NCBI GenBank assembly: GCA_003994795.1
Contig: AP018269.1
Location: forward strand, 3,897,677 to 3,961,676
DNA length: 64,000 nucleotides
Reading direction: 5' to 3'
DNA from: Cylindrospermum sp. NIES-4074
GTDB taxonomy: Bacteria > Cyanobacteriota > Cyanobacteriia > Cyanobacteriales > Nostocaceae
The notes under the pieces are model-generated. The model saw nothing but the letters and a program-made list of their open reading frames with translations. It was not told the origin of the DNA and ran no database searches. The position numbers were made by a program, and so were the translations under genes. Below, in pieces: positions 1-64,000 of the stretch (its first letter is position 1; each line of letters begins with the position of its first letter).

Positions 1-1
1 T

Positions 2-499
2 AGCGCCAACGCCCTAACTTTAGATGCTGAAGGTCAATTGTGGGTTGGTACTCTTGATGGGCTGGTGAGAGTTAATACTGCTAATGCTTTGATTCTTAAG
101 CGCATCCCTGATTTACCTGGGGCGACTGTGCAAGCCTTAGCTATCAGCCCCGAAGGGTTAATTTGGGCGGGAATGCCGAATAATTTGTTAGTGATTAACC
201 CAAAAAATGGCATAATTCTGCGTTCTGTAACTCGCCTGCGCGGAAGTAATGTGACATCAATACGTTTTGCTAAGGATGGTAGTGTCTGGGTCGGCACTAG
301 CAATGGTTTGTTACGATTAAATCCAAATACAGGAGCGGTGTTAGACGAAGTTGCTGGACTTCCTTCTAGTCGAGTGCTGGCTGTTGCACCTGACATCGGC
401 AATAAATTGTGGGTCGGGACTAGTGAAGGTCTGGCTTGGGTAATGCCCAAAATGGGTAGAGCAAAAACCCATCTAGCTTTTAGCCGCGCTGTTAAGTAA
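2..499 (+). CDS. Beta-propeller repeat protein, 3' end only (5' part outside window)
   Basis: The reading frame is already open at base 2 and has no start codon in context, so this is the C-terminal part of a longer gene. About 165 residues are visible. They contain roughly four blades of about 40 residues with the recurring pattern LWVGT-x-GLxRxN, typical of two-component-regulator propeller (Reg_prop) repeats found in periplasmic sensor domains and in stand-alone cyanobacterial propeller proteins. The protein ends at a TAA about 20 residues after the last blade, with no kinase or output domain, so this looks like a stand-alone propeller or the tail of one. The ligand or partner cannot be told from the sequence. 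It is followed after 118 bases by panB on the same strand, with a heptamer array between them, so co-transcription is possible but not shown. Confidence 0.75.
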
Positions 500-564
500 A
501 GGTTGGGGATTAGGTACGAGGGAGCAGTGGGAATTATTGAAGAAACTGCTCTCTTCTCTCCTCA

Positions 565-599
565 CATTACCCATTACCCATTACCCATTACCCATTACC
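565..599. repeat. Short tandem heptamer array, CATTACC x5 (STRR type)
   Basis: Five perfect uninterrupted copies of CATTACC lie directly upstream of panB, ending 18 bases before its ATG. The complement is GGTAATG, the same heptamer that overlaps the stop codon of the RibD-type gene at 33.4 kb. Such arrays are a hallmark of filamentous cyanobacterial genomes. Confidence 0.9.
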
Positions 600-617
600 C
601 AATCTAAAATTTCAGCT

Positions 618-1406
618 ATGCCAGTTACTACCCAGCAATTAATTCAATGGAAACAGCAGGGACGTGCAATTGTCGCCTTGACTGCCTGGGATTATGCGAT
701 CGCACAAATTCTCGACGCAGCTGGTGTAGACTTAATCCTTGTGGGTGACTCAATGGCGGTAGTTTTGGGCTATGAAACTACACTACCAATCACCCTGGAA
801 GAAATGCTGCACCATGCCCAAGCAGTGCGCCGTGGTGTGAAACGCGCTTTAGTAGTTGTAGATTTACCGTTTTTGACTTATCAAGAAAGTGTCCAGCAAG
901 CGATGCACTCAGCTGGGCGGGTGTTGAAAGAAACCGGTGCTCAAGCGGTAAAGTTAGAGGGTGGACATCCCGCAATGTTAGAAACTGTAGCGCGGCTGGT
1001 GCAAGCAGGAATTCCGGTGATGGGTCATGTGGGTTTAACACCCCAATCAGTACATCAAATTGGCTTGCGAAAACAGGGAAAAACCCAAGAACAAGGTGAG
1101 AGAATTTTTAATGAAGCGATCGCTCTCGAACAAGCAGGTGTATTTTCCATAGTCTTAGAACACATCCCCGCTGAATTGGCATTGCAGATTACAGATAAAC
1201 TCAGTATTCCTACGATAGGAATTGGAGCAGGCCCCGACTGTGATGGTCAAGTTTTAGTTACTTCTGATTTACTCGGACTGACAGAGAAACAACCACCATT
1301 TGCCAAAGTTTATACAAATTTGCGAGAGACAATTACTAAAGCTGTGGAGGATTATGCAGTGGAAGTGCGCGATCGGCAGTTCCCACAAAATGAGAATCCA
1401 ACTTGA
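618..1406 (+). CDS. panB: 3-methyl-2-oxobutanoate hydroxymethyltransferase (ketopantoate hydroxymethyltransferase)
   Basis: PanB transfers a one-carbon unit from methylene-tetrahydrofolate to 2-oxoisovalerate, giving ketopantoate in the first committed step of pantothenate and CoA synthesis in the cytoplasm. The 262-residue product matches the usual length (about 264). Family landmarks are visible: TAWDY near residue 22, the metal-binding GDS at 43-45, VDLPF at 81-85, KLEGG at 112-116, GHVGLTPQ at 136-143 and GIGAGP in the last third. I chose the ATG at 618. An in-frame TTG at 537 would add 27 residues encoded by the CATTACC heptamer array, which have no counterpart in the family. No panC or panD is adjacent in this window. 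Confidence 0.95.
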
Positions 1407-1432
1407 GCCAAAATCTATATGACTAATATTAT

Positions 1433-1567
1433 TTAAGTAGGAGAACTCAATTAAAATGAAATCTTCGTAGTAAGGACTTTAGTCCTTAAAATGCTTGCCC
1501 GAAGCGATAAATCGCTCACTACAAACAAAACTTTCATCTTATATTTAATTTACGTCTACCTACTTAA
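1433..1567. mobile_element. MITE-like element of about 135 bp with imperfect terminal inverted repeats
   Basis: The left end (TTAAGTAGG from 1433) and the right end (complement TTAAGTAGG ending at 1567) are inverted copies, and similarity continues inward through an AATTAAATATAAGATGAAA-like stretch. The interior carries a second inverted pair: GTAGTAAGG at 1467 and its partner near CACTACAAAC at 1517-1526, with small palindromes AAGGACTTTAGTCCTT and AGCGATAAATCGCT. No ORF is present. Together this suggests a non-autonomous transposon-like repeat. A second element of the same size with an overlapping internal motif is at 46024-46158. Confidence 0.6.
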
Positions 1568-1594
1568 TTTTTAATTCTTAATTTTTAATTCCCC

Positions 1595-1618
1595 GTTCGC
1601 GTAGCGTCCCGCAGGGAA
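1595..1618. repeat. GC-rich interspersed repeat (GTTCGCGTAGCG family)
   Basis: A 24-bp segment beginning GTTCGCGTAGCG and ending GGGAA recurs with three changes at 29113-29136. A partial version lies inside the 13.9 kb element. It sits 21 bases before the kinase start. These short GC-rich repeats are common between Nostoc genes; no function is evident. Confidence 0.6.
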
Positions 1619-1638
1619 GGAGTTGACATCTGCCTATC

Positions 1639-3699
1639 ATGATATGTTGCCTTAATTCTACTTGCCACAATCCCCCAAATCCTGACGGCACAAAGTTTTG
1701 CTCTCATTGTGGCGTTCCTCTAACAATATTGCGTCACTATCGCCCTATTCGCGTAGTCGGTAGCGGGGGATTTGGTAAAACATATCTAGCAGAAGATGTG
1801 GAAAAGTTTAATGAACCTTGCGTCATTAAGCAATTTGCACCTCAAGTACAGAGTTCTGGTTCACTGCAAAAAGCGACGGAACTATTTGAGCAAGAAGCAA
1901 GACGACTGCAAGAACTAGGAGAACATCCCCAAATTCCTACATTATTCGCCTATTTTGAAGAAGATAAACGCCTGTATTTAGTGCAGCAGTTTATCGAAGG
2001 GCAGAATTTATTAGAAGAGTTACAACATCAGGGAATCTTCAGCGAGGATAAGATTCGAGAATTATTGAGTGATTTATTAAATATTCTCCAAATTGTTCAT
2101 CAGCATCAAGTCATTCACCGAGATATCAAACCACAAAATATACTTCGCAGAAAGCCCCAAAACTTTGTTAAAAATAAGGCAAATTTTCCTCAACTAGTAA
2201 AAGGAAATTTGGTACTTATTGACTTTGGTGCTTCTAAACAATTGAGTGAGACGGTGTTTACTAAAGGCGGTACAACTATCGGTTCCTTTGGTTATGCACC
2301 TTTGGAACAAATGCAGGACGGTAAAGCTTATCCGGCTAGTGATTTATATAGTGTGGCGGCGACTTGTTTTCATTTACTAACTAATATTGTTCCTTGGGAA
2401 TTATGGAAAAAGCAAGGATATGGCTGGGTGACTAATTGGCGACAGCATTTGCGACAACCACTTAGTGAGGAATTGGGCGCTATTTTAGACAAGTTATTGC
2501 AACCAGATTATCAGGAGCGTTATCAATCAGCAGATGCAGTTTTACAAGACTTAAATTCTCTGCCACCATTGCCAGAAGCACCACCCACTGCAACCTATTA
2601 TCCAGATATCCCACCAACACAAACCTATCATCCTACATCAGCACCTACAGCAACCCATAACGATCAAACATCACCGCTTGTAGATTTACCCAAACAGAAA
2701 AACAAGTCTAAAAAACCAGTTTTAGTTAGTGGGATTATTCTGTTATTGAGTTTAGGTGGATATGGAATTTGGCAAATTACTAATCATCTGCCAGCTAAAA
2801 CAATTGCTTATGAGAAATTGGCTCTAACTAACAGCCTGACTGGACATACAGACTTGGTTAGTAGTCTTGCCATTAGCTCCGATGGACAAACTATGGTAAG
2901 TGGTAGTGGTGACAGAAACATCAAGATTTGGAATCTGCAAACAGGCGGTTTGAAAACTACGCTATCTTTACATACAGATGCAATTACTTCTGTTGCTATT
3001 AGTCCAGATGGACAGAGTTTAGTAAGTGGCAGCAAAGACAGCACAATCAAGATTTGGAATCTGCAAACTGGCAGCTTAAAAAATACACTCACTGGACATA
3101 AATATGCAGTTAATTCTGTTGCTATTAGTCCCGATGGGCAGACTCTAGTGAGTGGGAGTACTGATAAGTCTATCAAGATTTGGAATCTGCAAACGGGGGA
3201 ATTAAAAAATACTCTCAATGGAAATAGTAAATCAGTTTGGCGAGTAGCTTTTAGCCCAGATGGCAAAACCTTAGTTAGTGGAGGTTATGATAACACAATT
3301 AAGATTTGGAACCTGCAACCGCCTTCATTAAAATCTACCCTCACTAGGCATAATGATTTGGTTTATGCTCTTGCTATTAGTCCAGATGGACAGACTTTAG
3401 TAAGTGGTAGTATTGACAAAACTATCAAAATTTGGAATCTGCAAACGGGGGCTTTAAAAAATACCCTGAACTGGCATAAATATGGGGTAACTTCTCTCGC
3501 TATTAGTTCAGATAGTAAAACTCTGGTAAGTGGCAGTTTTGACAATACCATCAAGGTTTGGGATTTGCCAACGGGTGAGTTGAAAAATACCCTCACTGGG
3601 CATACTGATTTGGTTTATGCTGTGGCTATTAGTCCCGATGGGCAAACGCTGGTGAGTGGGAGTAAGGATAATACTATCAAGATTTGGCGATCGCCATAA
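1639..3699 (+). CDS. Ser/Thr protein kinase with N-terminal 4-Cys motif, one membrane segment and seven WD40 repeats
   Basis: This 686-residue protein is a Hanks-type kinase of the cyanobacterial 4-Cys class. Cysteines at 3/4, 9, 21 and 24 (CxxC at 21-24) form a small zinc-ribbon-like head. The kinase domain spans about 34-305, with glycine loop GSGGFG at 41-46, catalytic loop HRDIKPQN starting at 160, and DFG. A Pro/Thr-rich linker follows, then a hydrophobic segment at about 360-379, then seven WD40 repeats of 42 residues from about 395 to the end. The last repeat closes at IKIW, so one complete propeller is expected on the far side of the membrane from the kinase. All catalytic motifs are intact. 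The repeats are very alike at DNA level (126-bp period), suggesting recent amplification or conversion. The substrate is unknown. The only start without a long extension is the ATG at 1639. Confidence 0.93.
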   Translation: MICCLNSTCHNPPNPDGTKFCSHCGVPLTILRHYRPIRVVGSGGFGKTYLAEDVEKFNEPCVIKQFAPQVQSSGSLQKATELFEQEARRLQELGEHPQIPTLFAYFEEDKRLYLVQQFIEGQNLLEELQHQGIFSEDKIRELLSDLLNILQIVHQHQVIHRDIKPQNILRRKPQNFVKNKANFPQLVKGNLVLIDFGASKQLSETVFTKGGTTIGSFGYAPLEQMQDGKAYPASDLYSVAATCFHLLTNIVPWELWKKQGYGWVTNWRQHLRQPLSEELGAILDKLLQPDYQERYQSADAVLQDLNSLPPLPEAPPTATYYPDIPPTQTYHPTSAPTATHNDQTSPLVDLPKQKNKSKKPVLVSGIILLLSLGGYGIWQITNHLPAKTIAYEKLALTNSLTGHTDLVSSLAISSDGQTMVSGSGDRNIKIWNLQTGGLKTTLSLHTDAITSVAISPDGQSLVSGSKDSTIKIWNLQTGSLKNTLTGHKYAVNSVAISPDGQTLVSGSTDKSIKIWNLQTGELKNTLNGNSKSVWRVAFSPDGKTLVSGGYDNTIKIWNLQPPSLKSTLTRHNDLVYALAISPDGQTLVSGSIDKTIKIWNLQTGALKNTLNWHKYGVTSLAISSDSKTLVSGSFDNTIKVWDLPTGELKNTLTGHTDLVYAVAISPDGQTLVSGSKDNTIKIWRSP

Positions 3700-3758
3700 T
3701 ATTTATTAATACAAATTAATGTTGTATCTCATGTATATCCTTTAATTCAGTAATTAAT

Positions 3759-3795
3759 TAACAGGTAATTGGTTATTAATTCCTATTACCTGTTA
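3759..3795. terminator. Perfect 11-bp inverted repeat between convergent genes; possible terminator
   Basis: TAACAGGTAAT (3759-3769) and its exact complement (3785-3795) flank a 15-base loop between the WD40 kinase (+) and the small minus-strand pair. There is no long T-run on either strand, so a factor-independent terminator is plausible but not compelling. Confidence 0.4.
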
Positions 3796-3830
3796 ATACC
3801 TGAATTATTACCAAAATTGTTTCTAATGAT

Positions 3831-4166
3831 CTATGGATTTTGAGATTCTTGATTAACTGGCTTTTCTTGTTCAGTTAAATCTTGAAGAAGGGCTGAAGAC
3901 GTTGAAAGCGCTTGTTGCTCTGCCTTCATACGAGATTTTTTTCTTTTTGCTTGTTTAATTCTCTGCTTTATAGCATCCTCAGCTAACCGAATATTTTCTT
4001 CTATTGGTACACCGTCTTCTGTCGTCATCGGCCCATACCATGTTGCTTCCGAGTCTGGAGTACGACGACTGTATAATATACGCAAAGGCTCAAGCTCCTC
4101 CCGATGTGCAAGTGCATAAGCTCTGAGTTCTTTGTTTGTCATTTGTTCAAAATTCGGGCTGGACAT
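3831..4166 (-). CDS. Small charged protein, DUF6887-like, second gene of a two-gene pair
   Basis: The product has 111 residues. The N-terminus (SPNFEQMTNKELRAYALAHRE) resembles what I recall of the cyanobacterial DUF6887 family, small proteins usually encoded beside DUF6888 proteins. The centre is acidic and the 80-100 region is strongly basic (KQAKRKKSRMK). There is no signal peptide or membrane segment. It overlaps the upstream gene by 20 bases, so the two are surely co-transcribed and probably translationally coupled. The size and overlap resemble toxin-antitoxin organisation, but no toxin fold is recognisable and the function is unknown. The family name is from memory and needs a profile search. 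Confidence 0.7.
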   Translation of the reverse strand: MSSPNFEQMTNKELRAYALAHREELEPLRILYSRRTPDSEATWYGPMTTEDGVPIEENIRLAEDAIKQRIKQAKRKKSRMKAEQQALSTSSALLQDLTEQEKPVNQESQNP

Positions 4167-4401
4167 CTAAAAACCTCCAATATCCATCAGGGGGTACAAC
4201 AATCTGAAGTTCCTCACCTGCAAGAATGAATACAACTTTCGTTTGTTCGTCAAAACGGAATAGCTCGATGTTTCTATAGCTGTTAGACAACATCTGGCAG
4301 ACTCTCAGACAGGCTAAGGCTTGTGCAACAGTAGGATAAATAGCAGTTTCCTCAATTGTGGCATAAATGATTTTAAGCTGTATGTGGCTGTGTAATAGCA
4401 A
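4147..4401 (-). CDS. Small protein, DUF6888-like, first gene of a two-gene pair
   Basis: The product has 84 residues. The stretch QALACLRVCQMLSNSYRNIE followed by ELFRFDEQTKVVFILAGEE and a C-terminal DGYWRF matches my memory of the cyanobacterial DUF6888 family. The best start is a TTG at 4401 (reads LLHSHIQ); no upstream ATG is in frame, so the start is uncertain. It overlaps the next gene by 20 bases. No catalytic motif is visible. The sequence gives no function; the conserved pairing suggests that the two products act together. Confidence 0.65.
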   Translation of the reverse strand: MLLHSHIQLKIIYATIEETAIYPTVAQALACLRVCQMLSNSYRNIELFRFDEQTKVVFILAGEELQIVVPPDGYWRFLDVQPEF

Positions 4402-4835
4402 GCCATAACGCCTTCTATGTCCCTAACGGATATACCTGTGGTGCGATCGCTGATGTTATATAATTTTTAGTGCGATCGCACTGCTCCCTGACTGGGTTTA
4501 TCCTGATCTGAATACTGTCTAGCCACAAACGGGCGCTCTTAACGACCAAACACTGTGAAAATTGGGAAACTCTTAACTATTAATAAATATATAGGGGTTG
4601 GGGCGATTGATGGTTTATATTTACCGAGAAGGTAGCGCCAACAGCCACTCAGATTTAGATACCAGGAGGCAGTCCCACTTCACCCCTTCAGAATCATGCT
4701 CTGATACCATCACTATGAAGCGTGGGTAAGGGTTAGCGTGACATGAAAATGAATAATTTTTGCTGAATGGCCACGGATAAAGACTAAACTTAAAAGTCTT
4801 GTACAGCAAAACCTGTAGCTTTAAATGAAGTAATT
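4402..4835. other. Intergenic region upstream of serA; no confident gene
   Basis: This 434-base divergent region holds two HIP1 sites (about 4441-4485) and presumably both promoters. A 39-codon plus-strand ORF (4610-4729) and a 62-codon minus-strand ORF (4621-4809) overlap here. Neither has a convincing ribosome site or a recognisable product. The plus-strand one, with its SESCSDTITMKRG ending, faintly recalls the 3' end of some TnpB genes, but that is only an impression. Confidence 0.4.
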
Positions 4836-6416
4836 ATGTCCAAGGTTCTTGTCTCCGATACTATTGACCAAGCTGGAATTGACATTCTTTCCCAAGTCGC
4901 CACCGTTGATGTCAAAACAGGTTTAAAACCAGCAGAATTAGTGGCAATCATTGGTGAGTACGATGCATTAATGATTCGTTCTGGCACCCGTGTGACCCAA
5001 GAAATTATAGACGCAGGCACACAACTAAAAATCATCGGTCGTGCCGGTGTGGGTGTAGATAATGTGGATGTTCCTGCTGCTACCCGGCGAGGGATTGTAG
5101 TCGTCAATTCTCCTGAAGGTAACACCATTGCCGCTGCGGAACACGCCCTGGCCATGATATTGGCTTTGTCTCGTCACATCCCTGATGCTAACGCTTCAGT
5201 GAAACGGGGGGCTTGGGATCGCAATAGCTTTATCGGCACGGAAGTTTACAAAAAAACTCTGGGTGTTGTCGGCTTGGGGAAAATTGGTTCCCATGTGGCA
5301 TCTGTGGCCAGAGCAATGGGGATGAAACTACTAGCGTATGATCCCTTTATCTCCACAGAACGCGCTGAACAGCTTGGTTGTCAGTTGGTAGATTTAGATT
5401 TGCTTTTCCAGCAAGCAGACTACATCACGTTACACATTCCCAAAACCCCAGAAACCACCCACTTAATTAACGCCACAACTTTGGCGAAGATGAAACCTAA
5501 TGCCAGAATTATCAACTGCGCTCGTGGTGGCATCATTGATGAAGCGGCTTTGGCAGCAGCGCTGAAAGCGGGTAAAATAGCTGGTGCAGCTTTGGATGTG
5601 TTTGAGTCAGAACCGCTGGGTGAATCTGATTTGCGATCGCTAGGCAAAGAAATTATCCTCACCCCCCACTTGGGAGCCTCCACGGCAGAAGCTCAAGTGA
5701 ATGTAGCCATAGACGTGGCTGAACAAATTCGCGATGTTCTCTTAGGATTACCAGCACGTTCTGCTGTCAACATTCCCGGACTTGGCCCCGATGTGTTGGA
5801 AGAACTCAAGCCTTATATGCAGTTGGCAGAAACCTTGGGTAACTTGGTAGGACAACTAGCTGGGGGCAGGGTAGAGTTACTTAATGTCCGATTGCAAGGG
5901 GAACTAGCAACCAACAAGAGTCAGCCGTTGGTAGTCGCATCCCTCAAGGGCCTACTTTACCAAGCTCTGCGGGAACGAGTAAATTATGTTAATGCCAGCT
6001 TAGAAGCCAAAGAAAGAGGAATTCGCGTGATTGAAACGCGGGATGCCTCCGCTCGCGATTATGCCGGCTCTTTGCATCTAGAAGCCACAGGTACTCTAGG
6101 TACTCATTCTGTAACGGGTGCTTTGTTGGGTGAAAAAGAAATTCACCTCACTGACGTTGACGGGTTCCCCATTAACGTTCCTCCGAGCAAATATATGTTG
6201 TTCACCTTGCACCGCGATATGCCAGGAATCATCGGCAAACTCGGTTCTCTCCTTGGCAGTTTTAATGTCAATATTGCCAGTATGCAAGTAGGTCGCAAAA
6301 TCGTTCGGGGTGATGCGGTGATGGCTCTGAGTATAGATGACCCCTTACCCGATGGTATTTTAGATGAGATTACTAAAGTATCTGGGATTCGGGATGCGTA
6401 TACAGTAACGTTATAA
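4836..6416 (+). CDS. serA: D-3-phosphoglycerate dehydrogenase
   Basis: SerA oxidises 3-phosphoglycerate to 3-phosphohydroxypyruvate with NAD, the first step of the phosphorylated serine pathway. The 526-residue length fits the long (type I) form. Visible parts are the substrate-binding region (RSGTRV at 48-53), the NAD fold with VGLGKIG at 145-151, catalytic Arg230 (INCARGG), Glu259 and His278 (TPHLGAS), an intervening ASB-type domain, and a C-terminal ACT domain from about 452 (MLFTLHRDMPGIIGKLGS), the usual site of serine feedback control. The ATG at 4836 gives the standard N-terminus MSKVLVSD. prmA follows on the same strand, separated only by an inverted-repeat element. Confidence 0.97.
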   Translation: MSKVLVSDTIDQAGIDILSQVATVDVKTGLKPAELVAIIGEYDALMIRSGTRVTQEIIDAGTQLKIIGRAGVGVDNVDVPAATRRGIVVVNSPEGNTIAAAEHALAMILALSRHIPDANASVKRGAWDRNSFIGTEVYKKTLGVVGLGKIGSHVASVARAMGMKLLAYDPFISTERAEQLGCQLVDLDLLFQQADYITLHIPKTPETTHLINATTLAKMKPNARIINCARGGIIDEAALAAALKAGKIAGAALDVFESEPLGESDLRSLGKEIILTPHLGASTAEAQVNVAIDVAEQIRDVLLGLPARSAVNIPGLGPDVLEELKPYMQLAETLGNLVGQLAGGRVELLNVRLQGELATNKSQPLVVASLKGLLYQALRERVNYVNASLEAKERGIRVIETRDASARDYAGSLHLEATGTLGTHSVTGALLGEKEIHLTDVDGFPINVPPSKYMLFTLHRDMPGIIGKLGSLLGSFNVNIASMQVGRKIVRGDAVMALSIDDPLPDGILDEITKVSGIRDAYTVTL

Positions 6417-6599
6417 AGTGCTGAGTGCTGAGTAACGAGTGCTGAGTGAAAAAAGTTAAGAGTTCTTCTGACTCGTAACTCCTAACTCATCACCCAAAAC
6501 TTATAACTCATCACTCTCTTAAAACTCATAACTCAACAACGCCAGTCGCCTCAAGTCGGGAAACCCGCCCACGGCGCTGGCTCCTCAGCACTCAGCACT
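6417..6599. repeat. Inverted-repeat segment filling the serA-prmA gap, with STRR arms
   Basis: The left arm AGTGCTGAGTGCTGAG (6417-6432) begins at the base after the serA stop codon. Its exact 16-bp complement (6584-6599) ends four bases before the prmA ATG. The interior has further degenerate heptamers and a GC-rich hairpin around 6539-6583 (CGCCAGTCGCC with GGCGCTGGC). The arms are built from the GTGCTGA heptamer. Transcribed, it could fold into one long stem between the two genes. Confidence 0.7.
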
Positions 6600-6603
6600 G
6601 AAT

Positions 6604-7524
6604 ATGGCAAATACCTGGTGGGAACTGAAAATTTTATGTGAACCAGACCTAGAAGATTCTATCTTTTGGCGACTGGAAAATTTTGGCTGTCGTGGCACAG
6701 CTAGTGAAACTAAAGGTAATTCCTTTTCCATCAAGGCTTACCTACCGAGATTTCAAGCACAGCTGCTAGATTTGGCGGCACTGTCCCTCTGGCTGCGGCA
6801 AGATGCTCTGTGTGTAGGACTATCATCTCCTGCACTGCACTGGCATTTAATTGATGAAGAAGATTGGGCTAGTAGCTGGAAACAACACTGGGAACCACAG
6901 GAAATTGGCGATCGCCTACTCATTAACCCAGCATGGCTACCATTACCAGATTCATTGGCAAGGACTGTAATTCGCCTTGACCCTGGTGTGGCATTTGGTA
7001 CAGGCAACCATGCCACGACTCAGTTGTGTTTGGAATCTCTGGAAATGAGGCTGAGTGAAGTTCCTCAATCTTTCATGGAGCAGGGAGAAAAACCAGAAAA
7101 TATCATCATTGCGGATATTGGCTGTGGTTCTGGTATCCTGTCGATTGGCGCGGTGCTATTGGGAGCAGAGAAAGTCTATGCAGTGGATACTGACCCCTTA
7201 GCGGTGCAATCAACTTTTAGCAATCGCGCACTCAACGATATTAATCCAGAACGTTTGGTAGCGGCTGAGGGGAGTGTCGCTACTTTAGCGAAACTGATTG
7301 ATCAACCAGTGGATGGTATCGTTTGTAATATTTTAGCTGAAGTGATTATTGAGTTAGTACCAGAAATAAGTGCGATCGCCAAACCTAGCACTTGGGCTAT
7401 CTTCAGCGGCATTTTATTAGAACAATCCAAAGCTGTTGCTGATGCTTTAGAGCAAAATGGCTGGATTGTTGCTACTCTGTGGAAACGAAAAGAATGGTGT
7501 TGCTTAAATGCCCGCCGTTCATGA
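6604..7524 (+). CDS. prmA: Ribosomal protein L11 methyltransferase
   Basis: PrmA trimethylates ribosomal protein L11 using S-adenosylmethionine. The 306-residue product has the expected N-terminal ferredoxin-like L11-recognition part ([10 protein letters not shown]...) and a class I methyltransferase fold with SAM motif IADIGCGSG at 169-177, acidic residue AVDTD after the second strand, and the catalytic-loop-like CNILAEV. The upstream [21 protein letters not shown] segment is a strong PrmA signature. The ATG at 6604 has no clear Shine-Dalgarno because the inverted-repeat element runs to four bases before it. serA-prmA adjacency recurs in cyanobacteria as far as I recall. Confidence 0.96.
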
Positions 7525-8046
7525 ACAGAAAAGCGGTAGCAGACAGTAGATTATATGGATGCTGAAAAAGTTGTCCTATTTCTTGCGCTTGGGAAATAAA
7601 TCTTTACTAATGTCAATATTTAAGGACATTTCTTCATTGATCAAAACCTCATGGAGATATTTGAGGTAGTAACTTTAAAATTTAATGTGTGGTATATTTA
7701 TTTGCATCTTCTGAGAAATTCAGCTTTTTAGAAAAGTTGTAATGCACCGTTTTGGATCTGCCCAAAAAAAGATTGCAAAACTGCAAAATTTATGGTTCTT
7801 CACCCAGATGTAAGTGAGGAAAGCTTTTGCGGTATGCTTTTGAAAATTTTAGCAGTGAAAAAAATAATAAAAATTAATAGAGCAGTGAGTAAGCATGAGA
7901 AAGCAAAAAACAGGCTATCCTTCAGTCGCATATTTAGTAACAAAAGAGAATTACTTAAGTAATTGCCTGTTTTTTAGCCTATAATATCCAAAAATACGGT
8001 AACTCGCTAAACTTACTGTACATTAGGGTATGGGAGATATATTTTC
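7525..8046. other. 522-base leader region upstream of the sulfate-binding protein gene
   Basis: No ORF, tRNA or known riboswitch was recognised. The region is A/T rich. It contains a strong inverted repeat with flanking A and T runs (7905-7975, listed separately), followed by a TATAAT-like hexamer at 7980-7985. I looked for direct repeats resembling a cyanobacterial Pho box (CTTAACC-type) here and ahead of the phosphate genes and saw none that were convincing. Confidence 0.4.
7905..7975 (+). terminator. Intrinsic-terminator-like inverted repeat in the leader of the sulfate/phosphate transporter genes
   Basis: AAAAAACAGGC (7905-7915) pairs perfectly with GCCTGTTTTTT (7965-7975), giving an 11-bp stem ending in a T-run. 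An inner palindrome TTACTTAAGTAA lies at 7951-7962. It ends 71 bases before the ATG at 8047. It could end a short upstream transcript or act as an attenuator; the long loop makes either only tentative. Confidence 0.45.
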
Positions 8047-9204
8047 ATGAGCAAGTCAGACTATTTGACTCAGTTAGGGACTTACCTAATTGAGCAAATG
8101 CAAAGATATGTTGTCAAAGCTTTACAGGCTATGCAGCTTTTGGAGCAACGAATCATCAAAAATTGGTCGAATAGACGCTCTGTGCAGAGATTTGGGTATC
8201 TATTTTTAGTGAGTGCTGTTTTGAGTGTGGCGATCGCCTCCTGCTCTGGAGGTACTCTAGCTAACAAAGCTGATGTCAAGCTAAAACTAGTTTCCTTCTC
8301 CGTTACCAAAGCAGCTCATGACATAATAATTCCCAAATTTGTCGCCAAGTGGAAGCAAGAACATAACCAAAACGTCACTTTTGAGCAGAGTTATGGGGGT
8401 TCTGGTGCTCAAACAGCTGCCGTTATTGCTGGTTCACAAGCAGCAGACATAGTACATCTGGCACTTCCCTTGGATGTAAACAAGATTCAGCAAGCAGGGT
8501 TGATTAAATCCGGTTGGGACATTAGATCGCCGAGAAATGGCATCGTGAGCAGATCAGTAGCTGCGATCGTCACCCGCGAAGGCAATCCAAAAGGTATCAA
8601 AACTTGGGAAGACTTAGCAAAAGATGGCGTAAAAGTAATTGCAGCTAACCCAAAAACTTCTGGTATCGCGATTTGGGAATTCTTGGCTTTCTGGGGTTCT
8701 GTAACTTTAACAGGAGGTGATGAAGCAACAGCATTAGATTACGTCACCAAAGTTTATAAAAATACCCCTGTGTTGACAAAAGATGCTCGTGAAGCCAGCA
8801 ATTTGTTCTTCCAACAAAACCAGGGAGATGTGTTAATCAACTACGAAAATGAAGTATTTTTAGCTGAAAAAAGTGGGAATAAACTACCTTACATAGTACC
8901 AAAAGTCAATATTTCTATTGATAATCCTGTAGCTGTAGTAGATAAAAACGTAGATAAACACGGTACAAGAAAAGTAGCACAAGCATTTGTTGATTTTCTA
9001 TACTCGACAGAAGCCCAACGCGAATTTGCTAAATTACAATATCGTCCTGTTAACCCCACCGTTACCCAAGAAGTAACATCACAATTCCCCCAAATTGAAA
9101 CTTTATTCACATCTCAAGACTTAGGTGGCTGGGACAATATCCAGAAAAAGTTTTTTGGAGAGGGAGCAATTTTTGACAAAATCCAAGCTGCTAACAAAGC
9201 ATGA
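8047..9204 (+). CDS. sbpA: Sulfate ABC transporter substrate-binding lipoprotein
   Basis: This is a periplasmic sulfate/thiosulfate-binding protein of the SbpA/CysP family. Family signatures include SFSVTKAAHDIIIPKF, QSYGGSGAQ, AGLIKSGW, VTREGNPKGI, ANPKTSGIA, LTKDAREAS, GDVLINYENE and NPVAVVDKNVDKHG. A lipobox (AIASC) places the acylated Cys at residue 66, giving an unusually long leader of 65 residues. An in-frame ATG at 8131 would put it at residue 38, more typical. I kept 8047 because GGGAGA lies about 10 bases upstream. It is followed after 85 bases by a phosphate-binding protein gene and pstCAB, with no sulfate permease (cysT/cysW/cysA) in the window, so the permease partner must be elsewhere or the protein has been recruited to another role. 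Confidence 0.92.
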   Translation: MSKSDYLTQLGTYLIEQMQRYVVKALQAMQLLEQRIIKNWSNRRSVQRFGYLFLVSAVLSVAIASCSGGTLANKADVKLKLVSFSVTKAAHDIIIPKFVAKWKQEHNQNVTFEQSYGGSGAQTAAVIAGSQAADIVHLALPLDVNKIQQAGLIKSGWDIRSPRNGIVSRSVAAIVTREGNPKGIKTWEDLAKDGVKVIAANPKTSGIAIWEFLAFWGSVTLTGGDEATALDYVTKVYKNTPVLTKDAREASNLFFQQNQGDVLINYENEVFLAEKSGNKLPYIVPKVNISIDNPVAVVDKNVDKHGTRKVAQAFVDFLYSTEAQREFAKLQYRPVNPTVTQEVTSQFPQIETLFTSQDLGGWDNIQKKFFGEGAIFDKIQAANKA

Positions 9205-9289
9205 CATTTAATTTGGTTTTGCAAAATTTTCTAATTGCCGTTAGCAAAGCATAAAAGATTCTCAGTCACTTTATTTCAATTGATCATCT

Positions 9290-10291
9290 ATGAGCTTTCG
9301 TAATCGGTTTAAGGGTAGCATTTTCCTAACATCTTTAACGCTTCTTGCCAGCAGTACCACTGCTTGTAACAGCGCACAGGAATTGAAAAGCCAGGTAAGT
9401 ATTGATGGTGCAGCTGTAGGGTTTTCTGTTTCTTTAGCAGTTGCAGAAGAATACGGAAAAATTAAACCAAACGCTAAAGTTAGCGTTGCCTCAAGTGGTA
9501 CTGGTGGCGGTATCAGTAAGTTTTGTGCTGGTGATATTGATATTGTTGGCGCTTCTCGTACTATTAAAGATGAAGAAATCAAAAAATGTAACAAGAATAA
9601 AATTGAATTTGTCGAGTTGCCTATAGCTTTAGACGGCATCGCTATGATTGCTAACCGTCAAAATAATTTTGCTAAATGTTTAACAATTAAGGAACTAAGA
9701 ACGATTTGGAGTGCTAAATCAGACGGTAAAATATTAACTTGGGATCAAGTTAATCCTAAGTTCCCTAAGCAAAAATTGAAACTGTATGCTCCAGCTTCTG
9801 ATACTGGAACTTTTGATTATTTGACTCAATCTGTGACTGGCAAAGCCAAGGATGGGCGCACAGATTACACTCCCAGCCATAATCAAAACCTCCTGGTGCA
9901 AGGGGTGTCAGGTGATGCATCAGCTTTGGGTTATGTAGGGATATCTTACTACATTCAAAATCAAGACAAACTCAATCTAGTAGCTGTAGAAAGTCCCACA
10001 GGAAAATGTGAAAAACCAGTTCCGATAGATAATGTTATCAAAAATATCTACGCACCTCTGTCTCGTCCCCTCTTCATTTATGTCAGTAAAAAATCCTTAG
10101 ATAACAAGCCAGCAGTCAAAGAATTTGTAGAGTTTTATCTAGACAATTCTTGGAAGTGGGTGGATAGCGTTGGTTATGTGGCACTACCTGATGAAGCTTA
10201 CGTCAAGGTAAAACGAAAATTTGCTACTGGTGAAACTGGGACAAAATTCAAAAAAGCGAAACCAGGGGAACCAATTACAAACTTTATTTAA
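9290..10291 (+). CDS. Phosphate ABC transporter substrate-binding lipoprotein (SphX/PstS family)
   Basis: This is the periplasmic phosphate receptor for the Pst importer. The 333-residue product starts with a lipoprotein signal (SLTLLASSTTAC, acylated Cys at 26). The mature part has the PstS-type phosphate-loop features: IDGAAVGFSVSLA, VASSGTGGGISKFC with the GTGGG anion loop, DIDIVGASR, ELPIALDGIAMIAN, and APASDTGTFDYLTQSV. The shape resembles cyanobacterial SphX more than E. coli PstS, but I cannot separate the two by eye. It precedes pstC by 38 bases on the same strand. Phosphate-starvation control would be expected, although no clear Pho box is visible. Confidence 0.92.
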   Translation: MSFRNRFKGSIFLTSLTLLASSTTACNSAQELKSQVSIDGAAVGFSVSLAVAEEYGKIKPNAKVSVASSGTGGGISKFCAGDIDIVGASRTIKDEEIKKCNKNKIEFVELPIALDGIAMIANRQNNFAKCLTIKELRTIWSAKSDGKILTWDQVNPKFPKQKLKLYAPASDTGTFDYLTQSVTGKAKDGRTDYTPSHNQNLLVQGVSGDASALGYVGISYYIQNQDKLNLVAVESPTGKCEKPVPIDNVIKNIYAPLSRPLFIYVSKKSLDNKPAVKEFVEFYLDNSWKWVDSVGYVALPDEAYVKVKRKFATGETGTKFKKAKPGEPITNFI

Positions 10292-10329
10292 GCAAAGCCC
10301 CAGTCATTGTAGTCAAAACTTAACTGTTT

Positions 10330-11271
10330 ATGCACAACACTAATTCTCAAGACGATGCTGATCAACTATTCAGGCAGTCACTGGAAAAAAATGCTTCTGA
10401 AGATATTTCAGAAAAGATTATTTCAGCAATTTTATTTGCTTGTGCTCTCGTTTCTGTTTTGACCGCCTTTGGTATTGTTGTAATTATCTTTCAGGAGGCG
10501 TTCGGTTTTTTTCAACAAGTTTCCTTTGCTCAATTCTTTCTTGATACCAAGTGGACACCGCTATTTGCCGATAGACATTTTGGCGTTTGGCCCTTAATGA
10601 GTGGTACTTTCTTGACCACAGCTATTGCAATGGCAGTTGCTATTCCTTTGGGACTATCTTCCGCCATTTACTTAAGTGAATATGCTCAACCTAAAGTAGC
10701 AGCAATTTTACGTCCAGCAGTGGAACTTTTAGCAGGGATACCTACGGTAGTCTATGGTTACTTTGCGTTGTTATTCCTCACACCATTGCTGCGAAATATC
10801 ATCCCCCTGGAAATATTTAACGCTTTGAGTGCGGGGTTAATGATGGGGATAATGATTACTCCTACTGTTGGTTCTATCAGCTTAGATGCTATTCGCTCAG
10901 TGCCACTTTCCTTGCGGGAAGGAGCATATGCTTTAGGTATCACTAAACTGGAAGCTATTTTTAAAGTGGTTCTACCAGCTGCACTTTCGGGAATTATCGC
11001 CTCAATTATTTTGGGTATTTCTCGCGCTGTGGGTGAAACAATGACAGTCCTTATCGCTGCCGGACAACAGCCAAAACTGACTATTAACTTTGCGGAATCA
11101 GTAGAAACGATGACGGCTTACATGGCACAAATTTCTGGTGGAGATAGTCCGCGTGGTAGTCTCAATTTCCAGACATTATATGCTGTAGGTGCTGTTTTGT
11201 TTCTCCTCACCCTAGCTTTGAATATTGTTAGTTACTGGATTGCTAATCGCTTTAAAGAAAAATACGAGTAA
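10330..11271 (+). CDS. pstC: Phosphate ABC transporter permease PstC
   Basis: This is one of two inner-membrane permease subunits of the Pst phosphate importer. The product has 313 residues with about six hydrophobic segments. The first, at about 33-57 ([25 protein letters not shown]), follows a soluble, charged N-terminus. The ABC coupling (EAA-type) loop reads [28 protein letters not shown]. PstC-specific stretches are [32 protein letters not shown] and [17 protein letters not shown]. It lies between the binding-protein gene and pstA, with only five bases to the pstA start, so the two permease genes are tightly coupled. Confidence 0.95.
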
Positions 11272-11276
11272 TAGTC

Positions 11277-12176
11277 ATGGCTACAAGTTATCAACCAAAT
11301 GATTCTTTAGATTTAGGGTCAGAATTTACTGATAATGTCAAGAGTAGAGAGGCTTTAGGGAAAGTATTTGAATTACTTTTTTTGTTAGGATTACTGATTG
11401 GTTTATTTGTTCTGGCATTGCTACTTTTTGATATTTTGCGAGACGGATTAGCTAGATTTTTGTCCCCTGGCTTTCTCACAGAAACCCCCTCTCGTTTTCC
11501 TGACCAAGGTGGTATCCGTCCTGCGATTATCAGCAGCATTCTTTTAGTAGTTGTTGTCATTGTTGTCACTGTCCCAATTGGTGTAGGAGCAGCTTTATAT
11601 CTAGAAGAGTATGCACCTAAAGCTTGGTGGACAGCGATTATTGAGATTAATATCAGCAATCTGGCAGGTGTGCCTTCTATTGTTTACGGATTGCTAGGTT
11701 TAGGCGTTTTCAATTATTTACTTGGCTTTGGCCCTGCTTTGATATCTGGAGCATTAACTTTATCTTTGCTGTCTTTACCAGTCATTATTGTGACGGCTAG
11801 AGAAGCAATTCGTGCTGTCCCAGATTCTCTGAGAAATGCTTCTTACGGATTAGGTGTCACCAAATGGCGAACTATCAGCAATCATGTCATACCGTACGCT
11901 ATCCCCGGTATTCTGACAGGAGTAATTATTTCAGTATCCCGCGCTATTGGTGATGCAGCATCTCTAATTGTGGTGGGTGCTGTGGGTTTTCTCACCTTTG
12001 ACCCTGGTTTGTTCCAGAGATTTATGGCATTACCCATTCAAATTTATGGTTACATTACTCGTCCCGAACCGGGTTTTGCCGATGCAGCAGCAGCAACAAT
12101 TATCGCCTTGCTACTTTTGATTTTAGTTTTAAATGGTGTAGCAATTTATGTTCGCCAACGCTTTTCCATACATTAG
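11277..12176 (+). CDS. pstA: Phosphate ABC transporter permease PstA
   Basis: This is the second permease subunit of the Pst importer. The product has 299 residues and about six membrane segments. Diagnostic stretches are PSRFPDQGGIRPAI, VPIGVGAALYLEEYAPK, INISNLAGVPSIVYGLLGLGVF, and the coupling loop SLRNASYGLGVTKWRTISNHVIPYAIPGI, then SRAIGDAASLIVVGAV. It begins five bases after the pstC stop (ATG at 11277, same strand). pstB follows after 79 bases. Confidence 0.95.
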   Translation: MATSYQPNDSLDLGSEFTDNVKSREALGKVFELLFLLGLLIGLFVLALLLFDILRDGLARFLSPGFLTETPSRFPDQGGIRPAIISSILLVVVVIVVTVPIGVGAALYLEEYAPKAWWTAIIEINISNLAGVPSIVYGLLGLGVFNYLLGFGPALISGALTLSLLSLPVIIVTAREAIRAVPDSLRNASYGLGVTKWRTISNHVIPYAIPGILTGVIISVSRAIGDAASLIVVGAVGFLTFDPGLFQRFMALPIQIYGYITRPEPGFADAAAATIIALLLLILVLNGVAIYVRQRFSIH

Positions 12177-12255
12177 GTAATGAGTTAACTCAATAGCTCA
12201 TTGGACAATTTTCAGTGCATTAACCAGTTTTAACAGTTATCAGGACAAAAGCGAA

Positions 12256-13086
12256 ATGATCTACAGCAACAGCAGAACTCAATCAGATAGTTCCACAATC
12301 AACCAACAGGATAATACGGTGTTTGATGTTGAAGGTTTGAAGGTCTACTATGGAGGCTTTCTAGCACTTTTAGATGTTTATATAAAGATTCCCGAAAAAC
12401 AAATTATTGCTTTTATTGGCCCTTCGGGATGTGGTAAAAGTACGCTACTGCGTTGCTTTAATCGCATGAATGATTTAATCCCTGGAGCTAAGGTAGAGGG
12501 TAGACTGAATTATCGCGATCGCAATATTTACGACCCCAAAATCAATTCTGTGAAGTTGCGACGACAAGTAGGCATGGTTTTTCAAAGACCAAATCCTTTC
12601 CCTAAGTCAATATACGAAAATATTGCCTTTGGCCCTCGTGCTAATGGTTACAAGGGTAATTTTGATCAGTTGGTGGAAGATTCACTCAGACGTGCTGCTA
12701 TCTGGGATGAAGTCAAGGATAAACTCAAGGAGAAAGGTACTGCATTATCTGGTGGACAGCAGCAACGGCTGTGCATTGCCAGAGCGATCGCCATGAAGCC
12801 AGATGTATTATTGATGGATGAACCATGCTCTGCTCTTGACCCAATTTCTAGCCGTCAAGTAGAAGAACTCTGCTTAGAACTCAAGCAGCAATACACCATC
12901 ATCATGGTGACTCACAATATGCAGCAAGCTTCCAGAGTGGCAGATTTGACTGCTTTTTTCAATACAGAAATTGACGAGCATGGCAAACGTCGGGGAAAAT
13001 TAGTCGAGTTTAGTCCTACAAGCCAAATATTTAATTCTCCTCAAACCAAAGAAGCTGAAGACTATATCAGTGGCCGCTTTGGTTAA
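12256..13086 (+). CDS. pstB: Phosphate ABC transporter ATP-binding protein
   Basis: PstB is the cytoplasmic ATPase that powers Pst uptake. The 276-residue product has Walker [10 protein letters not shown] at 55-63, the PstB hallmark [18 protein letters not shown]-loop [24 protein letters not shown] signature [14 protein letters not shown], Walker [14 protein letters not shown] and the switch His in MVTHNMQQA. It is the last gene of the transporter group. A repeat element begins four bases after its stop, and a hairpin at 13330-13357 lies between it and the convergent thioredoxin gene. No phoU follows. Confidence 0.97.
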
Positions 13087-13089
13087 AGA

Positions 13090-13218
13090 TACAGCAAAGT
13101 GCTGAGTGCTGAGTGCTGTTAGCGGTAGCGGGGCGTTTAGCCCGTGCTGAGTATAAACCTAGTTGCTTCAAGGCTTTGAGGAATCAACACCGTCCTAACC
13201 ACTGAGAAGGTTGCTATA
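13090..13218. mobile_element. TA-flanked MITE-like element, copy A
   Basis: Copy A has ends CAGCAA (13092) and TTGCTA (ending 13216), each flanked by TA. It shares its 3' two-thirds (GTATAAACCTAGTTGCTTCA... CCTAACC...GAGAAGGTTGCTATA) with copy B (18169-18277) and copy C (26488-26592). The first part is variable and here holds GTGCTGA heptamers and a GGGGCGTTTAGCCC hairpin. There is no ORF. It lies four bases beyond the pstB stop. Confidence 0.75.
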
Positions 13219-13329
13219 TATCCCCTGGTAGCAAGTTTTACGGTAGAACCTCAATTTTTATAACTTGGTAATTTTGAATTTGGGTAAATTCCCATTAAGG
13301 GCAACGGTATTATCAATGACTACCCCATA

Positions 13330-13357
13330 CTAAAGACGCGAATTTTCGCGTCTTTAG
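13330..13357. terminator. Perfect 13-bp hairpin between convergent pstB and thioredoxin genes
   Basis: CTAAAGACGCGAA and its exact complement are separated by two bases. The hairpin begins 13 bases past the thioredoxin stop on the minus strand and is GC-rich in its centre. It is the likely terminator for the thioredoxin gene and possibly for pstB from the other side; T-runs are short (TTT). Confidence 0.65.
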
Positions 13358-13369
13358 GGTTAAGAATTA

Positions 13370-13687
13370 TTAAAGAAGCGATTGAAGATGTTGTATCAAC
13401 TGATCTGCTTGCAATACACCTTCAATCCGATTCACTGGTTGACCCTGCTTAAACAACACCAAGGTTGGTAAGGCAGAAATCTGATACTGACTTGCTAATG
13501 CTGCATACTTCTCAGTGTCAATTTTGACAATACGCAAACGGTCTTTCAGTTGGGTATTAACTTTCTCTAAAATGGGCACCATCATCTGACAAGGCCCACA
13601 CCAGTCAGCATAAAAGTCTACTAACACAGGTACATCAGAACCTGACAGCATCTCTTCAAAACTGTTGAATTGTTTTTTAGTTGTCAT
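13370..13687 (-). CDS. Thioredoxin (possibly y-type)
   Basis: This is a small dithiol oxidoreductase that reduces target disulfides. The product has 105 residues with the active site W29-C30-G-P-C33, the conserved DFYADWCGPC context, buried Asp in VDFYADW, and cis-proline 74 in SALPTL. The N-terminus (TTKKQFNSFEEML) and VPILEKVNTQLKDRLRIVKIDTEKY resemble the cyanobacterial/chloroplast y-type thioredoxin linked to peroxiredoxin reduction, but the type is inferred from memory. Start ATG at 13687. It is transcribed divergently from fabG, with a transposon-like repeat in the gap. Confidence 0.95.
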   Translation of the reverse strand: MTTKKQFNSFEEMLSGSDVPVLVDFYADWCGPCQMMVPILEKVNTQLKDRLRIVKIDTEKYAALASQYQISALPTLVLFKQGQPVNRIEGVLQADQLIQHLQSLL

Positions 13688-13854
13688 AGGACATACACCA
13701 ATTTTTAATTGTTTGTTTCAATGGTAATTCTTAGTAAATAGAATCGGTGCAACATCATTTTGTTTTTATTGTTGCTTAATTTTCCCCCCCCTCTCAACCC
13801 TACAGATACCTTGTTGAGGTTGGTGCGTTGCATCTAAAATCTAAATTCTCATAA

Positions 13855-14130
13855 GTTTTAGGGTAAGCATTCAGCACTTCAGCGGTCAGCAGTCAGCGTT
13901 CGACGCTCGCTCACGCCGTAAGCGCAAAGCGCAGGCTTGTCTGCGACACGCTCCGCGAACCGCCAACGCGTAGCGTTCCGCAGGAAAGTCTTAAACCGGG
14001 TTTTGGACTGAGTTTAACGGTTTTGAGTTGGGGAGACTTACACAAAAATTAATTAGTAATCCCTCTGTCAGAATGCTGATAAATTCTTGAAGATAGCTGA
14101 TAGCTGACGGCTGAATGCTTACGTTTTAGG
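13855..14130. mobile_element. MITE-like element with 13-bp perfect inverted ends and 8-bp target duplication, copy 1
   Basis: GTAAGCATTCAGC (13863-13875) and its exact complement (14110-14122) bound a 260-bp element. GTTTTAGG is present on both sides (13855-13862 and 14123-14130), a perfect 8-bp target-site duplication. The interior aligns with copy 2 (55634-55791), except that about 100 bp of GC-rich repeat (about 13890-13989) is extra here. No ORF is present, so movement would need a transposase supplied in trans. Confidence 0.82.
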
Positions 14131-14182
14131 TACAAATCACCATAAGATAATTAGCGCAATGATTCAAAATATTGAGGAATAG

Positions 14183-14947
<765 letters not shown>

Positions 14948-14992
14948 GGAGTCATGAGTGCTGAGTTGAAGAAAGAAAGTTTTGAATTCAGC

Positions 14993-15153
14993 ACTCAAAA
15001 CTCAAACCTCAAACCTCAAAACTCAAAACTCAAAACTCAAAACTCAAAACTCAAAACTCAGCACTCAGCACTCAGCACTCAGCACTCAAAACTCAGCACT
15101 CAAAACTCAGCACTCAGCACTCAGCACTCAGCACTCAAAACTCAGCACTCAGA
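14993..15153. repeat. Long STRR array: 23 uninterrupted heptamers (ACTCAAA / ACTCAGC)
   Basis: Twenty-three consecutive 7-base units run without phase change: mostly ACTCAAA in the first half, then mixed with ACTCAGC, plus two CCTCAAA units and a final ACTCAGA. The last unit contains the stop codon (TGA on the minus strand, 15149-15151) of the convergent sugar-phosphate transferase gene. Long ORFs across it on the plus strand are artefacts of a period that is not a multiple of three and lacks stops. Confidence 0.95.
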
Positions 15154-16243
15154 ACTGTTGGCGTATTCTTTGCCAGACAGTAAAACTTAAAAAGATGATG
15201 ATACTCATGGCTGTGGTGAGGATCACCACTACGGTCATCCCTTGTATTCGCATTGCCAACAAGTTGAAAACCAAGGTAATTGACCAAAGGGTGAAGGCAG
15301 CATGGCGCTGGGAAAATCCCCAAGCAAGCAAGCGGTGATGTAGGTGGTCTTTGCCAGGGGTACTGAGGGGGTTTTTCCCAGCCATCAGTCGTCGCACAAA
15401 AACTTGAGTAGTGTCCAGCACAGGCAATAACAGAAATAATACTGTAGGTATCAGGGCGTAGACCGTATTTTGTTGGAGTTTGCCTAAAATACTAGTTGCT
15501 GCTAGCACATAGCCAAAAAAGTAGGCTCCGGCATCACCCATGATGATGCGTGAGGGATGGAAGTTGTGGCGCAAAAAGCCCAAAGCTGCACCTCCCAAAG
15601 CAGCTAGAACTAAGGTCGCCGCTGCCCGATTATCAAACTGGCAGGAAACCCCTAACAAACTCATAGCAGTAATAAAGCTGATCCCTCCTGCTAAACCATC
15701 CATTCCATCCATCAAGTTAATGGCATTGGTAATTCCTACTACCCACAACACTGTCAACGCCATTGATAGTAGTGAGTCAATGGGAGTGCCAAAAGTTACT
15801 TTAATGCTGATGCCATTAGCAACCAGCAACAGTGCCGTGATGATCTGCGTCCACAAGCGGACAGAGGGAGGTAAGCCGAATTGATCATCGATAAAGCCCA
15901 CCAGGACTAATATTGAACCCCCCAACAAAATCGTCAACACCTGAGCCAATACACCTTGAAGTTCAATCGGTCGTAAGAGGCTAGCTAATACCAAGGCGGC
16001 AATCACTCCGGCGTAGATAGCTAAACCCCCTGCATTTGGTAAAGGTTCTCGATTAAGTCGTCTAGCGTTAGGTTGGTCAGCCCAACCCACCCGTAAAGCG
16101 AATTTGCGTACTGTGGGCATCAAACGCCACGTTACAAGCCAAGCTAAGAGAAATGTAAATACTACCGCTAACCAGCCGGTGCCGCTAGGGTTAGCAATGC
16201 CGAGGGACTTAAGGGAGTTGTATAGATTCATCTCCCAATTCAA
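15149..16243 (-). CDS. WecA/MraY-family undecaprenyl-phosphate sugar-1-phosphate transferase
   Basis: This polytopic membrane enzyme would transfer a sugar-1-phosphate (GlcNAc-1-P in WecA) from a UDP-sugar to undecaprenyl phosphate, starting a lipid-linked glycan. The product has 364 residues and about ten hydrophobic segments. Family motifs are NAGGLAIY at 70-77, catalytic DD119-120 (GFIDDQFG), NAINLMDGMDGLAGG at 173-187, MGDAGA at 235-240 and the HLHHR motif at 300-304. The His motif and absence of MraY-specific stretches favour the WecA/TagO branch over MraY. Its stop codon lies inside the STRR array. Start ATG at 16243; ATG at 16231 is an alternative. It could feed cell-wall or surface polysaccharide synthesis, but is far from the cluster at 35-49 kb. 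Confidence 0.9.
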   Translation of the reverse strand: MNWEMNLYNSLKSLGIANPSGTGWLAVVFTFLLAWLVTWRLMPTVRKFALRVGWADQPNARRLNREPLPNAGGLAIYAGVIAALVLASLLRPIELQGVLAQVLTILLGGSILVLVGFIDDQFGLPPSVRLWTQIITALLLVANGISIKVTFGTPIDSLLSMALTVLWVVGITNAINLMDGMDGLAGGISFITAMSLLGVSCQFDNRAAATLVLAALGGAALGFLRHNFHPSRIIMGDAGAYFFGYVLAATSILGKLQQNTVYALIPTVLFLLLPVLDTTQVFVRRLMAGKNPLSTPGKDHLHHRLLAWGFSQRHAAFTLWSITLVFNLLAMRIQGMTVVVILTTAMSIIIFLSFTVWQRIRQQF

Positions 16244-16330
16244 CCGTTACTGCCTGTAATCAATATGAGCATCAACTGTATGTTAATCAATTTTTTTATT
16301 TACATTTGTTAACTTAAGCGGCATGAGCAG

Positions 16331-16357
16331 TTAGCACTCTTGGCTTGTGAGTGCTAA
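16331..16357 (+). promoter_or_regulatory. CIRCE operator (HrcA-binding site) upstream of groEL
   Basis: TTAGCACTC, nine bases, GAGTGCTAA: an exact match to the CIRCE consensus. It ends 31 bases before the groEL start codon, so heat-inducible HrcA repression of this gene is expected. No hrcA is in the window. Confidence 0.95.
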
Positions 16358-16385
16358 ATTGTCTAATGGAAGCGCTTGAGAATGA

Positions 16386-18065
<1,680 letters not shown>

Positions 18066-18094
18066 TCCCCCCTTCCCCAAATAAAGAATTTTTC

Positions 18095-18129
18095 AGCAGT
18101 TTGTTTTTAGTAAGACAAACTGCTTTTTT
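18095..18129 (+). terminator. Intrinsic terminator of groEL2
   Basis: AGCAGTTTGT (18095-18104) pairs with ACAAACTGCT (18115-18124) around a 10-base loop and is followed by a T-run. It starts 30 bases after the groEL stop. Confidence 0.9.
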
Positions 18130-18168
18130 ATGGGGACTTACGGAAAATGACTATGAAAGCTTTCTATT

Positions 18169-18277
18169 TATAGCAAAGTGCTGTTAGCTTTCTTCGGGGC
18201 GTTTAGCCCGTATAAACCCAGTTGCTTCAGTGCTTTGAGCGTTCAACATAGTCCTAACCGCCGAGAAGGTTGCTATA
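18169..18277. mobile_element. TA-flanked MITE-like element, copy B
   Basis: TA then TAGCAA (18171) at the left, TTGCTA (ending 18275) then TA at the right; 105 bp between the TA pairs. The 3' part matches copies A and C at most positions. The variable part has a short TTCTTCGGGGCGTTTAGCCCG segment instead of heptamers. It lies between the groEL terminator and the large hybrid kinase gene. Confidence 0.75.
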
Positions 18278-18365
18278 ACTACAGTCAAAAGCGATTGTTT
18301 ACCTAAATTTCTGGGAATACTATTTACATAACTCCTCTGAAAATTTATTTGAGGGATGGGATTTT

Positions 18366-21300
18366 ATGAGCAATATTTCCCAGCGTGCGATCGCTTCCAG
18401 CGCGTCAGAGGCGATCGCCATTCCGGGTTATACAATTACTGAGGCTATCTATGTCAGTACGAGAACCATAGTTTTGCGTGCATACCAAGAGCAGACACAG
18501 ACCCCAGTTATCATTAAAATTCTTAACACAGCGTATCCCCAAATTCAAGATCTGATTTTGTTGAAAAATCAGTATGCGATCGCTAAACACCTCGACCACC
18601 CCAATATTGTTAAATGCTATGGTTTAGAGCCTTATGGTAATAGTTATGCCCTCATTTTAGAAGATTTTGGGGGCATCTCACTGAGTCAATATGCCAACTC
18701 ACATCCTTTGAGTTTAGAGGACTTTTTCGCCATTGCTATGGCAATTACGGATGCTGTAGAATGCCTCTATCAAAATAAGATTATTCACCTGGATATCAAG
18801 CCTAGTAATATTGTCATTAACCCCGGAACTCAACAAGTTAAACTGATAGATTTTAGTATTTCTTCCCTCTTATCTAAAGTAAATGCTGAAATTCAAAATC
18901 CCAATGTTTTGTCAGGGACACTTGCCTACATGTCTCCAGAACAAACAGGAAGAATGAATCGCGGAATTGACTATCGTACAGATTTATACTCTCTCGGCAT
19001 AACTTTTTATGAATTACTTACAGGCAAATTACCTTTTAATAGTAATAATCCCTTAGAGTTAGTACATTGCCACCTTGCTAAGGAACCTATAAGTCTAAAG
19101 GAAGTTAATCTCCAGATTCCCCAAACTCTGTCCGATATAATCATGAGATTAATGGCAAAAACGGCTGAAGAAAGATATCAAACAGCTAGAGGTATCAGAC
19201 ATGACTTAGAAATATGTCAGCAAATGTGGTTAAGTCAAGGTGAGATTGCAACCTTTGAATTGGGACAGAAAGATAAAAGCGATCGCTTCCTGATTCCCGA
19301 AAAACTTTATGGTAGAGAAACCGAAGTTACCACATTATTAAATGCATTTGAGCGTGTTAGTCATGGCAATGTAGAACTAATTTTAGTTGCTGGATTTTCT
19401 GGCATTGGTAAAACTACTGTAGTTAATGAAGTTCATAAACCAATTGTCAGACAAAAAGGTTATTTTATTTCTGGTAAATTTGACCAATTCCAAAGAGATA
19501 TTCCCTTTTCTGCCTTCCTCCAAGCCTTTGGCAGTCTTATGGGGCAATTATTAACAGAAAGCACATCTCAATTACTAGATTGGAAAACTAAGATTTTATT
19601 AGCATTGGGAGAACAAGGACAGGTGATGATTGATATCATCCCTGAATTAGAAAAGATTCTTGGAAAACAACCTGAAGTATCGGAACTTACAGGTAATGCT
19701 TCTCAAAATCGGTTTAATTTACTATTTGGTAACTTTATTAGAGTATTGGCAAGTAAGTCACATCCCCTAGTGATTTTTTTAGATGATTTACAATGGGCCG
19801 ACTCTGCATCTTTAAATTTAATTCAGTTATTAATGAGTCAAGCAGATGCACAATATCTGTTGTTAATTGGTGCATATCGGGATAATGAAGTCAGTCCTAT
19901 ACATCCTTTGATGATGACCTTAGATGACATCCGCAAAGCTAAAGCTATCATTAATCAAATTACTCTGAAACCGCTGGATGAGTTCCACCTTAATCATCTG
20001 ATAGCAGATACTCTGACTTGTCCAAAATCTAGTGCATTACCTTTGACAAAATTAGTGTTAACTAAAACTCAAGGTAATCCATTCTTTACTAATCAGTTAC
20101 TAAAATCTCTGCATGAAGATGGATTAATTACATTTGATTTTAATACTGGATGCTGGCAGCATGATATTACAAAATCACCATCTTTTGACCTAAATAATGA
20201 TGTAATGGAGTTTTTAGTAATTCAGTTGCAAAAATTGCCAGAGACTACCAGAAATACATTAAAGAAAGCAGCTTGTATTGGCAACGAATTTGATTTATAC
20301 ACCTTATCTATCGTTTGTGAAAAATCAGAATCAGAAACGGCGGCTAATTTGTGGGAAGCTTTGCAAGAAGGGCTAATTTTACCTAAAGATGAAGTTTATA
20401 AGTTCTATCAAAATCAGTCAGTCATTAGGGATGATGAACAATGGAAAACAGAAGATAAAGAACTTACCGTTAAGTATAAGTTTCTCCATGACCGAGTACA
20501 GCAAGCGGCTTATTCTCTAATTCCAGAAGCAGATAAACAAGTTACCCATTTGAAAATTGGTCAACTTTTATTGAACAACACACCTCAAGAAAAACAGGAA
20601 GAAATAATTTTTGATATTGTTAATCAATTGAATTACGGTGTGGAATTAATTAAAATTCAGGAAGAACTAGATGAAATAGCGCGGTTGAATTTAATTGCTG
20701 GACGTAAAGCAAAGAATTCTACTGCCTATGGAACAGCAATTAAATATTTTAGTTTAGCAATTGAAATCCTAGCAGAAGATTGTTGGCAAAGTCATTACTC
20801 TTTTACTTTGACCTTATATGAAGAAGCTTGTAATTCTGCCTATCTCTGTGGTGAATTTGAGCAGATGGAAGAATTTTCAGAAAAAATTATTCATTTTGGT
20901 AAAAATATTTTAGATAAAATCAGAGTTTATGAAATCAAAATCCAAGCTAATATTGTCCAGAACAAACTAACAGAAGCCTTAAAAATTGCTTTTTATGTTC
21001 TCGAATTAATCGATATTAAATTTCCAGAAGTACCAACTCAGTCAGATATTGAAAATTCATTTCAAGCAACAGCAGCAAAATTCCTGGATAAAAAAATTGC
21101 TGATTTAATCAATCTACCAGAAATGAGCGATCCCAAGATTTTAGCAGCCATGTACATTTTATCAAGTGTGTTGACTGCTGCTTATCTTGGATATCCCGAA
21201 TTTGTACCTTTGATCACTTTGAAAATGGTTGACTTATCCATTCAGTATGGAAATACAGTTATATCGGCTTATGGTTATTGTAATTATGGTCTTCTCTTAT

Positions 21301-23849
21301 GTGGTGTAGTAGGCGATATTAATACTGGTTATGAGTTTGCCCAATTGTCATTAAATGTATTATCCAAAGCCGATACAACTTCACTACAAGCTAAAATTTT
21401 AATTCCTTACTACAGCTTTATAGGGCATTGGAAAAATCATGCACGAAACTTTTTAAGGCCATTGCAAGAAGTTTATCAAATTGCCTTAGACACTGGTAAT
21501 TTAGAATTTGCTGGTTATGCATTAACTAATCACTCCTTTATTTCCTACTTAACAGGACAAGAATTAACAGAACTTGAGTGCGAGATGGCAGCATATTGTG
21601 AAATGCTCAATCGTCTTAAACAAAAATCAAGTCTTGTATACGTCCAAATCTGGCAGCAAACCGTTTTAAATCTAATGAATCAAAGCCCAGATGTTTGCTG
21701 TTTATCAGGTGAAGTTTATGATGAAAAAACTATGTTACCGATTCATCAACAAATCAATGATATATCAGCAATATATATGGTATATTTCAATAAATTCACC
21801 CTCAATTATTTATTTGGCAATTTCTCATCAGCTTTAAAATATTCAGTAGAAGCTGAAAAATATTTATCTGGCTTAATGGGTTCGTTAAGTGTACCTGCCT
21901 TTCATTTTTATGATTCCCTGGTGAGGTTGGCAGTATATTGTAATGTGGCATCTCTAGAAAAGAATCAAATTTTAGAAAAAGTCAATTTTAATCAAGATAA
22001 AATGCGAAGCTGGGCAAATTATGCGCCAATGAATTTTTTACATAAATACTATCTTGTTGAGGCAGAACAGCATCGAGTTAGAGGTGAAAGAATAGCAGCA
22101 ATGGACTATTATGATCAAGCTATTGCTCTTGCTAAAGAAAATAAGTACTTGCAAGAAGAAGCACTATCTAATGAATTAGCTGCTAAATTCTACCTGGCTT
22201 GGGGTAAAGAAAAAATTGCTCAAACTTATCTCATTGATGCTTACTGTGGTTATACTAATTGGGGAGCAAAAGCAAAAGTAGATGACTTGGAAAAATGCTA
22301 TCCTCAGTTACTTATACCAATTTTAAATCATAAACATATCAGCGTTACTCAAGGTGAATTAAATGAAATAACAACTAACTTAATAACTGATTCCAGCAGT
22401 ACAAATATCTCAGCTATCTTGGATTTAGAAACTGTTACCAAAGCTTCCATAGCTATTGCTTCTGAAATTCAGCCAGATAAATTACTACAAACCCTGATGC
22501 AGGTGATTTTAGAGAATGTAGGAGCCGAAACAGCTTCATTAATTCTACAACAAGAGGATGATTTAATTCTTACGGCTCAATCTGAAGATGCCCAAAAATT
22601 TGAACTGCAATCTACCTCAATTAACAATAGTCAAAAGATTCCAGCAAGCATCATTAATTATGTATCTAATACTCAAGAACACCTCCTAATTAATGACGCT
22701 ACTACTGAGAATAATTTTGCTGCTGATCCATATATTATTCAATATAAACCTAAATCTATATTATGTACCCCTATTCTGAATCAAGGTAAACTAATTGGTA
22801 TTCTTTATTTAGAAAATTCTCTCACTGTAGGGGCTTTTACTCCGGAGAGGTTGCAAATATTAAAACTCCTTTCTTCCCAAGCAGCTATTTCCCTAGAAAA
22901 TGCCCAACTTTATGCCAACTTAGAAGAGAAAGTGGCTAAGAGGACTCAGGAATTAAATGAAAAAAACCTGCGATTACAAGAAACTCTGGAGGAACTAAAA
23001 ATTACGCAAAGCCAACTTATTCAAACTGAAAAAATGTCTAGTCTAGGACAGATGGTTGCTGGTATTGCTCACGAAATTAATAATCCTGTAAGCTTTATCC
23101 ACGGCAACCTGACTCATATTGATAAGTATACCCAAGATTTACTAGCTTTCATTAAGCTGTACTATGAAATATATCCCAATACGGCACCAGAACTTGATGA
23201 GTTTATGGCAAATATTGACTTTGATTTCCTCAAAGAAGATATGCCTATAACTCTAGCATCCATGAAAAGTGGAACCCAGCGGATTCGGGAAATTGTGCTG
23301 ACGCTACGTAACTTCTCTCGGCTAGATGAGGCTGAGATGAAACCTGTAAATATTCATGAGGGAATTGATAGCACTCTGCTAATTTTACAAAGTCGTCTTC
23401 AAGTTAAACCGGGGTATCCAGACATTGAGGTTATAAAAGATTACGGTGATCTGCCTAATGTTGAATGTTATGCAGGGCAACTGAATCAGGTATTTATGAA
23501 TATCATCGTTAATGCTATTGATTCTCTAAATAAGTTCAACCAGGAAAGAACAGTAGCAGAAATGAGCAACAATCCCAGTAAAATTATTATTAGGACGCAC
23601 TTAATTAATCCTAATTGGGTAGCCATCTCTATTAAAGATAATGGTACAGGTATGAGCACCGTTGTTAAACAAAAGTTATTTGATCCTTTCTTCACTACTA
23701 AGCCTGTGGGAGGTGGCACTGGTTTAGGGTTATCAATTAGCTATCAAATTGTTGTGGATAAACATCACGGAAAGATAGAGTGTATATCTGAACCTGAAAA
23801 GGGGGCTGAGTTTGTGATTGAGATTCCTCTCAGACAACAGCATTTTTAG
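18366..23849 (+). CDS. Giant hybrid sensor: Ser/Thr kinase - AAA ATPase - GAF - histidine kinase (HstK-like)
   Basis: This 1827-residue cytoplasmic signalling protein belongs to the cyanobacterial HstK-type family, which joins Hanks-type and two-component kinases. Order of parts: Ser/Thr kinase about 19-285, with HLDIKPSN from residue 141 and DFS instead of DFG at 162-164; AAA/STAND-type ATPase from about 313 (LYGRETEV) with Walker A GFSGIGKTT at 343-351 and Walker-B-like VIFLDDLQWAD; a long alpha-helical region about 700-1340; a GAF domain about 1365-1510; a coiled coil; and a histidine kinase with H-box GIAHEINNP (His1569) and an ATPase domain with a GTGLGLSIS motif. The C-terminal kinase closely resembles that of the ethylene-receptor-like protein at 57-58.3 kb. 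No receiver is attached or adjacent. The DFS variant is seen in this family, so kinase activity should not be assumed lost. Confidence 0.92.
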   Translation: MSNISQRAIASSASEAIAIPGYTITEAIYVSTRTIVLRAYQEQTQTPVIIKILNTAYPQIQDLILLKNQYAIAKHLDHPNIVKCYGLEPYGNSYALILEDFGGISLSQYANSHPLSLEDFFAIAMAITDAVECLYQNKIIHLDIKPSNIVINPGTQQVKLIDFSISSLLSKVNAEIQNPNVLSGTLAYMSPEQTGRMNRGIDYRTDLYSLGITFYELLTGKLPFNSNNPLELVHCHLAKEPISLKEVNLQIPQTLSDIIMRLMAKTAEERYQTARGIRHDLEICQQMWLSQGEIATFELGQKDKSDRFLIPEKLYGRETEVTTLLNAFERVSHGNVELILVAGFSGIGKTTVVNEVHKPIVRQKGYFISGKFDQFQRDIPFSAFLQAFGSLMGQLLTESTSQLLDWKTKILLALGEQGQVMIDIIPELEKILGKQPEVSELTGNASQNRFNLLFGNFIRVLASKSHPLVIFLDDLQWADSASLNLIQLLMSQADAQYLLLIGAYRDNEVSPIHPLMMTLDDIRKAKAIINQITLKPLDEFHLNHLIADTLTCPKSSALPLTKLVLTKTQGNPFFTNQLLKSLHEDGLITFDFNTGCWQHDITKSPSFDLNNDVMEFLVIQLQKLPETTRNTLKKAACIGNEFDLYTLSIVCEKSESETAANLWEALQEGLILPKDEVYKFYQNQSVIRDDEQWKTEDKELTVKYKFLHDRVQQAAYSLIPEADKQVTHLKIGQLLLNNTPQEKQEEIIFDIVNQLNYGVELIKIQEELDEIARLNLIAGRKAKNSTAYGTAIKYFSLAIEILAEDCWQSHYSFTLTLYEEACNSAYLCGEFEQMEEFSEKIIHFGKNILDKIRVYEIKIQANIVQNKLTEALKIAFYVLELIDIKFPEVPTQSDIENSFQATAAKFLDKKIADLINLPEMSDPKILAAMYILSSVLTAAYLGYPEFVPLITLKMVDLSIQYGNTVISAYGYCNYGLLLCGVVGDINTGYEFAQLSLNVLSKADTTSLQAKILIPYYSFIGHWKNHARNFLRPLQEVYQIALDTGNLEFAGYALTNHSFISYLTGQELTELECEMAAYCEMLNRLKQKSSLVYVQIWQQTVLNLMNQSPDVCCLSGEVYDEKTMLPIHQQINDISAIYMVYFNKFTLNYLFGNFSSALKYSVEAEKYLSGLMGSLSVPAFHFYDSLVRLAVYCNVASLEKNQILEKVNFNQDKMRSWANYAPMNFLHKYYLVEAEQHRVRGERIAAMDYYDQAIALAKENKYLQEEALSNELAAKFYLAWGKEKIAQTYLIDAYCGYTNWGAKAKVDDLEKCYPQLLIPILNHKHISVTQGELNEITTNLITDSSSTNISAILDLETVTKASIAIASEIQPDKLLQTLMQVILENVGAETASLILQQEDDLILTAQSEDAQKFELQSTSINNSQKIPASIINYVSNTQEHLLINDATTENNFAADPYIIQYKPKSILCTPILNQGKLIGILYLENSLTVGAFTPERLQILKLLSSQAAISLENAQLYANLEEKVAKRTQELNEKNLRLQETLEELKITQSQLIQTEKMSSLGQMVAGIAHEINNPVSFIHGNLTHIDKYTQDLLAFIKLYYEIYPNTAPELDEFMANIDFDFLKEDMPITLASMKSGTQRIREIVLTLRNFSRLDEAEMKPVNIHEGIDSTLLILQSRLQVKPGYPDIEVIKDYGDLPNVECYAGQLNQVFMNIIVNAIDSLNKFNQERTVAEMSNNPSKIIIRTHLINPNWVAISIKDNGTGMSTVVKQKLFDPFFTTKPVGGGTGLGLSISYQIVVDKHHGKIECISEPEKGAEFVIEIPLRQQHF

Positions 23850-24045
23850 GTTTAGGGTAGGTATCTTTCCTAGATGCTGCGCTCTCTTCGTAGCTTTAGC
23901 GATACACGGAGCTAACCCACCATTAACCCTAGTGTGTTTTTTATAGTGCATAAATGATATTATGACCGCTGGAATACTTATGTTATGTCTAGTTTAAAGT
24001 TTTTGCCCCTTGACTAATAACTAATTACTATTTGGTATAAAATTC

Positions 24046-25188
24046 ATGGTACGAAAACTTCGCCGTCTTAGCAAAGCCATCAGGAAACCACATACAAAGG
24101 ATTTTTATCACCAACCAGGGGATTTGCCAGGGACTATCATCATTGATGAAAATGCTGAAGCTCCCATGATTTTTATAATTGACTATAACGAAACTAACTT
24201 TATCCGCCAACAAATAGAAGTACCAGAAGAGTGCCTTAACTATCTGGATGCAGAATCTGTTTCTTGGGTAGATGTGCTAGGTTTAGGTAATAAAGATATC
24301 TTACAAAGATTAGGTAAAGTTTTTGATTTACATCCTTTAGTTTTAGAAGATGTGGTCAATATGGCAGAGCGTCCCAAAATAGAAGATTTTGAAGACCAAT
24401 TACTAATTATTGCCCGCATGGTAATACCTAAAGAAAGAACCTGCGGTTTTTATAGTGAACAAGTAAGTTTAGTATTAGGAAAAAATTACTTGCTCACAGT
24501 TCAAGAAGAACCAGAGCATGATTGTTTTGAAGGAGTTAGGGCACGAATTGATAAAGGAAAAGGTATCATCCGCAAACAGGGGTCTGATTATTTAGCTTAT
24601 TCCCTGTTAGATGCAATTATTGATGGTTTTTTCCCTGTGCTGGAACTTTATGGGGAGCGTATTGAAGAGTTAGAGGAGGAAGTAATAGTCAAACCCACCC
24701 CGCAAACACTACAACAAATTCATCAAGTTAGGAGAGAATTATTGCAACTACGGCGCTCTATCTGGCCTCAAAGAGATGCGATTAATACCTTAATTCGGGA
24801 TGGTAACGAATTAATTAGCGATGAAGTGCGAATCTATCTGAGAGACTGTTATGACCATGCGGTGCAGGTGATGGACATGGTAGAAACATACCGAGAACTG
24901 GTATCTGGTCTAATGGATGTTTATCTTTCGGCAGTGAGTAATAAAATGAATGAAATTATGAAGCTGCTAACGGTGGTTTCGTCAATTTTTATTCCCCTAA
25001 CTTTTGTGGCTGGGATATATGGAATGAATTTTAATACGGAAAAATCACCATATAATATGCCAGAACTTAATTGGTATTGGGGTTATCCGCTTTGCTTGGC
25101 TTTTATGGGTGCAATTGGATTGGGATTGTTATTCTTTTTTTGGCGTCGGGGTTGGCTATCCAATTCGGCAACTATTAAGCAGGATTAA
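24046..25188 (+). CDS. corA: CorA-family magnesium/cobalt channel
   Basis: CorA is a pentameric inner-membrane channel for divalent cations, mainly Mg2+. The 380-residue product has a large acidic cytoplasmic domain and two C-terminal membrane helices. The selectivity motif YGMNF has Gly-Met-Asn at 326-328, directly after the first helix (VSSIFIPLTFVAGI), and the second helix runs about 345-365, ending in a basic tail. The long stalk segment with IEELEEEVI and LLQLRRSIWPQRD is typical. Start ATG at 24046. The 196 bases upstream contain repeat-like sequence but no recognised Mg2+ riboswitch. Confidence 0.95.
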   Translation: MVRKLRRLSKAIRKPHTKDFYHQPGDLPGTIIIDENAEAPMIFIIDYNETNFIRQQIEVPEECLNYLDAESVSWVDVLGLGNKDILQRLGKVFDLHPLVLEDVVNMAERPKIEDFEDQLLIIARMVIPKERTCGFYSEQVSLVLGKNYLLTVQEEPEHDCFEGVRARIDKGKGIIRKQGSDYLAYSLLDAIIDGFFPVLELYGERIEELEEEVIVKPTPQTLQQIHQVRRELLQLRRSIWPQRDAINTLIRDGNELISDEVRIYLRDCYDHAVQVMDMVETYRELVSGLMDVYLSAVSNKMNEIMKLLTVVSSIFIPLTFVAGIYGMNFNTEKSPYNMPELNWYWGYPLCLAFMGAIGLGLLFFFWRRGWLSNSATIKQD

Positions 25189-25257
25189 AAATTACAGATA
25201 GGCAACTATCAAAATATCAAAGGTTAGCACAAGAAGTTTATTCTGCAAGTTAAAGTT

Positions 25258-25962
25258 ATGCAAAATGGCGAGCAAAATCTAATAGTTTTGACGTTTTATT
25301 TCCTCGGTCTCACTTACACTTTTAATCGCATGGTTGAATCCATCGATGATAAAGTTAAATATGAGTTTAAGAAAGGAACTGTCGATGAGCAACTCAAAGA
25401 ACAAAATCTCCAAGACCAGATAGGGATTTCCTTTAAACTTGGCATTTCCAACACACTTGATGAACTGAAAGAACTTGCTATTAGTATTGAGAATAAATCT
25501 GACAATCTAGCTATATACGTTGATTGGGACAATAGCTCGATAGTCGGAGACTTGAGCAAGCAATCGCGCCGAGTGATTCGCAAATCACCCGATTTAACTC
25601 GTGACTTAGCTGTGCCCCAAAGTCCTAGTTTGATTGTCCCCAAGAATACACTTTCAGAGACGGTAACAGCTGAAGATGTTTTTCAGTTCGATAACACATC
25701 GGGGACATACAAAGTAAATAACCCCTTACTTGCTATCAGCAAGCTAGAGAAGGGCGGGCCTCCGCAAAAAAAGATGTACAGCGACTTTATGAGCGAAAAA
25801 CGCACTTTTGATTTTTCGCTACAACTCGTGCTGAGAATATCTGAATTACGTGTAGGTCTAGCACCGGGTGTGAATATCCCACCTATGTGCATTATCAATT
25901 GTCCTTTCTCAGTCAGGAAACTACCCTGGACTTATGCTTTACCTTGGAATAAAAAAAAGTAA
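25258..25962 (+). CDS. Unknown protein between corA and rnpB
   Basis: The product is 234 residues that I do not recognise. The first 18 residues after the start are hydrophobic (LIVLTFYFLGLTYTF), followed by a charged helical stretch rich in Glu and Lys (about 25-80) and a second half with an RVIRKSPDLTRDL basic patch, several Pro/Ser segments and a Cys near the C-terminus (PPMCIINCPF). One membrane anchor or an N-terminal helix is possible. The ATG at 25258 has weak AAGTTAAAG upstream; a later ATG at 25330 is an alternative. It begins 69 bases after corA on the same strand and ends about 45 bases before rnpB. Codon use does not look aberrant by eye. It is treated as a gene because the frame is long and unique on either strand. 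Confidence 0.65.
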   Translation: MQNGEQNLIVLTFYFLGLTYTFNRMVESIDDKVKYEFKKGTVDEQLKEQNLQDQIGISFKLGISNTLDELKELAISIENKSDNLAIYVDWDNSSIVGDLSKQSRRVIRKSPDLTRDLAVPQSPSLIVPKNTLSETVTAEDVFQFDNTSGTYKVNNPLLAISKLEKGGPPQKKMYSDFMSEKRTFDFSLQLVLRISELRVGLAPGVNIPPMCIINCPFSVRKLPWTYALPWNKKK

Positions 25963-26007
25963 ATCGGATTCAGACACACAACGCTATCGAAGATTACACT
26001 GGATTTA

Positions 26008-26379
26008 GGGAGAGAGTAGGCGTAGGCGGTTGCAGATCAGTTTTTAGACTGGTTTGAGGAAAGTCCGGGCTCCCGAAAGACCAGACTTGCTGGATAACGT
26101 CCAGTGCGTGCGAGCGTGAGGATAGTGCCACAGAAAGATACCGCCAAATTGAATGAATTCAATTTGGTAAGGGTGCAAAGGTGCGGTAAGAGCGCACCAG
26201 CAGCGTCGAGAGGCGTTGGCTCGGTAAACCCCGGTTGGGAGCAAGGCCAGAGGAACTACGGTTGGTCTTTTACCAGTTCCGTGAAAGGAGAGCCGCTAGA
26301 GGCGTTTGGTAACAAGCGTCCCAGATAGATAACTGCCCTCGCAAGAGAACAGAACCCGGCTTACTACCGACTCTTTCCT
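26008..26379 (+). ncRNA. rnpB: RNase P RNA (M1 RNA)
   Basis: This is the catalytic RNA of RNase P, which matures tRNA 5' ends. Recognised from conserved blocks: GAGGAAAGTCCGGGCTCCC near the start, the GAGGATAGTGCCACAGAAA block, GGTAAGGGTGCAAAGGTG and GGTAAGAGCGCACCAGC, GGTAAACCCC, and the 3' block GAACCCGGCTTACTACCGACTC that pairs with GAGAGAGTAGGCG at the 5' end. Ends are approximate to a few bases. The arm between the ATACCGCC and GGTAAGGGTG blocks (the P12 position) is a short A/T palindrome (AAATTGAATGAATTCAATTT). As I recall, heterocystous cyanobacteria usually carry STRR heptamers there. Confidence 0.96.
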
Positions 26380-26380
26380 T

Positions 26381-26421
26381 AAACGAACTGTGGAGGTTTT
26401 ATTTTCCATAGTTCGTTTTTT
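26381..26421 (+). terminator. Intrinsic terminator of rnpB
   Basis: AAACGAACTGTGGA pairs, with one mismatch, with TCCATAGTTCGTTT around a T-rich loop, followed by TTTT. It begins one or two bases after the mature RNA end. Confidence 0.9.
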
Positions 26422-26477
26422 CAGTTAGCACATAAGTACTAAATCTCATACAGCAATTTACAGATGAATAGACCACT

Positions 26478-26608
26478 GTAGAGATGTTATAGCAAAGTGC
26501 TTGATGCTTCGGCTGAAGTGCTGAGTATAAACCTAGTTGCTTCAAGGCTTTAAGGAATCAACACCGTCCTAACCACCGAGAAGGTTGCTATACATACAAC
26601 ATCTCTAC
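26478..26608. repeat. 28-bp palindromic repeat interrupted by the TA-flanked element
   Basis: Left part GTAGAGATGT (26478-26487) and right part ending AACATCTCTAC (26598-26608) are the two halves of one palindrome with copy C between them. Removing the insert and one TA gives 11-bp arms around a 6-base centre, exactly the size and form of the uninterrupted palindrome at 30292-30319. The 30 or so bases to the left of both palindromes are also alike (...CAGAYGAATAGAC...). Confidence 0.85.
26488..26592. mobile_element. TA-flanked MITE-like element, copy C (nested)
   Basis: TA at 26488-26489, TAGCAA from 26490, TTGCTA ending 26590, TA at 26591-26592; 101 bp between the TA pairs. The 3' part is nearly identical to copy A. 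The variable part holds CTTCGGCTGAAGTGCTGAG, also seen twice at 62.6 kb. Insertion inside another repeat makes this the clearest evidence that the family has moved. Confidence 0.85.
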
Positions 26609-26798
26609 ATGGGTTTGAATGAAGAGTATGTAGTTCGTTTAACTGAAAACTGCTGTAAGATGAAAGCTATTTTTTTCTTCAAGTAGCGATCGCCATTCCC
26701 TTTCTCACAAATCATTGCTACACTATCAAGTTCCTTCATGCAAACGTGATCAGCTGTCGCTCTTTTAAGAAAGCACATTAATGGCGGGCAAGATGCCC

Positions 26799-27173
26799 TC
26801 AAGCAGTTTGTTTTCGCAATAAGCTTTTCACGGTCTCAATTAATTCCTGGGGTTGAAATGGTTTGGAAATATAAGCATCAGCACCGTTTTTTAATCCCCA
26901 GTAGTGGTCGCTATTTAAAGACTTGCTCGAACACATAATTACTGGGATATCTTTTGTGCGTGGATCAGCCTTAAGTTGGCGACAAACCTCGTAGCCATTG
27001 AGTTGTGGGATGATAATGTCCAGGATGACAATATCAGGATGAGCATAATGAGCCTTGGATAAAGCCTCACGACCGTCTCCTGCATCTATGGTGGCAAATG
27101 CATTATCTGCAAGCAAGTCACAAATCATTTGCCGTTGTGTCCGACTATCTTCTACTACTAAAACTGTACTCAT
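26799..27173 (-). CDS. CheY-like single-domain response regulator (PilH/PatA-receiver type)
   Basis: The 124-residue product is a stand-alone receiver. The acidic pair is Glu8-Asp9 (VVEDS), the phosphoacceptor is Asp52 (VILDIIIPQ), and the conserved Lys is 104 (ISKPFQP). The layout, with PLNGYEVCRQLK-type sequence after the Asp, resembles PilH/CheY-type regulators used in cyanobacterial motility and phototaxis systems. A GTG start at 27188 would add five residues; the ATG at 27173 gives the standard MSTVLVVEDS. No kinase or chemotaxis gene is adjacent, and the neighbouring regulator gene is divergent, so its partner is unknown. Confidence 0.93.
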   Translation of the reverse strand: MSTVLVVEDSRTQRQMICDLLADNAFATIDAGDGREALSKAHYAHPDIVILDIIIPQLNGYEVCRQLKADPRTKDIPVIMCSSKSLNSDHYWGLKNGADAYISKPFQPQELIETVKSLLRKQTA

Positions 27174-27397
27174 ACCAATGAATAGCACCAGATTAACGCC
27201 TTGATCTTAGGATTGTGAGATCCGTTCGCGCATGAGGTAGGAGTCCTCAACTTCATAGGACTTTAGTCCTAGCTCAGGTGGGACTGTTTGCTCTTGTACT
27301 GGTACTGAGAAGCAGTTAAGCTTGGGGAGTATAGGTTGACCTCCATAACTCATGTGAGATTTTGAGGTGATCTCAATCCATCAAGCAGGTGAATCTC

Positions 27398-28030
27398 ATG
27401 GCAATTCGGATTTTGTTAGTAGATGATCATCCTTTTATCCGCAAAGCATTAAGGATACTACTGGAAGATGAGGTCGCTTTACAGGTTGTCGGAGAAGCTG
27501 ATGGGGGAGAAGCAGCAATCTGCCAAGTGGAGGCACTCCGTCCTGATGTCGTGCTGATGGATGTGCAGATGCCGGGAATGAGTGGGGTGCAGGCAACCAA
27601 AGAAATTTGCTTACGATTTAGCGAGACAAAGGTATTGGTATTGACTATTGATGATGACGATGACAATGTGACGCAAGCCATGAGGTGCGGGGCAGCTGGC
27701 TATCTGCTCAAAAATACTCCACCAGAGGAACTGGCGATCGCCATCCTTGCAGTATACAAAGGATATACCCATCTGGGCCCTGGTTTGGGCAGAAAGATGG
27801 TAGCTAAACTTCCTGATCCTACGGTTGGTGCTTTTGCTGGATGGGATAAACTGACTCCCAGAGAACAAGAAATTGTGGAGTTAATTTCTAAAGGTTCAAA
27901 TAATCGAGAGATTGCATTGAAGCTCCACATCTCTGAGAAGACTGTAAAGAACCACATCACCAACATTTTGAGCCGATTAGATTTAGGCAATCGCATCCAA
28001 ATTGCTATTCTGGCTAACTCTAAAGGATGA
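27398..28030 (+). CDS. NarL/FixJ-family DNA-binding response regulator
   Basis: The 210-residue product has a receiver (VDDH at 8-11, phosphoacceptor Asp55 in VVLMDVQMPG) and a LuxR-type helix-turn-helix from about 145 (LTPREQEIVELISKGSNNREIA, then SEKTVKNHITNIL). It is a phosphorylation-controlled transcription factor; targets are unknown. The ATG at 27398 is preferred to an in-frame GTG at 27389, giving the standard MAIRILLVDDH start with AGGTGA just upstream. It is transcribed away from the single-domain receiver gene across a 224-base gap. No cognate kinase is adjacent. Confidence 0.95.
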   Translation: MAIRILLVDDHPFIRKALRILLEDEVALQVVGEADGGEAAICQVEALRPDVVLMDVQMPGMSGVQATKEICLRFSETKVLVLTIDDDDDNVTQAMRCGAAGYLLKNTPPEELAIAILAVYKGYTHLGPGLGRKMVAKLPDPTVGAFAGWDKLTPREQEIVELISKGSNNREIALKLHISEKTVKNHITNILSRLDLGNRIQIAILANSKG

Positions 28031-28288
28031 AGTACTCCTTGTTGCCTACGGTGGAACTAAAAGCTTCTGTACTCACAGGGCAATACCTAAACTCAGACTT
28101 TTGCCCAAGTTTAGGACTTACCACCCCTCCTACAGCTGGCGATCGCCACCAGGAATGAAAGCATTGACATGAGGTTAAAGTTCTGAGAATGCTAACACCG
28201 TAAGTCTTTTCACAGAAAACCACTTGTATTTATACTCTATCTTTAGTGCTAAGTTAAAAGTTATTAGCCCTTTTCCCCCACTTTTTTG

Positions 28289-29008
28289 ATGTCTCTCGTT
28301 TATCCCCGCCGTCAGCGGCAACTGGAAAGTTTAGTCCAAAAATTAGGTTTGTCAGTTGATGCACCCATCAAGTGGCAACTGCTGGATTTGGCGCTGACTC
28401 ATCCTACGGTGTCTGAGTCGGCAAATTATGAACAGTTGGAGTTTGTTGGGGATGCAGTGGTGCGGTTGGTGGCTGCGATCGTGTTGTGGGAACATTATGC
28501 TGATTGTCCAGTGGGGGATTTTGCGGCAATTCGTTCGGTGTTAGTGAGCGATCGCATTCTCGCCCAACTGGCCAGACAATATGGTTTAGAACTATACTTA
28601 CTTGTTGCTGGCAGCGCTACTGCTGATCAAGTTGGTCAAGAGTCACGACTAGCAGATGCTTTTGAAGCAGTTCTAGGAGCGCTTTATTTAAGCACTCACA
28701 ATCTACAACTCATCCGCTCTTGGCTAGACCCCCACTTTCAACAACTAGCCACAGAAATTCGTCTCGACCCAGCTAGACTAAATTACAAAGCGGCTTTGCA
28801 AGAATGGACTCAGGCACACTTTAAAGTCTTACCAGAGTATCGGGTTGTGGAAGTCACTCAACCTCACCGCACTCAGGAGCGTTTTATGGCTGAAGTGTGG
28901 TTACATGAAAAAATGCTAGGACAAGGCAAGGGACGCTCTATTAAAGCCGCTGAACAAGCCGCAGCCAAGGTTGCTTTTTTAGCAATTAGCGAACAGGAAA
29001 AACATTAA
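28289..29008 (+). CDS. rnc: Ribonuclease III
   Basis: RNase III is a double-strand-specific endoribonuclease for rRNA and mRNA processing. The 239-residue product has the signature YEQLEFVGDAV at 47-57 with catalytic Glu51 and Asp55, and the second acidic set Asp123 and Glu126 in ADAFEAVLGALYL. A double-stranded RNA-binding domain fills about 165-238 (NYKAALQEWTQ ... GRSIKAAEQAAAKVAF). The usual first residues of the signature (NERLEF) are YEQLEF here; catalytic positions are kept. ATG at 28289 is chosen over a TTG three bases earlier. It stands alone, 259 bases after the response regulator. Confidence 0.94.
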   Translation: MSLVYPRRQRQLESLVQKLGLSVDAPIKWQLLDLALTHPTVSESANYEQLEFVGDAVVRLVAAIVLWEHYADCPVGDFAAIRSVLVSDRILAQLARQYGLELYLLVAGSATADQVGQESRLADAFEAVLGALYLSTHNLQLIRSWLDPHFQQLATEIRLDPARLNYKAALQEWTQAHFKVLPEYRVVEVTQPHRTQERFMAEVWLHEKMLGQGKGRSIKAAEQAAAKVAFLAISEQEKH

Positions 29009-29112
29009 AGGAGGCAGTGTGTTGCGTATTTTCCCAAGGCACGGTTTGGGTAGAAACTTCCCCCCAAAAGCTGCCAAGAGAGTTGTAGCAACCTCCGTCA
29101 AGTGGCAAACCC

Positions 29113-29136
29113 GTTCGCGTAGCGTTCTGTAGGGAA
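29113..29136. repeat. GC-rich interspersed repeat (GTTCGCGTAGCG family), second copy
   Basis: This 24-bp segment matches 1595-1618 at 21 positions and lies in the gap between rnc and the Gfo/Idh-type gene. Confidence 0.6.
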
Positions 29137-29149
29137 ACGCAGAAGGCAA

Positions 29150-29184
29150 ACTAATGACTAATGACCAATGACTAATGACTAATG
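29150..29184. repeat. Heptamer array ACTAATG x5 that contains the next gene's start codon
   Basis: The units are four ACTAATG and one ACCAATG, ending in the ATG at 29182-29184, which is the initiator of the Gfo/Idh-type gene. Every unit carries an ATG; because the period is seven, successive ATGs are in different frames. Confidence 0.9.
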
Positions 29185-30240
29185 ACTAAAATCAAAATTG
29201 CCGTTATCGGAGTTGGACGTTGGGGAGTGCATTTACTGCGGAATTTTTTAGCACATCCCCAAGTTAGTGTTGTGGCGATCGTAGATCCCAATCCAGAACG
29301 ATTGGTAGCGATAAAACAGCAGTTTAACTTAGATGAAAATATATTATTAATAACTGAGTGGCAAGCTCTGAAACAATTACCAGAACTGACAGGGGTAGTA
29401 ATTGCCACTCCTGCCACTACTCATTATCCTTTAATTAAAGATGCCCTCCAGCAGGGATACCATGTTTTAGCAGAAAAACCCTTAACTCTTGACCCAGCAG
29501 AATGTCGGGAGCTTTGTCAACTGGCAGAGCGTCAGCAGTTAATTCTCATGGTTGACCACACCTATTTATTTCACCCAGCAGTTGAGCGAGGGCAAGCTGT
29601 ATTAAATGAGGGGAAGTTAGGCGATTTACGCTATGGTTACTCTACCCGCAGCCATTTAGGGCCTGTCCGGCAAGATGTAGATGCGCTGTGGGACTTAGCT
29701 GTTCATGATATTGCCATTTTTAATACCTGGCTAGGTCAGTTACCTGTGAAAGTGCAAGCAACGGGTACAGTATGGCTACAGAGAGCAAAGGAAGCGGGGA
29801 AAACGATCACCCTATCAGGTTTAGCTGATTTAGTCTGGGTTACACTGACATACCCAGATGATTTTCAAGCATATATTCACTTGTGCTGGCTCAACCCTGA
29901 TAAGCAGCGACGATTGGGGATTGTCGGCAGTCGGGGCACTTTGATTTTTGATGAAATGTCTCTCGCTTCACCCTTAACCTTGCTACACGGTGAGTTTGCT
30001 AAACAGGGAAATCAATTTATGCCAGTGAATCAACAGCAAGAGGTGCTAGAGATTGAAACAGGTGAACCGTTGCAACGAGTTTGCGATCGCTTTATTGTCT
30101 CTATCCTTGAGAACACTCCTCCACTGGTTTCCTCTGGTTGGGTAGGTACAGAATTGGTGGAAATTCTCGCCGCTTTGACAGTATCTTTAAACCAAGACGG
30201 CAAGCCTGTTTTTCTGGACGTAACCCATAAAAAAGGATAA
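29182..30240 (+). CDS. Gfo/Idh/MocA-family oxidoreductase
   Basis: The product is a 352-residue NAD(P)-dependent sugar or sugar-nucleotide oxidoreductase. The N-terminal Rossmann motif is VIGVGRWGVHLLRNF at 8-22, then VVIATPATTHYPL and the family EKP (AEKPLTLD near 97). The C-terminal half is the mixed alpha/beta substrate domain, with HDIAIFNTWLG supplying the usual catalytic His region. The substrate is not determined; members act on inositol, glucose-fructose or UDP-sugars. The initiator ATG is the last unit of a heptamer array and there is no normal Shine-Dalgarno. Convergent with the sensor kinase gene downstream. Confidence 0.93.
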   Translation: MTKIKIAVIGVGRWGVHLLRNFLAHPQVSVVAIVDPNPERLVAIKQQFNLDENILLITEWQALKQLPELTGVVIATPATTHYPLIKDALQQGYHVLAEKPLTLDPAECRELCQLAERQQLILMVDHTYLFHPAVERGQAVLNEGKLGDLRYGYSTRSHLGPVRQDVDALWDLAVHDIAIFNTWLGQLPVKVQATGTVWLQRAKEAGKTITLSGLADLVWVTLTYPDDFQAYIHLCWLNPDKQRRLGIVGSRGTLIFDEMSLASPLTLLHGEFAKQGNQFMPVNQQQEVLEIETGEPLQRVCDRFIVSILENTPPLVSSGWVGTELVEILAALTVSLNQDGKPVFLDVTHKKG

Positions 30241-30291
30241 TGAGTTTTCCACAGCGGTTCTTTACAGCGATTTGCAGACGAATAGACTACA

Positions 30292-30319
30292 GTAGAGACG
30301 TTTCATGAAACGTCTTTAC
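30292..30319. repeat. Uninterrupted 28-bp palindrome between convergent genes
   Basis: GTAGAGACGTT, six bases, then AACGTCTTTAC. It is the intact form of the repeat split by copy C at 26.5 kb, with homologous left flank from about 30263. It lies between two gene ends and could act as a two-way terminator, though T-runs are short. Confidence 0.75.
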
Positions 30320-30329
30320 ACGCTCAACT

Positions 30330-32378
30330 TTACCGTTCTGGTGTGCCTTTAGCGTAAGCTTCTCCTTTTGGAAACACAGAAAAGACGGTTGGCTGCGGTG
30401 GGAGACTTTCCTCACTAGTTTCTTTGTTCTCTCCATCTGCTGCCAATTTCGGAGCGTCATAAACTGCTAAGGGTGCGCTAGCATGAGGGCTTTCTTTTGT
30501 TAAATCTTCTTCATTTTGAGAGGTAGTTAACAGAGAAATATCAATCACAGGTAATCTAATTATTACTGTTGTTCCTTGATGCAGACCGGCACTCTCAAGA
30601 TTAATTTTGCCTCCCATAAGTTCGATTAAGTTGCGTGAAATTGCCAGCCCTAATCCAGTACCTTCAAACTTACGTGTGCTACTATCATTCACCATGACAA
30701 AGGGGCGAAATAGTTTGTGCTGCTGGGTAGGGTCAACACCTATACCTGTATCTTTAATACAAAGTATTACCTGAGATTTGCCATCAATATCGTGAACTTC
30801 TGTACTAATCGTGATGCTGCCTTCGTCGGTGAATTTAGTAGCGTTACCAATAATATTAATTATCACCTGCTTGAGCTTAATTCCGTCTGCCTCAATTGGG
30901 ATTGGTTCATTGCCTAGTTCACATTTCAGTTGGAGTCCCTTTTGTTGAACATTAACTGATTGTAAATTAATCACCTCTAGCAGTATTTGTCGCAGGTCAA
31001 TTGGTGCTGTAACTACTGATAACTTACCTGCTTCAATTTTAGAGATGTCGAGTAAATCATTGATAATACCTAACAAGTGAATCGCTGTTTCATCGGCACG
31101 CTTGAGGAATTCCATTTCCTCTTCTCGGTTATCACACAAGTCTTCATGAACTAGACGAACACAGTTAATAATGATATTTAATGGATTTCTCAATTCATGG
31201 GAAGTTGTAGCTAGAAACTGACTTTTAACTTGGTTGGCAGTTTTAGCTTCTTTCCAAGCTATTTCTAATTCTTCTGCCCAAGCTTTCAGCCGCTCAACCA
31301 TTTGGTCTAGTGCTTGCGCTAGTTGGTCAAACTCGCGAATTTGGAAGTTATGAGGAATTGGTTGTACGGCGTGGTGGCTGTGAATATTCAGAGCGTAATC
31401 TCGTAGTTCTTCTAAAGGACGTGCCAAGTAAGGTGCTAAATATAGCGATGCTAACAAACTTGCACCAATCAAACCAACTGTTAAAACAATGAGAATAAGT
31501 TTGATTTCCTCTAAACCAAACAGCGCATTTTCTACGCTTGTTACAGCTAAAACAACTAATTTTTGCTGTCGCTGCTGTGTTATGGGGTTAGCAATAGCTG
31601 TATAGCCAGCGATGTATTCCTTACCCTCTATAAAATACAAATTTGTCGAATCATTTCGCCCAGTGATCGCATTTTTGACTATGCTTTTCAGTTGGGCTGC
31701 ATTGGGGCTATCTTGGATATTAGTCCCTACTCGGACAGCTAAGGGGTGAGCCAAAATTGTGCCATCTTCAGCAATTACCACCATAGAGCCTGTAAGCGAC
31801 CCTGGCTGATTTTTAATTTGTTGGTGTAATGAGGTCTGAAGACTTAAGGTGGAAACTAAATTTCCATAGCGATTGTAAACAGGGGCTGATAACAGTAATT
31901 GCAGTTGATTTTGTGTGTTTCTCTGACCAGTTGTTCCTGGTTTGGGCGGTAATATTGCTTTGACATCAACCTCATCATTAAGAAAAGATGCTCTCGATAA
32001 TCTAATTGCTTTGTCGCCACAGCTACTGGCAATTATATTGCTTTGTTGTATATTCGTTAATTGAATACACTCAATATTAGTTGGCAGTTGTTGCGCTAGC
32101 TGAATCAGAAATTTTCGTGCTTTTGTTGGCGAACCTGACTGAATAACTTTTGTTTGGCTGGCACTGAGCAAATTAGTTTTTAGAGATGCGATCGCATCAG
32201 TAACTTTTTCCCCTTTACTAATGGCGCTTTCTGTTAAGTTTTGCCGCGCAGTTTTCAATAAACTAGAACGTGCTTTACTCAGAGCAACAAGCTCTCCCAG
32301 CAATAGAACTGGGACAAATAGCAACAATATTCTCGTTACTAAAATTCGACGAAAGGATAATTGACGGGATTTAGCCAT
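30330..32378 (-). CDS. Membrane-bound sensor histidine kinase with extracytoplasmic Cache-type domain
   Basis: The product has 682 residues. A first membrane helix at about 14-36 is followed by a long extracytoplasmic region (about 37-290) that looks like a double Cache sensor (VVIAEDGTILAHPLAVRVGTNIQD is Cache-like), then a second helix (ILIVLTVGLIGASLLASLYLA), a HAMP-like linker, HisKA with SHELRNP (His394), and an ATPase domain with NIIGNATKFTDEG, DTGIGV and GTGLGLAIS. The last 70 residues are unstructured, rich in Glu, Pro and Ser. ATG at 32378 is chosen; the GTG at 32408 would add ten residues before the membrane helix. No response regulator is adjacent, so the output is unknown. Confidence 0.93.
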   Translation of the reverse strand: MAKSRQLSFRRILVTRILLLFVPVLLLGELVALSKARSSLLKTARQNLTESAISKGEKVTDAIASLKTNLLSASQTKVIQSGSPTKARKFLIQLAQQLPTNIECIQLTNIQQSNIIASSCGDKAIRLSRASFLNDEVDVKAILPPKPGTTGQRNTQNQLQLLLSAPVYNRYGNLVSTLSLQTSLHQQIKNQPGSLTGSMVVIAEDGTILAHPLAVRVGTNIQDSPNAAQLKSIVKNAITGRNDSTNLYFIEGKEYIAGYTAIANPITQQRQQKLVVLAVTSVENALFGLEEIKLILIVLTVGLIGASLLASLYLAPYLARPLEELRDYALNIHSHHAVQPIPHNFQIREFDQLAQALDQMVERLKAWAEELEIAWKEAKTANQVKSQFLATTSHELRNPLNIIINCVRLVHEDLCDNREEEMEFLKRADETAIHLLGIINDLLDISKIEAGKLSVVTAPIDLRQILLEVINLQSVNVQQKGLQLKCELGNEPIPIEADGIKLKQVIINIIGNATKFTDEGSITISTEVHDIDGKSQVILCIKDTGIGVDPTQQHKLFRPFVMVNDSSTRKFEGTGLGLAISRNLIELMGGKINLESAGLHQGTTVIIRLPVIDISLLTTSQNEEDLTKESPHASAPLAVYDAPKLAADGENKETSEESLPPQPTVFSVFPKGEAYAKGTPER

Positions 32379-32597
32379 CGAATGTCTCACTTCGCATCTG
32401 CAAACCACAACAGTAACGATATGCTATTAGACCAGCTAAATGAGACATTTTATTAAGTTATGAGAACTTCATTGTAACTTTTTAAAGTTATCAAATTGTG
32501 ATTTTGCAGAAAGAAGCATGGTATACCAAAACTGATAGAAGGTAGATGTAAAAGCGAATGGCGTTGCATATAGAATACAAAGGTAAAATTGGCAAAC

Positions 32598-32637
32598 AGT
32601 GTCTTGCTAGGGCTTAATTTTTCTTAATCAAGACACT
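32598..32637. repeat. 9-bp inverted repeat upstream of the RibD-type gene
   Basis: AGTGTCTTG (32598-32606) and CAAGACACT (32629-32637) flank a T-rich loop 35 bases ahead of the ATG at 32673. It could be an operator or an RNA hairpin; there is no similarity to a known riboswitch. Confidence 0.4.
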
Positions 32638-32672
32638 AGCAAAGAAGATATTCAAACTATCAAACCAACCCA

Positions 32673-33413
32673 ATGGTGCAACATCGTCCTTACACTACAG
32701 TTGTTTTGGCAATGAGTGCAGATGGCAAAATAGCAGATTTTAGGCGATCGCCTGCTCGGTTTGGCTCAGGAGCTGATAAGGCACACCTGGAACAACAAAT
32801 CGCTGCCTCTGATGCCGTTTTATTTGGTGCTGGTACTCTTCGGGCCTACGGTACAACACTTACCGTATCACATCCAGCACTCCTAGAACAGCGAAAACAA
32901 GAAGGCAAACCTCTCCAGCCAGTTCATATAGTGATTTCGCACTCTGCCAAACTCAATCCGGATCTTAAATTCTTTAGGCAACCTGTGAGACGCTGGTTGC
33001 TGACGACAACAGCAGGGGCCAATTTCTGGCAAGAACGCTTACAGACACTTCCCGCAACTGTGGAAACTTCCGCACAGGATTGTTCTCCAGAATTTGAGCG
33101 GATTTTGGTTTTGGAAACACCAGCGGGAGAAATTGACATTTGCGCTGCATTACAACACCTGGGAACTCTACACATCACACGTTTAGCAGTATTGGGAGGA
33201 GGTAAATTAGTCGCAACTTTTGTGGAATCTGATCTAATTGATGAATTCTGGTTTACTATCTGTCCACTAATTTTAGGTGGTACTGCCGCACCCACACCTG
33301 TAGAAGGACAGGGATTTTTAGCCAATTTAGCTCCCAAGTTGGAACTTATAGAAGTGCATACAGTTGAACAAGAAGTATTTTTGCACTATCGACGGCAACG
33401 AGGTAATGGGTAA
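32673..33413 (+). CDS. RibD C-terminal-type pyrimidine reductase (dihydrofolate reductase fold)
   Basis: The 246-residue product matches the RibD_C fold: VVLAMSADGKIAD at the N-terminus, DAVLFGAGTLRAYG, the conserved Arg/Pro HIVIS segment and the C-terminal LGGGKLVATF plus PLILGGTAAPTP. In riboflavin synthesis this domain reduces the ribosylamino-pyrimidine with NADPH. Here it stands without the deaminase domain found in bifunctional RibD, so either a separate deaminase supplies it or the protein has another reductase role. The last codons and the TAA stop lie inside a GGTAATG heptamer array (Arg-Gly-Asn-Gly-stop). Confidence 0.88.
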   Translation: MVQHRPYTTVVLAMSADGKIADFRRSPARFGSGADKAHLEQQIAASDAVLFGAGTLRAYGTTLTVSHPALLEQRKQEGKPLQPVHIVISHSAKLNPDLKFFRQPVRRWLLTTTAGANFWQERLQTLPATVETSAQDCSPEFERILVLETPAGEIDICAALQHLGTLHITRLAVLGGGKLVATFVESDLIDEFWFTICPLILGGTAAPTPVEGQGFLANLAPKLELIEVHTVEQEVFLHYRRQRGNG

Positions 33414-33428
33414 TGGGTAATGGGTAAT
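33402..33428. repeat. Heptamer array GGTAATG (about 3.9 units) overlapping a stop codon
   Basis: Three full units plus six bases. The second unit supplies the TAA stop (33411-33413) of the RibD-type gene, and its last three amino acids are encoded by the array. Reverse complement of the array ahead of panB. Confidence 0.9.
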
Positions 33429-33527
33429 TTTTCCTCATTGCCTCATTGCCTCTTCTTAACTAGCAACTTACGGTACTTAGATTACGCTAGTAGAAGCTGT
33501 TGCTAACTTTTGGATCTTAACCACACG

Positions 33528-34709
33528 ATGGTAAAACCACTTAAGCCCCGCTACTCTGTCGTTTGGACTAACAAAATTTCTGAAGTCCCCCAAGAAGCCT
33601 GGGATGCTATGGCTATGTCACTCAAGACTCCATTTTTAGAGTGGGAGTGGCTGAACAATATGGAAATCTCCCACAGTGCTACAGCTAAAACTGGCTGGTT
33701 GCCAAATCACTTGACATTGTGGCGAGATAGAACACTGATTGCCGCTGCACCACTTTATCTTAAAGGACATAGTTATGGTGAATTTGTTTTTGATCACCAA
33801 TGGGCGGAGTTAGCCTCTCGCATCGGAGTTGAGTATTACCCAAAACTATTGGGAATGGCGCCATTTACTCCAGCTGAAGGCTATCGGTTTTTAATTGCTG
33901 CTGGGGAAGATGAGGAGGAGATCACAGCAATAATGCTACATGAGATTGACTCTTTCTGCGTGAAAAATAGCATTTCTGGATGTCATTTTCTCTATGTTGA
34001 TCCTCAATGGCAGCCTGTGTTAGAACGACAGGGTTTTACGGCTTGGCTACACCATAGCTATATTTGGGAAAATGCTGGATTTCAGACTTTTGATGACTAT
34101 TTAGCAGTATTCAATGCCAATCAACGGCGGAATATTAAGCGGGAACGCAAAGCTGTAGAAAAGGCTGGGTTACGGTTGCAAGCCTTAACTGGGGATGAAA
34201 TTCCGCGATCGCATTTTCCTTTGATGTATGACTTCTATGCTGATACCTGTGATAAGTTTGGCTGGTGGGGTAGCAAGTATTTAACCAAGCGGTTTTTTGA
34301 GCAGCTATACACCAATTATCGTCATCGGGTATTATTTATTGCCGCTTACAGTGAGCAAAATGAGCAAATACCTGTAGGGATGTCCTTTTGTTTATTTAAG
34401 GATGACAAACTATATGGGCGCTATTGGGGCAGTTTCCAAGAAATAGATTGTTTGCATTTTGATGCTTGCTATTATGCACCCATTGAATGGGCGATCGCAC
34501 ATGGCATCCAAAATTTTGACCCCGGTGCAGGTGGTCGTCACAAAAAACGGCGCGGTTTTCCGGCTATGCCCAATTACAGTTTGCACCGCTTTTACAATAA
34601 TCGTTTAGGACAAATTTTACGCCCTTATATCCTGGAGGTGAATCAACTAGAACAACAGGAGATGGAGGGAATTAATGCAGAGTTACCCTTTAGCAATCGA
34701 GATGTTTAG
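33528..34709 (+). CDS. FemAB-like / GNAT-fold acyltransferase (PF04339-type)
   Basis: The 393-residue product resembles the large family annotated as peptidoglycan-recognition FemAB-like or GNAT N-acetyltransferase. Typical segments are MSLKTPFLEWEWLNNME near the N-terminus, HLTLWRDRTLIAAAPLYLKGHSYGEFVFDHQWA, NQRRNIKRERKAVEKAGL in the centre, PVGMSFCLFKDDKLYGRYWGS, and FDPGAGGRHKKRRGFPAMPNYSLH near the end. Members are tandem acyltransferase folds; the physiological acceptor is unknown to me. The ATG at 33528 is chosen over a TTG at 33510. It may share transcription with the DUF4346 gene 114 bases on, but nothing shows it. Confidence 0.85.
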   Translation: MVKPLKPRYSVVWTNKISEVPQEAWDAMAMSLKTPFLEWEWLNNMEISHSATAKTGWLPNHLTLWRDRTLIAAAPLYLKGHSYGEFVFDHQWAELASRIGVEYYPKLLGMAPFTPAEGYRFLIAAGEDEEEITAIMLHEIDSFCVKNSISGCHFLYVDPQWQPVLERQGFTAWLHHSYIWENAGFQTFDDYLAVFNANQRRNIKRERKAVEKAGLRLQALTGDEIPRSHFPLMYDFYADTCDKFGWWGSKYLTKRFFEQLYTNYRHRVLFIAAYSEQNEQIPVGMSFCLFKDDKLYGRYWGSFQEIDCLHFDACYYAPIEWAIAHGIQNFDPGAGGRHKKRRGFPAMPNYSLHRFYNNRLGQILRPYILEVNQLEQQEMEGINAELPFSNRDV

Positions 34710-34823
34710 CAAGAAGAGTTTACAAAAATACCAAGATTGCTAATAAATAGAGGAATGTACAAACTACACTTGAAAATGTAAGGTAAAAACTCTAATGAAA
34801 TTATTTTGCTTTTGAGAATGCTT

Positions 34824-35207
34824 ATGGATTTGATAGTTGAAGATTTGACGGCAATTGATGACAAGCTTTCCCAGCGACATATTCACCTTGACCCTGGTGG
34901 ATATTTCATTATTTACTTGGATCGGCATGCTAGGTTAATTTATGCCAAGCATTTTACAAATGTGATTGATGACCGTGGTTTAGCTGTCGATCCGGAAACG
35001 GGGAAGGTGATTCCTGCACGGGGAAAGGTAGAGAGAACTCACGAAACAGTGTTTAGCGGGAGGACAGCGAAGGAACTTTGTGTGCAGATTTTTGAAAAAA
35101 CTCAGCCCTGTCCAGTAACTCTGTTAGACCATGCAGCTTACTTAGGCCGGGAATTTATCCGGGCTGAGGTCGCTTTAGTCACAGGCCAAGACTACATCCA
35201 AGATTGA
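34824..35207 (+). CDS. DUF4346-type small protein
   Basis: The 127-residue product matches what I recall of stand-alone cyanobacterial DUF4346 proteins: LDPGGYFIIYLDR, LIYAKHFTNVIDDRGLAVDPETGKVIPARGKVERT, GRTAKELCVQIFE and LLDHAAYLGREFIRAEVAL. It is soluble with no signal peptide. The domain also occurs at the end of larger pterin-related proteins, but no function is established for this form. Starts at 34818 and 34824 (both ATG) are possible; the second gives the family-like MDLIVEDL. Upstream is A/T rich with no clear ribosome site. Confidence 0.82.
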   Translation: MDLIVEDLTAIDDKLSQRHIHLDPGGYFIIYLDRHARLIYAKHFTNVIDDRGLAVDPETGKVIPARGKVERTHETVFSGRTAKELCVQIFEKTQPCPVTLLDHAAYLGREFIRAEVALVTGQDYIQD

Positions 35208-35503
35208 GGTAATGGGGATTGGATAATGGATAATGAGACATAGAAATCCCCCTTCCAGTCCCCATTCTCATCCCCACTTCGCGGGGTTCCCATGACCACA
35301 TTTGCGAGGTTAAGAAGTTACTCTTGGAACCATCAACACAGAATAGATAGACTACCTGAGAGTGTCAAATTCTAGATACTTTATTTGATGAATTTAAGCA
35401 GGTGCTTAATATTGCCTAAATAATATACGAAAAATAAATTATACAATCTTGTGGGTGAGGCATCTTGTGTGCTCTTGAACCCCGGACTAAATGCAGACAA
35501 TTC

Positions 35504-37696
35504 TCATTTATGTGATTTTGTCACCTGTTCAACAGCAAAATATTCTTTAGCATGAGAGAAATAACTTCTGGATTCATTTTTTTCAATTATCCCATTAACT
35601 ATTAAACCCAAGACATTATAACTATATCTCCCTAATATATCTTGAGCAGCACGAGCATTGCTAGAATCAATTACCCCAGGTCGAGCTACTAACAAAATAC
35701 CGTCAGTCATGCGGCTTAAAGCCAGAGCATCAGCCGCTAAAAGTAGGGGAGGAGCATCAATAATCACGAAATCATATTGATGTGAACAATCTTCGATTAG
35801 TGATGCCATTTTTTTAGAATCGAGCAAAGCTAGGGGATTGAGCGGTCGAACTCCGGCAGTTAAGACATCAAGATTATCCATCACCTTACATAAAGCAACG
35901 TTCAATTCCGCTTCATCAACAAGTACCTCACTCAAACCTGCTAAATTATTAAGTTGCCAAAGATCATGCTGAGAAGGAAGTCGCAAATCTGCATCAATAA
36001 GTAAAACTTTACGTCCTAGTTGAGCCATGACAGCGGCTAAATTAGCTGAAACTGTAGATTTGCCTTCTTTAGAAACAGCACTAGTTACTACAATACTTTT
36101 TAGTACTTGATCTGAACTCACCAATCTAAGATTGGCTTGAATCATTCTGTACATTTCACTAGCTAAAGAGTAAGGCTGGTCTCTGACAACAATATTTTGA
36201 GTATTTGTTTGTGCCTTCTGATGTCGAAAGGGCACTTTTTTAGCTAATAAAGGCATCATTCCCAGTAAAGTATATCCAAATATTTCTCTCACTTCATTAA
36301 CTGTTTTGAGAGAGCTATCCCTCATTTCTAAAATGAAAATAGTAGAACTAGCTAAAAATACCCCCAACGTCCCACCTAGTAGCAAAACAATCAATTTTTT
36401 CCCTCCAGATGACTTTTTAGGAATAATAGCCTCAGTAATTATTCTGGCACTAGCTGTATTTTGATTTTCTGCTACCTGTAAGGCTTGAATTTTCTTTAAA
36501 AGAGTTCCATAAGTAGATTGTGCGACTTCAATTGTCCGTTCTAACTCACTTTGAGTTTGTGCTAGCCGGGGTATTATTTTCGTCCTTTGCTCGTAGGCAG
36601 ACCGGGAATTATACAGAGAGGCGAGTCTTTTAGCCAAGCCAATGCGTTGCACCTCTGATTGCAAAAAATCTTGAATTAATTTTTGTCTGAGTTCTCCAAT
36701 CTGCAAGAATCCCTGAGTAAATTGTGTTTGACTACCTATAGTTTGTTCAATTTGCTTTTGTAGGAGATTTTTTAAGTTAAATCTCTTTGCTTCTAGATTG
36801 ATAATGACGGGGTTTTCATCAAGAAAACGACTGCGCTCAACTGCTAACTGTCGGTCTATTTCTTGAAGTTGCGTCAGAATGGCTTGTATTGCGGGAGAAT
36901 TGCTAAGGGAACTCACAACAATTGCCTGCTGGGAATTTAGACCGATTTTTTGGCGTAGTGCATCGGTTTGGGCGTTAAAATCTGCTAGTTGCGCCCGAAT
37001 AGTGTTAATCTCATTGTCTAAATTCCCAATAATTGTCACTGCTGACTTTGTTTCTTCCGATAAATCTACAACGCTGTTCTGTTGCTTAAATCGACGTAGT
37101 GCTGCTTCAGCAGTTTGGACAGCAGTTTGAGTTTTAGGCAACTGCTTGTCCAGAAATTGACGAGTTTCTTCTGCCTCGGCACGATTCGTTGAGATATCAT
37201 TTTCTATATAAAAATTCATAATTGTGTTGACTACCTCAGCCGCTTCTTCTGGTTTATTGCTTTTATAGGTAATTTTCAACACGTCTGTACCGCCAATGAT
37301 TTTGAGAGTCAGATCTTTTACTAGATCTTCAACTTCTAAAGGTTCACCTTTCTGATTTTTCAGCTTTAGTTTGTCTATTGTTTTTTGTAATACAGGGGGA
37401 GAAGAAATCACTTCTATCTGAGTGCTGATAGGATTTTGAGTTGATACCAGCGGTTTCAAATCCCCTATTCCTCCTCCTTCCGAGCTATTCGGCAAGAGAT
37501 TGGTTCCTAATATTTGAAAAGAAGGAACTTTGAATAATAATTTTCCTTCGGATTCGTAAGATGGCTTGAGACGGGTTGAAGCTAAAGCACTGAGGATAAC
37601 CGTAGTTGCAAAAATACAGGTAGCGGGTATCCAATGTCGTTTCACACTCGACAGATAACGACCAAAGTCTAAATCAACGGCTTCTCTAGATTCCAT
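35504..37696 (-). CDS. Wzc-like polysaccharide co-polymerase fused to a BY-type tyrosine kinase
   Basis: The 730-residue product controls chain length and export of Wzy-dependent polysaccharide. It has a first membrane helix at about 23-41, a Wzz-type extracytoplasmic region with long coiled coils (about 170-400), a second helix (LIVLLLGGTLGVFLASSTIFIL at about 430-452) and a BY-kinase domain with Walker A SKEGKST near 540, Walker A' VLLIDADLR near 566 and Walker B FVIIDAPP. The C-terminal tail after the kinase has only two tyrosines (SYF and EYF), poorer than the Tyr-rich tail of E. coli Wzc. Last gene of the minus-strand cluster, 176 bases after the GH10 gene. Confidence 0.93.
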   Translation of the reverse strand: MESREAVDLDFGRYLSSVKRHWIPATCIFATTVILSALASTRLKPSYESEGKLLFKVPSFQILGTNLLPNSSEGGGIGDLKPLVSTQNPISTQIEVISSPPVLQKTIDKLKLKNQKGEPLEVEDLVKDLTLKIIGGTDVLKITYKSNKPEEAAEVVNTIMNFYIENDISTNRAEAEETRQFLDKQLPKTQTAVQTAEAALRRFKQQNSVVDLSEETKSAVTIIGNLDNEINTIRAQLADFNAQTDALRQKIGLNSQQAIVVSSLSNSPAIQAILTQLQEIDRQLAVERSRFLDENPVIINLEAKRFNLKNLLQKQIEQTIGSQTQFTQGFLQIGELRQKLIQDFLQSEVQRIGLAKRLASLYNSRSAYEQRTKIIPRLAQTQSELERTIEVAQSTYGTLLKKIQALQVAENQNTASARIITEAIIPKKSSGGKKLIVLLLGGTLGVFLASSTIFILEMRDSSLKTVNEVREIFGYTLLGMMPLLAKKVPFRHQKAQTNTQNIVVRDQPYSLASEMYRMIQANLRLVSSDQVLKSIVVTSAVSKEGKSTVSANLAAVMAQLGRKVLLIDADLRLPSQHDLWQLNNLAGLSEVLVDEAELNVALCKVMDNLDVLTAGVRPLNPLALLDSKKMASLIEDCSHQYDFVIIDAPPLLLAADALALSRMTDGILLVARPGVIDSSNARAAQDILGRYSYNVLGLIVNGIIEKNESRSYFSHAKEYFAVEQVTKSHK

Positions 37697-37872
37697 AAAG
37701 CTTTTTGAGTTAAATTCTTAAGAATATAAATTTTCAGGGAAAAACAAAATATTTATTTACTGAGAGACTACTAACATCCTGTTACTGATATAAATGATAC
37801 TATTTGAAATAGTATAAGTTAGCCGGGTTGCAAAACTGTAAAATTATCTGGAAGCAGGTTTTCACCAATAAC

Positions 37873-39057
37873 TTAGCGTTTGGGAGCGTGATCAAAAGCA
37901 CGAGCGATGGCATTCCAAACCAACTTACGCTGCATTTGAGCATCTAATGGCAGGGGGCGAACTGGTGCATGATCATCTCTGGGTTGAAATTCGCTTAACC
38001 AGGAATTGCGATCGCTTAATCCCCAAGTGATCACAGCAATCACGGCCTTTTCATCCAAGGCCGCTGAGAGATAATCTTCATAAACTCCAGCAATAATGCG
38101 ATCGCGTATTTTAATATCTACAGGTAGGTCTTTATCTGCCACATCCATTTCCGTAATCATAATCTTTAATCCCAAACTAGCCACGTCCCGCAAAAATCGC
38201 CTGAGCTTTTCTTGATTAAATTTATTCTTACCTGGTAACAAATGAGCTTGAATACCGAGAGCATGAATCGGAGTTCCTTTAGATTTCAACTTTTCTAACA
38301 ACTTCAAAACAGCAATCCTCTTGGCTTCATCTTGAGGTGTGTCATAGTCTAAACCAAAATCGTTGTAAACCAATAATGTCTGCGGATCAGACTCAGCAGC
38401 GAGGCGAAATGCTAAATCAATATAATCTGTCCCTAAAAGCTTGAGCCACGGTGTTGTTCGCAAACCATCAGAGCGGTTGTCACCCAGATTAATAGCTTCA
38501 TTAACCACATCCCAAGAATGAATTTTTCCAGCGTAATGCTGCATAACGGTTTTAATATGTTGCGCTAAAAACTCCCTAGCATTTTGTCTGTTAACTGTAT
38601 TCCTAAACCAGGGAGGTAGAGACTCATGCCAAACTAAAGTATGCCCTCGAAAAAGCAAGTCATGAGTTTTAGCATAGTTAACCATCCAATCTCCCATTTG
38701 GAAATCAAAACTATCTGGACTAGGACGTAGAGGTTGCTTCCCAGCAAACCACTTTAATTCCCATTCTGGGACAAGCATTCCGCACTCAAGTGCTACACTT
38801 GCAGCCAGTTTTACGTCCAAAGATAGATCAGGATATCGAACAGCCGTTCCGTAAATTAACCCTTTAGCAGCAGCACGCTCTTTTAAAGAAACTTTTCCAG
38901 AGGCAATAAAAGTTCTGTTGGGATTGTCAAGTGCTTGAATCTGTTGACTCCAATAAATATTTTTAGCGGCTACAACAGCACCTATACCTGTAAGCGCCCC
39001 AAGACCTAATTTAAAGATTCTCCGTCGGCTAAGTAACCAATTATTACCCATTGACAA
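37873..39057 (-). CDS. Family GH10 glycoside hydrolase (endo-xylanase type), probable Tat export signal
   Basis: The 394-residue product has the GH10 TIM-barrel layout: GHTLVWHESLPPW (138-150), acid/base Glu187 in WDVVNEA, and nucleophile Glu303 in ITEMD, so both catalytic acids are present. GH10 enzymes usually cleave beta-1,4-xylan. The N-terminus SRRRIFKLGLGALTGIGAVVA has consecutive arginines before a hydrophobic stretch and resembles a twin-arginine signal, so the protein is probably exported or membrane-anchored. It sits 10 bases downstream of the WecG-type gene within the polysaccharide cluster, which suggests trimming or editing of the cluster's own product rather than plant-biomass use. 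Start ATG at 39057; 39051 is an alternative. Confidence 0.92.
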   Translation of the reverse strand: MSMGNNWLLSRRRIFKLGLGALTGIGAVVAAKNIYWSQQIQALDNPNRTFIASGKVSLKERAAAKGLIYGTAVRYPDLSLDVKLAASVALECGMLVPEWELKWFAGKQPLRPSPDSFDFQMGDWMVNYAKTHDLLFRGHTLVWHESLPPWFRNTVNRQNAREFLAQHIKTVMQHYAGKIHSWDVVNEAINLGDNRSDGLRTTPWLKLLGTDYIDLAFRLAAESDPQTLLVYNDFGLDYDTPQDEAKRIAVLKLLEKLKSKGTPIHALGIQAHLLPGKNKFNQEKLRRFLRDVASLGLKIMITEMDVADKDLPVDIKIRDRIIAGVYEDYLSAALDEKAVIAVITWGLSDRNSWLSEFQPRDDHAPVRPLPLDAQMQRKLVWNAIARAFDHAPKR

Positions 39058-39067
39058 TCACTCATAA

Positions 39068-39823
39068 TTAAAACTTAGACAATTTCAACTTCTGCATCAG
39101 AACCAGCCAAATAAATAGGGGATTGCCGACTACATAACGCTGCCATAAACGTTTGGGTTCAACTATCAAGCGAAATAACCACTCTAAACCGCTTTTCTGC
39201 ATCCAGACTGGCGCTCTTTTTACCATACCTGCAACCATTTCAAAGCTAACACCGATACCAACTGAAATTGGCACTTTTAGCTGTTGATAATTGGCATATA
39301 TCCAATTTTCCTGTTTGGGAGCGCCCAGTCCTACAAACAGAATATGTGGTGCTGCATCTTTAATCTGGGCATTGATTAAGGCTAGTTCTGCGGTATTTGA
39401 TTCAAAGCCGTAAGGTGGACAGTAAGTGCCTACAATTTTTAGACCTGAATGCCGAGCCTGGAGAATTTTTGCAGCTTTATCCGCTGCACCAGGACGACCA
39501 CCCAACAAAAATACTTTTAATTCTCTTGAAGCAGCTATTGCACACAGCTTTTCAAACAAATCAGTACCATTAACCCTACCTTTGAGTGGTGTCTGCAAAA
39601 ACCGAGCAGCCCATAGCAGCGGAACACCATCTGGCACTACTAAAAAAGCTTTACTATAAATTTCCCGAAAATGGGCATCTTTTTGTAGGGTTAAAATGTG
39701 CTGTGCATTGGGTGTGACTACATATTCTGGTGGACTTCCCGAAATTGCATGATCTACAATTATTTCTACGACTTCATCAAAGCTATATTTATCAATATGT
39801 GTACCAGCAATGTTTATTCTCAT
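39068..39823 (-). CDS. WecG/TagA/CpsF-family glycosyltransferase (GT26)
   Basis: The 251-residue product adds a sugar (ManNAc or ManNAcA in characterised members) to a lipid-linked intermediate. Family landmarks are TPNAQHILTLQKD, VVPDGVPLLWAARFLQTPL, RVNGTDLFEKLC, VFLLGGRPGAADKAA, VGLGAPKQENWI and the C-terminal RAPVWMQKSGLEWLFRLIVEPKRLWQRY. It is cytoplasmic and peripheral to the membrane. Located between a GT4 gene and the GH10 gene, it fits as a later transferase in repeat-unit assembly. Confidence 0.94.
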   Translation of the reverse strand: MRINIAGTHIDKYSFDEVVEIIVDHAISGSPPEYVVTPNAQHILTLQKDAHFREIYSKAFLVVPDGVPLLWAARFLQTPLKGRVNGTDLFEKLCAIAASRELKVFLLGGRPGAADKAAKILQARHSGLKIVGTYCPPYGFESNTAELALINAQIKDAAPHILFVGLGAPKQENWIYANYQQLKVPISVGIGVSFEMVAGMVKRAPVWMQKSGLEWLFRLIVEPKRLWQRYVVGNPLFIWLVLMQKLKLSKF

Positions 39824-39957
39824 AGTTTTTCATGGAGATGATCATTTGGGTTGATAACAAGCAGAGATTTACATACAACTAGGTAATCGTTGCCTATATT
39901 AGCACCTAATAGCAATTTTAAAATCTGTGCTATTAGGTTCTGCTTTTCATTGTTGTT

Positions 39958-41040
39958 TCATTTCCTGGCAGTTATATTACAGCACTCCATGAAAATATTT
40001 ACTAACTGAGGAGAATATTTATCCACATCAAAAGGACTTACTATTTCTCTAGCTGCCTTTCCTAGAGATAATCTTAAAGTCTCATTTTCAATCAAAGACT
40101 GCATTGCCTCCGACAACTGTTCCACATCACCGGGAGCCACTAGTAAACCATTTTTGTGTGAAATTACTAATTCAGGAATTCCCCCAACTGGTGTACTGAT
40201 TATTGGCAAACCCCAACCCATTGCTTCTAGTATTGCCATTGGCAAAGCTTCATTGTAAGAGGGTAGTATAAATACATCAGATTTGCTTAGAAGTTTGTCC
40301 CTTTGTGCTGAGTTGACCCAACCTAAAAAAGTAATCTGTTCCCCAAGATTGAGACTTGCAACTAAGTTCTTTGCTTCTTCTAAATCTCCATCTCCAGCCA
40401 GAATTAAATCTGAGCGTTTTTTGAGCGTGGAGGGCAAGTTTGCAAATGCCCTAATTAAATCAAATGCTCCTTTACGTTGACCAACACGCCCACAAAAGAG
40501 CAGAGTTACTTTCTTAACATTTAGGCGTTCTGGAATTTGTACAGGTAATTCTGTGGGGTTGGGTAAGATAAAAACCTGTTGTGGGTTTAAACCCAGATTG
40601 TTCACATAAAAATCCTTCCAAGTTTTTGACAGGACAATAAAACCATTGCATCGACAGAATATGCTATTTAGCCCCCGCTTTGCCCATTTAGGTAGTCGAG
40701 AGTAAGTTAAATGAAATTCTGCTCCGTGAGCATGGATAATTACTGGCTTGCGGAAAATAAAAGCAGTTAGAGCAATAATTGCTTTTCTGAAAACGCTACC
40801 ACCATCGGAAATATGAATATAGACAATATCCGTTCTTTGGGATGATAGCATCCACAATAACTTGACTAAACATTTGCCAAAAACTGCGATTCTGTGGGCA
40901 ATTGAACCTTCATCATGGCTAGTTAAATGCTGAATTTGAATATGAGGAGGAATATGCTTGAGAATCAGGTTCTCTACGGTTGCTATACCTCCATTTTGTT
41001 CTAGGCTAGCACCTAACATAATTATTTTAATTTTAATCAT
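39958..41040 (-). CDS. Glycosyltransferase family 4
   Basis: The 360-residue product is a retaining GT-B transferase. N-terminal MLGASLEQNGGIATVENL matches the acceptor-side start of GT4. The C-terminal half has LLFCGRVGQRKGAFDLIRAF, ITFLGWV, the donor-binding EALPMAILEAMGWGLPIISTPVGGIPE with EX7E spacing, and GLLVAPGDVEQLSEAM. Donor and acceptor cannot be told. Second of two GT4 genes in the cluster, 20 bases downstream of the Wzy-like gene. Confidence 0.94.
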   Translation of the reverse strand: MIKIKIIMLGASLEQNGGIATVENLILKHIPPHIQIQHLTSHDEGSIAHRIAVFGKCLVKLLWMLSSQRTDIVYIHISDGGSVFRKAIIALTAFIFRKPVIIHAHGAEFHLTYSRLPKWAKRGLNSIFCRCNGFIVLSKTWKDFYVNNLGLNPQQVFILPNPTELPVQIPERLNVKKVTLLFCGRVGQRKGAFDLIRAFANLPSTLKKRSDLILAGDGDLEEAKNLVASLNLGEQITFLGWVNSAQRDKLLSKSDVFILPSYNEALPMAILEAMGWGLPIISTPVGGIPELVISHKNGLLVAPGDVEQLSEAMQSLIENETLRLSLGKAAREIVSPFDVDKYSPQLVNIFMECCNITARK

Positions 41041-41060
41041 ATTTTCTAGATTTTTTATAA

Positions 41061-42320
41061 TTATAATTTTGCTGCGTCAGGCGAGTATTTTTGTTTTGCA
41101 TCTAGCTGAATAAGTAATGAGAAAGATATCGCTGTATAAAGTACAAAATTAAGGCGATTTGCTTCTATTAAACCTGATTCAGTCAGGTTGGAGATTACCA
41201 CATATAGTAAATATAAGATTGGCCAAACACTGGACATTGTTTTACTCAATCGCAGCCAAACGACTGCTTGCACGAGATTGCGCCAAAATCCTAAGAAAAA
41301 TAGCGATAATCCCAATAAACCCAAATCTAGCCAGAGAGCCAAGAAACCATTGTGGGGGTGTGTTGGCGTCCATCCAGCTGCCCGCCAAATATACGCAGAT
41401 TCACCATTCAATCCTTGCCAAAATCCACTAAATCCATAGCCAAGCCAAGGATGTTTCCAAATCATTTCCATCACTAAAGGCCATAGTTCTGTTCGACCAG
41501 TAAGTGTAGCATCTTTACCAATTGAATTAAATATAGCATCACCACTATTGATAAATAAGAAATATAAACATTCGCCTCCAGTTACTATAGCTATAAGCGC
41601 AGGAATCATTAGCGGATAGGGCCAGCGCCAAATCAAAAAAACAAAGAATGCGAATATTAAAATTAATAGATTAAGTAGCGATGAACTTGAAGCTGAAAGC
41701 AACATCAGCAGCACCGATAAACAAAAACCACACCAGATAGTCGAACGGTATTTTTTTGCTTCATTACCAAGCAGGAAAAAAATTAAGGCGCTGATTACCA
41801 TCCTGGCACCAAGAACATTTTTGTGCAGGAATACTCCACGCCACTTTCCTTGATGAACGCCGCCCATAATTCCAAATTTGGGTAAAGCTATAGCAAAAAT
41901 AAAACTCAGAATGATGGCGATACTAAATACCCAAGCAAGCAATTGCAATTGCTGTTTTATGGTGTAGCGCGAGGCTAAATAAAGTCCAAATAAGGCAGAA
42001 CCAATAAGAGTAATACTATCCTTCAGAGTGGTTGCTGGCTCAAAAGACCAGATGATAGAGATAGGAGCTAGCAAGACCAAACTAGAAATTAAGTAATCTT
42101 TACTCAGAAGAATAACAGCTTTCTTCCAACGCAAAAGCAGTAGAAATAAGGTAACTAAGTAGATGATAAAATTAGTAATCCTAATTAAGGAACTATCAAA
42201 CTCAGCAAACTCGTTTTCTTGCGCTCCCCCTGATAGCAAAAGATTTAAAATTGCCCCTGAATAGATTAGTAATGCGAAAACTGTAAATCCCAGTTCGGCA
42301 TTGATTAAAATCTTTCTCAT
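41061..42320 (-). CDS. O-antigen-ligase/Wzy-type polysaccharide polymerase
   Basis: The 419-residue product is polytopic with 10-12 hydrophobic segments. The Wzy_C-type core reads WRGVFLHKNVLGARMVISALIFFLL, then a large loop ending LGYGFSGFW and THPHNGFLALWLDLGLLGLSLFFLG, the usual signature of the ligase/polymerase superfamily. It would join lipid-linked repeat units on the outer face of the membrane. It overlaps the preceding GT4 gene by four bases (ATGA), so coupling is likely. Polymerase rather than ligase is inferred from the flippase and Wzc-like genes nearby. Confidence 0.9.
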   Translation of the reverse strand: MRKILINAELGFTVFALLIYSGAILNLLLSGGAQENEFAEFDSSLIRITNFIIYLVTLFLLLLRWKKAVILLSKDYLISSLVLLAPISIIWSFEPATTLKDSITLIGSALFGLYLASRYTIKQQLQLLAWVFSIAIILSFIFAIALPKFGIMGGVHQGKWRGVFLHKNVLGARMVISALIFFLLGNEAKKYRSTIWCGFCLSVLLMLLSASSSSLLNLLILIFAFFVFLIWRWPYPLMIPALIAIVTGGECLYFLFINSGDAIFNSIGKDATLTGRTELWPLVMEMIWKHPWLGYGFSGFWQGLNGESAYIWRAAGWTPTHPHNGFLALWLDLGLLGLSLFFLGFWRNLVQAVVWLRLSKTMSSVWPILYLLYVVISNLTESGLIEANRLNFVLYTAISFSLLIQLDAKQKYSPDAAKL

Positions 42321-43429
42321 AAATTGGTCAAAGATTTATTGTTCATCTTGATTGTTTTGTGGTAAATATCAACTGTTTGAGCGGCAATATTTAACCAATT
42401 TAAATCTTGTTCACAACGAGCTAGTGCCGCAGTTTGTATTTGCTGTTGCAATTGGCGATCGCTCAATATCCTAATGATCGCATCGGCTAAAGCCCTTACG
42501 TCACGGGGGGGAACCAGCAAACCGTCGGTTTCATCTCGAATCATTTCGGATAAACCGCCAATATTAGAGGCAATCACTGGCGTTCCTGTGCCATAGGCGA
42601 TCGCCGCTACACCGCTCTGAGAGGCTTCGATATAAGGCAAAACGATGGCTGTGCTGCGATCGCACAAACCAGCTATCTCTGCCGGCAGAATATAGCGATT
42701 GAGAATTTCATAACGTTGAGCGTCGTATTCATCAGGGAAATATTGTTGTAAATTTTCTCCTTTGCCAGCAATGATCAGCTTCACTTCTGGGATGCGTTCT
42801 GCTACTAATGACATTGCCTCAATTAGGTATTTTAAGCCTTTATAAGGCCAGATTCGCCCTATGAATAACAAGGTGTAAGGCTCACGTTCTACACCTTTTG
42901 TACTTGCCATTCTCTGATATAAACTGCCAAGTTCCCCGTGAGGAAGTACATTCACTCGCCGTGGGGGGACGCGGAAGTGCTTATTTAAAGTAGCTTTAAG
43001 GAGTTCGGCATGGACGATTAACTGCTGCGAACGGTAGAAGGCTATACGACGAGTATACTCTGAACCTGGGGTACTGCTGCGATCGCCAGGGTGACGTAAT
43101 ACATCATGGATAGTCGTCACCAAGGGGGGCATTTTGTTGAAAAGAAGCGTCAAATCGTACCAGATATCGTTAGTTTCCTGGACATGAAGTACATCTGGCT
43201 GCGATTTACGAATCATCTCCATCATCTCACTCATCGCAAATATGTTGCGTATGTCCCGAATGCGTGGTTTTTTAAAAGTAAGCACCCGGATGCGTGGATC
43301 TAGCAAACCCTGGCATTGTGCAGATACTTTTTCTGGGTGTATCAGCGTTAGATCAACATATTGGGCTAACCCATTTGCTAATTCGACAGTATATTCATAA
43401 AAGCAAAAATGTAAGAGTGAAACTTTCAT
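42317..43429 (-). CDS. Glycosyltransferase family 4
   Basis: The 370-residue product starts with LLHFCFYEYTVELANGLAQYVDLTL (acceptor domain). The donor domain has LLFIGRIWPYKGLKYLIEAM, VKLIIAGKG, and VLPYIEASQSGVAAIAYGTGTPVIASNIGGLSEMI, with GLLVPPRDV. It is a retaining GT-B transferase with unknown sugar. The gene starts two bases after the flippase gene's stop and overlaps the Wzy-like gene by four bases, so flippase, transferase and polymerase genes form one tight unit. Confidence 0.94.
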   Translation of the reverse strand: MKVSLLHFCFYEYTVELANGLAQYVDLTLIHPEKVSAQCQGLLDPRIRVLTFKKPRIRDIRNIFAMSEMMEMIRKSQPDVLHVQETNDIWYDLTLLFNKMPPLVTTIHDVLRHPGDRSSTPGSEYTRRIAFYRSQQLIVHAELLKATLNKHFRVPPRRVNVLPHGELGSLYQRMASTKGVEREPYTLLFIGRIWPYKGLKYLIEAMSLVAERIPEVKLIIAGKGENLQQYFPDEYDAQRYEILNRYILPAEIAGLCDRSTAIVLPYIEASQSGVAAIAYGTGTPVIASNIGGLSEMIRDETDGLLVPPRDVRALADAIIRILSDRQLQQQIQTAALARCEQDLNWLNIAAQTVDIYHKTIKMNNKSLTNL

Positions 43430-43431
43430 GA

Positions 43432-44874
43432 TTATGAGCGCTTTTTAAGTAAAAATTTTTCCCACACGGCACTAAGACCACCAAGGGCATAGGTGGCTAT
43501 AGAACCAACTATGAGACAATAAGACAAAGTAGCAGCCAGCATTTTTACTAAAATATTTAGACTGAAGTTTTGTAAAATCACAAATACAACCAACATTAAA
43601 GTGCTAACTATAATTGGGCGGCGGATTGTTCTCCATATTTGTAGGGAAAACAAGCGCTTATATACGTAGTAAATATATATAAAACAGGCGATAATTTGCA
43701 TAGATAAATTAGCAATTGCTGCGCCATTTAATTGATATTTTTCCACCATAAAGATACTGAGCAATCCTCCCAAGACAGAAGTGATTAATACTTCAATTAA
43801 GTTAATCTGCTCAAATCCATTTGCTACTAGAACATAACTGAGTGGCCGGGTGTAAGATGATGCAATTAGCCCCATTGTAACTATATTCAAAGCCGTAGTT
43901 GCCTGAGCAAAACTAGGATTACGATAAATTAGAATCAGTATATCCTGCCCGATAAATAAAATTCCCACAACCAAAGGCAGTGCAACAATTAGCAACATTT
44001 CGACCACATTTTCTGCCAACTGACGCTGCTTTTCTCGCCCTAAATCAACAGCTTTGGACATTCCCGGAAAGACGGCAATCACTAGGCTATAGGAAATAAT
44101 TTGAAATGGTTGCATTAATTGTGCAACTGCACCGTACATTCCCACAACTACTTCTCCCCCTAATAATGAGAGGATGAGAATTTGCATCCTATCTTTGACC
44201 ACAGCCATCCCTTCAATGAATAAGAATACCCAGGCTGCTTTGATGGTGCGCCAGGTGAAATCCCAACTAATTTGCCATTTAGGTTTAACAAAGGGTAAAA
44301 TACAAACCCACTCAACGAAGAGAATTAAGGCTTCAGAAATTACCATAATTGCAGCCAACCAGTTCAACCCATAATTGAGATTCATTGCCCAAATCATTAC
44401 CAGCAAGCGCAGGATATAGATTGGTACTGTGCTGATAGCAATCAAGTACATTTTCTCATAAGCCTGAAAAATCGCCTCGGTAATGTTAGAAAGGGAAAAG
44501 GGGACAATCATTAATCCCATAATGTAGCAAACAGTTGATGTCTCGGAATTGTAGGGTAGTGCAAACACCACGACTACCATTGCTACATAACCAATGAGGC
44601 TAAAAATTAACTGCAACAGAGTACCGTTGACTAAATAAAGCGGTGTTTCTTGCGGATTGCGCGATATTTCTCTAGTAAAAAGTGTTTTTAAACCCGCAGC
44701 AGCAAGAGTCATAAACACAAAATAATAGCTAAATGCAAGTGTATATTGCCCTAGTTCATAAGCTCCAAGAATCCGAGCAATAAATGCGAATAATACAAAA
44801 CTTGTCAGGCTTTGCGTCAGTCGATTAGCCAATAATGAAAAAGAATTTCCTAGTAGCTTTCGTGTCCCTGTCAT
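43432..44874 (-). CDS. Wzx-type lipid-linked oligosaccharide flippase
   Basis: The 480-residue product has about 12-14 hydrophobic segments. The N-terminus (LLGNSFSLLANRLTQSLTSFVLFAFIARILGAYELGQYTLAFSYY in outline) is the standard opening of Wzx/MATE-like polysaccharide exporters, with FTREI after the second helix. It would flip undecaprenyl-linked repeat units to the periplasmic face. First of the tightly spaced flippase-GT4-polymerase trio. Confidence 0.93.
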   Translation of the reverse strand: MTGTRKLLGNSFSLLANRLTQSLTSFVLFAFIARILGAYELGQYTLAFSYYFVFMTLAAAGLKTLFTREISRNPQETPLYLVNGTLLQLIFSLIGYVAMVVVVFALPYNSETSTVCYIMGLMIVPFSLSNITEAIFQAYEKMYLIAISTVPIYILRLLVMIWAMNLNYGLNWLAAIMVISEALILFVEWVCILPFVKPKWQISWDFTWRTIKAAWVFLFIEGMAVVKDRMQILILSLLGGEVVVGMYGAVAQLMQPFQIISYSLVIAVFPGMSKAVDLGREKQRQLAENVVEMLLIVALPLVVGILFIGQDILILIYRNPSFAQATTALNIVTMGLIASSYTRPLSYVLVANGFEQINLIEVLITSVLGGLLSIFMVEKYQLNGAAIANLSMQIIACFIYIYYVYKRLFSLQIWRTIRRPIIVSTLMLVVFVILQNFSLNILVKMLAATLSYCLIVGSIATYALGGLSAVWEKFLLKKRS

Positions 44875-44976
44875 CTGGGGGAATTACGTCCTTATATTTA
44901 GTTATCAATGTAGATATAGACTCAAAGAGAGACAAGGATTAATATGTAGCTTTTACATATTAATCTTTTATCCAAA

Positions 44977-45987
44977 TTATCGGCTCAAAAATGTGCTAAA
45001 TTTATTTCTAACCGATTCAATTTTATAATTAAACTTAACTATGAAATAATCGAATCTGCGCGACATTATTTTGGGCAATTGTTTAATAAAATGGACAAAG
45101 AAATAGGGATTATTTACCATTGCAGATAGTATTTTGGGAAATTTACCGCCCCTAATAGCATCAACGACACGAAAATATGGTCTAGTTTTCTCTAGTATAG
45201 CTAGACGTTTAGATAAAGCATCGAATAGTTGAGGATTATTTTTCACAAATTCTTGTTGCAGAAAATATCGACTAGCTCTGCAATATTGATCGAGTCGTTG
45301 GACTTGGTTTTTAGTAACTAAAGAACCTAAACGGGAACGGTAGAAATAATAGGCTTTTGGTGTCAATATAAATTTAGCCCCATAGCCCAAGCATTTTAGG
45401 TAAAACCAAAAATCTTGTCCGAGTCTAATATTCTCCTCATACTCAATCCCATGCTTAACTAAGAATTCACGTTTAAGCAGAGGCTTTGTTAAACCAAGAG
45501 TCAACCCACCTTGCCCCGGCACATCAGTGGCTACAAAGTACAGAATATCGATTTTCATAATTTGATCAATTTTCTCCCTACTATCACTCAGTAAGGTACT
45601 CCAAGGTAATTTATCACCATCTTTGATGTAATAGACATCATCTGCGACCATATCCGCATTTTCGCTATTTGCTATCATCAAAAGTGTTTCTAACCTTTCT
45701 GGAGCGTACCAATCATCTGAATCAAGGACAGCTATCCATTTGCCTTTAGCTTGCCTGATGGCAAGATTACGTGCTACAGACACTCCCATATTTTCCTGAT
45801 TAGCTATAACTTTGAGCCGCTTGTCAGTAAAACTTTTAACTACTGCTAAGGTTTTATCTGTTGAAGCATCATCAACAACAATCACTTCGATATTATTAAG
45901 AGTTTGTCGTAAAGCTGACTCTATTGCTTGTGCAATATATGCTTCAGTGTTGTAAGCAGGAATAATGACTGATATTTCTGGATACAA
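44977..45987 (-). CDS. Glycosyltransferase family 2
   Basis: The 336-residue product is an inverting GT-A transferase. N-terminus ISVIIPAYNTEAYIAQAIESAL, nucleotide-binding VIVVDDASTDKTL, and the DXD-type VLDSDDW near residue 92 are all present. The C-terminal third is basic with FYLKCLGYGAKFI and may bind membrane. The sugar is unknown. A MITE-like element ends 36 bases upstream of its ATG, separating it from the initiating transferase gene, so its transcription could be affected by that element. Confidence 0.94.
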   Translation of the reverse strand: MYPEISVIIPAYNTEAYIAQAIESALRQTLNNIEVIVVDDASTDKTLAVVKSFTDKRLKVIANQENMGVSVARNLAIRQAKGKWIAVLDSDDWYAPERLETLLMIANSENADMVADDVYYIKDGDKLPWSTLLSDSREKIDQIMKIDILYFVATDVPGQGGLTLGLTKPLLKREFLVKHGIEYEENIRLGQDFWFYLKCLGYGAKFILTPKAYYFYRSRLGSLVTKNQVQRLDQYCRASRYFLQQEFVKNNPQLFDALSKRLAILEKTRPYFRVVDAIRGGKFPKILSAMVNNPYFFVHFIKQLPKIMSRRFDYFIVKFNYKIESVRNKFSTFLSR

Positions 45988-46023
45988 TTTTCTCTCCCTC
46001 CTTACTCACTAACTCTATCTAAT

Positions 46024-46158
46024 TAACTAGAGGTGCGTAAATAAATATAAGATAGTTTGTCATTGCGTTCGCGCAGGCATTAGGGATTGCTACCCTGCGG
46101 TAACACTCCGCGAACACAACCTTCGCAATAACATTTTATATTTAATTGCACCTAGCTA
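46024..46158. mobile_element. MITE-like element of about 135 bp inside the polysaccharide cluster
   Basis: Left end TAACTAGAGGTGC and right end complement TAGCTAGGTGC are imperfect inverted repeats. Similarity continues inward (AAATATAAGAT / AAATATAAAAT, then ...ATTGCG). The centre has GTTCGCG and CGCGAAC facing each other around TAGGGATTGCTACCC. No ORF. It occupies nearly the entire gap between the initiating transferase and GT2 genes, ending six bases before the transferase stop. Confidence 0.65.
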
Positions 46159-46163
46159 CTTAT

Positions 46164-47606
46164 TTAATATGCACCTTCTTTTTTGAGAACTACTTTAACT
46201 GTTCTAAACAAGATTTCAAAATCTAGCCAAATAGACCAATTTTCAATGTAATTCAAATCAAGCTTGATTATTTGTTCAAAATCTAAGATGTCAGAACGGC
46301 CGGAAACTTGCCATAGTCCTGTAACACCAGGTAAAACTTCTTGTCTCAGAAAATGGCGTTCGGAAAATTTGTCTACATCTCTAGTAGGTAAAGGACGAGG
46401 CCCAACTAAACTCATTTCTCCCACCAGAACATTAATAAGTTGTGGTAACTCATCTAAACTATAACGACGGAGAAATTTACCAATTCGTGTAATCCGAGGA
46501 TCATCTTTAATTTTGAAGATAATGCCATCTTTCGCTTCATTTAAAGCTTCTAATTCTTTTTGTAATTTTTCTGCATCAGACCTCATGGTACGAAATTTCC
46601 ATACTTGAAATTTTTTTCCCCGTAAGCCTATGCGGGTTTGCCGATAAAATACTGAACCTGGAGAATCTAGTTTGATAGCTATAGCAATCGCAATATAGAT
46701 GGGAGAAAATAATAACAGTAAACTAGCCGCCAAACAGAAATCTAAAATACGTTTAATCCAAAAATCTTTGCCTGTAATGATGGGGCAATAAAGACTTTGA
46801 CAATTCATTCCTCCTATGCTGTGAGATTTAATTTTTCTGTAAATTGGCGTTGATTCCATTGGGATGAGATGTACCGTTATGCCAAATGCTTGAAATAGCC
46901 AGCATATATATAATCTATTTCTGATAGCATTCCAAGAAATAAAAACTTCTGTAATACTTAGTTGGTTAAGACTCTCCAAAGTTTGCTGACGATGAGTTCT
47001 ATCTAAGGATTCAGCATTGGCTGCACCAAGTATGTTGTAGTAGTTTTCTCTTTTTATGGCACTAAAAATTTGTTCAGCTTCTTCTTCATCTGCAATAATA
47101 AAAACGTTATTAAGACCTAATAATTTTCGCTTGCGAAGATATGTAAGGCTAATTTCAATCAAAAATCTAGAAATGCAAATTAAAGAAGTACTCAACAACC
47201 ACGACAAGACTAAATTTGATTGTGTAATCCCCGCAATATGTTTATAGGCATAACTAACAGATATTATCAAACCATGAGCAAAAGTTAGAGTTTTGATGAT
47301 ATTCAAATAATCACAACGTCTGATACCTGGTTGATAATTCCCTTGAATAGCTAACGCTGCAATTTGAATGAAAATAGTTACTAACAGTGGAAAAGAATCA
47401 CTTGTTCTATTCCAGAGTCCATTCAGGGAACGAGTAGTATAGTATTCAGCTAAACTCCAACCAATTAGCAGAACAGTAAAATCTACTGTGATTAGTGTTA
47501 TTAATCGTAGCCACCATCCTCCCTTCCTGACTTTAGCAAATAGAGGTGCGCGTAAATCTAGAGAAGCTTCACTTAATTGAGTACTTAAAATAGCTTTAGA
47601 TTTCAT
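46164..47606 (-). CDS. Exopolysaccharide polyprenyl glycosylphosphotransferase (WbaP/WcaJ type)
   Basis: The 480-residue product is the likely initiating enzyme of the cluster, moving a hexose-1-phosphate from a UDP-sugar to undecaprenyl phosphate. The N-terminal half has four to five membrane helices and a Rossmann-like middle (NNVFIIADEEEAEQIFSAI). The catalytic half starts KRILDFCLAASLLLLFSP and carries GSVFYRQTRIGLRGKKFQVWKFRTM (in outline), then RRYSLDELPQLINVLVGEMSLVGPRP and PGVTGLWQVSGRSD. All catalytic motifs are present. ATG start at 47606. Confidence 0.95.
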   Translation of the reverse strand: MKSKAILSTQLSEASLDLRAPLFAKVRKGGWWLRLITLITVDFTVLLIGWSLAEYYTTRSLNGLWNRTSDSFPLLVTIFIQIAALAIQGNYQPGIRRCDYLNIIKTLTFAHGLIISVSYAYKHIAGITQSNLVLSWLLSTSLICISRFLIEISLTYLRKRKLLGLNNVFIIADEEEAEQIFSAIKRENYYNILGAANAESLDRTHRQQTLESLNQLSITEVFISWNAIRNRLYICWLFQAFGITVHLIPMESTPIYRKIKSHSIGGMNCQSLYCPIITGKDFWIKRILDFCLAASLLLLFSPIYIAIAIAIKLDSPGSVFYRQTRIGLRGKKFQVWKFRTMRSDAEKLQKELEALNEAKDGIIFKIKDDPRITRIGKFLRRYSLDELPQLINVLVGEMSLVGPRPLPTRDVDKFSERHFLRQEVLPGVTGLWQVSGRSDILDFEQIIKLDLNYIENWSIWLDFEILFRTVKVVLKKEGAY

Positions 47607-47940
47607 AATTTGATGACCCCATTATTGATGTAGTGCTTAGGTGTTGTAAAAAAAACTGACGTGCTTATTCTTAAGTGAAGAATTATTTATGGTAAATCCC
47701 GGAGGTATTATGAAGAAACTTAAGTTAGTCTAGCTACCTCAACATGAGAACATGAAATTAAAAAATGATTGAGGAAATTTCCTATTTTCTCTCTTAGCGT
47801 TATTTGCGTTTCGTTAAAAAAGAAATTATTTTTCCAACTTAGATAATGTGGCTATGTGCTTTAAATTTCCCGATTTTCCGATTTCAATTTTGTAGATTTT
47901 GCAATGCTCTGCTAATCCATAAGCAGACATATTTAATATT
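47607..47940. other. Gap between the beta-helix gene and the initiating transferase gene
   Basis: 334 bases, no gene. A GGAGG followed by a seven-codon ATG...TAG reading frame on the plus strand (47701-47732) is present, but no plus-strand gene follows. The region should hold a promoter for the minus-strand cluster. Confidence 0.4.
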
Positions 47941-49380
47941 TTAGTATTGGTATTCATAGGCCCCAATATCATAAGCAGAACCAGACGGACGAGGATTGCC
48001 TGCAAAATCAGTTTTCAAATACGTCCGCGCATCACCTTTATTGATTGCTGGGCTTGTGGACTGAAGTCTAAAGTCGCCAATTGAGGCATTTACAAAGCGC
48101 GGATCTGCAAAAATATCGTTAGGTCCCTTAATAGCTGAGTTAGTGCTATTGGTATCTGTATTTGCATACACATTGTAGTTGTAAAGGACGCTATTTTTAA
48201 CGCACGGGGTATCAGACCAGTTACTATTAACTTTTTTGCCATAGTAAGCATAGAGAATATTATTTGTAATATAAACCTCACATGAATTATTCGTAAATAT
48301 TTGCCCACTTGTCATCTTTTGACTTTGGTTATTCAAATAAGTCGTATTGTTGGCAATATAGACATAATCACTTAAGTAAGTATGAATGCCAGAGCCACCA
48401 TTATTAAATGAGATGTTGTTCTCAATTAAAGTACGTCCTGTATATGCACCCAATGTTGAGCCGTTCTGAGTATTTCTCGAATCATCGATAATAATGCCAC
48501 TCCCATCTTCGATCTCGCCAGTTCCTATGAAGGGTATATCCTGACGATTGTTGTAGACTTTGTTCATTCTTACGAACATTTTGTATCCTGTGGAGTCATC
48601 AAATCGCCAATTCTGCCATAATGAAATGCCACTATTACCAAAGGGAGAGTACCAGGCATTGTTGTACACTTCATTATTATCGATAGTTACATAGTCAGTT
48701 TGAATTGCTGAAATGCCTGCTCCTCCACAATCATGTATTTTGTTGTAGATAATACGTATGTGATGAGGATGTCCATTACTTCGTCCATCGATACTGATGC
48801 AGTTGCCGCTTGTTAGGGGGTTTGATGTGTTATTCTTCTGACTTAGTGCATAGTCATAGGTGATATTGGCATTGTTCCCGATAATCTCCAGCCCTTTTAT
48901 CTCGATATACGACGCACCATTCTGTATCAAAATTCCATTCCATCCGTTGTGCCGGAGTTTCGGAAAATGCCCAGTATATGCTTTATATGAAATCCATCCC
49001 GTTGAAGTTCCAGTCCGCGTTATTTTAACTACCTGTCCATTAGGGTCAGCATTAGTGTACTCTCCGTTCATGATGAGTACTGTATCCCCAGGATTGGTAA
49101 GATTTGCTGCTTTTTGAATTGTCCTGAAGGGATATGAGGTAGAGAGTCCACTATTGTTATCGCTGCCAGTACCGCTCACATAGTATGTCTTGGAAGTGGT
49201 CTGGCTAATCAGCGTGCTGCTGCGCTGTTTGATTTCTTTTTCTATGGATGGATGACGACTGTTTTGTACTAGAGATGCCGTAATTTTTTCTCCCTGGTAC
49301 AGGCTATGTAATACGTTGGGAAGTGTAAGAGGCGTGCTCAAATTGACGCTATGAATTAGTAGAAAAAAAAGCCCTTTCAT
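47941..49380 (-). CDS. Secreted right-handed parallel beta-helix protein with choice-of-anchor-Q-type end
   Basis: The 479-residue product opens with a signal-like hydrophobic stretch (MKGLFFLLIHSV), then YYVSGTGSDNNSGLSTSYPFRTIQKAANL, a common start of Ser/Asn-rich parallel beta-helix proteins (pectate-lyase-like, DUF1565-type). Repeated coils rich in N, I and V (GLEIIGNNANITYD, IIYNKIHDCGGAGI, YVTIDNNEVYNNA, YIANNTTYLNN) fit a right-handed helix. It ends SPAINKGDA...DFAGNPRP...YDIGAYEY, the usual choice-of-anchor Q tail. It could be a lyase, hydrolase or binding protein for the exopolysaccharide; no catalytic set can be assigned. ATG at 49380 preferred over GTG at 49389. Distal to the transferase gene by 334 bases. 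Confidence 0.88.
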   Translation of the reverse strand: MKGLFFLLIHSVNLSTPLTLPNVLHSLYQGEKITASLVQNSRHPSIEKEIKQRSSTLISQTTSKTYYVSGTGSDNNSGLSTSYPFRTIQKAANLTNPGDTVLIMNGEYTNADPNGQVVKITRTGTSTGWISYKAYTGHFPKLRHNGWNGILIQNGASYIEIKGLEIIGNNANITYDYALSQKNNTSNPLTSGNCISIDGRSNGHPHHIRIIYNKIHDCGGAGISAIQTDYVTIDNNEVYNNAWYSPFGNSGISLWQNWRFDDSTGYKMFVRMNKVYNNRQDIPFIGTGEIEDGSGIIIDDSRNTQNGSTLGAYTGRTLIENNISFNNGGSGIHTYLSDYVYIANNTTYLNNQSQKMTSGQIFTNNSCEVYITNNILYAYYGKKVNSNWSDTPCVKNSVLYNYNVYANTDTNSTNSAIKGPNDIFADPRFVNASIGDFRLQSTSPAINKGDARTYLKTDFAGNPRPSGSAYDIGAYEYQY

Positions 49381-49389
49381 AAGAAACAC

Positions 49390-50071
49390 ACAAAATTATT
49401 CTGTTTGATATTGATAACTGCTATAGCCGCGTAACTTAAAATCACTATACCCACAAAGTGACAATAAAATAGCATCTTCACTTAAGCTTTACTACTTTAG
49501 ATAGTTGCATTTAATTTAAGCGTGTGCAAGCAATCTGAAGAGGGTTATTATTGATGCTTTAAAATTGAGGTTCTGCTACTCCCCTGATGATGGTTTCAGC
49601 AAAAATAAAGCCAAAAATCTTTGCTCTGCCTAGATTTGAGGTTTAAATATCCTAGAGAGGAGGCGATCGCTTTATTTTTTCTCAACCCCAGTTACAGTCA
49701 TGGTTATGGCTGTAAAGGAGAGATATTTTAGAATAAAGTTAGCGGTAGAAACAAAATTGAATGTGTTCTGTCAATCCGTCTAAAGATATAAATAGTTGTA
49801 AGAATAATAATCACAAAATAGAGAAAGTGCGGAAGCTAGCAATTTTCACCCTCCAACTCAATTATCACTGTCAATAAATAGAGCAGTTACATTGCTTACA
49901 GAGGTTCCCTTTTTTGTCGCAGTGACATGAATTTATGGGAATCTACGAAGTTTTTAGTTTTGTTTTGTACAGAAATTTGTGTACACGGTAACTTTTAGAA
50001 GTAGGAGAAATCGCCACATTTTAACTTGGGGCATGAGCAAAGAAAACCAATGCCCTATGCCCCAAGACGAC
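49390..50071. other. 682-base gap without a gene
   Basis: A/T-rich with no convincing ORF; the short frame at 49979-50161 runs into the hairpin and psb32 and is rejected. One HIP1 site lies near 49662. Likely promoter region of the beta-helix gene on the minus strand, but no motif could be fixed. Confidence 0.35.
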
Positions 50072-50097
50072 AAAATCCCTCGTGCTTTAGCCGGGGG
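50072..50097 (-). terminator. Probable intrinsic terminator of psb32
   Basis: Read on the minus strand, CCCCCG...CGAGGG with an inner GC/TTTA/GC hairpin is followed by ATTTT, starting five bases past the psb32 stop. The hairpin also resembles the end hairpins of IS200/IS605 elements, but position and T-run favour a terminator. Confidence 0.5.
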
Positions 50098-50102
50098 TGA
50101 GC

Positions 50103-50840
50103 TTAAGATTCATTCGATGGTTGAACCGCTAGGTAAATGTAGTAAGTCGCCATCGGTATGACGGTAGCAGCAATTAATAACCCTACTACCCAAACAGTGG
50201 CGTTACCTTGGTCGGTTTCTTCGGCTTTTTTAAATGTGCCTTCTACTTGGACAGTTTCAGCTATTTCAGGTGGGCCTGGATCAGGTTTACCAGAAAGGAC
50301 GGTAACTAGGCGATCGCTTGCATCTAGAAATGCCTGATTGTATTTGTTGCCGTTTCGTAATGGCGTGCTTAAAGTATCTGAAGCGACACTTTCGGCGATC
50401 GCATCTGTCAGCAATAATTTGACTTTATCCCCAGTAATAATGGCGGTTCCATTGGTAACTGTGTCAATTACCAATAAAGCTTGATTGGCTTGTGCTTCTG
50501 GGGTGGGAAACCACTTTTCAAACAGTCCCTTGGTGAAAGTTTGCGGTGTTTCTCCATAGTCAAGGCGGCGAATGGTGACAATTCTGACTTCATTGCCGGT
50601 TTGCTTTGCTAAATCCGCGAAGGCGCTGCTAATCTTACCTTCATTTAAACGACTGATGACATCACCTTGATCTACAACCCAGGTACTATTGTCTGCTGGG
50701 AGGTCGGGTATTTGATACACACCTGTAGCAAAAGAGGGTGCAGCAAACAGCGAAGCCGCCATCATCATCACCACCAAGGGTAAAATGAGGCGTATGAGGT
50801 ATCTTTGACTACTGAATAATTGCTTGAGGAGCTGTTTCAT
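50103..50840 (-). CDS. psb32: Psb32-like TPM-domain protein (photosystem II repair)
   Basis: The 245-residue product has a signal-like N-terminus (LIRLILPLVVMMMAASLFAAPSFA), a TPM domain (PADNSTWVVDQGDVISRLNEG, VRIVTIRRLDYGETP, NQALLVIDTVTNGTAIITG) and one C-terminal membrane helix (TVWVVGLLIAATVIPMATYYIYL). This matches the architecture of cyanobacterial Psb32, implicated in protection and repair of photosystem II; location in the thylakoid membrane is inferred. ATG at 50840 is chosen; an upstream in-frame start at 50867 would add nine residues. Monocistronic with a terminator-like hairpin. Confidence 0.88.
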   Translation of the reverse strand: MKQLLKQLFSSQRYLIRLILPLVVMMMAASLFAAPSFATGVYQIPDLPADNSTWVVDQGDVISRLNEGKISSAFADLAKQTGNEVRIVTIRRLDYGETPQTFTKGLFEKWFPTPEAQANQALLVIDTVTNGTAIITGDKVKLLLTDAIAESVASDTLSTPLRNGNKYNQAFLDASDRLVTVLSGKPDPGPPEIAETVQVEGTFKKAEETDQGNATVWVVGLLIAATVIPMATYYIYLAVQPSNES

Positions 50841-51185
50841 GGGATGAATCCTAAGACAGACTTGCAATCAAAATACTACACAACCGATGCCAAAATCACC
50901 TTATTCACGGATTTATCTATCTGGAAGTTTCAGCTATCTTGTCCAGTTTGCTACTGCAACCATGAGTTGCACCTAAAAATCATTCCGCCCCATTTAAGTT
51001 TGACAGGTATTTTCAGGTAAATGAACCACATCTTTTTTGTTTCGCGCATACCGCTAAGGCTGAACCCGCTTTCTTAGACGCAAAAGCACAAAGCAAGGAA
51101 TAGATCAACAAGAGTGTGGTCTAAAATTTGATTTAACATTACTGATTGTGCCAAAATGTACCTAAGTATTTTGGAACCATAAATC
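50841..51185. other. Divergent promoter region between psb32 and the Trp/Ala-tail kinase
   Basis: 345 bases. Two short plus-strand frames without recognisable products overlap here and are not annotated. No operator or hairpin stands out. Confidence 0.4.
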
Positions 51186-52532
51186 ATGGTTTGGCAACCT
51201 GGGCATAAGATACAGGGTGGAAAGTATGTTATTGAGAAAGAACTGGGAGAAGGTGGTTTTGGGATTACTTATCAAGCACAGCACACACTGCTAAACCAGT
51301 TGATGGTAATCAAAACTATCAACGAGAGTCTGCGAAATGACCCAGAATACCCCAAATATGTCAAGCGATTTATTGAAGAAGGACGCAAATTAGAAAAACT
51401 TTCTGAAAAAAAACATCCCAATATTGTTCGTGTCAGGGATTTGTTTACAGAGGGTGAAACATACTGCTTAGTAATGGATTTTGTGGCTGGAGAGAGTTTA
51501 TTCAAACTGGTGCAAAGACGGGGAGCATTACCAGCAGCAACAGCAGTCAAATACATTCAACAAATTGGACAAGCTTTAATCGTAGTACATCAAGCAGGGT
51601 TAGTACATCGGGACGCTCACCCTGGTAACATCATGGTGCAGAAGGATGGTAAAGCAGTGCTGATTGACTTTGGCATTGCTGGAGAAATTTTTCCCGACGA
51701 AGGCTATGTTAACTCTAAGCGTTTTGCCAGCAATTTTGCACCTTATGAGCAAATGAATAAGGGTGGTAATCGTCAGCCAACAATCGATGTTTACACTTTA
51801 GCGGCTTCTTTATATTATGCGGTGACAGGTCAACACCCGGAAACTTCATTTGATTGCAAGCTGTACAATAAGTCTTTAACGCCACCACATAAATATGTTC
51901 CTGATATTAACGAGAAATTAAATTGGGCAATTCTCAAAGGGATGAAGTTAGAAGCAAAAGACCGTCCTCAGTCAATGGAAAAATTTTTGGAATTATTGGA
52001 TAATTTTAATATTGCTGAGGTGGCTAAGTCTAGAAAGATAGAACCACAAAATCGAGAAGAAGCTAATTCTGGAGTTAGGACTACTCCAGTTGTTCCAAAA
52101 ATACCTTCTCACCAGCAAAAGTCAATCCTTGATAATATCCCTTGGGGTAGGTTATCAGGAGTTATTTTAGCTTATTCAGCGATGGGTTTTTTCTCAGCAC
52201 CTTGGGCTTGGGCTTGGGCTTGGGCTTGGGTTTTGTCTGTGGCTTGGACTGTGGCTGGGGCTGGGGCTGGGGCTGAGGCTTTTGTTTGGGCTATGGCTTT
52301 GGCTTGGGCTGTAGCTTTGGCTTGGGCTGGGGCTGGGGCTGGGGCTTTTGTTTGGGCTATGGCTTTGGCTTGGGCTGTGGCTTTGGCTGTGGCTTTGGCT
52401 TTGGCTTTGGAGAAGTTACAAAAGTCCTTTAGCGAATGGCATATATTTCTAATTTTGCTGGGAACTTCTTGGTTAGGGTTAGGCTTAGGTTGGTTAGTTT
52501 ATCAAATATTTCCAATAATTGGACATCGCTAA
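51186..52532 (+). CDS. Ser/Thr protein kinase with a Trp/Ala/Gly-rich repeat membrane tail
   Basis: The 448-residue product has an N-terminal kinase domain (about 10-275): glycine loop GEGGFG, VIK, catalytic loop HRDAHPGN from residue 141 (the usual Lys of HRDxKPxN is His here), DFGIAG, and an APE-like APYEQ. This HRDAHPGN form recurs in a cyanobacterial group. After a linker, residues about 315-415 become an extended hydrophobic region made largely of AW, AGAGA, ALAW and AVAL units, encoded by hexanucleotide-like repeats, then a charged EKLQKSF and a last hydrophobic helix. The tail probably forms several membrane spans; a repeat of about 20 residues (AGAGAFVWAMALAWAVALAW pattern) occurs twice. 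Substrate unknown. Confidence 0.88.
   Translation: MVWQPGHKIQGGKYVIEKELGEGGFGITYQAQHTLLNQLMVIKTINESLRNDPEYPKYVKRFIEEGRKLEKLSEKKHPNIVRVRDLFTEGETYCLVMDFVAGESLFKLVQRRGALPAATAVKYIQQIGQALIVVHQAGLVHRDAHPGNIMVQKDGKAVLIDFGIAGEIFPDEGYVNSKRFASNFAPYEQMNKGGNRQPTIDVYTLAASLYYAVTGQHPETSFDCKLYNKSLTPPHKYVPDINEKLNWAILKGMKLEAKDRPQSMEKFLELLDNFNIAEVAKSRKIEPQNREEANSGVRTTPVVPKIPSHQQKSILDNIPWGRLSGVILAYSAMGFFSAPWAWAWAWAWVLSVAWTVAGAGAGAEAFVWAMALAWAVALAWAGAGAGAFVWAMALAWAVALAVALALALEKLQKSFSEWHIFLILLGTSWLGLGLGWLVYQIFPIIGHR
52199..52412 (+). repeat. Intragenic G/T-rich hexanucleotide-like repeats (GGCTTG, GGCTGG, GGCTTT)
   Basis: The coding sequence for the kinase tail is built from GCTTGG, GCTGGG and GCTTTG units; about 70 bases starting near 52262 are nearly repeated near 52328. 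Period six keeps the reading frame, so unit gain or loss would change tail length without frameshift. Confidence 0.9.
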
Positions 52533-52630
52533 ACTTTTATTTCTACCTCTTAAACCCACAAACCTGCGTATTTTCTCTCGTTTTCTCTAAATGACCTTTG
52601 AGAAACAAAACTCAACAATAATTTTTACTT

Positions 52631-52924
52631 TTATATTCTGTCAGTCCAGTAATTAGGACGACGTTGAAGATGCATAACTGCAACTACTAAAATGCTCTTA
52701 TCCTTAATTGAGTAAACTATTCCATAGGGAAAGCTAGCTATTCGACAACGCCTATTATTTGGAGATAATTGAGGCCATGCTTCTGGAAAATTTTCAATCC
52801 GTTTAAAAGCGTGTTCAACTTCTGTAAGAAAAACATCTCCCATCTCACGGCTGATGTTATCATAGTAAGTAACCGCCTCTTCTAATTCCCGTTTAGCATC
52901 AGGATGAAAATCCAACCCTTTCAT
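52631..52924 (-). CDS. ParE/RelE-superfamily toxin
   Basis: The 97-residue product has FHPDAKRELEEAVTYYDNIS at the N-terminus, VEHAFKRIENFPEAWPQL, and the C-terminal RIASFPYGIVYSIKDKSILVVAVMHLQRRPNYW, the typical ParE-like fold order. Members inhibit gyrase or ribosomes; the target here is not known. Its ATG shares one base with the antitoxin stop (TAATG), so translation is coupled. Confidence 0.93.
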   Translation of the reverse strand: MKGLDFHPDAKRELEEAVTYYDNISREMGDVFLTEVEHAFKRIENFPEAWPQLSPNNRRCRIASFPYGIVYSIKDKSILVVAVMHLQRRPNYWTDRI

Positions 52925-53151
52925 TAACTCCTCGCTCGTAAATCTCTTAATACTTGTTCACCAGGAATCAAAGTAACTTCACCTTGTTCAATAGCTTGAA
53001 GTCTTTGTTCTGCTAACTCTGCCCAAAGTGCGTCTATTTCCTCTTGATTTTGAGCATCGAGACTTTTAAATAAATGTTCAGCTAACATTGCTCTTAACCC
53101 TGGAGGTAAAGACAATGCTGCATGAAAAACTTGATCATAAGTGTTAACCAT
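52924..53151 (-). CDS. Antitoxin of the ParE-type pair (addiction-module family, TIGR02574-like)
   Basis: The 75-residue product reads FHAALSLPPGLRAMLAEHLFKSLD then EEIDALWAELAEQRLQAIEQGEVTLIPGEQVL, as in the family called putative addiction module component. The N-terminal part normally binds DNA or the toxin, and the acidic C-terminal part wraps the toxin. It precedes the toxin gene, the usual order. ATG at 53151 preferred over 53163. Autoregulation of the operon is expected but no operator is identified. Confidence 0.92.
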   Translation of the reverse strand: MVNTYDQVFHAALSLPPGLRAMLAEHLFKSLDAQNQEEIDALWAELAEQRLQAIEQGEVTLIPGEQVLRDLRARS

Positions 53152-53236
53152 AGTTTGTCCCACCTGAGAAGTAGATATTTTTGATTTTAACCTATAACTG
53201 GAAGATTTAGCCTCAAACCAATGTTAATCAATCACT

Positions 53237-53752
53237 TTAATTCTTGTGCCATTCTTCACCACCAGGTAACTGATTAAGATAATCATCCATAATTGCTGGT
53301 AATTGCTTCGCAGAATAAGCATAAGTTAAAGCTAGAAATCTAATTGCTGTGATTAAAATCTGGTTTCTATCTAGCATTGCTGAAAGTTGAGAGCGCGTAT
53401 ATTTTCCATTTAAAATTTCCAAGCTTGCATCAGCTATAGCATCTTCAATAACTTCTTCTTCTATGAAATTTTCCCATTCATCTTGATTGATGTAGTAAGA
53501 TGTTTTATTATCTTTGATGTTTACCTTTTTAATTTCTCGAATAGAATTGCGAATAGAAGCAGCCCAAGAACCTGTTAACCTTTGCTCAACTTGGTTTTTA
53601 ATCAAATGAATCAGCAGAACCTTTAAATAAGATTGGATATTACGTAGAATTGCTTGTTTACTCATGCCCTCTAATTCGTCAACAATTGCCAAGGCATCTG
53701 CATAACGTGCTTCCAAAATACTATTTCTGAGGTCTATTAATTCTTGTGTCAT
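53237..53752 (-). CDS. DUF29-family protein
   Basis: The 171-residue product matches the cyanobacterially expanded DUF29 family: MTQELIDLRNSILEARYADALAIVDELEGMSKQAILRNI, then SYLKVLLIHLIKNQVEQRLTGSWAASIRNSI. Mostly helical, no signal or membrane segment. Function is not established. It lies 85 bases upstream of the toxin-antitoxin pair on the same strand, but I see no basis for assigning it to that module. Confidence 0.88.
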   Translation of the reverse strand: MTQELIDLRNSILEARYADALAIVDELEGMSKQAILRNIQSYLKVLLIHLIKNQVEQRLTGSWAASIRNSIREIKKVNIKDNKTSYYINQDEWENFIEEEVIEDAIADASLEILNGKYTRSQLSAMLDRNQILITAIRFLALTYAYSAKQLPAIMDDYLNQLPGGEEWHKN

Positions 53753-53926
53753 TTGTCGTACCTCGAATTATAAACAGGTTATTGCTAATCAGTAGCAAGC
53801 ATTTTCACTATTACCTGTGCTGCTAGACTAGATTTTAGCGCAAGAGTTAAATCTGCGGAAATCGGGAAAATTGAATAGGTAAAACTAAGTTTACAATAGT
53901 ATATTTGCAGATACTTATTGCTATAC

Positions 53927-54607
53927 ATGACTGTAATTTTAACTAATGACGACGGCATTGATGCCCCTGGTATCCAAGCATTGCTCAAAGCTGTAAATGA
54001 CAAAAATGTGATTATCGCTGCACCTAAAGACCATCAATCTGGGTGCGGACATCAAGTTACTACCACCCGCCCCATTAAACTCCAGCGACGTTCAGATATT
54101 GAATATGCGATCGCCGGCACTCCTGCCGATTGTGTGAGAATAGCAATTACACAAATATGCCCAAATGTGAAATTTGTGCTTTCAGGGATTAACGCTGGTG
54201 GCAATTTAGGTGTAGATGCTTACATTTCTGGCACGGTGGCGGCTGTGCGAGAAGCCGCAATGCGTGGGATTCCGGGAATTGCCATTTCCCAGTATCGCAA
54301 AGGCAAGCTGAATTTTGATTGGGATGTGGCTGCTGAGTTCACATCGGCAGTTATAGCCGACTTACTGAAACTTCCCCTAGAACCAGGAAGTTTTTGGAAT
54401 GTGAATTTACCGCATCTACAACCAGGAGAAGCCAAGCCTGAGGTGGTGTTTTGCCAACCTTGTACAAAACCTTTACCTGCCAACTATCGTCTTGAAGGTG
54501 ATGATTTTTATTATGTGGGGGAATACGGCAAACGCGATCGCACTCCTGGTAGTGATGTCGATGTCTGTTTTTCTGGAAATATTGCGATAACTCAGCTAAG
54601 AGTTTAA
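53927..54607 (+). CDS. surE: 5'-nucleotidase SurE
   Basis: SurE is a metal-dependent nucleoside 5'- and 3'-monophosphate phosphatase linked to stationary-phase survival. The 226-residue product has the N-terminal signature ILTNDDGIDAPGI with the DD metal ligands, PKDHQSGCGHQVT, AIAGTPADCVRIA, and the SGINAGGNLGVDAYISGTVAAVREAAM core. All metal-binding landmarks are present. The ATG at 53927 is preferred over a TTG at 53918. Convergent with the small coiled-coil gene 10 bases on. Confidence 0.94.
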   Translation: MTVILTNDDGIDAPGIQALLKAVNDKNVIIAAPKDHQSGCGHQVTTTRPIKLQRRSDIEYAIAGTPADCVRIAITQICPNVKFVLSGINAGGNLGVDAYISGTVAAVREAAMRGIPGIAISQYRKGKLNFDWDVAAEFTSAVIADLLKLPLEPGSFWNVNLPHLQPGEAKPEVVFCQPCTKPLPANYRLEGDDFYYVGEYGKRDRTPGSDVDVCFSGNIAITQLRV

Positions 54608-54617
54608 CAAACTATAT

Positions 54618-54956
54618 TCAAACTTCGTCATCTGGCCCTTGAATCAAGCACGTGAGTCTATCTAGAGTTTGTGTCAATTGGCTGAGTTTTTGCAGTGAAT
54701 CATCTTGAGATTCAGCAAGACTCTGTACAGCGTCACACAAGGCAAAAATTTGATAGCCTTGCTGTTGCACTTGCTTACCTTGGGCTTCGATTTGGACGCT
54801 GAGAGTTTCTAATCTTTCTGCAAGACGTTCAATTGTCTCAGTTGTAGAGAGTACTGCTTCCCCAATTTGCTCAACAATCGATTCCAATCTATTTATTTTA
54901 ACTTCGGCTCCTGCTGAAATCATTTCTTTACCGCCCCAGTTTTGAGAAAACATCAT
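54618..54956 (-). CDS. Small predicted coiled-coil protein
   Basis: The 112-residue product is a nearly continuous helix from about 20 to 105 with heptad-like spacing (IVEQIGEAVLSTTETIERLAERLETLSVQIEAQ in outline). No known family recognised; it has no membrane segment. Could be an oligomerisation or scaffolding protein. Overlaps no other gene; stop is 10 bases from the surE stop. Confidence 0.6.
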   Translation of the reverse strand: MMFSQNWGGKEMISAGAEVKINRLESIVEQIGEAVLSTTETIERLAERLETLSVQIEAQGKQVQQQGYQIFALCDAVQSLAESQDDSLQKLSQLTQTLDRLTCLIQGPDDEV

Positions 54957-55998
54957 AGTAATGGCGCCTAAATTATTGATAATTTAATATCAGTAACAAT
55001 ACCAAAGAGTTTCAGAAACAAAATTCAAAATATGCCTACGGCACGCTACGCCAACAAAAATTAAAAATGAGAAAAACCAGTATTGGTAAGCATCTTAGGC
55101 GATGACTTTATAAAAATTAAATCTGTAACTGCTGATTAGCATACCGATACTATTTGTATTTTTTTTCTTTGGTACTTTCTTCCAACCCTAGAGGTATTGT
55201 TCCCCAACTGATAATTTGTCTGCTGCCATTGTTAATAAACTTCATCTTTTGGCTCTTAGTTCCGGTTACTATTGGCATATTTTTGAGAAATTTTAGATTA
55301 AATTCATAAAAATCATCACCACAATCATCCTAGATGAAGTTTATTCTCCCCCTACGGTTAGATTACCTAACTCTTTTTTCCTCTGTATTCTTTGCCTCCT
55401 CTGGGGTTAGTTAAAAAGATTTAAGTAATCTTTGAACAAGAAAGGAGTAAATATCTGTGAGTGATATCATATCCGGTTGAATGCTTATCATATCTATTTG
55501 GGCTGGTAATGGGTAATGGGGAGCAGCCAACACTAACTACAAAGTTATCAACAGTAATTAGCCGGACTTGATATGAGCTATCAATTGCTAGTGATAGGGT
55601 TAAGTTTTAGAGTGGAAATAAAGTTAAGTAATGGTAAGCATTCAGCTATCAGTGGTCAGCTAAAACCGTGTTTTTGAATGAGGTTAAGGGTTTTGACTTA
55701 GGGAGACTTACAGCAAAAGCAATTAGTAATCAGCGGTGAGAATGCTTATGGATTTTTGAAAATTGCTTGAAGCTACAAGCTGAATGCTTACGGCAAATTA
55801 ATGCTTGTTATTAAGTGAAATATTTTGCACAAACAGTTAATTTGAATTGGCGATATCAAACAAAGTGGTATCGATTTATGGTTGTATGAGCAACGGCTCT
55901 ACATGATTGTGGAATAAATCTCAGCTTTTTACAGATAAAAAACAAAATGGGTAATTGCTTAAACTCTTATTCAGAGAGCAATTACACATTCTTGATGA
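54957..55998. other. 1-kb gap with repeats, no protein gene
   Basis: Contains a TGCCTACGGCACGCTACGCC-type repeat near 55033, a GGTAATG-type heptamer near 55508, and the 158-bp inverted-repeat element at 55634-55791. No tRNA or plausible ORF was found. A/T-rich stretches on each side may hold the promoter of the downstream minus-strand neighbour only on the left side; nothing else can be assigned. Confidence 0.45.
55634..55791. mobile_element. MITE-like element with 13-bp perfect inverted ends, copy 2
   Basis: GTAAGCATTCAGC (55634-55646) and its exact complement (55779-55791). The interior matches copy 1 at 13.9 kb through GGTCAGC, AAACCG-GTTTT, GGGAGACTTACA, AATTAGTAATC and GAATGCT blocks, but lacks that copy's 100-bp GC-rich insert. 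No flanking 8-bp duplication is visible. Confidence 0.75.
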
Positions 55999-56688
55999 TT
56001 AAAAGATAACCGAGTTGCCCAAAAACACGATGCCGATCGCACAAAAAGCTAAACCAGTCAGGCGAATTTTATTGGGTAAAAGTTGGTTAAGTTCTCCAAC
56101 ACCAAGCAGTCTGCCAATTTCTCTGGCACAGATGATAATCACAGACTGAGTTAAGGTGATACCTGCCACATAAGTAACTAATGTCACCATTCCTAGTCCA
56201 ATAGTGGATTCACCGTTGGCGTAACCTTGAAATAAACCAGCAATTATACTTAGTGCGGTGAGTGCTAACCAGTTGAGTTGAGTGGGTAATACCAGTACAG
56301 CGCCTAAGGCAATGGTGTTTAAGGCGATCGCTATTTGTGCATCTGGCAAGTTGAGTGGGGAGAGATAAATTGCTGTACCGCATAGTGCTGCAATCACGAA
56401 AGATGCAGCTATAAGAGAACCGCGAACCACCCCAGCGCAAAGTAAGCCAATAGCCACAATCCCAGCCAAACGATTCAAGCCAAGGACAGGATCAGCTATT
56501 CCCCACAGCAACCCTTCCCAACAGTTAGAGATAGTGTGGTAACTGGGGGTTCCAGCCAATGAACTCAGCAGACTAATTAAAACTAAAGTGGCGATCGCTC
56601 CCATGTGGCGATACTGTAATCCAGAGGCAGAAGATTCTCCTGCATCAGCAGACGCTGATAATTTATTTTTGAACATCTTTGATAGCAA
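55999..56688 (-). CDS. HupE/UreJ-family membrane protein with altered metal motif
   Basis: The 229-residue product has about six hydrophobic segments and the family's overall shape. HupE/UreJ proteins are thought to carry nickel or a related metal, and characterised forms have a His-Pro...Asp-His motif near the first or second helix. At the equivalent site this protein reads GIADPVLGLNRLAGIVAIGLL, with Asp-Pro and Asn-Arg in place of His-Pro and Asp-His. Other features (long N-terminal tail, internal repeats of small residues) fit. Start ATG at 56688; 56676 is an alternative. No hydrogenase or urease gene is nearby, so the metal-transport role is only a family inference. Confidence 0.75.
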   Translation of the reverse strand: MLSKMFKNKLSASADAGESSASGLQYRHMGAIATLVLISLLSSLAGTPSYHTISNCWEGLLWGIADPVLGLNRLAGIVAIGLLCAGVVRGSLIAASFVIAALCGTAIYLSPLNLPDAQIAIALNTIALGAVLVLPTQLNWLALTALSIIAGLFQGYANGESTIGLGMVTLVTYVAGITLTQSVIIICAREIGRLLGVGELNQLLPNKIRLTGLAFCAIGIVFLGNSVIF

Positions 56689-57028
56689 ATTAGTTTTTAA
56701 CAGTATTTTATACTACCCCAAACCCCCAAAATCCTAACGCAGTCGTGACTCTAGTTGAGGCTGGCTTAGTATAAATTTGTAAAGCTGCTATTGGGAGCAT
56801 CCCTTTGTCTGAAAATTACTCACCACGTCAAAGGACGAGAGTGTGGGCGGTAGGCTGTCGGGTATCGGGTTTCGGGAGAATGTTTATAGGTTTTTGGAGA
56901 TTATCAAAGGTTAATTAGGTAAAAAAGGCTTTTTCTGGCTCAAGAATCCACTTTGCACCCGCTAACTAACTCTTGAATTTATTTACTAATCCTTTTTATT
57001 CCCTACACCCCTAGTGATTTTTCGAGTA
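56689..57028. other. Gap without a gene between the HupE-like and ethylene-receptor-like genes
   Basis: 340 bases; no ORF, hairpin or array that I can support. Should include the HupE-like gene's promoter. Confidence 0.35.
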
Positions 57029-58327
57029 TTAGGCGTTACCAAACTTCAACCGCATCGGAATCTGGATTTGTAACTCAGTACCCTGAAGCGGTGCTGAAAT
57101 ACACTTTAACTTACCACCATGCTTATTGATAATTTGGTAGGTAACTGACATCCCTAAACCTGTATTAGCACCGATAGGCTTAGTAGTAAAGAAAGGATCA
57201 AACATTTTTTGCTTTACCTCTTCTGTCATTCCATTGCCATTATCAATAAAACTAATTTTTACTTGATTGCTGTCTAAAGTTTCAGTAAAAATAGTAATTT
57301 TACCTTGATAATTTTCTGTGTTTTGATGGTTAATAGTTGAGAATTCATCTATAGCATCGATAGCATTATCTAGAATGTTCATAAATACCTGATTTAGTTC
57401 TCCAGGGTAGCACTCAATTTTAGGCAAATTACCGTATTCTTTAATAACTTGGATTTTGGCATGACCCGCTTTACTTTTCAAGCGATTTTGCAAAATATGG
57501 ATAGTGCTATCAATACCTTCATGAATATCAACTTCTTTAATTTCCGCCTCATCCAATCGTGAGAAGTTTTTCAATGATAAAACTACTTTGCGGATACGAG
57601 CCGCTCCCATTTTGATGGAGGATAATAGTTTGGGTAAGTCTTCTTTAATAAAAACGAGATCAATTTCTTCAGAAAAAGCTTGAATTTCTGGTACTGGATG
57701 CGGATAGTATTGATGGTAAAGTGAAATCAAATTAAACAAATTCTCGGAATATTCATTAGCAACATTGATATTGCCATAGATAAAGTTAACAGGATTATTG
57801 ATTTCATGGGCAATACCAGCAACTAATTGCCCCAATGAAGACATTTTTGCACTTTGAATTAGTTGAGTTTGTGTATTTGCAAGTCCTTGTTCAGCAATTT
57901 TTCGCTCAACAATTTCGGCTTTGAGTTGGCTATTAGCTAATTCCAATTGTGCCGGACTTGGCAAAGCCAGTGCCTGAGGAATTATCGGTACTAATACAAT
58001 CGCGGTATAAATTGATATGAAAGCAGTAAGAGCTTTTATTGAGCCAGACAGCCAGTAAGTCGGATGCCAAAGCGTCCATATTTCCGCTAAATGGGTTGTA
58101 CCGCAGGAAATGATAAAAGAGCCAAACAAAAGGAGTAACCATTTAAAGGGGAAATCCTTTCGCTTGCTAACAAAGTAAACAATGGTGATGGGGATAGAAT
58201 AATAGGCGATCGCAATCAAAATGTCCGAAACGATATGCAACCATAGCAAACCTGGCTTCCAGAGGTAACAATGTCCATGTGGGATAAATAAGCCATCAGC
58301 AAATAAGTTTTGCAACAGTTCTAACAT
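57029..58327 (-). CDS. Ethylene-receptor-like (ETR1-type) membrane histidine kinase
   Basis: The 432-residue product carries a three-helix domain strikingly like plant ETR1: SDILIAIAYYSIPITIVYF, FPFKWLLLLFGSFIISCGTTH, then a third helix from WLSGSIKALTAF. Residues matching ETR1 Asp25, Tyr32, Pro36, Cys65 and His69 are Asp35, Tyr42, Pro46, Cys75 and His79, so the copper-binding pair for ethylene is kept. There is no GAF domain; a coiled coil leads directly to a histidine kinase with H-box GIAHEINNP and ATPase motifs GNGMT and GANTGLGMS. Synechocystis Etr1 (Slr1212) is the known cyanobacterial ethylene receptor. The ATG at 58327 is chosen; an in-frame GTG at 58372 would add 15 residues. No receiver gene adjacent. 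Confidence 0.88.
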   Translation of the reverse strand: MLELLQNLFADGLFIPHGHCYLWKPGLLWLHIVSDILIAIAYYSIPITIVYFVSKRKDFPFKWLLLLFGSFIISCGTTHLAEIWTLWHPTYWLSGSIKALTAFISIYTAIVLVPIIPQALALPSPAQLELANSQLKAEIVERKIAEQGLANTQTQLIQSAKMSSLGQLVAGIAHEINNPVNFIYGNINVANEYSENLFNLISLYHQYYPHPVPEIQAFSEEIDLVFIKEDLPKLLSSIKMGAARIRKVVLSLKNFSRLDEAEIKEVDIHEGIDSTIHILQNRLKSKAGHAKIQVIKEYGNLPKIECYPGELNQVFMNILDNAIDAIDEFSTINHQNTENYQGKITIFTETLDSNQVKISFIDNGNGMTEEVKQKMFDPFFTTKPIGANTGLGMSVTYQIINKHGGKLKCISAPLQGTELQIQIPMRLKFGNA

Positions 58328-58416
58328 CAATCTATTACTGAGTATAATTTGTTTTCGCTGTCCTCTATTCACAAATTATAAGCGCTGCAAATAGTATTGT
58401 GCGTACTAGTTCAAAA

Positions 58417-60168
58417 CTAATGTAGTAATTCCTCTACTTGGTGCTGGCTCCACAAGCTTTTATACAGCCCTGGTTGCTGCACAAGTTCTGAGTGATTACC
58501 TATTTGGACGATTTTTCCCTGTTCCATGACCATAATCCGGTCAGCAGTGGCAGCAGCAGATAGTTGATGAGTAATAAAAATTACTGTTTTTTTACCTGTA
58601 CCACTGGCAAGATTTTTGAGAATTTGTGTGGCGGTTTGGTTATCAACGCTAGAGAGAGCATCATCCAAAATTAAAATTGGGGCATCAATGAGCATTGCCC
58701 TAGCCAAGGCTGTACGTTGCCGTTGACCACCAGAAAGGGTAATGCCACGTTCCCCAACGATGGTTTCATATTGCTGGGGAAAATTGCTAATTTCTGGATG
58801 AATCTGGGCTAGTTTGGCGACAGATTCTACATGATCTTGGTCGCTCGCTGGGTCGCCGTAGCGGATATTATTTTTGATTGTGGTGCTAAACAGAAAGCTA
58901 TCTTGAGGTACGTAGGCGATCGCCCCCCGTAAATCCATTAAAGCTATCTTTGTCACATCCAAACCATCCAAAAACAACTGCCCCGCCTCAATATCTAACA
59001 ACCGTGGCAAAGCATTAGCCAAAGTAGATTTCCCTGAACCAATAGCGCCAACAATGGCTACCACTTCCCCAGGAAAAATCCTGAAGCTGACATTTTCTAA
59101 AGCCGGGGTGGTAGCACCAGGGTAAGTGTAACTCAGATTTTTTGCTATCAGTTCCCCTTTAACTTCATCTGCTGACAGATGAATAACATCAGCTTCATCT
59201 TGAATTTTTGGTGTCACACTGAGAATAGACTCAAGACGGTCAATACTCACCTCCCCCCGTTGGTAGGCAGTAATTGTGAATCCTAACAAAGCAGTGGGAA
59301 AAACCAGACGCTCTACAAAAATCAACAGTGCTAGAAAGTCGCCAACGGCTAGAGTCCCAGCAGATATGCGCGTTGTTCCTAGCCAGATGATTACCAGAGC
59401 ACTCAGATTAGCTAACCCGCCAATGATGGGAAACAGTGTATTTCGGCTTTTTGCCAGTTGCAGGTTAGCCTTCAATAGCTGCTGATTTTTCTGAGTGAAG
59501 GCTCGACGTTCGTTTTCTTCTTGGGCGTAGATTTTAATCAGGGCCATGCCGCTGATGTCTTCTTGAATGAGTCCACTGATGTCAGAGAGTTGCTCTTGCA
59601 CCGCTGATTGTTCTTTGCGTAGGCGATTACTAAACAGAAACACCATGAAGAACATCAAAGGATATACTGCCAGGGAAGCTAAGGTGAGATCCACACTAAT
59701 CGCTAGCATCACTGGTAGTGTTAGAGCATAGGCAAACATCGTATTTGCCAAACTCAATACAGCAAAACCCAACAACCGCTTGATATTATCTACATCACTG
59801 GTAGCCCTGCTAATCAAATCGCCAGCAGTATTGCTAGCAAAATAAGATGGCTCCAGTTTGAGTAAATGTTCAAAAATACGCTGTTTCAGGTCAAATTCCA
59901 CTTGGCGTCCCACTCCAAACAGCCAAATGCGGGAAGCCATACGTATTAGCCACATCGCTGAACTGAGCAGGATGATGGTGACTACATAATGTATTACTTG
60001 ATTCAGATTAAAGGTTTTTGAGAGTTGGTCTACCCCAGAGCGAATCAGCAAGGGGATATAAACGCCCAGTCCATTAACAGACAATAAAGCGAGAATGCCT
60101 AATGTAGTCTCCCGCCAATGGGGACGCAGGTAATTAACGAGTTGAGCAAGTCGTCGAGATTGTGCCAT
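58417..60168 (-). CDS. ABC-type exporter half-transporter (MsbA/LmrA-like)
   Basis: The 583-residue product joins six membrane helices (about 20-310) to a nucleotide-binding domain. The latter has Walker A GAIGSGKST near 375, Q-loop YVPQDSFLFSTTIKNNI, signature LSGGQRQR near 480, Walker B ILILDDALSSVD and H-loop FITHQLSAA. Acts as a dimer to export lipid, drug or peptide; the cargo is unknown. Start ATG at 60168. Confidence 0.95.
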   Translation of the reverse strand: MAQSRRLAQLVNYLRPHWRETTLGILALLSVNGLGVYIPLLIRSGVDQLSKTFNLNQVIHYVVTIILLSSAMWLIRMASRIWLFGVGRQVEFDLKQRIFEHLLKLEPSYFASNTAGDLISRATSDVDNIKRLLGFAVLSLANTMFAYALTLPVMLAISVDLTLASLAVYPLMFFMVFLFSNRLRKEQSAVQEQLSDISGLIQEDISGMALIKIYAQEENERRAFTQKNQQLLKANLQLAKSRNTLFPIIGGLANLSALVIIWLGTTRISAGTLAVGDFLALLIFVERLVFPTALLGFTITAYQRGEVSIDRLESILSVTPKIQDEADVIHLSADEVKGELIAKNLSYTYPGATTPALENVSFRIFPGEVVAIVGAIGSGKSTLANALPRLLDIEAGQLFLDGLDVTKIALMDLRGAIAYVPQDSFLFSTTIKNNIRYGDPASDQDHVESVAKLAQIHPEISNFPQQYETIVGERGITLSGGQRQRTALARAMLIDAPILILDDALSSVDNQTATQILKNLASGTGKKTVIFITHQLSAAATADRIMVMEQGKIVQIGNHSELVQQPGLYKSLWSQHQVEELLH

Positions 60169-60277
60169 TAAAGCAATTTTGCAACTTTATCATCCTAGAG
60201 CTACTGCTCATAGTTCTCTAGTTTTACCCTAATTTGATGGTTAAACCACTCTGAAAAAAGCGGTAAGTTAGCGCTGA

Positions 60278-60308
60278 TAAACCGTTCCTGCCAGTGAGGA
60301 ACGGTTTA
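60278..60308. repeat. Perfect 12-bp hairpin between the ABC exporter and the YdcF-like gene
   Basis: TAAACCGTTCCT and its complement around a seven-base loop. No T-run on either strand, so it does not look like a standard terminator; it could be an operator or a processed RNA hairpin. A second, weaker AAGGCC...GGCCTT pair is at 60365-60398, closer to the upstream gene's stop. Confidence 0.55.
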
Positions 60309-60419
60309 TAGAAGGTGCAGATCGGCTGATTGCAGAAGCTGAAAATCTCGATAAATAGGGAGATAAGGCCAGCCACTAGGGCGTAGCGTTGCGGCCTTTT
60401 GATGATTACTTTTTTATCC

Positions 60420-61121
60420 TTAAGACCGGGTACCACGCAAGAAACCGTAAATCTGGTCAAGATAACTTTCCCAAACTCTTGTTGTTAGTTGTAAGGTTTC
60501 CGCACTGGGTACAAAGTCTTCAATTCGCAACCCACGTGTTCTAATATCCTGAGGATTTTGTAACAGGTAGGGAGCAACTTTAACTGCCAAAGGGTTGAAA
60601 GCTATAGTTGCCGAATTTAGCTCTTGAGGAGACAGGATACTATCCCCTACCACATCCGAGATTTTGGCTGTGTTAGTTTCTGGCATCAATGCCACCAATG
60701 TGCTAGCTGTTGGTGCAGCACTGGCTATATGGGTTTCACCTGCCATAGCTGTTAGAGGTGCCCTATAGAGGAAGTAGGCGACCGCTGGTGTACTTGCTAA
60801 CATGAGAATCAATAGCGACCAACCCACTAAGTATCCACCTGGTTTGTCTATCATCCCGCCTCCTTTTATTCTCTGAGCCGCAAAGCCCAGCATCAAAACC
60901 GAGGCTCCCAGAGGCTTAAGGGGAAATGATACCAACTTCCACAAAGAATTCACAGCTGGTTCATTGGGGTTCACAAAGGCTAGAACTAAGACTACAAACA
61001 GAATTCCTAAGATTACTCGCCCGACAAAAGTTCCTGATGGATAAAATTTCTGAAACAAAGAGTAGCCAATAGCGCCAATAAGCAGCCACAGTAGTACCCG
61101 AGTTAGGAGTGCAAACGTCAT
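60420..61121 (-). CDS. YdcF-like membrane protein, apparently lacking its DUF218 domain
   Basis: The 233-residue product has an N-terminal hydrophobic half (four helices; LLTRVLLWLLIGAIGYSLFQKF, FPLKPLGASVLMLGFAAQRI, GYLVGWSLLILMLASTPAVAYFLYRAPL) that resembles the opening of cyanobacterial YdcF-family proteins as I remember them. Its last 40 residues (RGLRIEDFVPSAETLQLTTRVWESYLDQIYGFLRG in outline) resemble the end of the same family. The 150-200-residue DUF218 catalytic domain that should lie between is missing, replaced by about 60 residues of low similarity. Frame is intact and the stop is normal. Either an internal deletion derivative or a distinct short family; the match is from memory and should be verified. 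Confidence 0.65.
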   Translation of the reverse strand: MTFALLTRVLLWLLIGAIGYSLFQKFYPSGTFVGRVILGILFVVLVLAFVNPNEPAVNSLWKLVSFPLKPLGASVLMLGFAAQRIKGGGMIDKPGGYLVGWSLLILMLASTPAVAYFLYRAPLTAMAGETHIASAAPTASTLVALMPETNTAKISDVVGDSILSPQELNSATIAFNPLAVKVAPYLLQNPQDIRTRGLRIEDFVPSAETLQLTTRVWESYLDQIYGFLRGTRS

Positions 61122-61630
61122 AGATTAGCTCTCAAATTTTCTGGTGCGGACAGCCTAGAGGTTTCGGGGAGCGGATTTATTTTATCGTCAAATTGTAATC
61201 GCACTGTTACCAGACTTAAAATACCTCAAACCTCACACCCAAAGACTACCGTCGTAGTGATTTTAGTGCAATTTTTTGACACTGCGTCTATTATCTACAA
61301 ATTTACCGAACTGTAATGAGCCATTAGTAACGTGATCTACCCAGCGGGGTGTAGGGAGTGTGGGGAGTGTGGGGGGTGTGGGGGTGTGGGGAGTGTGGGG
61401 AGTGTGGGGAGTGTGGGGAATGTGGGAAGAGGAAAAGTATTTCTCTCCGGACTTACATGCACTCTATTTTGCGTAAGTCTTATCCTCCCTTCTCCCTTTC
61501 CTCTTCTTTTCCTACACCCTACACCCTACCCCCCACACCCTTCTTGTTAACCATTTTGCAGATTATGGCGTGGGACTCACGGCGAAAAAGCTAAATTAGT
61601 TGAGTAGTCGTGAACTGACAAGGAAAAACT
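61122..61630. other. Gap upstream of galE with G-rich tandem repeats
   Basis: About 500 bases between divergent genes. Holds the GTGTGGGGA-type array (61354-61427) and a C-rich CCCTACA heptamer patch near 61512-61530. Two long overlapping plus-strand frames here are repeat artefacts. No other regulatory site was found. Confidence 0.5.
61354..61427. repeat. G-rich tandem array, nonamer GGGAGTGTG and variants
   Basis: About eight units of a nine-base motif with one shortened and one altered unit. Runs of four or more G on the plus strand recur every nine bases, a sequence capable in principle of G-quadruplex formation. Confidence 0.85.
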
Positions 61631-62629
61631 ATGTCGTCGGCAGAGCCAACCATTTTAGTGACGGGGGGGGCTGGATATATTGGTTCTCATACAGTGCTGG
61701 CTCTCAAGCAAGCGGGTTATGAGGTGGTAATACTTGATAATCTGGTCTATGGGCATCGCGACTTGGTAGAAAAGGTTTTGCAGGTAGAACTAATTGAAGG
61801 GGACACAAGCGATCGCCTTTTGTTGGATTCACTCTTTAAAAGCCGCAATATTGCCGCAGTTATGCACTTTTCTGCTTATGCGTATGTAGGCGAATCTGTA
61901 ACTGACCCGGCAAAATACTACCGCAACAACGTTTTAGGCACTCTCACGCTGTTAGAAGCGATGTTGGCAGCAGATGTGAAGAAATTTGTTTTTTCTTCCA
62001 CTTGCGCCACTTATGGTGTACCGCAATTTGTGCCTATTCCCGAAACCCATCCCCAAGATCCCATTAATCCCTATGGGGCTACTAAGTTGATGGTGGAGCG
62101 GATTCTCTCTGATTTTGATGTGGCCTACGGTTTTAAATCAGTGCGTTTCCGCTACTTTAACGCTGCTGGAGCCGATCCTAGTGGTTCTCTGGGGGAGGAT
62201 CACAATCCAGAAACCCATTTGATTCCCTTGGTGTTGATGACAGCTTTAGGGAAAAGAGAATTTATCTCAATTTTTGGTACTGACTATCCTACCCCTGATG
62301 GGACTTGCATTCGGGATTATATTCATGTAAGCGACTTGGCAGACGCGCATATTTTGGGGTTGGAATATTTATTAAAAGGTGGAGATAGCGAAGTTTTCAA
62401 TTTGGGGAATGGTAGCGGCTTCTCTGTGAGAGAGGTAATAGCAGCCGCTCAAGAAGTGACAGGAAAGGTGATATCTGTGCAAGAATGCGATCGCCGTGCT
62501 GGTGATCCTCCCTCTCTCATTGGCACCAGTGAGAAAGCCAGAAAAACCTTAGGCTGGCAACCTAAATATCCTGACATCAAAGATATTGTCGCTCATGCTT
62601 GGCAGTGGCATCAACGGCGTCACAAGTGA
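61631..62629 (+). CDS. galE: UDP-glucose 4-epimerase
   Basis: GalE interconverts UDP-glucose and UDP-galactose using a bound NAD. The 332-residue product is an extended short-chain dehydrogenase with TGGAGYIG at 11-18, MHFSAYAYVGESV at 78-90, catalytic Ser123/Thr124 region (FSSTCATYG), Tyr148 and Lys152 (YGATK), and the C-terminal RRAGDPPSLIGTSEKARKTLGW. Likely supplies UDP-galactose for surface polysaccharides and galactolipids. ATG at 61631. Downstream is a heptamer array then the tnpB element. Confidence 0.95.
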   Translation: MSSAEPTILVTGGAGYIGSHTVLALKQAGYEVVILDNLVYGHRDLVEKVLQVELIEGDTSDRLLLDSLFKSRNIAAVMHFSAYAYVGESVTDPAKYYRNNVLGTLTLLEAMLAADVKKFVFSSTCATYGVPQFVPIPETHPQDPINPYGATKLMVERILSDFDVAYGFKSVRFRYFNAAGADPSGSLGEDHNPETHLIPLVLMTALGKREFISIFGTDYPTPDGTCIRDYIHVSDLADAHILGLEYLLKGGDSEVFNLGNGSGFSVREVIAAAQEVTGKVISVQECDRRAGDPPSLIGTSEKARKTLGWQPKYPDIKDIVAHAWQWHQRRHK

Positions 62630-62702
62630 GTGAGGAGTGCTGAGTGCTTCGGCTGAAGTGCTGAGGGCTTCGGCTGAAGTGCTGAGTGCTGAGTGAGGAG
62701 TA
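62630..62702. repeat. Degenerate heptamer array (GTGCTGA / CTTCGGCTGAAG) after galE
   Basis: Contains four or five GTGCTGA units and two copies of GCTTCGGCTGAAGTGCTGAG, a segment shared with TA-flanked element C. It reaches to within 10 bases of the probable end of the tnpB element. Confidence 0.8.
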
Positions 62703-62709
62703 AGGAATT

Positions 62710-62738
62710 TTGAACCTCACACGACCATAAGTCGCGTG
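62710..62738 (-). mobile_element. Probable right end and subterminal hairpin of the IS200/IS605-type element
   Basis: On the minus strand, CACGCGAC, five bases, GTCGTGTG (with one wobble pair) forms a hairpin that spans the tnpB stop codon, and TTCAA follows eight bases further on, resembling the tetranucleotide TCAA at the right cleavage site of IS608-type elements. This is the region expected for the omega-RNA 3' part. The exact boundary is inferred. Confidence 0.6.
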
Positions 62739-63943
62739 ATTCCTGCTTCAACGATCTCCACCTGAATTACTTCAGGATTTACAAGTTCTCCACAGGCGTT
62801 TATAGCATCCGGCATCCCGACGGCTGCTGTGAAAATTCTTAATCCCTCACCTAAAATATTTAATGCCGCATTATGGTCTCTCAAATTGTAACTACTACAA
62901 CTAGGACAAGACCATTCACGCAACTTAAGCTCCTTGACTAGCGGGTTGATGAAACCACAATGATTGCAAGTTTGAGATGATGGGTAAAATGTCCCAACTT
63001 TCTGCACAATTCTATCATGCCACAAGGCTTTGTATTCCAGCATGGTTACAAACTTAGACCAACTAGCGTCATTCAGACTCAGGGCTAATTTGTGATTTCT
63101 CATCATGTTGGCAACTCGCAAATCTTCAATACAGATAATACTGTTTTCCTTAATTAAGCGAGTTGAAAGTTTGTGCAGAAAGTCGTCTCTCAAATTGGTA
63201 ATGCATTGGTAAATACGAGCCAGCTTGATTTTCGCTTTGACTCTATTTTTACTACCTTTTGCACTACGAGCTAGTTTTTTATGTGCTTTGCGTAGCTTCC
63301 TTTTTTGACTTTGGTAATATTTAGGATTGTCTACAACTTCACCACTACTAGTAACAAGATAAGACTTAATTCCTAAGTCTAAGCCAATATTTTGAGTAGC
63401 TTGAGGATACTTTTCTATCTCGGTTTCACACAAAATACTAGCAGTATACGAGCCAGACGAAGTGAGAGTTACAGTAACGTTCACAAGCTTTCCAGTAATT
63501 TGTTCTGACTTGTGAAACTTTACCCATCCTAGTTTTGGCAGTTTTAAACGATTCTCTATTATTTGAATGTTGCCGTTAGTAAAATTAGTCTTGTAAGACT
63601 GCTTACACCCATACTTCTTTTTGAATTTAGGAAAGCCGACACTTTTTTTCTTCTTGGCTTTCTTCAGGTCAGCAAAGAAGTTTTTGTATGCTATTTCTAA
63701 ATTCTTGAGTGAGTTCTGCAAAGCAAATTTATCGACAATTTTTAGCCATGCAAGCTCTTTTTTTAGGAGAGTCAATTGCTGACTGCAAGCGTTGTAGTTT
63801 AACGTTTTTTGTTCGGTGCTATATAGCTCTTTCCTGATTGCCAAAAAACGGTTATACACAAATCTAGCACATCCAATAGTCTTGTTAATTAAGACTGATT
63901 GATTGTGGTTAGGGATAAGTGTGACTTTAAACGCTCTCTGCAT
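62717..63943 (-). CDS. tnpB: TnpB, RNA-guided endonuclease of an IS200/IS605-type element
   Basis: The 408-residue product has the complete RuvC-type site: Asp189 (GLDLGIKS), Glu273 (CIEDLRV) and Asp356 (RDHNAALNI), with the zinc-finger cysteines C326/C329 and C346/C349 between. The N-terminal KVTLIPNHNQSVLINKTIGCARFVYN is a typical TnpB start. It therefore appears intact. Known TnpB proteins bind an omega-RNA made from the 3' end of their own element, guided to DNA by adjoining sequence. The last 45 residues after NILGEG overlap the probable omega-RNA region. No tnpA is seen before the window ends 57 bases upstream of the start, so a complete element cannot be shown; the left end may lie outside the window. 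Confidence 0.95.
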   Translation of the reverse strand: MQRAFKVTLIPNHNQSVLINKTIGCARFVYNRFLAIRKELYSTEQKTLNYNACSQQLTLLKKELAWLKIVDKFALQNSLKNLEIAYKNFFADLKKAKKKKSVGFPKFKKKYGCKQSYKTNFTNGNIQIIENRLKLPKLGWVKFHKSEQITGKLVNVTVTLTSSGSYTASILCETEIEKYPQATQNIGLDLGIKSYLVTSSGEVVDNPKYYQSQKRKLRKAHKKLARSAKGSKNRVKAKIKLARIYQCITNLRDDFLHKLSTRLIKENSIICIEDLRVANMMRNHKLALSLNDASWSKFVTMLEYKALWHDRIVQKVGTFYPSSQTCNHCGFINPLVKELKLREWSCPSCSSYNLRDHNAALNILGEGLRIFTAAVGMPDAINACGELVNPEVIQVEIVEAGITRLMVV

Positions 63944-64000
63944 TTGGCTTTTCTATATATTTCTTGACTGTAACTTCTACTGTGTTTTATTTCTATATCT

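What the first reader, a model, noticed from the sequence alone, without database searches (positions are those of the whole stretch)
26478..26608. A small TA-flanked element caught nested inside another palindromic repeat, with a reconstructable empty site
Deleting the 101-bp element plus one TA restores a 28-bp palindrome (11-bp arms, 6-base centre) of the same size as the uninterrupted copy at 30292-30319; both also share about 30 bases of left flank. This is direct evidence that the element inserted at a TA and duplicated it, which is the behaviour of IS630/Tc1-mariner-type transposition. The parent transposase is not in this window.
Basis: partly seen in the sequence, partly recalled or inferred. 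Interest (0 to 1): 0.7.

Follow-up and report, generated by a model that had tools for sequence, protein, structure and literature searches.

The report
Jumping DNA nested in jumping DNA
A 101-base stretch of bacterial DNA without genes has hopped into another short repeat, which is itself part of a second small jumping element; the kind of enzyme that probably moves it is encoded elsewhere in the same genome, so this is a clear but ordinary case of nested mobile DNA.

Summary
Observation confirmed. Window 26490-26590 is a 101-bp element, TAGCAA...TTGCTA, between two TAs. Removing it plus one TA restores a 28-bp palindrome, the family norm (49 of 50 listed of 99). At least 42 copies or fragments exist in this genome; TA stands at both ends in 32 of 37 copies whose ends could be placed. 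Two kinds of empty site support TA duplication: paralogues of the interrupted repeats, and syntenic places lacking the element in two congeners. A 966-bp IS630 element in nine places of the genome has ends TATAGC-N14-TTAGGAC. The element's right end has the same boxes and spacing; a right end from other genomes matches the closest of 40 printed IS ends at 26 of 28 bases. The left end matches poorly. Two additions: the palindrome sits inside a second MITE (26449-26657) whose ends resemble another IS630 group, and the element's left part is a 7-bp repeat array that holds further small repeats. New member of a known kind.

The parts
26488..26592 (+). MITE1 with both TA copies (TATAGCAA...TTGCTATA, 105 bp); 26490-26590 is the 101-bp element without them
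26488..26489 (.). TA, left copy of the target duplication (its T is also the last base of the left palindrome arm)
26591..26592 (.). TA, right copy of the target duplication
26498..26525 (+). left part of MITE1: a degenerate form of the TGCTGAG heptamer array seen in other copies
   Evidence: the heptamer reading of this copy is by eye
26564..26592 (-). right terminal motif of MITE1: TATAGC-N14-TTAGGACGG, in register with the IS630 element's ends
26478..26487 (.). left part of the interrupted 28-bp GTAGAG palindrome (the left arm runs on to 26488)
26593..26608 (.). rest of the interrupted palindrome; right arm 26598-26608
26449..26657 (.). outer MITE2 (TACAGCAATTT...AAAACTGCTGTA), 209 bp with MITE1 inside, 106 bp without MITE1 and one TA
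30263..30319 (+). second, partial MITE2 in the window: left end plus uninterrupted palindrome 30292-30319; no right half seen

Best explanation
The feature is a non-autonomous IS630/Tc1-mariner-type element (MITE1) that inserted by cut and paste at the TA at bases 11-12 of a 28-bp palindrome and duplicated that TA. The palindrome is the core of an older insertion, MITE2, another TA-type MITE lying just after a terminator-like hairpin that follows rnpB. An IS630-type transposase made by full-length relatives (a 966-bp element found in nine places of this genome) most likely recognises the TATAGC...TTAGGAC end, excises the element and joins it at TA. Shown: anatomy, copy number, TA at both ends, empty sites, shared terminal motif at the right end. 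Inferred: that this particular IS supplied the transposase, how the divergent left end is recognised, and the time order of the layers.
For: Copies: 40 loci fetched, plus two more at window 18169-18277 and contig 1 6047631. TA: 32 of 37 TA/TA, the other five one base off on one side; if the TAs are counted as part of the element, flanking duplications outside it are no commoner than by re-pairing flanks (2 bp: 5 of 37 against 3.3 expected; 3 bp: 2 against 1.0; 5 bp: 1 against 0.12; 4 and 6-9 bp: 0). Palindrome length 28 bp in 49 of 50 listed. Paralogous empty sites: the window copy against L207 and L210, and with gaps L196 and L215; the L011 copy against L192 (GTTCATT-TA-CCTGAAAATAGCTGTA), L199 (TA) and L203 (TG). 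Element absent at syntenic places in G001 and/or G002 for L013, L017, L037, L039, L042, L045. IS630 type: TATAGC-N14-TTAGGAC at both ends in eight of nine own-genome copies, each 966 bp and TA-bounded; the ninth lacks the right end; HTH_Tnp_IS630 and DDE_3 domains. Target preference: A at -3 in 23 of 37 and T at +3 in 21 of 37, against 0.32 and 0.35 at 1396 flanking TAs (binomial p 0.0002 and 0.005; positions picked after seeing twelve).
Against: The left end does not match the IS beyond TATAGC: heptamer-type left end against own IS ends 9 and 8 of 28, the window's left end 8 and 11 of 28; shuffles do as well in 13,234, 18,215, 21,024 and 2,814 of 50,000. In the own genome the right end matches the own IS ends at only 16-17 of 28, and another IS630 group (L093, L094) also starts TATAGC, so the TATAGC box alone is not specific. 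Ends were located with a template that contains TA, which favours finding TA. The window site has no orthologous form for comparison. In other genomes TA/TA holds in 15 of 19 copies with both ends placed. Several syntenic sites are rearranged at the junction. The IS transposase is in two frames. No movement was observed.
Confidence: 0.9

Rival explanations
1. The element joins next to TA without duplication because it carries a TA of its own (IS200/IS605-like single-strand insertion); the DNA result would look the same as a 2-bp duplication.
For: With TA on both sides, sequence alone cannot tell a duplicated TA from a carried one.
Against: The right terminal motif is shared with an element coding for HTH_Tnp_IS630 and DDE_3 domains. 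The target preference looks symmetric, A-N-N-TA-N-N-T, which suits a two-ended integration. No search for HUH transposases was run.
Confidence: 0.05
2. The composite (palindrome plus element) is one old unit that spreads together, so no insertion into this palindrome occurred.
For: A second MITE1 copy (L011) also lies inside a MITE2 with a GTAGAG palindrome.
Against: In L011 the insertion point is a different TA, outside the palindrome. Of 37 own copies with both ends placed, the window copy alone has GTAGAG or CTCTAC within 25-30 bases of the junctions. Uninterrupted palindromes and MITE2-type ends are common. The two congeners gave no match to the element among the candidates scored.
Confidence: 0.03
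3. The element spreads through an RNA intermediate, as was proposed for very small dispersed repeats in Nostoc (Elhai et al. 2008; content recalled, paper not held).
For: The element is short and can be folded with its ends closed (-24.7 and -28.0 kcal/mol on the two strands; no shuffles run). Its heptamer array holds small inserts of a kind I recall from that paper.
Against: Single TA in empty sites, the target preference and the IS630 terminal motif point to DNA transposition.
Confidence: 0.03

Closest known systems
IS630/Tc1-mariner insertion sequences, with ISY100 of Synechocystis as the studied cyanobacterial case (PMC2170065, abstract and passages seen)
   Same: TA target duplicated; transposase with HTH and DDE domains; mini-elements with 30 bp from each end move
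   Different: MITE1 codes for nothing, and its left end lacks a good match to the inner half of the IS630 end
Nezha MITE of cyanobacteria (Zhou et al. 2008; seen only as a name and reference in PMC3733652 and PMC10969869, content recalled)
   Same: Short, non-coding, TA-flanked by recollection
   Different: Terminal sequence could not be compared, as the paper is not held; it may or may not be the same family
BrickBuilt of Porphyromonas gingivalis (PMC4596501, abstract start and passages seen)
   Same: A MITE that carries a tandem repeat array inside
   Different: 23-bp units and variable target duplications there; 7-bp units and TA here
GTAG-tagged palindromic repeats / REPs (PMC3733652, passages seen)
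   Same: The 28-bp palindrome starts with GTAG; that paper reports GTAG-15 dimers inside longer palindromes with ends TATAGGA...TCCTATA in Anabaena variabilis
   Different: Here the palindrome is itself the target of a TA element; link to a RAYT gene not tested

Membership tests
Non-autonomous IS630/Tc1-mariner element (MITE) | Duplicated TA at the insertion site | tested here: met
   32 of 37 own copies TA/TA; paralogous empty sites with a single TA or one-base variant; a carried TA cannot be excluded from sequence alone
Non-autonomous IS630/Tc1-mariner element (MITE) | Right end shares the terminal repeat of an IS630 element | tested here: met
   TATAGC-N14-TTAGGAC in register; a right end of other genomes 26 of 28 with the closest IS end (L245) and 20-22 of 28 with the own IS; own-genome right end 16-17 of 28 with the own IS
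Non-autonomous IS630/Tc1-mariner element (MITE) | Left end shares the terminal repeat of the same IS630 element | tested here: inconclusive
   TATAGC only; beyond it 8-11 of 28 against own-genome IS ends, not clearly above shuffles
Non-autonomous IS630/Tc1-mariner element (MITE) | No transposase gene; repeated in the genome | tested here: met
   105 bp; 40 loci and two more
Non-autonomous IS630/Tc1-mariner element (MITE) | IS630 element with matching ends in the same genome | tested here: met
   L082-L090, nine hits, eight full-length; coding region in two frames, so joined by frameshift or inactive
Non-autonomous IS630/Tc1-mariner element (MITE) | Movement by that transposase | not testable with these tools
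   needs an assay
Nezha MITE | Nezha terminal repeat sequence | not tested
   paper not held; sequence not recalled
GTAG-tagged palindromic repeat (REP) | Palindrome with terminal GTAG, in many copies | tested here: met
   107 copies
GTAG-tagged palindromic repeat (REP) | Associated RAYT transposase | not tested
   no search was run

The most novel reading that the evidence does not exclude
MITE1 has drifted away from its parent at one end: the inner half of the left terminal repeat is gone and a heptamer array stands in its place. In this genome the right end has changed to resemble that array (TATAGCAA at both ends; 15 of 28 inner positions alike, 152 of 50,000 shuffles as good, against 10 of 28 for a right end of other genomes, 10,143 of 50,000), and this version then multiplied. 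If so, the transposase reads a tandem repeat as its binding site. The comparison was made after seeing the sequences.
Probability: 0.15. Interest if true: 0.55.

Novelty: new member of a known kind. Interest (0 to 1): 0.32.

Why it matters
It shows layers of mobile DNA in about 200 bp next to the RNase P RNA gene, with empty forms for the inner layer, and it ties two small repeats of this genome to two IS630 groups present in the same genome. That gives a cheap way to order insertions and a testable substrate for an IS630 transposase. The broader principle is already known.

Tried and rejected
Orthologous empty site at the window locus: the region gave a match in 216 of 217 family genomes, own genome included. 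In the 29 loci compared (L129-L157, congeners L129 and L130 included) similarity ends by window base 26427, that is at the rnpB terminator, so there is none. L104 (another genome) first looked like a second insertion into a GTAGAG palindrome; comparison with L164 and L167 showed that it sits at another TA beside such a palindrome, with the far flank diverged, so it is not counted. Plasmid collection: no match. Genome contigs pattern, one exact 20-mer: no match. Insertion inside genes: 11 of 56 copies with both ends placed (37 own, 19 other) gave a stop-free frame of 70 aa or more over the joined site, longest 146 aa; none was identified, so no gene interruption is claimed. Rows dropped before counts: L025 and L044 (no left end), L047 (no right end) among own loci. 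L209 lacks the left half of MITE2, and for L194 the script picked another match (one search shows TTCATTTATCTGAAAATAGCTGTA there); neither is used. The test for duplications longer than TA was empty by construction and was replaced. One search aligned wrong strands and one search had one end off by one base; both were redone. Of 15 flank segments searched in two congeners, five (L014, L016, L023, L027, L036) gave no hit; L011, L018 and L029 gave one flank only; L040 gave a second flank only as a short repeat-like piece; all four are left out. Nezha and small-dispersed-repeat papers are not held. A print search for the heptamer with Nostoc listed 10 of 20 papers, none on such repeats by title; none was opened.

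Full report
What is there. Window 26488-26592 is a 105-bp stretch, TATAGCAA...TTGCTATA (101 bp without the outer TAs), which splits a palindrome whose arms are 26478-26488 and 26598-26608. Joining the flanks with one TA gives 28 bp with 11-bp arms. In the whole genome the palindrome GTAGAGAYGTT-N6-AACRTCTCTAC occurs 107 times, the reversed control never. With the gap free to vary, 49 of the 50 sites listed (of 99) are exactly 28 bp and one is 27. Fourteen of those 50 have the centre ACATGT, which puts a TA exactly where this element went in (counted by eye).

The element family. The own genome gave 43 matching pieces, which are 40 loci; two more copies were found later. The window holds three copies: 26488-26592, 13090-13218 and 18169-18277. 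The shared plan is TATAGCAAAG, a 7-bp array (TGCTGAG)n, a conserved core, and an end ...TTGCTATA. Ends could be placed in 37 of 40 loci. Of these, 17 measure 84, 91, 98, 105 or 112 bp, that is, steps of seven; the other 20 are 129-244 bp, with other small repeats in the array or longer arrays. TA/TA stands in 32 of 37; the other five differ by one base on one side. The search template contained TA, which is a bias. If the TAs are taken as part of the element, duplications outside it are about as rare as by re-pairing flanks. TA sites used are richer in A at -3 (23 of 37) and T at +3 (21 of 37) than TAs in the flanks; the two positions were picked from twelve after seeing them. In 217 family genomes, own included, 39 have a match to the core, with at most four candidates scored per genome; one search shows two further ones (G003, G020), so this is a lower bound. 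There the right end commonly reads CTATGTGACTACGGCTATA. The congeners G001 and G002 gave none.

Empty sites. The flanks of the palindrome belong to a larger repeat, TACAGC...GCTGTA, window 26449-26657, here called MITE2. A pattern for its end occurs 71 times with up to three mismatches, the control 0 times; some elements show both ends, so these are ends, not elements. Uninterrupted copies L207 and L210 align with the window copy on both sides of the insertion, L196 and L215 with gaps; L209 has only the right half. A second MITE1 copy, L011, lies at another TA in another MITE2. Its paralogues L192 (GTTCATT-TA-CCTGAAAATAGCTGTA), L199 (TA) and L203 (TG) are empty there. Fifteen flank segments of own loci were searched in the two congeners and ten gave a hit in at least one. 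With both flanks recovered the element is absent at L013, L017, L037, L039, L042 and L045. L042 is clean on its left side in both congeners (TA in one, TG in the other) and has an extra own-genome insert on its right. L039 and L045 align across the site with one dinucleotide but with divergent flanks. L013, L017 and L037 are rearranged at the junction, so they show absence only. The window locus itself has no orthologous form, because similarity ends at the rnpB terminator in the 29 loci compared.

Parent. The own genome has 41 DDE_3 matches. Among the 30 loci returned, one group of nine (L082-L090) has TATAGC-N14-TTAGGAC ends; eight are 966 bp, have it at both ends and are TA-bounded, and one lacks the right end. 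With one mismatch allowed the motif also hit L069 and L094 once each, and the group L093/L094 has other ends that start TATAGC. The coding region is in two frames, with HTH_Tnp_IS630 and DDE_3; the NCBIfam IS630 model is just under its cut-off for the second frame (99.8 against 100 bits). Matches to this IS, some of them short, occur in 112 of 217 family genomes, own included, and in neither congener. The MITE1 right end has the same boxes at the same spacing in the own genome: 25 exact hits, each of the form TATAGCAACYTT.... A right end of other genomes matches the own IS ends at 22 and 20 of 28 and L245, the closest of 40 ends printed, at 26 of 28; L245 is a fragment of the IS (494 bp aligned). 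The left end matches beyond TATAGC no better than shuffles for heptamer copies; this is the weak point. MITE2 ends likewise resemble a second IS630 group (L071-L081, TACAGCAGTTTGC...): 17 of 24 inner positions on one side, 0 of 20,000 shuffles as good; 12-13 of 24 on the other.

Reading. MITE2 came to lie after rnpB, carrying or acquiring the palindrome; MITE1 then entered at a TA in the palindrome. Each layer fits TA-directed IS630-type transposition. ISY100 work shows that mini-elements with 30 bp of each end move with transposase as the only protein needed, and that in one set 34 of 39 products had a normal TA duplication (PMC2170065, abstract and passages). That the 966-bp IS moves MITE1 is inferred.

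Place among known things. MITEs in cyanobacteria, IS630 elements, tandem arrays inside MITEs (PMC4596501, passages) and palindromic repeats inside longer inverted repeats (PMC3733652, passages) are described. I saw no record of this exact family in the listings, which are keyword searches; the two papers most likely to hold it are not in the library. The host is taken to be a cyanobacterium of the Nostocaceae from its repeats, by recollection; no call names it or the family of genomes searched.

Noticed in passing
window 26449-26657: An outer TA-type MITE (TACAGC...GCTGTA) holds the palindrome; 71 ends of this kind in the genome; ends resemble the IS630 group L071-L081.
   Followed up: partly
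window 13090-13218 and 18169-18277: Two further copies of the element; both carry an extra small repeat (TTAGC...GGGGCGTTTAGCCCG) in the heptamer array.
   Followed up: partly
L020, L022, L023, L026, L030, L035, L039, L040, L048: The heptamer array is joined or replaced by another G+C-rich repeat (GGAGCCAGCCGCGTGGGCGGGTTTCCCGACTTGAGG...); element length 188-195 bp in these, apart from L040, whose left end is doubtful.
   Followed up: no
window 14993-15156; 17994-18056; 29150-29189: Other short tandem arrays: ACTCAAA x23.4, GGCATGGGT x7.0, ACTAATG x5.7.
   Followed up: no
L175 (about 1328 onward): In genome G175 a different element with TATAGC...TTAGGAC at both ends lies where G145 (L167) has a short stretch without it; probably a symmetric MITE of the same IS630 type.
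   Followed up: partly
L042 right flank: About 100 bp absent from both congeners follows the element directly, between two ACTAGT repeats; perhaps another small insertion.
   Followed up: no
L082, L083, L085: Copies of the 966-bp IS630 element share a flank (GTGACAGAAGAGGG), so some lie in another repeated sequence.
   Followed up: no
window 26013-26378: RNase P RNA gene (Rfam RF00010) with a terminator-like hairpin at 26381-26418 just before the nested elements.
   Followed up: yes
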